Origin: a virus
Strand: one strand, 5' to 3'
DNA length: 20,140 nucleotides
IMG/VR virus record: IMGVR_UViG_3300007523_001587
Coordinates: 1 to 20,140 of that record
Positions 1 through 20,140 of the stretch are shown here, piece by piece; within the stretch, counting starts at the first letter, position 1; each line of letters begins with the position of its first letter. A program made the position numbers and the translations under genes. The notes under the pieces were generated by a model that did not search any database, was not told the origin of the DNA, and worked only from the letters and a program-made list of their open reading frames with translations.

Positions 1-181
1 CCAAATAGGTACCGCTCCCTGCGTGCGTTTCGCTTTCCCGTCAAATCGCCACCAACCGTGTTCGCTACGCTTGCAAGGCACAACTTTACTTCGCACGTTG
101 TGCTAGCTGCGTTTTTCGCTACACGGTTCTGTCTCTTTGACGACCCGCTCACGCAACGCAGGACGCTTAACCTCATTTGGG
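1..181 (+). ncRNA. Array domain 1: closed branched hairpin of about 180 nt
   Basis: Nested stems run almost end to end: 1-10 with 170-180 (one bulged base), 18-28 with 151-162 (one bulge), 39-45 with 136-142, 54-61 with 121-128, and 78-84 with 97-103. Each stem listed is fully complementary apart from the bulges. This is the clearest single example that one domain folds on itself before the next AGTCCCG linker. Confidence 0.7.
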
Positions 182-248
182 AATGGACATAAACAACCTG
201 GTTCCCTAGTCCCGACCATGTGAGCCATGTTGCAGAAAACTTTAACCC

Positions 249-325
249 GTGTAATTTGGCGCCGTAACGCCAATGCGATGTGCCCATCGCAAGGCGTTAG
301 GACGGGGGGAGCGCCGAAATGACAC
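249..325 (+). ncRNA. Array domain 2: long hairpin
   Basis: Stems: 249-252 with 322-325, 255-262 with 311-318 (one G-U pair, valid on + only), 266-271 with 293-298, and 275-280 with 285-290 closing a four-base loop. All are co-axial, giving a single rod between the linkers at 208 and 368. Confidence 0.65.
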
Positions 326-1299
326 TACTCAATTTTGTTACAGCCGTATCACCGTTCCCGGCTACTTAGTCCCGTATCGGCATTACTGTAATGTTCGCGG
401 ACCCAATAACGCCATCTTCGTCTATGTTGCCACGCCTACACCGTTTGAAGTTACAGCTTCAGTCACGTCGATTTACAGCACCTTCCGAAATGGCTACGCC
501 ATTCGGACGCTGATTTAGAAAAATCAGCCCCGGCGCGTAAATCTCGCTCGTTCGCGTAACACCAAACGAGTTCCGGCTGAGCAACACGCCAAATCTGCCG
601 ATTATCGTGTCCTGTACTACTGAGTCCCGATCAATAAAACAAATCTTACGGCGCGTTTTCGGCAAGTCCTTCCAGGCTTGGGCTCCCACGCACGTACGCT
701 GCCGCATCACACGCCACTCACACGTTGTATTCGCGGTACGTCTATGTCCTGCGTATGCCTCAGGCTCGATAACTTCGTTAGCGCCCAGTTTGTTCACTAC
801 GTTCCAAACCTGGCTTCTCGCTTTCTTCGGCACGCAGGACATAGAACCGTGTGCTGATGCCGCTCCCTCCGCGTGCGAACCCCAAAGCCAATGGAACGAC
901 AATTGCCCAACGACGCCTGGTTCCCGCTTACAAGTCCCGTAGCAATATCCCTAACATCATCATTACATCTCGTGTACTTCGCACGTTGCCGGCTCCGTCT
1001 CCGAATCCGTGCTTCGCACTAGTTCGGAACCTACGCCCGGCAAGACACGGGTCAGACGCTATGCGTCGCCCCGCTTGCTCCCTACTCTCAATGTAACTCT
1101 ATAGTCCCGAATCTAATGATTTACAAACTGGGGAATTTCAATTTGGGACTCCGTCAAGTCGGACCCTCTCGTTTGATTAATTGGCTCTACCTCATCGCCT
1201 GCGGCTCTTCGGTGCGCCTACGTCTTTCGCTCAATTATTCAAACTGCCGGTTCTCAACTTAACGGAAGTCCCACCCGGGGTCGGCAAGGACCACTACCT

Positions 1300-1542
1300 A
1301 GTCCCGACTTCAATAACAATGACGATTACCTCGCACCAAAGTGTTTGCTGGCTTTTCAAATATTTCTCCTCCAACTATTTTGTTATTTACGCAGAAATAC
1401 ACTGCTCTTCGCTCCTGCGTCGCTAGAAATAACAAACATAGTTTCCCCCGGAATATTTAAAAACCTACCCTTACTCTCTCGCGTTGCTCGTTCGTTTCGG
1501 CGAGCACACTTTGATTACTCGATAATCTAGTTTCAACTAGAT
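1300..1542 (+). ncRNA. Array domain type F, copy 1
   Basis: Stem 1380-1388 with 1427-1435 encloses stem 1389-1394 with 1415-1420. A diverged copy lies at 3114-3442, where the equivalent stems are 3193-3201 with 3240-3248 and 3202-3207 with 3228-3233. The outer stem sequence differs on both sides between copies, yet pairing is complete. Unpaired stretches such as GCTCCTGCGTCGCT and the downstream ACCCTTRCTCTCTCGC are nearly identical. Confidence 0.68.
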
Positions 1543-1550
1543 AGTCCCGT

Positions 1551-1649
1551 CTATCGCAACCCGTGTCAGCTCGCCCACCGCGCCGCGGCGCTCCCGCTTC
1601 GCAGTACGCTGCCACTAAGCGGGCGCATCGCAACAACGGGTTGCTATAG
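1551..1649 (+). ncRNA. Array domain with 14-base closing stem
   Basis: Directly after the linker at 1543, bases 1551-1564 pair with 1636-1649 with a single mismatch. Inside, 1593-1599 pairs with 1617-1623 and encloses 1601-1604 with 1609-1612, closing a TACG loop. The next linker follows 14 bases later at 1664. Confidence 0.68.
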
Positions 1650-1663
1650 GTCTCGCCCTTCTG

Positions 1664-1918
1664 AGTCCCGACTATCTTACAAGTTACGGCGTAATCCAAA
1701 TACCCTGAAGTTTTTCGCACGCTGGCCCCCTTGTCGCTACGCTCCTACGGGCACCGCTGCACGAAAAATCACGAAATCACGCCCTTGCTTCGCCCGGTCG
1801 GATTTCTTTACTTCAGCCTATTTGTCTTATGCCTGAATACCCTGGTTACTATAAACTTCCACTACGGGAAACGCGGTGCGTTCCCGTCGCGAACTAGGGG
1901 TTCGCGCTGTTATTCCCT
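1664..1918 (+). ncRNA. Array domain type A, copy 1
   Basis: Homologous to 2698-2949. Three stems co-vary between the copies: CTGAAGT 1705-1711 with 1810-1816 (other copy CCAGAGT 2739-2745 with 2841-2847); ACGGG-A-AACGC 1864-1874 with 1878-1887 (other copy 2895-2905 with 2909-2918, inner half TGCGC/GCGCA, same bulged A and same GGT loop); and GCGAAC 1889-1894 with 1900-1905 (other copy GCGAGC 2920-2925 with 2931-2936). Unpaired CACGAAATCACGCC, CGGATTTCTTTAC and GGTTACTATAAA are unchanged. Confidence 0.75.
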
Positions 1919-2121
1919 AGTCCCGCACTATGTTGAATAACGATCGACCGTATCTTTATGCTTATGCGACCACTACGCAAAAAGTAAATACCGCTTCGCT
2001 AGCCCTGCGGGCTTATGTACTTTGTTACTGCGTGTCGCAACGCACAAAAGACACTAGTTCGTGATTGCGGACTTTACTTCAATCGGCACGCCACAAGGGC
2101 GTCCCTCACTAACAACTCCCG
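1919..2121 (+). ncRNA. Array domain type B, copy 1
   Basis: AAAGTA 1981-1986 pairs with 2018-2023 and encloses AGCCC 2001-2005 with GGGCT 2009-2013 around a TGC loop. The copy at 2950-3113 has GAAGTA 3012-3017 with 3049-3054 and GGATCC 3031-3036 with 3040-3045 around the same TGC loop, with the same CGCTTCGCT before the inner stem. The 3' hairpin ACGCC-ACAA-GGGCGT matches CCGCC-ACAA-GGGCGG in the next domain type (2289-2475). Confidence 0.7.
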
Positions 2122-2475
2122 AGTCCCGAATGTAAACGGCTTCCCGCCCTTTGTGCTCCACCACGGAACCTGCGCACAACATTCGCACCGCTTCGCTAGG
2201 CCCTGGGGGCCTTGCTCTGTTGATGCTACGCTGCCGTGCTGTCCGCAAAAAAAGGCTGTCGTGTTGGTGTCAACTACAACTACTATAGAGTCCCGAATGT
2301 GAACAACTGACCGTACTTTTTTGCTTATGACTCTACGCTCCGCACATCGCTCGTACCGCTGCGCACTCGGCGATGACGCTTCGCTGCCAGTCATCGCAAG
2401 AAAAGATACGAGTTTGTGATCGGATAGTTTCCTTAATCGGCCCGCCACAAGGGCGGCCCTCATCATGAACTACCT
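2122..2475 (+). ncRNA. Array domains C (2122-2288) and D (2289-2475)
   Basis: Domain C has AGGCCC 2198-2203 with GGGCCT 2207-2212 on a TGG loop, again directly after CGCTTCGCT. Domain D has GCGATGAC 2370-2377 with 2390-2397. D resembles B at both ends (GACCGTAYYTTT near the start; GGCCCGCCACAAGGGCGG near the end), with an A-T to C-G swap in that hairpin. Confidence 0.6.
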
Positions 2476-2697
2476 AGTCCCGAATACATTGGGATAACAA
2501 CTAACCGTATCCGTAGTCAACTGTCTCTCGTGACGCTATCTTCTCCATTTCCACCGTGTTGCTTTGACGCTCCTTCGTCGCTCACCTTGTCTCCGACTTC
2601 GGTGCGAAAACAACACTCAAAAAATGTCGGCGTTGCGCTACCCGATCAACAGTTGCCATACGGACACTCTTTTATGGCTGGAGTCCCGGCACTCACG
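2476..2697 (+). ncRNA. Array domain type E, copy 1, with doubled linker
   Basis: CCGTAT and CAACTG near 2502-2521 pair with CAGTTG and ATACGG near 2649-2663. An internal GTGTTG pairs with CAACAC. The domain at 3443-3671 shares CTCCTTCGTCGCT and CAAAAA(A)TSGTCGGCG, and there the matching inner stem reads ACTTTG with CAAAGT. Two AGTCCCG copies lie only 16 bases apart at its right end (2682 and 2698). Confidence 0.55.
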
Positions 2698-2949
2698 AGT
2701 CCCGACTACCCGATAGGGCGCGGCCTAATCCGAATATCCCAGAGTTTCCCGGTACTACGCCGTCGGACGCTTCGCTTACCGAAGCCCTAGCACCTGGAAC
2801 CACGAAATCACGCCTTCGCTACGCTCAATCGGATTTCTTTACTCTGGGCTATTAGTCTTACGCCTAGGTATCCCGGTTACTATAAATGTCCGTTACGGGA
2901 TGCGCGGTGCGCACCCGTCGCGAGCGGGGGGCTCGCGCCACTATTTCCT
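2698..2949 (+). ncRNA. Array domain type A, copy 2
   Basis: Diverged duplicate of 1664-1918 with the same length to within three bases and the same order of stems and unpaired motifs. Together with the following type B copy it shows that an A-B pair was duplicated about 1 kb apart and then drifted under constraint on pairing. Confidence 0.75.
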
Positions 2950-3113
2950 AGTCCCGAATGTTTTAGACCACTGACTCCCCGCATTTTTTGCTCCCCGCGT
3001 AAGCTACGCACGAAGTAAACACGCTTCGCTGGATCCTGCGGATCCGTGTACTTCAGCGCTACGCAGTACGCGTCCGCAAAGAAAATGCTATCCCCGGAGA
3101 CGGAGCACTCCAG
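2950..3113 (+). ncRNA. Array domain type B, copy 2
   Basis: Shorter version of 1919-2121: the central GAAGTA and GGATCC stems are kept, but the 3' hairpin with the ACAA loop is missing. It ends at the linker at 3114. Confidence 0.65.
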
Positions 3114-3671
3114 AGTCCCGATTGTTATATGTCTGCGATTACGGAACCCAAAGCCCTAACCAGGTTATTTCAAAAGTGCTCCCCCGCATTCTGAAATGTT
3201 TGCGCAGAAAACCACTGCTTCCCGCTCCTGCGTCGCTCAAAACATTTCCGAAAGCTCCGCCGACTTTTGAAAAAACTACCCTTGCTCTCTCGCTTCGCTC
3301 ATTCGCTTCAGCTGGCACGCTTTGACTTTCCGCAATCTTCTCTATGGGAAGGCGTCATCTTATGTTCCCGATATCTTCGCTCATACTTCGCTACGAGCAT
3401 CGGAACCAACGCCATACGCCCCTGGAGTCGTGTCCGTTGGGGAGTCCCGAATAGTTAGTGGCGAAGCAAACTCGCTATCTCGTATGCGCTCGCTCCCCGA
3501 CGGCTGTGCTACTCCATTTTCTCACTTTGCGCACTCGCTCCTTCGTCGCTTCACTTCGCCTGCGGCTTCGTTCGTGCACCAAAGTTCAAAAATCGTCGGC
3601 GCCCGGCCGTCGGTACACTCTCACAATCCGAGCGCTCGTTTTAGACAACGCCTATCCGTGTTGTACTCAGG
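3114..3671 (+). ncRNA. Array domains F copy 2 (3114-3442) and E copy 2 (3443-3671)
   Basis: F copy 2 carries the co-varying stems listed for 1300-1542. One pair that is A-U there (1389 with 1420) is G-U here (3202 with 3233), again consistent with RNA from the + strand. E copy 2 keeps ACTTTG/CAAAGT and GCAC/GTGC pairing around a conserved CTCCTTCGTCGCT. The final linker ends at 3678. Confidence 0.62.
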
Positions 3672-3678
3672 AGTCCCG

Positions 3679-3900
3679 TTACTTTTGTTCAATCTTTAAT
3701 GTCACACGGATTGTGTCTCCGTCAACATCATTAACCTCCAACCCGAGTTCATCCAGTATTGTGTCGGCCACATCGCTCATCTGGCTATACAGTTTTCTCA
3801 GCTCATTATCCGAAAACCCCTCCTCAAAGGAGATGTCAAATAAGGTGTCTGCTATCTGGTTGACTATTGAAAGCCTTGCTTCATGCGGGTTTAAGACCAT
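3679..3900 (-). CDS. Small acidic hypothetical protein
   Basis: A 73-residue protein not assigned to any family. It is acidic and looks mainly helical (runs such as LSIVNQIADTLFDISFEEGFSDNELRKLYSQM), with a short hydrophilic C-terminal strand ending IRVTLKIEQK. I chose the ATG at 3900; a TTG two codons upstream (3906) is possible, and neither has a strong ribosome site. It is transcribed away from ssb, and its start region overlaps the candidate -35 box of the ssb promoter. Its stop codon touches the last AGTCCCG of the RNA array, so the gene and the array converge. Reasonable coding composition and clean boundaries are the only support. Confidence 0.6.
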   Translation of the reverse strand: MVLNPHEARLSIVNQIADTLFDISFEEGFSDNELRKLYSQMSDVADTILDELGLEVNDVDGDTIRVTLKIEQK

Positions 3901-3929
3901 TGACAAAGGCTACCAGATGACGGTATGCT
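3900..3929 (+). promoter_or_regulatory. Candidate sigma-70-type promoter for ssb
   Basis: TTGACA at 3900-3905 and TATGCT at 3924-3929 with an 18-base spacer, about 40 bases upstream of the ssb start. The -35 box overlaps the start codon region of the divergent gene. Confidence 0.5.
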
Positions 3930-3970
3930 ACTGCAAGGCACATTCACGACAACACAAGGAGAATCCGAAC

Positions 3971-4459
3971 ATGTCATCAGCGCCTGTAACAATCACCGGT
4001 AATCTTACCGCCGATCCGGAGGTCCGTTTCTTTGATTCGGGAGCCCAAAAGCTCTCGTTCTCAGTCGCGGTCAACAATTTCTGGACCGACGCAAAAGGTG
4101 AAAAGCAAGAAAAAACGTCCTTCTTCAACGTCGTTGCCTGGCGCAACCTCGCAGACGATGCCGTCAAAACATTGGAGAAAGGCCTACGCGTAGTAGTGAC
4201 CGGCCGTCTCGAGCAAGAGTCATGGGACGACAAAGAGACTGGGAAAAAGCGTTCAACCGTTAATATCCTCGCCGACGAAATCGGCATCTCTGTCCGTGGT
4301 ATCGAGAGCATCCGCCGCAAGCCAAAAACCGAAGCGTCAGCAGATGGATATCCTTCCGCATCACGTGGGGGCGCCAAAACCGCAACACGTACTGCAACGC
4401 GCCCAGCCACAACCCGCCAGGAAGCCGATCAGTATGAAGAAGGCGTAGCGCCCTTCTGA
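3971..4459 (+). CDS. ssb: Single-stranded DNA-binding protein
   Basis: A 162-residue SSB. The N-terminal OB fold (about residues 4-108) shows typical family features: ITGNLTADPEVRFF at the start, FSVAVNNFW, then TSFFNVVAWRNLADDAVKTLEKGLRVVVTGRLEQESW. A basic, Thr/Ala-rich linker follows, and an acidic tail ending EEGVAPF corresponds to the DDDIPF-like tip that recruits partner proteins. The start ATG at 3971 has AAGGAG ten bases upstream; the frame is open further left but without SSB-like sequence. The protein would coat single-stranded DNA during phage replication, together with the primase/helicase at 13815. Its TGA stop overlaps the presumed CTG start of the methyltransferase, so the two genes are probably translated together. 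Confidence 0.95.
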   Translation: MSSAPVTITGNLTADPEVRFFDSGAQKLSFSVAVNNFWTDAKGEKQEKTSFFNVVAWRNLADDAVKTLEKGLRVVVTGRLEQESWDDKETGKKRSTVNILADEIGISVRGIESIRRKPKTEASADGYPSASRGGAKTATRTATRPATTRQEADQYEEGVAPF

Positions 4460-5721
4460 GCCTTACATTCGGCTCGCTATTCGCCGGAGTCGGCGGCTTT
4501 GATCTTGGGTTTGAAGCCGCCGATTGGCGTTGTCGTTGGCAAGTTGAATGGAATAAGGATTGTCAAAAGGTATTGAATAAAGTTTGGCCCGATATTCCAA
4601 AGCACTTAGATGTGCGTGATGTTCGGGGCGACCTGCTGGAGCCCGTGGACTGCATAAATTTTGGATCACCATGTCAGGATCTATCAGTTGCGGGTAAGCG
4701 CAAAGGATTGAGCGGAGAACGCTCTGGATTATTCCACGAAGCGATGCGAATCATAAAGGAGATGCGCCATGCAACCAACGGAGAGTTTCCACGCCTCGCT
4801 ATTTGGGAAAATGTCCCAGGAGCACTCACCTCTAATCGTGGAGCAGACTTCGGGGTCATCCTTGACGAAATGGTCAACGCAGGGAGTGTTTATCTTGAAT
4901 GGGCAGTCTTGGATGCACAATATTTCGGAGTGCCCCAGCGACGCCGGCGAGTCTTCGTGTGTGCTGTCTTCAATCCTGCTGACGCAGAGCGATGTGGAGC
5001 GCCGGTACTATCTTTCAAAGAAGGCGTGCGCCGGCATTCTCAGGCGGGCCGACAGGCGGGGAAAGATTCTTCCAAGTCGTTTGAGGGAAGCACTGGAAGC
5101 GGTGACGAACAAGGAATGATGGCCTTTGAGAATAGCGGTTTCGCTAAGTGGCAAGAAACAGATAAAGCCATGACATTACGCGAGCGAGACTACAAGGGCC
5201 CTGGGACGATCATGGTTGAACCCCCAATTGTGTTTCACCCGCACCGCCAAGATGGCGTGCGACTGCAAGGAGAAACGATCAATACGTTAACTGCGTTCAT
5301 GGGAACCGGTGGCCTTAACACGCCAATGGTTGCTCAGCCCTTAGATTTAAATAATAATATGGCCATGACACTACGCAGTGGTGGTGACGGTGGCGTGCCG
5401 TCTAGTCGCGGAGAGAACTTAGTAATTGAAGCTATTGCGTACGATGAATACAATGATACTCTTGTACCGGGCAGGGTACACCATTCTTTGCGAGCCGGAA
5501 CGCGTCAATCAAATGGCGTTCTCCAGGATATGGTTGTCCGCCGTCTGTCACCATTAGAGTGCGAACGTTTAATGGGCTGGCCGGACGGGCACACGAAATG
5601 GACTGCTGACGGTACAATACAGGCAGACACCCATCGCTATAAACAGTGTGGTAATGGTGTTGTCGCTCCCGTGGCAAAATGGATTGGTAAAAAATTCGGA
5701 GCGGTTTTAACGCAGGCCTAG
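4456..5721 (+). CDS. DNA (cytosine-5-)-methyltransferase
   Basis: Transfers a methyl group from S-adenosylmethionine to C5 of cytosine. Conserved blocks appear in order: motif I FAGVGGFDLGF (residues 9-19), the catalytic Cys in GSPCQDLS (Cys73), ENV (118-120), QRRRRVF (from 161), a target-recognition region with TLRERDYKGPG, motif IX RRLSPLECERLMGWPDG, and motif X GNGVVAPVAKWIG. The enzyme therefore looks complete at about 421 residues. Motif I lies upstream of the first ATG (4573), and the frame upstream of it has no ATG, GTG or TTG before the stop at 4435. The only near-start is CTG at 4456, overlapping the ssb stop as CTGA, with GAAGAAGG 12 bases before it. The enzyme may protect phage DNA from restriction; no partner nuclease is seen. 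Confidence 0.9.
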   Translation: MSLTFGSLFAGVGGFDLGFEAADWRCRWQVEWNKDCQKVLNKVWPDIPKHLDVRDVRGDLLEPVDCINFGSPCQDLSVAGKRKGLSGERSGLFHEAMRIIKEMRHATNGEFPRLAIWENVPGALTSNRGADFGVILDEMVNAGSVYLEWAVLDAQYFGVPQRRRRVFVCAVFNPADAERCGAPVLSFKEGVRRHSQAGRQAGKDSSKSFEGSTGSGDEQGMMAFENSGFAKWQETDKAMTLRERDYKGPGTIMVEPPIVFHPHRQDGVRLQGETINTLTAFMGTGGLNTPMVAQPLDLNNNMAMTLRSGGDGGVPSSRGENLVIEAIAYDEYNDTLVPGRVHHSLRAGTRQSNGVLQDMVVRRLSPLECERLMGWPDGHTKWTADGTIQADTHRYKQCGNGVVAPVAKWIGKKFGAVLTQA

Positions 5722-5889
5722 ATGGATGAGGAAACCGAAGATCCCGAGACGGTACACTTCTCAACTGGATTTCATGGGATTTCAATGTACCTAACTGCAT
5801 GCAATCGTCCTGGTACAAATCATTACTTCAGCGGAAACAAGAGCCTTGTTGATTGTGAGAAATGTATAGCCACATGGCTCAAGAAATAA
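5722..5889 (+). CDS. Small Cys-containing hypothetical protein
   Basis: A 55-residue frame starting ATG one base after the methyltransferase stop (TAGATG), which suggests coupled translation. The start is acidic (MDEETEDPETVHFS) and the end is VDCEKCIATWLKK. A CxxC preceded by LTACN suggests a small metal-binding or redox fold, similar in layout to many tiny actinophage proteins ending in a CxxC helix. No function can be assigned. Confidence 0.6.
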   Translation: MDEETEDPETVHFSTGFHGISMYLTACNRPGTNHYFSGNKSLVDCEKCIATWLKK

Positions 5890-5892
5890 CTA

Positions 5893-5922
5893 GCGTCAAT
5901 AGCTCAGCCTGGATAGGATTGA
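5893..5922 (+). pseudogene. Fragment resembling the 5' half of a tRNA
   Basis: GCGTCAA followed by TAGCTCAG, a D-loop-like CCTGGATAG and a few more bases matches the acceptor and D-arm of a tRNA, similar to the intact tRNA-Arg at 6369. No anticodon arm or matching TTGACGC 3' acceptor follows. The HNH endonuclease gene starts four bases later, so this may be target sequence broken or duplicated by the endonuclease. Confidence 0.4.
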
Positions 5923-5925
5923 TAC

Positions 5926-6378
5926 ATGTCTAAGCACATGTCATTAGAAGACAGGTTTTTCCAAAAGGTTCTTAAAACAGATTCTTGCTGGTTGTGGACC
6001 GGGGGTATTGCCACACAGGGATACGGTGTATTTAGGGTAGACGGCAAATCGGTTAGTGCCCATAGACATTCTTACAAAATCCACAAAGGAGAGATACCGG
6101 ATGGGATGCATGTCTGTCACTCGTGTGATGTCAGAAATTGTGTAAATCCAGATCATTTATGGGTTGGAACCGCAACCGACAACATGCAGGATATGATTAA
6201 GAAGGGCAGACAGTGCGCAGCTAATAAAAAGCAGGAAAGGTGCAAGCACGGTCACTCCTTTGAAATAGATGGGCATCGTGTATATGTCTATAAGGGCAGG
6301 TCGTGGCGCATATGCCTTACGTGTAAAAAAGCTGCTAATAGATCGGCATCTCTTGCATGTTCTTCATCGCGTCCGTAG
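5926..6378 (+). CDS. HNH homing endonuclease
   Basis: A 150-residue protein of the HNH_3 type common in phages. The N-terminal part has CWLWTGGIATQGYGVF and AHRHSYKIHKGEIP. The core is the nuclease: DGMHVCHSCDVRNCVNPDHLWVGTATDNMQDM, with His, Cys pairs, NCVNPDHL and the final Asn giving the metal-binding and catalytic set. A second Cys/His group (CKHGHSF, ICLTCKKAANR) is likely a DNA-binding zinc element. Such enzymes cut a target lacking the gene and spread by repair. It lies between a broken tRNA-like fragment and tRNA-Arg, and its TAG stop (6376-6378) is made of bases 8-10 of that tRNA. The next in-frame ATG is at 5938. Confidence 0.88.
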   Translation: MSKHMSLEDRFFQKVLKTDSCWLWTGGIATQGYGVFRVDGKSVSAHRHSYKIHKGEIPDGMHVCHSCDVRNCVNPDHLWVGTATDNMQDMIKKGRQCAANKKQERCKHGHSFEIDGHRVYVYKGRSWRICLTCKKAANRSASLACSSSRP

Positions 6379-6441
6379 CTCAGTGGATAGAGCAGCAGGT
6401 TTCTACCCTGCGTGTCGGGGGTTCGATTCCCTTCGGGCGCA
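6369..6441 (+). tRNA. tRNA-Arg (anticodon TCT)
   Basis: Acceptor GCGTCCG pairs with CGGGCGC, followed by A73. TAGCTCAG D-arm, anticodon stem GCAGG/CCTGC with loop TTTCTAC, and T-arm loop TTCGATT with two wobble pairs. No CCA is encoded. The HNH gene overlaps its first ten bases. Confidence 0.9.
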
Positions 6442-6447
6442 CGATAA

Positions 6448-7169
6448 TGATATAGTTCATATATGGCCTGCGTGTATGCGTTATCCTCGTCTCTCGCTCC
6501 AGATATAGTGCGTTATGTCGGTCGTTCTAAATTGGATACCGCCGGAAATAGGTTGGGTAAACATCTATTCCTGGCTCGGAATAGTCAAAATTTAGGTCAT
6601 AAAAATAATTGGATTAGGAGTGTTCTCAAACAAGGAGGCTCAATAGTGAGTTTGGTTTTAGAATCTGGGCTTTCATGGGGGGAGTCTGGCCAAAGAGAGA
6701 TTTTCCATATTGCTCATTATAAAAGTGTCGGGTATGATTTAACAAATATGACAGACGGTGGTGATGGCGTCATTGGATTCATTCATTCTGTTGAAGCACG
6801 TGCGAAAATGAGTGCCGCAAATTTAGGGAGAGTACATTCGCTTGAACATCGGGCAAAAATTAGAGTCGCACAATTGGGGAATAAGCGCTCGCCAGAAACC
6901 AGAGCTAAAATAAGCGCCGCAGGATTGGGGAGAGTACAGTCGCCTGAGCATCGGACAAAAATTGGGGCTGGGCATTTAGGGATAAAGCCCTCGCTGGAAG
7001 CTAGGGCCAAAATGAGTGCTGCGGGATTGGGGAAACCAAAGTCACCAGAGCATCGGGCAAAAATAGGCGCAGCGCACAAGGGGAGAGTATTATCTCCTGA
7101 ACACAGGGCGAAAATAAGTGCCACCCTGCGAAATAGATATAGGATCAGTACGTCTTCTCTGATATAGTT
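6448..7169 (+). repeat. Direct repeat TGATATAGTT flanking the GIY-YIG gene
   Basis: TGATATAGTT occurs at 6448-6457, just before the gene, and at 7160-7169, over its stop codon. A third nine-base copy, TGATATAGT, is at 7268-7276 before tRNA-Trp. All lie in gaps between tRNAs, so the repeat may mark an insertion or be a spacer common to the tRNA cluster. Confidence 0.55.
6463..7167 (+). CDS. GIY-YIG homing endonuclease with seven NUMOD3-type repeats
   Basis: A 234-residue protein. Residues 1-100 fit a GIY-YIG nuclease: VYALSS near the start, IVRYVGRSKLDTAGNRLGKHL with the catalytic-type Arg, and a Glu in QREIFHIAHYKSVGYDLTNMTDGGDG. Residues 108-226 are seven repeats of 17 residues (S-x-E-x-RAKxSAAxLG), the NUMOD3 DNA-binding module. 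At DNA level this is a 51-base tandem repeat, 6784-7140. Free-standing enzymes of this kind spread between phages by cutting alleles that lack them. It separates tRNA-Arg from tRNA-Ser. Seven modules is long for the family. The start is the first ATG; no strong ribosome site is seen. Confidence 0.85.
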   Translation: MACVYALSSSLAPDIVRYVGRSKLDTAGNRLGKHLFLARNSQNLGHKNNWIRSVLKQGGSIVSLVLESGLSWGESGQREIFHIAHYKSVGYDLTNMTDGGDGVIGFIHSVEARAKMSAANLGRVHSLEHRAKIRVAQLGNKRSPETRAKISAAGLGRVQSPEHRTKIGAGHLGIKPSLEARAKMSAAGLGKPKSPEHRAKIGAAHKGRVLSPEHRAKISATLRNRYRISTSSLI

Positions 7170-7175
7170 AAAAAT

Positions 7176-7261
7176 GGAACGGTGACCGAGTGGTTTAAGG
7201 TACTGCCTTGCTAAGGCAACGGGCTAGCGCCCCGTGGGTTCAAATCCCACTCGTTCCTCCA
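7176..7261 (+). tRNA. tRNA-Ser (anticodon GCT)
   Basis: Acceptor GGAACGG pairs with TCGTTCC, anticodon loop TTGCTAA, long variable arm (ACGGG...CCCGT) as expected for Ser, T-arm GTGGG-TTCAAAT-CCCAC. CCA is encoded at 7259-7261. Confidence 0.9.
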
Positions 7262-7282
7262 ATTTACTGATATAGTGAATGC

Positions 7283-7357
7283 ATCGGTGTAGTTCAACGG
7301 TAGAACGGCAGCTTCCAAAACTGCGCGTCGGGGGTTCGACTCCTCTCATCGGTGCCA
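7283..7357 (+). tRNA. tRNA-Trp (anticodon CCA)
   Basis: Acceptor ATCGGTG pairs with CATCGGT, then G73 and encoded CCA. D-arm GTTCAACGGTAGAAC, anticodon loop TTCCAAA, T-loop TTCGACT. Confidence 0.88.
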
Positions 7358-7423
7358 GAACGTATAGGTGGCTATCCCTCTCGGGGCACTCGTAGGGGTT
7401 GGGTTCGATTCCCATTACATTCA
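7358..7423 (+). pseudogene. Degenerate tRNA-like sequence
   Basis: GAACGTA and TACATTC could pair as an acceptor (one mismatch), and GGGTTCGATTCCC is a good T-arm. At 66 bases it is too short, and no five-base anticodon stem can be drawn between them. Probably a decayed tRNA; alternatively an unrelated T-arm-like element. Confidence 0.35.
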
Positions 7424-7428
7424 CGGAC

Positions 7429-7484
7429 GGGTGGGGGGTGCGGTGCCCGAGGAGGGTGTCGGTCTAGACCCCCCTACCCCACCC
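7429..7484 (+). other. G-rich/C-rich inverted repeat between tRNAs
   Basis: GGGTGGGG at 7429-7436 is complementary to CCCCACCC at 7477-7484, with the palindrome GTCTAGAC inside. The T-rich stretch after it is weak, so terminator activity is uncertain. The G runs could also form a quadruplex. Confidence 0.4.
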
Positions 7485-7522
7485 CAAGTTGTTATTATCT
7501 CCTCTTGGTGTTATGCTGATAG

Positions 7523-7594
7523 AGCGGAATAGAACATTGGTAGTTCGCCGGGCTCATAACTCGGATGTAGTGGGTCCGATTCCCACTTCCGCCA
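7523..7594 (+). tRNA. tRNA-Met (anticodon CAT)
   Basis: Acceptor AGCGGAA with TTCCGCC pairs at positions 2-7, but the first pair is A-C. Anticodon stem CCGGG/CTCGG with loop CTCATAA; T-arm GTGGG-TCCGATT-CCCAC; A73. An open first pair is a hallmark of bacterial initiator tRNAs, so initiator or elongator identity is open; a CAT anticodon modified to read Ile is also possible. Confidence 0.85.
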
Positions 7595-7598
7595 CTAA

Positions 7599-7671
7599 GT
7601 CAGGGTAGTTCAATGGACGAGAATGCTAGTTTACGGAACTAGCGATGGGGGTTCGACTCCCTCTCTTGACA
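7599..7671 (+). tRNA. tRNA-Arg (anticodon ACG)
   Basis: Acceptor GTCAGGG pairs with TCTTGAC (wobbles allowed), A73. Anticodon stem CTAGT/ACTAG with loop TTACGGA. A34 would be deaminated to inosine in the host. T-arm GGGGG-TTCGACT-CCCTC. Confidence 0.87.
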
Positions 7672-7681
7672 CGAAAAATAA

Positions 7682-7754
7682 CGGAGTGTAGCGCAGTTGG
7701 CAGCGCGCCTGGTTTGGGACCAGGAGGCCGGTGGTTCGAGACCACCCACCCCGA
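7682..7754 (+). tRNA. tRNA-Pro (anticodon TGG)
   Basis: Acceptor CGGAGTG pairs with CACCCCG with one mismatch, A73. Anticodon stem CCTGG/CCAGG with loop TTTGGGA; T-arm GGTGG-TTCGAGA-CCACC. Confidence 0.88.
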
Positions 7755-7759
7755 CGTAT

Positions 7760-7830
7760 GTGGCTGTAGTCCAATGGCAGAACGCGGGGTTGTGGTCCCC
7801 GTCACGTAGGTTCGATTCCTACTGGTCACC
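7760..7830 (+). tRNA. tRNA-His (anticodon GTG)
   Basis: Acceptor GTGGCTG pairs with TGGTCAC, followed by C73, the discriminator expected for His. Anticodon stem CGGGG/CCCCG with loop TTGTGGT. The base before position 1 is T, so the usual encoded G at -1 is not obvious. Confidence 0.85.
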
Positions 7831-7834
7831 CAAA

Positions 7835-7907
7835 CGGCGTGTAGCTCAAACGGCAGAGCATCTGTGTGAAGTGCAGAGGGTTGGTGGTTCGACTCCATCC
7901 GCGTCGG
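7835..7907 (+). tRNA. tRNA-Phe (anticodon GAA)
   Basis: Acceptor CGGCGTG pairs with CGCGTCG. Anticodon stem TCTGT/GCAGA with loop GTGAAGT; T-arm GGTGG-TTCGACT-CCATC. The discriminator is G rather than the usual A, so identity is slightly less certain. Confidence 0.78.
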
Positions 7908-7935
7908 CGTTACAATCTATACGTATACTATTTAT

Positions 7936-8008
7936 GCCCGTGGACCTGGTTGGGACTAGGACCTCACTTGTAATGAGGACACAGGAGGTCCGAATCCTCT
8001 CGCGGGCT
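7936..8008 (+). tRNA. tRNA-Thr (anticodon TGT)
   Basis: Acceptor GCCCGTG pairs with CGCGGGC. Anticodon stem CCTCA/TGAGG with loop CTTGTAA; T-arm GGAGG-TCCGAAT-CCTCT; discriminator T. Confidence 0.87.
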
Positions 8009-8014
8009 CAAGGA

Positions 8015-8132
8015 GGTGCGGCATGCGCGTCGCACCGACTAGGAGTACCAGCCGGTGATTGGTTTTCCCGCTAAAGTCGCCATACTCCCGCGCAAGGGAT
8101 GCTGTGGATATGCGGGCACTGGCTGGTATTCC
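8015..8132 (+). ncRNA. Unidentified structured element within the tRNA cluster
   Basis: A small hairpin (GGTGCG 8015-8020 with CGCACC 8031-8036) precedes a long element: 8042-8057 pairs with 8117-8132 over 16 positions with two G-U pairs, both valid on the + strand. Inside, CCCGC 8067-8071 pairs with GCGGG 8112-8116, enclosing TCCC 8086-8089 with GGGA 8096-8099. It has no anticodon or T-loop sequence, so it is not a tRNA. It lies between tRNA-Thr and tRNA-Gly and would be in the same transcript. Function unknown. Confidence 0.6.
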
Positions 8133-8139
8133 AAATTTT

Positions 8140-8214
8140 GCATCATTAACTCATCGTTGGTAGAGTGTCAGTTTTCCAAACTGAATGCGGTCAGTTCAAG
8201 CCTGACATGATGCT
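8140..8214 (+). tRNA. tRNA-Gly (anticodon TCC)
   Basis: Acceptor GCATCAT pairs fully with ATGATGC, with T73 as expected for Gly. Anticodon stem TCAGT/ACTGA with loop TTTCCAA; T-arm GTCAG-TTCAAGC-CTGAC. Confidence 0.9.
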
Positions 8215-8249
8215 CCGGTTAAGCAGTCCACATAAATATAAAACAGATT

Positions 8250-8276
8250 ATAGCCACGCACGAGGCTATTATTAAA
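8250..8276. terminator. Candidate terminator between tRNA cluster and helicase gene
   Basis: ATAGCC at 8250-8255 pairs with GGCTAT at 8264-8269, followed by the A/T-rich TATTAAATA. It sits where the rightward tRNA cluster meets the leftward helicase gene. Confidence 0.45.
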
Positions 8277-8289
8277 TATTTAATCATGA

Positions 8290-10245
8290 TTATATATTAT
8301 CAAGCCCGCGGCGCAATAGACCCAACATGAGTTCTCCTTGTGCGTATTCCTCCTCTTCTTCACCGAAAGATCCCTCAATCGCAACCGTAGTGACGCGACG
8401 CTTGCTTTTGATTAGCCGAAGTATGTCTTCATCAATAGTCCCAGAAGCTATCCCGTAGGTCACCATCACTGATCCTTTCTGACCGAGCCTGTGACAACGA
8501 GAGTACAGCTGGTCAACATCTGCTGGCGTCCACGGCAGTTCAACAAAGAGCACCTTTTGGGCGGCTGTTAGAGTGTGCCCGGTTTTGGCAGCCTGGATCG
8601 ACAGAACAATGACTGGAGCATCCTCTATTGATAATTCCTGGAAGTCCTTCTTTGCTTGTTCCACGGCGTCCACCTTCATCCCGCCCTGAATCTTTAAACC
8701 GCCAAACGTATTAGCAAGCATGTCAACGATGTCACGATGGTGGGCGGCGATTACAACCTTTTCACCCGCATCTATCTGAGATTGAACCCATTCTTTCACG
8801 GACCCCATTTTTGCTTTTGCCGCCAAGCGACGTAGCACAGAAAGACGGACTAAGTGCTCGTTTGATTCAGTCTTGAACCGGGAAACCACGGCAGCCGAAT
8901 GGGGGGACTTACCTAATTCTAAAGCGATAGCTTTTGCCCGTAGCACCAAGAATTCAACTATGTCATCTTCTGCCTTTTTGTATTCCTCCATTGCTTTATC
9001 GGATATTTGAATCATGAAAGTATCGTGCAGTACGTCTGGTAGTTCTTTTAAAACATGTTTCTTTGTGCGCCTGATGTAACAGTTAGAACGCAGGGTTTCG
9101 TTTAGCTCCTCTAGGTTTGTCGCTCCAGAGATATTCCAGTGCCCCCACTTGTCTTTGAATGCGCCACAGTACCGGCGATAAAAGCCCCATGTGCCGCCAA
9201 GATCATTTAACCGACCGATTACCTCCAATTGGCTTGCGTATTCGGCCGGACGATTTGTGACCGGCGTCCCCGTTAGACACAGAACAAGACCACCCGTGAC
9301 TGTTTTCGCGATCTTTAGTGCAGCTTTCGTGCGTAATGCGGTTGGAGTCTTAAGAAAATGTGACTCATCACAAATTAGAGACTTGTAACCTTTAATCGCT
9401 TTCGCCCAGTGGCCTATGTTGGAGTACCCGATAATCATGAAGTCGTGTGGCGATTCACCCAACAGGGGTAATGTTGAACGATCCAGTGTCACAGCCACGC
9501 TCCGATGTGGCGCCCACTTACTCACTTCGTTTTTCCAATTAAGAATAAGATTCGGCGGGCATATGACTATTGCCGGGTATACGGATTGACCCAGTGACGT
9601 ACAGTATTCAAGGGATGCAATTGCCTGTAATGTCTTGCCAAGACCCATGTCGTCGGCGATGAAGCAACGCCTGGCCTCAGCGACATACGCCACGCCGGCC
9701 GCCTGATAAGGCAATAGCTGACCGGAGATTGTCGGTATTGATAGCGATGCACTACTAGCCCGTGATGCATCTGCACGCTCTCTGCCGGTGGAGACAACCA
9801 CATCAGACTCAATGCGGAGTTCGGGTGGAATTTCCATTTTGAACATTGTGGCCCATCGGATTGCCTCTTGAATCGCCGTTTTGGGTATCCTCCATGCCTT
9901 GGATGGTGGATGCCAGGTAGCGCCGGGTATTGTTTTAACGGACCTGACCTTAACTGGGTCGTAGTTAAACCCAAGATATATGAATGATTCGTCGTGGGTC
10001 ATCCCTGCTGCTTTATTGAGTTTTTTGGGAAGATCAAACGTTAAAACGCTATTGTCTATTACGAAATCGTGTTTTATGGCGAACTCGCGGACTTCACCAA
10101 TGCTGGTGGCCGGAGCTTTCCATACCTTGTTAACCTTGTCCCACTTGGCGCCCTGTATCTGTTTAATTATGTGCACCTCGTCGCTACTAAACGGAAAATC
10201 AAGTATTAATTCATCGTTGTGTAGCCACAGGGTTTTATTGCTCAA
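8290..10245 (-). CDS. SNF2-family DNA helicase/translocase with HARP-like N-terminus
   Basis: A 651-residue superfamily 2 ATPase that moves along or remodels DNA. The N-terminus has two repeats of the form F-x-x-x-V-x-x-I-x-G-A-x-W-x-x-x-x-K-x-W-x-x-P (residues about 16-45 and 92-121), like the HARP module of SMARCAL1-type annealing helicases. The motor shows Walker A DDMGLGKT (198-205), DESH as the Walker B box (293-296), LTGTPVTNR (from 324) and motif VI QLYSRCHRLGQ (579-589). The start is TTG at 10245, which overlaps the TGA of the upstream WhiB gene as TTGA and has GAGGAG just upstream. An earlier in-frame ATG at 10296 lies inside the WhiB gene and is unlikely. It probably acts at phage replication forks. 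Confidence 0.92.
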   Translation of the reverse strand: MSNKTLWLHNDELILDFPFSSDEVHIIKQIQGAKWDKVNKVWKAPATSIGEVREFAIKHDFVIDNSVLTFDLPKKLNKAAGMTHDESFIYLGFNYDPVKVRSVKTIPGATWHPPSKAWRIPKTAIQEAIRWATMFKMEIPPELRIESDVVVSTGRERADASRASSASLSIPTISGQLLPYQAAGVAYVAEARRCFIADDMGLGKTLQAIASLEYCTSLGQSVYPAIVICPPNLILNWKNEVSKWAPHRSVAVTLDRSTLPLLGESPHDFMIIGYSNIGHWAKAIKGYKSLICDESHFLKTPTALRTKAALKIAKTVTGGLVLCLTGTPVTNRPAEYASQLEVIGRLNDLGGTWGFYRRYCGAFKDKWGHWNISGATNLEELNETLRSNCYIRRTKKHVLKELPDVLHDTFMIQISDKAMEEYKKAEDDIVEFLVLRAKAIALELGKSPHSAAVVSRFKTESNEHLVRLSVLRRLAAKAKMGSVKEWVQSQIDAGEKVVIAAHHRDIVDMLANTFGGLKIQGGMKVDAVEQAKKDFQELSIEDAPVIVLSIQAAKTGHTLTAAQKVLFVELPWTPADVDQLYSRCHRLGQKGSVMVTYGIASGTIDEDILRLIKSKRRVTTVAIEGSFGEEEEEYAQGELMLGLLRRGLDNI

Positions 10246-10472
10246 CGCAGACTCCTCACAATGACTTTGCGCTCGTCTTCTGTCTTCCCGCCCCAAATCC
10301 CAAATTGGATTTCATTGTCGATTGCATATTGAAGGCACTCTGTTGATACTGGGCACACCATACAGTACGACAGTGCGGTGCGCTTTTGTTTACCCGTGCG
10401 CGGGAAAAAGAGTTTCATGTCTTGGTCGATACATGCACGCAGTTCGCGCCATGCTTGTAATACGTAGTTCAT
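10242..10472 (-). CDS. WhiB-family iron-sulphur transcription factor
   Basis: A 76-residue WhiB-like protein. Four Cys sit in the family pattern (RACIDQD, then SYCMVCPVSTECLQYA), binding a 4Fe-4S cluster, followed by the GIWGG turn and a short basic tail (ERKVIVRSLR) that would contact DNA. WhiB proteins bind the primary sigma factor in actinobacteria and alter promoter choice; phage copies are known to interfere with host WhiB function. The start ATG at 10472 has GGGGAG directly upstream. Its stop overlaps the helicase start, so both are probably expressed from one message. Confidence 0.92.
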   Translation of the reverse strand: MNYVLQAWRELRACIDQDMKLFFPRTGKQKRTALSYCMVCPVSTECLQYAIDNEIQFGIWGGKTEDERKVIVRSLR

Positions 10473-10553
10473 AGCTCCCCAGTGATATTTTGGTGTTCTT
10501 TACAATTTATCATTGTCGCACCTAGAACACAACATTCTGCACGGGGTTCTTTG

Positions 10554-10706
10554 TTAACCGCCCTCGGGGGCATCCAGAAGGTTGCGCAGATCCAAAAGAA
10601 TGTCAACAACTTCGCTTACCCGCATTGTTAGATGGTGATCGTGCTTGTAACGCTTTGCCAAACCGAGTATAGCCTTGTCAATGATAGCCACTTCGGAATC
10701 GGTCAT
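10554..10706 (-). CDS. Small hypothetical protein
   Basis: A 50-residue frame beginning MTDSEVAIIDKAILGLAKRYKHDHHLTMRVSEVVDILLDLRNLL and ending PEGG. It looks fully helical with a heptad-like spread of Ile and Leu. The sequence TTATACTTGTAT just upstream could be a -10 region, which would give a very short leader; no ribosome site is visible. It fits neatly between two leftward genes. No family recognised. Confidence 0.5.
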   Translation of the reverse strand: MTDSEVAIIDKAILGLAKRYKHDHHLTMRVSEVVDILLDLRNLLDAPEGG

Positions 10707-10750
10707 AGATACAAGTATAACATCGTAAAAAAACTACTTATATATATGTC

Positions 10751-11053
10751 CTATACGCAACCAGATGGGTTTGATGCCGTTTCCCACCATTCAAGAAATG
10801 GTTTGGTTGCCTTCTCGTACGAGAAACGTTCCTCTGATATATAACCGGGGAAAAGATCATTTTCAAGTAGCGCCGATATGCCGACGAGAACATCCCTTAT
10901 ATTGGAGATCGTCTCTGCGTCCAGAATAAACCCATTTGAGTTTAGGTCAAGGACATTATTTAACGTGTCGTGGGTCCTAGAGAGTGTCCCCATTAGGGCC
11001 CGCTCTTCCAACATCCACGAGGGTGCCCGTTTTTGGGGGTCTGGTAATTTCAC
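10751..11053 (-). CDS. Hypothetical protein
   Basis: About 100 residues, not recognised. The sequence is mixed and soluble, with a helical middle (LMGTLSRTHDTLNNVLDL, ETISNIRDVLVGISALLE) and a C-terminal EKATKPFLEWWETASNPSG. I placed the start at GTG 11053, because AAAGGA lies 12 bases before it, directly after the stop of the upstream gene. A TTG at 11092 in the same frame would overlap that gene by 23 bases. It is the second gene of a leftward pair with 11070-11774. Confidence 0.6.
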   Translation of the reverse strand: MKLPDPQKRAPSWMLEERALMGTLSRTHDTLNNVLDLNSNGFILDAETISNIRDVLVGISALLENDLFPGYISEERFSYEKATKPFLEWWETASNPSGCV

Positions 11054-11069
11054 GTTGTTGTATATTCCT

Positions 11070-11774
11070 TTACTTTGGTCGGTGTTTCTCAAATAATGAA
11101 CTGGGGCTAATCGTTGACCCGGTACGTGCTACTTCTGTTATTACAAGAAACGCTACGATCTGCTTAATTAAGCGTTGTCCCAAAATGTTGTCAAGCGATG
11201 TATCAAAAACATTCCCATGATAAGTCGTTTCTATTTCCTGGAACGCCGGCATGCCTTCGTCGTTATACCCGTACAAGGATATCCCGGAACAGTAGTTCCC
11301 ACGGCTGTCAAAGCAAAGTGCCGTGAAGGCTTCTGATAAACGGGTGTCGTGGGGGAATTGAGCGTGTATTTCCTGAAGGCTCAGACCGGAGTATTCTTTT
11401 TGTATTGATTGTTTTTCACCCTTACCCGCATTACAGGCGACGCAATCAAAAACAAAAACAAACCACGTAGGGAGAATTGAAAGACCGTTGTAGGCGTCGG
11501 TCAACGCGGCAAATACGAAGTCGCTTTCATTCTCCGATTGGTTGTGTAATTCACAAAATACAACCCGCTCATCAGATGCGTCGTCGTCAATGGGTTCTCC
11601 GATTTTTTCGTTAACTTCGTTTGCCGGCATTGCATAAAGCATGATTGAGGGAACATCGTCCGGCCCATGACGCAATTTGCAAGAGAGCATCTTTATCATC
11701 TGCAAAGATGTGATTGCCTGGGCGGCCCGTGTGGTGAGAAACTCTGCGGTTTTGGGAGTATGGTTAGGTGTCAT
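11070..11774 (-). CDS. Hypothetical protein
   Basis: A 234-residue protein with no recognised family. It has an N-terminal helical stretch (AEFLTTRAAQAITSLQMIKML), an acidic linker (EPIDDDASDE), a hydrophobic segment ILPTWFVFVFDCVACNAG with a CxxC, and a Gly/Tyr-rich part (NYCSGISLYGYNDEG). The hydrophobic run is short and followed by Cys, so it is more likely buried core than a membrane span. Its ATG at 11774 faces the DUF932 gene across an 83-base divergent gap. No clear ribosome site is seen, so a leaderless message is possible. Confidence 0.65.
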   Translation of the reverse strand: MTPNHTPKTAEFLTTRAAQAITSLQMIKMLSCKLRHGPDDVPSIMLYAMPANEVNEKIGEPIDDDASDERVVFCELHNQSENESDFVFAALTDAYNGLSILPTWFVFVFDCVACNAGKGEKQSIQKEYSGLSLQEIHAQFPHDTRLSEAFTALCFDSRGNYCSGISLYGYNDEGMPAFQEIETTYHGNVFDTSLDNILGQRLIKQIVAFLVITEVARTGSTISPSSLFEKHRPK

Positions 11775-11857
11775 CCATGGAATAGTATCTGTAGAATGTC
11801 AATAAAGCAATTTTTAGGGTTAATCTTTTTATGTGAGATAATATTCAAGGAGGGTCT

Positions 11858-12874
11858 ATGCCACACGGATTAGATAGAACGAAAACCGGCAGAATCAGGA
11901 TGGCGTATAACGACCGTCTTATCCCGTGGCATAGGCTTGGAACCCCATTGGCCGGTCTACAGACCATGGAGACAATGCTCCAGGCGGCTGAAGCTGATTA
12001 CGATGTAATCCTTACCAAGGTCGCTGCGGTTGATGACTTGGGGAACCTAATAAGAAACCCCGACGGCGAACCCGTGTTCGTAAATGACAGTCGGGCCACC
12101 CTCCGCCAAAACATAGATGGCACATTTGATGCGTTGGCTACGGTTGGTACACGCTACGAGGTTAGACAGAATCGCGAAGTGCTTGAGCGTGCACTCGCGG
12201 TTGTTGGAGCGTCGCGTGGTGATGCCGTTATGGATACGTGTGGATGCCTGAAGGGCGGAGCGCGGTTTTTTGCAACCATTGATTTGGGCCCGTTAGTTCT
12301 TGACCCGACAGGCATAAATGACAAACTTGAACGGTACTTAGTTATATCGACAGGACATGATGGCGTCTGGCCGATTAGATATTCCAATACGGAAATAAGA
12401 GCGGTGTGCAATAACACCGTTGTCCTGGCTCAGAAATCAGCCCGTCGTGTTTATACGGCTCGGCACACGCGAAATATGGATACGGTCATAGATGACGCCC
12501 AAACGGTGTTGGGTATTTCTACGGTTTGGGCAAGTGAATTTCGCAAAAGCGCAGAAGAATTGTTGTCCGTAAAGATGTTGCCGAGCTACCTCCCCGATAA
12601 GGTTATAGATGTGCTCGCACCCGTGGATAAAAAGTCATCCAAGCGCTCAAAAGACTATAGGGATTCTCTCGGCGATATGTTGAATGAGATTTACCGGAAC
12701 AAACGCAACGCCGGCAGTTATGGCAACAATGGCTGGACGGCCTATAACGCAGTGTGCGAGCTCCTGGACCATTATCGGTATACAACGCCAGAGGAGCATG
12801 CGCTCGCGAGCATGGATGAAAATTCATCTGTAACAAAAAAGAAACTACAAATACAGCAACTGCTTTTAAACTAA
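11858..12874 (+). CDS. DUF932 (phage/plasmid-like) protein
   Basis: A 338-residue protein matching the DUF932 family often encoded by actinophages and plasmids. Diagnostic parts: IPWHRLGTPLAG near the N-terminus; ATVGTRYEVRQNREVLE; CGCLKGGARFFATIDLG; and WPIRYSNTEIRAVCNNTVVLA. The biochemical role is not established; members tend to lie beside replication genes, as here. A strong ribosome site (AAGGAGG) lies just before the ATG at 11858. GATAAT about 15 bases further upstream could be a -10 box. It opens the long rightward gene block. Confidence 0.88.
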   Translation: MPHGLDRTKTGRIRMAYNDRLIPWHRLGTPLAGLQTMETMLQAAEADYDVILTKVAAVDDLGNLIRNPDGEPVFVNDSRATLRQNIDGTFDALATVGTRYEVRQNREVLERALAVVGASRGDAVMDTCGCLKGGARFFATIDLGPLVLDPTGINDKLERYLVISTGHDGVWPIRYSNTEIRAVCNNTVVLAQKSARRVYTARHTRNMDTVIDDAQTVLGISTVWASEFRKSAEELLSVKMLPSYLPDKVIDVLAPVDKKSSKRSKDYRDSLGDMLNEIYRNKRNAGSYGNNGWTAYNAVCELLDHYRYTTPEEHALASMDENSSVTKKKLQIQQLLLN

Positions 12875-12889
12875 TGGATCGGAGTCGTT

Positions 12890-13444
12890 ATGAGTGAGCA
12901 TTACGCAGATGACAACCCGTGGGACGATGCTGACCAATACCCCGAGAGTGCCGGGTATGGGAGCAACTACGAGTCATACGAATACGAAGGTCAAATTGAC
13001 GACCCCGTAGCAGTTGCGCAAATCTCAAATTATGCGGATGAGATCGGCGTGTATTGTGCAATGATTTCTGAACGCGAATTTATTGGCGCGATTGATGAAT
13101 TAAAGACGAGCGAGGGAGAGTCTGGCGTTCTCAAGATGGTTTTCGCAATCGAGCAGGTTACGGGTTGGCATTTAGAAATAATGGGCTCACGATCTCAAGT
13201 AGACGATATATTAATGAGTAGATACAATAAGTTCGATCCAAATGCATGGGACCGAATAAGAAATAGCGATCAGTGGCAGGACGCAATTTATCAGGCATCG
13301 CACGTCATGGATAAATTTGTTAGTGACGCAACCCGTATATACATAATGGGGTCGATGCCCTCATCCAAGATACGAGCCTCCGTCAGAAAGTTTTTATGGT
13401 CTTTTTGGTCTGCGCTTGACGAACGGATGTCACGCAACGTATAG
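12890..13444 (+). CDS. Acidic hypothetical protein
   Basis: A 184-residue protein. The first 45 residues are very acidic and rich in Tyr, Gly and Ser (DDNPWDDADQYPES) and probably disordered. The rest looks helical, with GVLKMVFAIEQVTGWHLEIMGS and a C-terminal IRASVRKFLWSFWSALDERMS. No family recognised. The ATG has TCGGAG six bases upstream. It lies 15 bases after the DUF932 gene and its stop overlaps the start of the WhiB gene, so all are probably co-transcribed. Confidence 0.75.
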   Translation: MSEHYADDNPWDDADQYPESAGYGSNYESYEYEGQIDDPVAVAQISNYADEIGVYCAMISEREFIGAIDELKTSEGESGVLKMVFAIEQVTGWHLEIMGSRSQVDDILMSRYNKFDPNAWDRIRNSDQWQDAIYQASHVMDKFVSDATRIYIMGSMPSSKIRASVRKFLWSFWSALDERMSRNV

Positions 13445-13815
13445 TGATCGACATGACAATTCAGGATCAGGATGTTGCCGTAGCCCGTCGCCAGCGAATG
13501 AAGTATCGGCACCTTGATACGGATGGTCCACCAAAGCCCCCATCTGGCGGTGCATGCGTAAACACGCCGACGGATTTATTTTTTCCTGGCCCGAATGGAA
13601 ACATCGGGGACCGGCTCAAGATAAAGGAAGCTAAAAAGATTTGTGCACAGTGTCGCGTGCAGACGCAATGTTTGGTTTATGCCCTTGAATGGGAACCTTA
13701 CGGTATCTGGGGTGGTCATACCGAGAGCCAGCGTATTTATTTGCGTCGTAAGTTACAAGTAACATCCCGTCGTTCCGACGAGGCCGTCCGTCTCAATAAT
13801 CTCATGGAGCTATAA
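13444..13815 (+). CDS. Second WhiB-family protein
   Basis: A 123-residue WhiB-like protein. The Cys set is GGACVNTPTDLFFPGPNGN, then KKICAQCRVQTQCLVYALEWEPYGIWGG, so the four cluster ligands and the GIWGG turn are present. It has an N-terminal extension of about 35 residues and a basic C-terminal tail (QRIYLRRKLQVTSRRSD), making it longer than the WhiB at 10242. The FPG and EAKKIC spacing is closer to classical host WhiB than the other copy. The start is GTG at 13444, overlapping the previous stop; ATG at 13453 is an alternative. Its stop overlaps the primase start (TAATG). Confidence 0.92.
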   Translation: MIDMTIQDQDVAVARRQRMKYRHLDTDGPPKPPSGGACVNTPTDLFFPGPNGNIGDRLKIKEAKKICAQCRVQTQCLVYALEWEPYGIWGGHTESQRIYLRRKLQVTSRRSDEAVRLNNLMEL

Positions 13816-16580
13816 TGTCCGGTGTCCCATCCGCAACAGTTAGTGACTTTCTATCGCGGTTACAAGGCGTCCGGCGGTCTGGCGATGAATGGCAGGCTCG
13901 TTGCCCGTGTCGCGACGATGACGAAAATCCATCGCTATCTATTGCGGAAGGCGAAGGCGGGAAGGTCATTGTCCATTGCCATCGGGGCAACCCGTGTAAT
14001 GCAAATCAGATATGCGACGCTCTGAACACCACGGTTCGCGAAGCTTTGTTTCCTAAGCAAGACAAGAATGACTGGGCTAATGGGGACAAGGGCAAAGCCC
14101 CTCAAAAGATTTTAACCAACACATATAAATACCACGATGCTGATGGTGTAGTTGTGTATGAGAAGTTGCGGTATAAAACATCAGACGGGAAGAAGACCTT
14201 CTCTCAGCGACGACCAGACGAGAATAAGGCTGGGGCATGGATCTATTCATTGGAGGGGATTCAAAGGGTACTTTATAAGCTCCCGGCAGTTCTCGCGGCC
14301 GTTAAGGCTAAGGAACCGGTCTGGGTGGTTGAGGGTGAAAAAGATGCAGATGTATTAATAGCCCGTGGCATCACGGCCACAACTGGCCCCGGCGGTGCTG
14401 GTCGTTCTAAATGGGACTCGCAATTTACTGCGGCATTGGCTGGCGCTCATGTTGAAATCATTGCAGACAAAGATGAAGTTGGAATAATGTTTGCAGTTGG
14501 CATCCATGAAGAGTTAGTTGAAGCGGGCTGTGTAGCAAATATCTGGCTTGCCGCTTCTGGCAAAGATACCTATGACCACTTTGCGGCCGGTCATGCTGTT
14601 GAAGATTTTGTTTTGTATGACCCGGCCGTTCTCGCCCTCCCGATTGAACCCGTGGAGATAAAAGAACAGAGCTCCAAGATTGAAACTGTGTTCCTTAAGA
14701 TAGAAGAGATTTTTGCAAGCGATAAGCTTTCCGATGAGCAAAAGTTAAACCGTGCATCTATCGCGATAAGTGCATCAGTTGTTACCAAGGTCGCAGATAC
14801 CGGGCGTCTTGTCAATTGGGAACAGTTTATATCCGAAACAGATGACGATAACTACGATTGGGTAATCCCCGGTTTGCTTGAGCGCAAAGAACGTGTGATT
14901 GTTGTGGCTTCGGAGGGGGTCGGCAAGCGTGCTATAATAAGTAGCGTGATACCCACTCCTTCTGGCTGGACGACACTTGGGGATGTGCGTGTTGGGGACC
15001 AAGTAATTGATAGGTTTGGTAATCCTTGTTCCGTTACCTACATCAGCCCTATAGAGAATAACCCCGATGCGTACCGGGTGACATTCTCTGATGGTAATCA
15101 TGTTGATGCCGATGCCGAACACCAGTGGTACACCGAGACACTGGATGAGAGGGAAAAGCGACGACTTGGTAAAGTCCGAACGACTCAGGAGATCAAGGCA
15201 ACATTGGGTTCGGGTCGTTCCAATAGGGCAGTCACACACGCTATCCCTACAACTAAACCGCTCTGTCTCCCCAGGGCGCAACTATCAATTCCGCCGTATA
15301 CCCTGGGGGCGTGGCTCGGAGATGGGACAACATTAAACGGTTCTATTTGTAGCGAAGATAATGGGGTACTTGAAAACATTCGCCAAGATGGATATGCCGT
15401 TCGCAAGCGCGAATCTACGACGAATATGTACGGCATTCTGGGCTTGCAGGTCCAATTGCGTGAACTCGGCTGCCTAGGACACAAGCACATACCCCTTGTT
15501 TACACCCGTGGCTCTTACGAGCAGCGACTTGCATTGGTTCAAGGTCTTATGGACACCGATGGTTATGTCGGCAAAAATGGGACATGTGAGTTTTCTGTTA
15601 ACAATGAAGTACTTGCCCGTGGTTTTCTTGATCTGATTCAAACATTAGGCATCAAGGTTACAATGAGAACAGGTTTGTCTAAACTTTATGGCAGAATCAC
15701 GGGGACTAGATACCGGATGTCATTCAAAACCGATCTTCCGGTATTTAGGTTAAAGCGGAAATTGGATCGGTTACCAACTGGTCTCCCTACGTCTCGTTCT
15801 CTGTATCGTTACATTATTTCAGTAGAGCCGATACCGCCAGCCCCAATGCGCTGTATCTCTGTTGATAGCCCTGATAACACCTATCTAATCGGAGACGCTT
15901 ATATCCCAACTCATAACACGATGCTTGCTCGCCAGGTGGCCATACTGTCGGCCGCCGGGATTAATCCATTCACTTATCAGGCGATGAAGCCCGTAGTGAC
16001 TTTAACGATCGACCTTGAAAACCCAGAACGAATCATCCGTCGTACATCTCGCAACATTATGAATGCCGCGATAGCAAGGACACAGCTTCTATCCGGAAAA
16101 CGGATTAGTGCAGTCGGTGCTCATCTACTGATAAAACCGGCCGGGATTGACCTAATAGGAACCGCTGATCGCGCCCATATAGAACAGATAGTAGATCAAA
16201 TACGTCCGGACATACTCCTACTCGGTCCCCTATATAAAGCCTTCGTTGATAGCGGAACCCGTACAAGCGAAGCTGTTGCTGTTGATGTGGCCAAGTATCT
16301 TGACTACATTCGCGACACTTATAATTGTGCATTGTGGCTCGAGCATCACGCCCCACTGGGTAACGCCAGCACGCGAGAGCTTCGTCCCTTTGGTTCCGCT
16401 GTGTGGTCTCGCTGGCCGGAGTTTGGCATATCTCTCAAGCCTGATCCCAGTGCATTAGGAGAATATGTCTATGATGTTGGCCATTTTCGTGGTGCACGTG
16501 ATGAGCGTGCCTGGCCGACTAAAATGCGTCGTGGGAAACTGTTTCCTTTTGAAGTGGTAGAATTTAGGAAGGTTGGGTAG
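13815..16580 (+). CDS. DNA primase/helicase (TOPRIM + RecA-like) containing an intein
   Basis: A 921-residue precursor, 591 residues after intein removal. The N-terminus has a CHC2-like zinc element (Cys30, Cys32, His54, Cys55, His56, Cys61 region). A TOPRIM domain follows, with EGEKD (173-177) and DKD (218-220), the acidic metal-binding residues for primer synthesis. The RecA-like ATPase starts with ERVIVVASEGVGK (Lys371) and, after the intein, continues TMLARQVAILSAAGINPF; joined, these give an intact Walker A (GVGKT). Later parts include ILLLGPLYK (Walker B-like), WLEHHAPLG and GSAVWSRWPEFGISLK. It would unwind and prime the phage DNA. The ATG has GGAGC upstream and overlaps the WhiB stop. 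Confidence 0.92.
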   Translation: MSGVPSATVSDFLSRLQGVRRSGDEWQARCPCRDDDENPSLSIAEGEGGKVIVHCHRGNPCNANQICDALNTTVREALFPKQDKNDWANGDKGKAPQKILTNTYKYHDADGVVVYEKLRYKTSDGKKTFSQRRPDENKAGAWIYSLEGIQRVLYKLPAVLAAVKAKEPVWVVEGEKDADVLIARGITATTGPGGAGRSKWDSQFTAALAGAHVEIIADKDEVGIMFAVGIHEELVEAGCVANIWLAASGKDTYDHFAAGHAVEDFVLYDPAVLALPIEPVEIKEQSSKIETVFLKIEEIFASDKLSDEQKLNRASIAISASVVTKVADTGRLVNWEQFISETDDDNYDWVIPGLLERKERVIVVASEGVGKRAIISSVIPTPSGWTTLGDVRVGDQVIDRFGNPCSVTYISPIENNPDAYRVTFSDGNHVDADAEHQWYTETLDEREKRRLGKVRTTQEIKATLGSGRSNRAVTHAIPTTKPLCLPRAQLSIPPYTLGAWLGDGTTLNGSICSEDNGVLENIRQDGYAVRKRESTTNMYGILGLQVQLRELGCLGHKHIPLVYTRGSYEQRLALVQGLMDTDGYVGKNGTCEFSVNNEVLARGFLDLIQTLGIKVTMRTGLSKLYGRITGTRYRMSFKTDLPVFRLKRKLDRLPTGLPTSRSLYRYIISVEPIPPAPMRCISVDSPDNTYLIGDAYIPTHNTMLARQVAILSAAGINPFTYQAMKPVVTLTIDLENPERIIRRTSRNIMNAAIARTQLLSGKRISAVGAHLLIKPAGIDLIGTADRAHIEQIVDQIRPDILLLGPLYKAFVDSGTRTSEAVAVDVAKYLDYIRDTYNCALWLEHHAPLGNASTRELRPFGSAVWSRWPEFGISLKPDPSALGEYVYDVGHFRGARDERAWPTKMRRGKLFPFEVVEFRKVG
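14928..15917 (+). mobile_element. Class 3-type intein with LAGLIDADG endonuclease
   Basis: A 330-residue intein (precursor residues 372-701) inserted between Lys371 and Thr702 of the Walker A loop. The N-terminal splicing block is VIPTPSGWTTLGDVRVGDQVID; the C-terminal end is RCISVDSPDNTYLIGDAYIPTHN. Position 1 is Arg (CGT), not Cys, Ser or Ala. The class 3 W-C-T set is present: Trp67 (EHQW), Cys309 (RCIS) and Thr328 (THN), so Cys309 can start splicing without residue 1. A DOD endonuclease lies in the middle, with LGAWLGDG (126-133) and LVQGLMDTDG (203-212) carrying the two acidic residues, so homing activity is plausible. Confidence 0.88.
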
Positions 16581-16581
16581 T

Positions 16582-17214
16582 TTGAGTAAGAACGACGGAG
16601 CATTATCTAAAGAGTTCCTAACAGAGCGTGATACGAGAATATTCAAACTGAGACAAGCGGGCGTCACGCAGTCAGAGATCGCTAAACGATTCAATATGTC
16701 AACCCGTGCCGTTACTAATGCGGTTAGACGGCAGTTAGAGCGTTTCAGTTCGGAAGCCTTAATGGCCTATCCGGAACTACTCCGGATGGAACTAGAAAGA
16801 CTGGATTCTCTTCAGGCGGCCATTTGGCCAATGACCCAACACAGAAGGGTTACAATGGATGACGGTAACGAAGTACAAGTGGAGCCGGATTTCAAAGCGA
16901 TTCAACAGGTATTGGCAATAATGGATAGACGGACAAAGCTTCTAGGCATGGAGCAGACTAATGTCAATGTTCAAATGGATGTGAATTCTCGGGTGGACGT
17001 GCGATCCACTCTGTCTGGGGCAATTACTGTGTCTAATGTCCATTCATTCTCTCCCGAAGCAGAAGCCAGGAAATTGCTGGAAATCATGGGTCGTACTGGC
17101 GTGCTACCGGCGAATATCGTGAATGAAATCATGGGGGTCCCATTGGCTATAAATGGCTCTCCAGATGATGAATTAATACCCGTGTCTGAAAACGCCGACG
17201 ACCTAGTAGATTGA
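16582..17214 (+). CDS. Probable terminase small subunit
   Basis: About 210 residues. Near the N-terminus is a helix-turn-helix (RIFKLRQAGVTQSEIAKRFNMSTRAVTNAVRRQLERF), followed by a helical part with ELERLDSLQAAIWPM and AIQQVLAIMDRRTKLLGMEQ. The latter 'IMDRRxKLLG' segment is typical of small terminases that recognise phage DNA for packaging. The C-terminal half is Asn/Val/Ser-rich and ends acidic. The start is TTG at 16582 with AGGAAGG nine bases upstream; an earlier TTG at 16573 overlaps the primase end. The large terminase is not in the window, so a general DNA-binding regulator remains possible. Confidence 0.6.
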   Translation: MSKNDGALSKEFLTERDTRIFKLRQAGVTQSEIAKRFNMSTRAVTNAVRRQLERFSSEALMAYPELLRMELERLDSLQAAIWPMTQHRRVTMDDGNEVQVEPDFKAIQQVLAIMDRRTKLLGMEQTNVNVQMDVNSRVDVRSTLSGAITVSNVHSFSPEAEARKLLEIMGRTGVLPANIVNEIMGVPLAINGSPDDELIPVSENADDLVD

Positions 17215-17235
17215 TAGTATGCCGGATGAGCCCCA

Positions 17236-17559
17236 ATGAGTCCCCCTGAAGATGAACTACCTAATAACCTACGTGCCGCTGTTGACAAAGTAATGGAGCA
17301 AGAGACATTGGTACGAAAACCAAGCACTGGTTCTGTCCCTGGGATGCCGGCCACGAAACAGGTATTGATTAGGGCTACCGATAAAGATAAAGATCTTTGG
17401 CAGAGGGCCGCAGAGCATAAAGGGGTATCGCTATCGGAGTTTGTGCGAACTGCCTGCAATGAAGCTTCATCGTTTCTTGAGTGCCAGCATCCACGAGAGT
17501 ATCGGCGCACATATTCCTGGTCTGATACATGCACGCTATGCGGAAAGCGCTTAAAGTAA
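17236..17559 (+). CDS. Ribbon-helix-helix protein with C-terminal zinc motif
   Basis: A 107-residue protein. The middle (TKQVLIRATDKDKDLWQRAAEHKGVSLSEFVRTACNEAS) has the strand-helix-helix pattern of RHH/DUF1778-like DNA-binding proteins. The C-terminus (ECQHPREYRRTYSWSDTCTLCGKRLK) has CxH and CxxC groups about 17 residues apart, a likely zinc site. The N-terminal 35 residues are probably disordered. The combination suggests a small transcription regulator. GGATGAG lies about eight bases before the ATG. Confidence 0.75.
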   Translation: MSPPEDELPNNLRAAVDKVMEQETLVRKPSTGSVPGMPATKQVLIRATDKDKDLWQRAAEHKGVSLSEFVRTACNEASSFLECQHPREYRRTYSWSDTCTLCGKRLK

Positions 17560-17562
17560 CCC

Positions 17563-17790
17563 GTGACGGATTATCTTTCCTATTCGGATTTCATTGCCGA
17601 TGTCAGCATTAAGTATGAGAAGCAAAATAGGCTCACCCCGGGGAAGTGGCGATATGGCCAAATGTTTTTCAATATGGCAAGCAATGTACGACCGGATGTG
17701 GCAGAAGCCCTGCGCGGAACACTGCATGACCCATTTCACAAGAATGTAATATCCCCAGAGACTCATGTGTTCATTGAGGGATTGTGGTAA
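17563..17790 (+). CDS. Small conserved phage-type hypothetical protein
   Basis: A 75-residue protein starting GTG three bases after the previous stop. KWRYGQMFFNMASNVRPDVAEALRGTLHDPFHKN...FIEGLW follows a pattern (RYGQ-x-[FY]-FN, RPD-x-AE-x-x-RGT-x-x-DPF, ending in W) that I know from many uncharacterised actinophage proteins. Function unknown. Confidence 0.72.
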   Translation: MTDYLSYSDFIADVSIKYEKQNRLTPGKWRYGQMFFNMASNVRPDVAEALRGTLHDPFHKNVISPETHVFIEGLW

Positions 17791-17848
17791 TCCGAGATAA
17801 CTGACTACCGGGTTGTTCTATTCCCTAGAGGCGGATAGGGTTTATGTA

Positions 17849-18220
17849 ATGACTATACATAACGAGACTGCCAGTCGACCCCAGGCGATAGGGACTTCCT
17901 TAAAATATGGCGGGAAACCGTACACAGTGCTGTGCTACGCAAAGATGAAGAAGACATGGTTCACCCGTGTTGATTACAACGCGATGCAGTTGCATCGGGC
18001 GCGAATGTGCAAGGATTCTCAACGCAGTCTAGATACTCTGCATCGGAATGGCTTCTTGGATAAGATGAACGACAATAGTCGTGTCTTCTACCAGATCACG
18101 TCATGGGGGGATCATGCTCTTTACGCTCTTGGTAAAAACAAACAAAAGCAACTGTCGCGAATAAATACCGTGCACGGCGCACGCGGTAACGCCATGCGAG
18201 CCATCATGAACGATTACTAA
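17849..18220 (+). CDS. Winged-helix-like hypothetical protein
   Basis: About 123 residues. SQRSLDTLHRNGFLDKMNDNSRVFYQITSWGDHALYALG fits the recognition helix and wing of a winged-helix domain (short helix, 'L-x-x-NGF-L', then a strand pair ending in 'Y-x-IT-x-x-G'). The C-terminus is basic. I chose the ATG at 17849, with AGGCGGATAGGG upstream; the frame is open from a TTG at 17813. The stop overlaps the next start (TAATG), and the next protein has a related layout. Confidence 0.68.
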   Translation: MTIHNETASRPQAIGTSLKYGGKPYTVLCYAKMKKTWFTRVDYNAMQLHRARMCKDSQRSLDTLHRNGFLDKMNDNSRVFYQITSWGDHALYALGKNKQKQLSRINTVHGARGNAMRAIMNDY

Positions 18221-18546
18221 TGGACACGCCACAATGGATTAGCAATAATCCCAACATCACATCTATCTATTACTTCGGAATAACAAAACGGCAACAGAGG
18301 AACAACCTGTTCACTCACGCCGATCTACTCAATCACAATGCACTTAGGTTCGGCGACGAAGAGAAGACCATTCAGTGCCTAAATCAGATGATCAAGCGCA
18401 ACGTTGTAGAACAGGTTCATGGGGCGATTGATCGCTGGCGCATTACGCCATTCGGAGTGAAGATGGGCCCCAGCGTGGGGAAGTACAGCATGCCTTGGAT
18501 GGTTACCCAAATAAACGGTTCCACCAGGTTTTCTTCTTTGGTTTAA
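18220..18546 (+). CDS. Second winged-helix-like hypothetical protein
   Basis: A 108-residue protein. FTHADLLNHNALRFGDEEKTIQCLNQMIKRNVVEQVHGAIDRWRITPFGVKM again has helix, 'CLNQMIKRNVVEQV' and 'W-R-ITPFG', a winged-helix pattern shared with the preceding gene. The two may be old duplicates or may work together. The last 44 bases overlap, tail to tail, the antisense frame at 18503-18664. Confidence 0.68.
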   Translation: MDTPQWISNNPNITSIYYFGITKRQQRNNLFTHADLLNHNALRFGDEEKTIQCLNQMIKRNVVEQVHGAIDRWRITPFGVKMGPSVGKYSMPWMVTQINGSTRFSSLV

Positions 18547-18664
18547 CGACTGGTGCGACCGTGATATTTACGATCGGCGGCGCAACCGGTTTTGCTACGG
18601 CAACCTTTGCTGTCGTCTTCTTGGGTGTTGCTTTCTTCTGTGGGGCTTTCTTGTTTGTTGTCAT
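18503..18664 (-). CDS. Small Lys/Ala/Pro-rich basic protein
   Basis: A 53-residue frame: an N-terminal KKAPQKKATPKKTTAK stretch, a Val/Ala/Pro middle, and a C-terminal KPKKKTWWNRLFG. The biased composition resembles histone H1-like tails and small nucleoid-binding phage proteins. It would bind nucleic acid or acidic partners; the aromatic-basic C-terminus could instead touch a membrane. Nothing else covers 18547-18728. No ribosome site is visible before the ATG at 18664. It overlaps the end of the + strand gene by 44 bases. Confidence 0.55.
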   Translation of the reverse strand: MTTNKKAPQKKATPKKTTAKVAVAKPVAPPIVNITVAPVVKPKKKTWWNRLFG

Positions 18665-18752
18665 GGGGTAGATACTAGTCGTATAGGTGGTGCCACTAGG
18701 GAACGCACCCGTGGCCTAAACTACGAAAATGAACGGACGCTATGAGGACCGG

Positions 18753-19370
18753 ATGTCCAAGCTCACTATCGTTCTCGTCACCGCAGTAGAGGCCAAGTCC
18801 GATTTGGTGCTTCAATACGGGATAGGGGAAGACCTGTCCCAGGTGCTGTATGGATGGAAGGGCCCGGATCTCGTCGTTATATGCCGGATGACTGACCGGC
18901 TCCGGAAGAAGAGCAACATGGTCCGACTACGGAAGTGCGGAGATGCTGTGGCGGTGATGAGACAGGGCTGGGGTGTTGATGCGCTAAGCATGGTTGCCGA
19001 GGGGTATGTGAGTGACTCTCCATCGGATACAGATGGAGTGGACTTTGTTAGGGAGTTTGCAAACGGGAACAAGACGATAAAGGAGTGCATAACAGTCACC
19101 CATGTGGCTGGGGACGAAATCTCATTTGTTAGCAAGTCGTATGTCGTTTCTGTGCCACGACAGGTGGTGTGGGACGAGGAGGTGTTCACTCCAGGCACAA
19201 CATTGGTGAGGGGGCCGCCACGTATGTATCCATTGCTATTCAGCAAGGCATTAGAACTGGATATCGTAGGCTTTGACGAAGAGAAGATGGGCAGCGAACA
19301 GAAGGCATTTTATGCAGTACTTGTTGACGGGCTGAAAGACATTGGGTTTGATGCACACTCAATGGTTTAG
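18753..19370 (+). CDS. Hypothetical protein
   Basis: About 205 residues, family not recognised. It begins MSKLTIVLVTAVEAKSDLVLQYGIGEDL and has mixed strand/helix character, for example YGWKGPDLVVICRMTDRL, KECITVTHVAGDEISFVSKSYVVSV and a C-terminal EQKAFYAVLVDGLKDIGFDAHSMV. The first ATG is at 18729, but the ATG at 18753 has TGAGGA just upstream and is the better start. It stands alone between two leftward genes and ends just before a hairpin. Confidence 0.72.
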   Translation: MSKLTIVLVTAVEAKSDLVLQYGIGEDLSQVLYGWKGPDLVVICRMTDRLRKKSNMVRLRKCGDAVAVMRQGWGVDALSMVAEGYVSDSPSDTDGVDFVREFANGNKTIKECITVTHVAGDEISFVSKSYVVSVPRQVVWDEEVFTPGTTLVRGPPRMYPLLFSKALELDIVGFDEEKMGSEQKAFYAVLVDGLKDIGFDAHSMV

Positions 19371-19373
19371 TGC

Positions 19374-19410
19374 CGTCGCAGGGCGAAAGGAAAGGAAATT
19401 CCCTGCGACG
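19374..19410. terminator. Candidate terminator hairpin between convergent genes
   Basis: CGTCGCAGGG at 19374-19383 is a perfect ten-base complement of 19401-19410. It lies directly after the stop at 19370 and downstream of the leftward LysM gene as well. No T-run follows on +, so it would act as a weak or factor-assisted terminator. The rest of 19411-19524 holds a short TCGCAC/GTGCGA palindrome near 19438 and no convincing gene. Confidence 0.5.
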
Positions 19411-19524
19411 ACATACTCACAGTAACACCGAATTATCGCACCCGTGCGAACTCTTTGGCTCTGTCCTCCGACTGATGTAGCGGTGCGACACTCCACCTCT
19501 TGCTGTTGTGGCGACCTCATGCAA

Positions 19525-19824
19525 TTAGCAACCTCTCTGCGTCTCTTTAGTCTCATTAGGTATCACGCCACACTTCTCTGTTGTTGGTAGGTAGATGACC
19601 TGCCCTACATAGATGCCAGAACCATAGGTATCTACAACGCTGTCAGTTACCTTCTGTGTATCACCCGTGCAGTTTCTACGGACTATGTGATATATCGTGT
19701 CGCCAGACTTGACTACTTGCCTATTCGGAGAGCAGGTAAAGCCACTCTCTTGCTGTTGGGACAGAACCATAGCAAAGATGCCGACTATCCCTATCACCAC
19801 TAACCCTCTAAGTGTCCTGTTCAT
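19525..19824 (-). CDS. LysM-domain protein with N-terminal membrane anchor
   Basis: A 99-residue protein. Residues about 7-22 (GLVVIGIVGIFAMVLS) are hydrophobic after MNRTLR, fitting a signal anchor or uncleaved signal. A LysM domain follows (about 36-82): VVKSGDTIYHIVRRNCTGDTQKVTDSVVDTYGSGIYVGQVIYLP, with the GDT and 'GQVIYLP' ends of the fold. LysM binds peptidoglycan sugars, so the protein would be held at the cell envelope. Three Cys in and around the domain could form a disulphide. The ATG at 19824 has GAGAGG six bases upstream. It has no catalytic domain. Confidence 0.82.
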   Translation of the reverse strand: MNRTLRGLVVIGIVGIFAMVLSQQQESGFTCSPNRQVVKSGDTIYHIVRRNCTGDTQKVTDSVVDTYGSGIYVGQVIYLPTTEKCGVIPNETKETQRGC

Positions 19825-19835
19825 TGTGTCCTCTC

Positions 19836-19865
19836 GGTTGATGTTGGTTGATGTTGGTTGATGTT
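19836..19865. repeat. Three tandem copies of GGTTGATGTT
   Basis: Exact ten-base repeats at 19836, 19846 and 19856, just upstream of the LysM gene (which reads leftward). The position suits an operator or a slippage-prone leader. Confidence 0.85.
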
Positions 19866-19968
19866 CATCTTGGCAATAAGAGCGTAGCCTACTGATAATG
19901 AGATGTCAAGCATTGTTCTAAAAAGCCAACCCGTGTCATTTTATTCCCGTTATGGCTAATCCCCAGAT

Positions 19969-19992
19969 CTTGACCTCTTGACCTCTTGACCT
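19969..19992. repeat. Three tandem copies of CTTGACCT
   Basis: Exact eight-base repeats at 19969, 19977 and 19985, directly before the longer terminal repeat array. Confidence 0.85.
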
Positions 19993-19994
19993 TT

Positions 19995-20140
19995 CACGCC
20001 TCGCCTAGAGCCTCGCTGTGCCTCACGCCTCACCTAGACGCTCACGCCTCACCTAGACGCTCACGCCTCGCCTAGAGCCTCGCTGTGCCTCACGCCTCAC
20101 CTAGACCCTCACGCCTCGCCTAGAGCCTCGCTGTGCCTCA
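19995..20140. repeat. Composite tandem repeats A-B-B-A-B'-A
   Basis: Unit A (29 bases, starts CACGCCTCGCCTAGAGCCT) is at 19995, 20062 and 20110. Unit B (19 bases, CACGCCTCACCTAGACGCT) is at 20024 and 20043, with a one-base variant at 20091. A and B share their first 15 bases except one. The array runs off the window. There is no coding potential. Iteron-type replication origin, regulator-binding cluster or recombination site are all possible. Confidence 0.85.

Follow-up and report, generated by a model that had tools for sequence, protein, structure and literature searches.

A predicted class 3 intein beginning with arginine splits Walker A in a phage primase-helicase

An Intein in the Walker A Motif of a Primase-Helicase

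The DNA analyzed here, hereafter the window, is a 20,140-nucleotide stretch (positions 1 to 20,140) of the IMG/VR virus record IMGVR_UViG_3300007523_001587, and the primase-helicase gene and its parts lie on its plus strand. One open reading frame (13815-16580), uninterrupted across the insert, encodes a 921-residue protein made of a primase-helicase and an intein. The N-extein (13815..14927) is the primase-like half, as judged from its translation and its profile matches to PHROG 6088 ('DNA primase') and PHROG 239 ('DNA primase/helicase'), and takes in the opening part of the Walker A motif (ASEGVGK, 14907-14927). The C-extein (15918..16577) consists of Thr+1 and an AAA_25 helicase domain (Pfam, E 2.3e-11). 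Thr+1 is the predicted splicing nucleophile and would double as the Walker A threonine. A WhiB gene lies directly upstream of the primase-helicase open reading frame.

The intein itself spans 330 residues (14928..15917), and the coordinates and residues named for it in the first-pass annotation of this DNA agree exactly with the open reading frame and its translation. When the best 80 of 599 candidate loci with relatives of the C-extein were kept, 79 displayed an empty site reading ...EGVGK/T... (the slash marks the insertion point), the remaining one being a contig with the same intein. Because these intein-free relatives read GVGK/T, the arginine at the junction is residue 1 of the intein, and its assignment to the extein was rejected. 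The empty sites also indicate that the intein is sporadic and inserted between the Lys and the Thr of Walker A, an insertion point that bears out the earlier proposal that the motif is broken until splicing.

Relatives of the C-extein in named phages were found mainly in phages of Gordonia (27 of 45 records) and Arthrobacter (16), with one record each from Brevibacterium and Pseudanabaena, and those of the N-extein mainly in phages of Arthrobacter and Streptomyces, as well as Salinibacter and Rhizobium. The host of this phage is probably actinobacterial. The closest match from a named phage is the intein of the DnaB-like helicase of Brevibacterium phage Rousseau (OV696622, 44% identity), which occupies the same site (GEGAGK/...THN/T) in a related helicase, but has Ala1, Cys48 and a valine at block position F:2. 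Our preferred reading is a working intein that moves among phages. In four comparisons between alleles, identity is 72-78% in the intein, 62-65% in the C-extein and 44-49% in 300 codons of the N-extein, which would fit either lateral movement of the intein or a stronger constraint on it.

Class 3 Signature, Predicted Fold and Probable Splicing Route

Class 3 inteins are recognized by Trp at B:12, Cys at F:4 and Thr at G:5, according to two reports (PMC3196547, PMC5222942). The window intein begins RAIISSVIPTPSGW and finishes PMRCISVDSPDNTYLIGDAYIPTHN, the next extein residues being TMLARQ. Its position 1, at a junction fixed by the empty relatives, is held by an arginine (codon CGT, 14928..14930) rather than by Cys, Ser or Thr. 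The W-C-T set is complete and invariant in our alignments A1 and A3: Trp67 (B:12) stands two residues after His65 (B:10; both within 15120..15128), Cys309 (F:4; 15852..15854) is the predicted initiating nucleophile, and Thr328 (G:5) precedes His329 and Asn330 (15909..15917). The His at B:10, the terminal Asn and the Ser/Thr at +1 that go with this class are thus present as His65, Asn330 and Thr+1.

The Pfam intein-splicing model found no match anywhere in the record, so the class 3 assignment is drawn from the residues, the homologues and the fold. The best sequence matches of known structure are the class 3 DnaB inteins 6bs8, 6rix and 6riy. An AlphaFold model of the intein (23 sequences, mean pLDDT 92.6) predicts the HINT fold, and in Foldseek searches the same three class 3 chains match its splicing domain with a target TM of 0.82-0.89. 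The class 3 assignment of the first-pass annotation is thereby supported by signature and predicted fold.

The best overall fold match is PI-SceI (VMA1 intein), which covers the entire intein length, endonuclease domain included (query TM 0.70-0.81 over the chains listed). PI-SceI is a class 1 intein with Cys1 and is not known to have a W-C-T set. The LAGLIDADG homing endonuclease domain of the window intein has approximate bounds (15141..15803) estimated from Pfam (LAGLIDADG_3, E 5.8e-6), the invariant aspartates and the fold. Asp132 (LGAWLGDG) and Asp211 (LMDTDG) are invariant across the nine rows of alignment A1, and the presence of two LAGLIDADG motifs with their acidic residues is consistent with a putatively active endonuclease.

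A close known counterpart, Msm DnaBi1 (DnaB-1, 6bs8), is likewise inserted in a helicase P-loop after ...GVGK and before Ser/Thr, and shares the Cys at F:4, the Thr at G:5, the His-Asn end and the HINT fold; its His65 and Trp67 even bear identical numbers in PMC5222942. In contrast, Msm DnaBi1 is a mini-intein with Ala1, Cys48 and Val at F:2, where the window intein has an endonuclease domain, Arg1, Ala48 and Met at F:2.

By analogy with tested class 3 inteins, Cys309 would attack the Lys-Arg1 peptide bond, Thr+1 would then take over the N-extein, and Asn330 would cyclise; the two helicase halves would then be joined as GVGK-TMLARQ, which makes Walker A whole. Arg1 offers no nucleophile, and none would be needed along the class 3 route. 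The lack of a nucleophile at position 1 is also a trait of class 2 inteins, in which case Thr+1 would attack the N-terminal junction directly. We consider this route very unlikely, given that Cys309, Trp67 and Thr328 together form the class 3 signature, and that replacing the Cys at F:4 by Ala abolished splicing in three tested class 3 inteins (PMC5222942).

Arginine 1 Is Conserved at the Site and Rare Among Class 3 Inteins

Eight distinct inteins were found at the helicase site (that of the window, L001, together with L002-L005, L040, L041 and L043), and all eight have Arg1. The seven others are 60-78% identical to the window intein, and in the four alleles compared over the whole intein synonymous differences are near saturation (pS 0.76-0.83), from which it follows that Arg1 is old at this site. 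The splicing part evolves under purifying selection, with dN of 0.12-0.16 vs dS of 1.5-3.2 in four comparisons.

These observations weigh heavily on the idea of a degenerating class 1 intein that lost splicing through a recent Cys1-to-Arg change. CGT is indeed a single base away from TGT, a point made in the first-pass annotation that hints at a recent change from Cys to Arg. However, Arg1 in 8/8 alleles, seven of them 60-78% identical to that of the window and the four compared close to synonymous saturation, the complete W-C-T set and the purifying selection on the splicing part all contradict it, and an intein stuck in Walker A without splicing would presumably ruin the helicase. A recent mutation was discarded, Arg1 being conserved among these alleles and present in further host proteins as well, and we judge degeneration from class 1 to be extremely improbable. 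Of the earlier interpretation, the class 3 nature and the interrupted Walker A motif thus stand; the recent loss of Cys1 does not.

To place Arg1 among class 3 inteins, homology and pattern scans, one of which was aimed at Arg, were combined into a main set of 279 inteins, 247 of them distinct, which is enriched for relatives of the window intein. Twenty pattern hits without a recognisable C-terminus were dropped, including seven with Arg, of which five are intein-like (L023, L027, L028, L032, L039) and two are chance matches (L026, L033); L172 and L193 (stop or frameshift) and exact duplicates were also removed. His65 and Trp67 occur in 247/247 distinct inteins, neither being required for inclusion, while the invariance of Cys309 and Asn330 is partly a product of selection, because both were required for rows derived from patterns. 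Position 1 is occupied by Ala in 176 of the 247, followed by Leu (21), Gly (13), Arg (10), Met (8), Gln (6), Glu (5), Pro (4), Ser (2) and Asp (2). The claim that Arg is unusual even in class 3 is therefore sustained by 10/247, a share that is itself inflated, because nine of the ten were found by homology to the window intein and one by the Arg-aimed scan.

Two further searches point in the same direction. A scan left open at residue 1 and based on the N-terminal match only gave, among the matches listed, 112 new loci with Ala (79), Leu (14), Gly (5), Gln (4), Met (4), Pro (2), Asp (2), Glu (1) or Cys (1) and none with Arg; among the same matches it re-found at least two Arg1 loci (L022, L023). 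A second set came from a pattern in the C-terminus, drawn up without regard to residue 1. Its 84 candidates at new loci included 67 with an N-block match, of which 66 were resolved and 61 were left after dropping duplicates and those more than 80% identical to the first set. One of these 61 has Arg1.

Outside the helicase site, Arg1 is found at GTQGGK/R (L006) and PESGK/R (L037), at ASRQ[VI]GK/R in L023/L032 and in the fragment L028, to which the second set adds one ASRQIGK/R protein, and in the terminase of RcKickapoo (OP009274), an isolated phage of Rhodobacter. The RcKickapoo intein, an Arg1 class 3 intein that follows GGGK, resembles that of the window in the same uncommon combination, having Ser48, Glu43 and a Met at F:2, but it lies in another host protein (annotated just 'terminase'), shares 39% identity, and has an Arg codon CGG at an edge that is not frozen (see below). 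No description of a class 3 intein with Arg1 was found in the portions of the literature examined, and an earlier mention is possible.

Residue 1 Covaries With a Putative Pocket

Mutual information between columns was computed on weighted sequences and corrected for background. By this corrected measure, residue 1 is coupled most strongly to residue 307 (block F:2; Met307 in the window intein, 15846..15848), which precedes the catalytic Cys by two positions. The pair ranks 10 of 47,586; pairs 48-307 and 43-307 rank 2nd and 3rd. By raw mutual information, residue 43 exceeds 307 as a partner of residue 1 (0.626 vs 0.513). In the main set, inteins whose residue 1 is small (A, G, P, S; n=195) have Val/Thr at 307 in 183 cases and Cys48 in 166, while those with a long residue 1 (n=52) have Met307 in 36, Val/Thr in 4, another residue in 12, and Cys48 in 3. 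In the second set, Val/Thr307 and Cys48 accompany a small residue 1 in 40 and 31 of 44 inteins, and a long one in 2 and 2 of 14, of which 6 have Met307; three further rows have Cys1. The corresponding Fisher p-values, which ignore relatedness, are 1.6e-7 for Val/Thr and 4e-4 for Cys48. A long residue 1 thus tends to go with Met307 and with the absence of Cys48.

Relatedness was taken into account with a quick tree, built without the tested columns and without a class 1 outgroup, which provides 9 independent contrasts on supported branches and 26 on all branches. On average, 6.0 contrasts go the same way vs 0.0 the opposite way for Met307 (median p 0.03), and 6.8 vs 0.0 for 'not Val/Thr' at 307 (median p 0.016). 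Over 253 columns, 307 ranks first in the tree-aware test (6.6 to 0.0), followed by columns 226 (5.4 to 0.2) and 12 (5.3 to 0.3), then 48, 62 and 43. Since 226 and 12 outrank 48, 62 and 43, the coupling extends beyond the supposed pocket. That these two columns come near the score of 307 has no obvious reason.

We propose that the side chain of Arg1 is probably accommodated by a pocket that has co-adapted to a long residue and is formed by residues such as 307, 48 and 43. Residue 62 is another coupling partner of residue 1, and in Msm DnaBi1 Asp62 lies near Ala1 (PMC6195587). Exceptions exist on both sides: Met307 occurs in five small-residue-1 inteins of the first set; 12/52 long rows have neither Met, Val nor Thr at 307, mostly Gly with Leu1; and the Arg1 terminase intein of the second set combines Cys48 with Thr at F:2, so that Arg1 does not strictly need a co-adapted pocket. 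An Arg1-Glu43 salt bridge is a candidate general rule for which the counts run both ways: Glu43 accompanies 9/10 Arg1 rows and RcKickapoo, yet also 6/21 Leu1 rows, and is missing from the Arg1 loci L037 and L032.

Absence of the Redox Cysteine

In Msm DnaBi1 (PMC6195587), an oxidant-induced disulfide between Cys48 and the catalytic Cys118 blocks splicing, and replacing Cys48 by A, S, T, M, E, D or H abolishes splicing in every case. Its authors called Cys48 non-conserved and of unclear role, and the loss of splicing in each tested mutant makes catalysis and redox sensing inseparable. Residue 48 of the window intein aligns without gaps to this cysteine and is an alanine (15069..15071), so that a DnaBi1-type redox switch cannot operate here. 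Cys48 is found in 169/247 class 3 inteins, mostly alongside a small residue 1, and in 0/10 of the main-set Arg1 inteins; the family of the window intein has Ala or Ser at 48, together with Arg1 and Met307. Provided that they splice, these inteins look like natural solutions to doing without Cys48, and such Cys48-less inteins, with their accompanying changes, open the functions of Cys48 and position 1 to direct tests.

Conditional splicing could nevertheless gate the helicase and thereby time phage replication, as the insertion in Walker A and the oxidation-sensitive P-loop intein of Msm DnaBi1 (PMC6195587) might suggest. Such timing is a guess, and one that we find quite unlikely: the switch cysteine is missing (Ala48), residues 1-70 and the last 37 of the eight alleles share only the catalytic Cys, and 79 of the best 80 of 599 relatives do without the intein.

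A Frozen 5' Edge and Its Possible Hairpin

The first codons of the intein are conserved at the nucleotide level. Across the eight distinct helicase-site alleles, the third base of codons 1-5 is invariant, though codons 3, 4 and 5 encode differing residues. Just 11/324 codons, these five included, have an invariant third base, and no run as long arose in 20,000 shuffles. Arg1 is encoded by CGT in all eight alleles, where CGT makes up 12-36% of Arg codons; at each of the 16 further invariant arginines, between 3 and 6 codons are in use. The first codons were not frozen in two more groups of class 3 inteins (29 and 21 sequences). All in all, we are confident in reading the insert as a class 3 intein, LAGLIDADG domain included, lodged in Walker A, whose splicing would be initiated by Cys309, whose pocket would be co-adapted to Arg1, and whose Arg1 codon belongs to a conserved element.

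This frozen edge (14928..14948) coincides with a predicted RNA hairpin of 7 pairs and a 7-base loop, embedded in a larger predicted fold (14916-14959). The first 21 bases form the 7-pair hairpin in one register in 7/8 alleles; L005 retains 5 of the pairs, with a shifted hairpin predicted. Each allele has 3-6 Watson-Crick pairs of 7, and changes at three pairs preserve pairing through G-U. When synonymous codons are resampled, 0.15 to 1.6% of the draws for an allele pair as well as the real sequence, and if the partners are slid against each other, pairing drops from 96% to 54% or less. The folding energies of the 45 bases at the junction rank 1, 1, 1, 3, 3, 11, 27 and 204 among 421-522 equivalent segments of their own locus. 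A column-shuffle control was non-discriminating, with 500/500 shuffles reaching the observed pairing values, no pair is changed on both sides among the eight related alleles, and the L002 junction folds no better than its own shuffles (z +1.05). The outer helix, which pairs Gly-Val-Gly codons with Pro-Thr-Pro codons, may be a coincidence of coding.

We tentatively put forward, as a possibility somewhat short of even, that the first codons have been taken over by an mRNA hairpin that would fix CGT and would affect translation or the fate of the mRNA, or bind the intein's own endonuclease, the pocket having co-adapted and the redox cysteine having been dispensed with. The first codons would be available to such an element because class 3 chemistry frees position 1. 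If the hairpin holds, it would constitute a nucleotide-level signal inside an intein, of which no example appeared among the matches listed in a full-text search of open-licence PubMed Central papers.

The exact conservation of the bases, the imperfect palindrome that they form and the lack of a pair altered on both sides would equally suit a DNA-binding site for the endonuclease or another protein rather than an RNA hairpin. We deem this somewhat unlikely, as one arm position has G opposite T in 7/8 alleles, three other pairs change to G-U, which RNA tolerates but DNA does not, and no more than 3-6 of the 7 pairs per allele are Watson-Crick.

Besides the mRNA hairpin and the DNA-binding site, other explanations of the frozen edge were discarded. 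A repeated operator was rejected, since no second copy of the motif was found in the window and its 22 matches in 480 loci are all copies of this intein edge. Rfam at gathering thresholds returned nine tRNAs and nothing else. For an internal sigma-70 promoter at the edge, which reads TGCTATAAT in the window, the key A is lost in 2/8 alleles (L002, L005), and a promoter scan of 14700-16100 gave no excess of promoter-like sites over shuffles and none at the edge. A frameshift or bypass at the junction was dropped as well: a 990-base bypass is implausible, and GGN-AAR-CGT is not known as a slippery site. In each of the eight alleles, both other frames at the junction run into a stop no more than 17 bases on, and the six ungapped alleles share four further stops of one frame elsewhere.

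Stops in the alternative reading frames

In all eight alleles, the distinct inteins at this primase-helicase site, inspection of the sequences shows stops in both alternative frames within the first 17 bases of the intein, with TAR at intein bases 11-13 and TAG at 15-17 (14938-14944 in the window, with matching positions in the remaining seven). These 5'-edge stops were confirmed computationally in six alleles, and the same check found four further stops, in one alternative frame, that are common to the alleles elsewhere.

Variation at intein position 1

The Trp-Cys-Thr set that marks class 3 inteins also occurs behind other first residues. Three of the 61 inteins of the second set (loci L391-L474), retrieved by a C-terminal pattern that ignores residue 1, combine it with Cys1, their junctions being QRAYNYWR/CLSIST, IKATQLGF/CLKLDT and IINMAPRH/CLTLDT; these three could possibly be intermediates between classes 1 and 3. 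In the first collection, Ser1 accompanies the set in two rows, L177 and L035. At another locus, L032, a terminase-like ORF on the reverse strand from 7886 holds an Arg1 mini-intein that ends in PTRN/ST, with the penultimate His replaced by Arg. Farther along, this ORF appears to contain another intein, which is class 1-like.

Genomic neighborhood and probable host

Immediately upstream of the primase-helicase lies a WhiB-family gene (13444-13812), which is consistent with an actinobacterial host for the virus. A SNF2-type helicase gene (8290-10296, E 1.6e-29) lies on the minus strand, whereas the primase-helicase is encoded on the plus strand. The window also carries two free-standing homing-type genes, at 5926-6375 (HNH_3, E 2.1e-11) and 6463-7164 (NUMOD3 / PHROG homing endonuclease), and the first of nine tRNA genes predicted by Rfam (6369-8214) sits between them.
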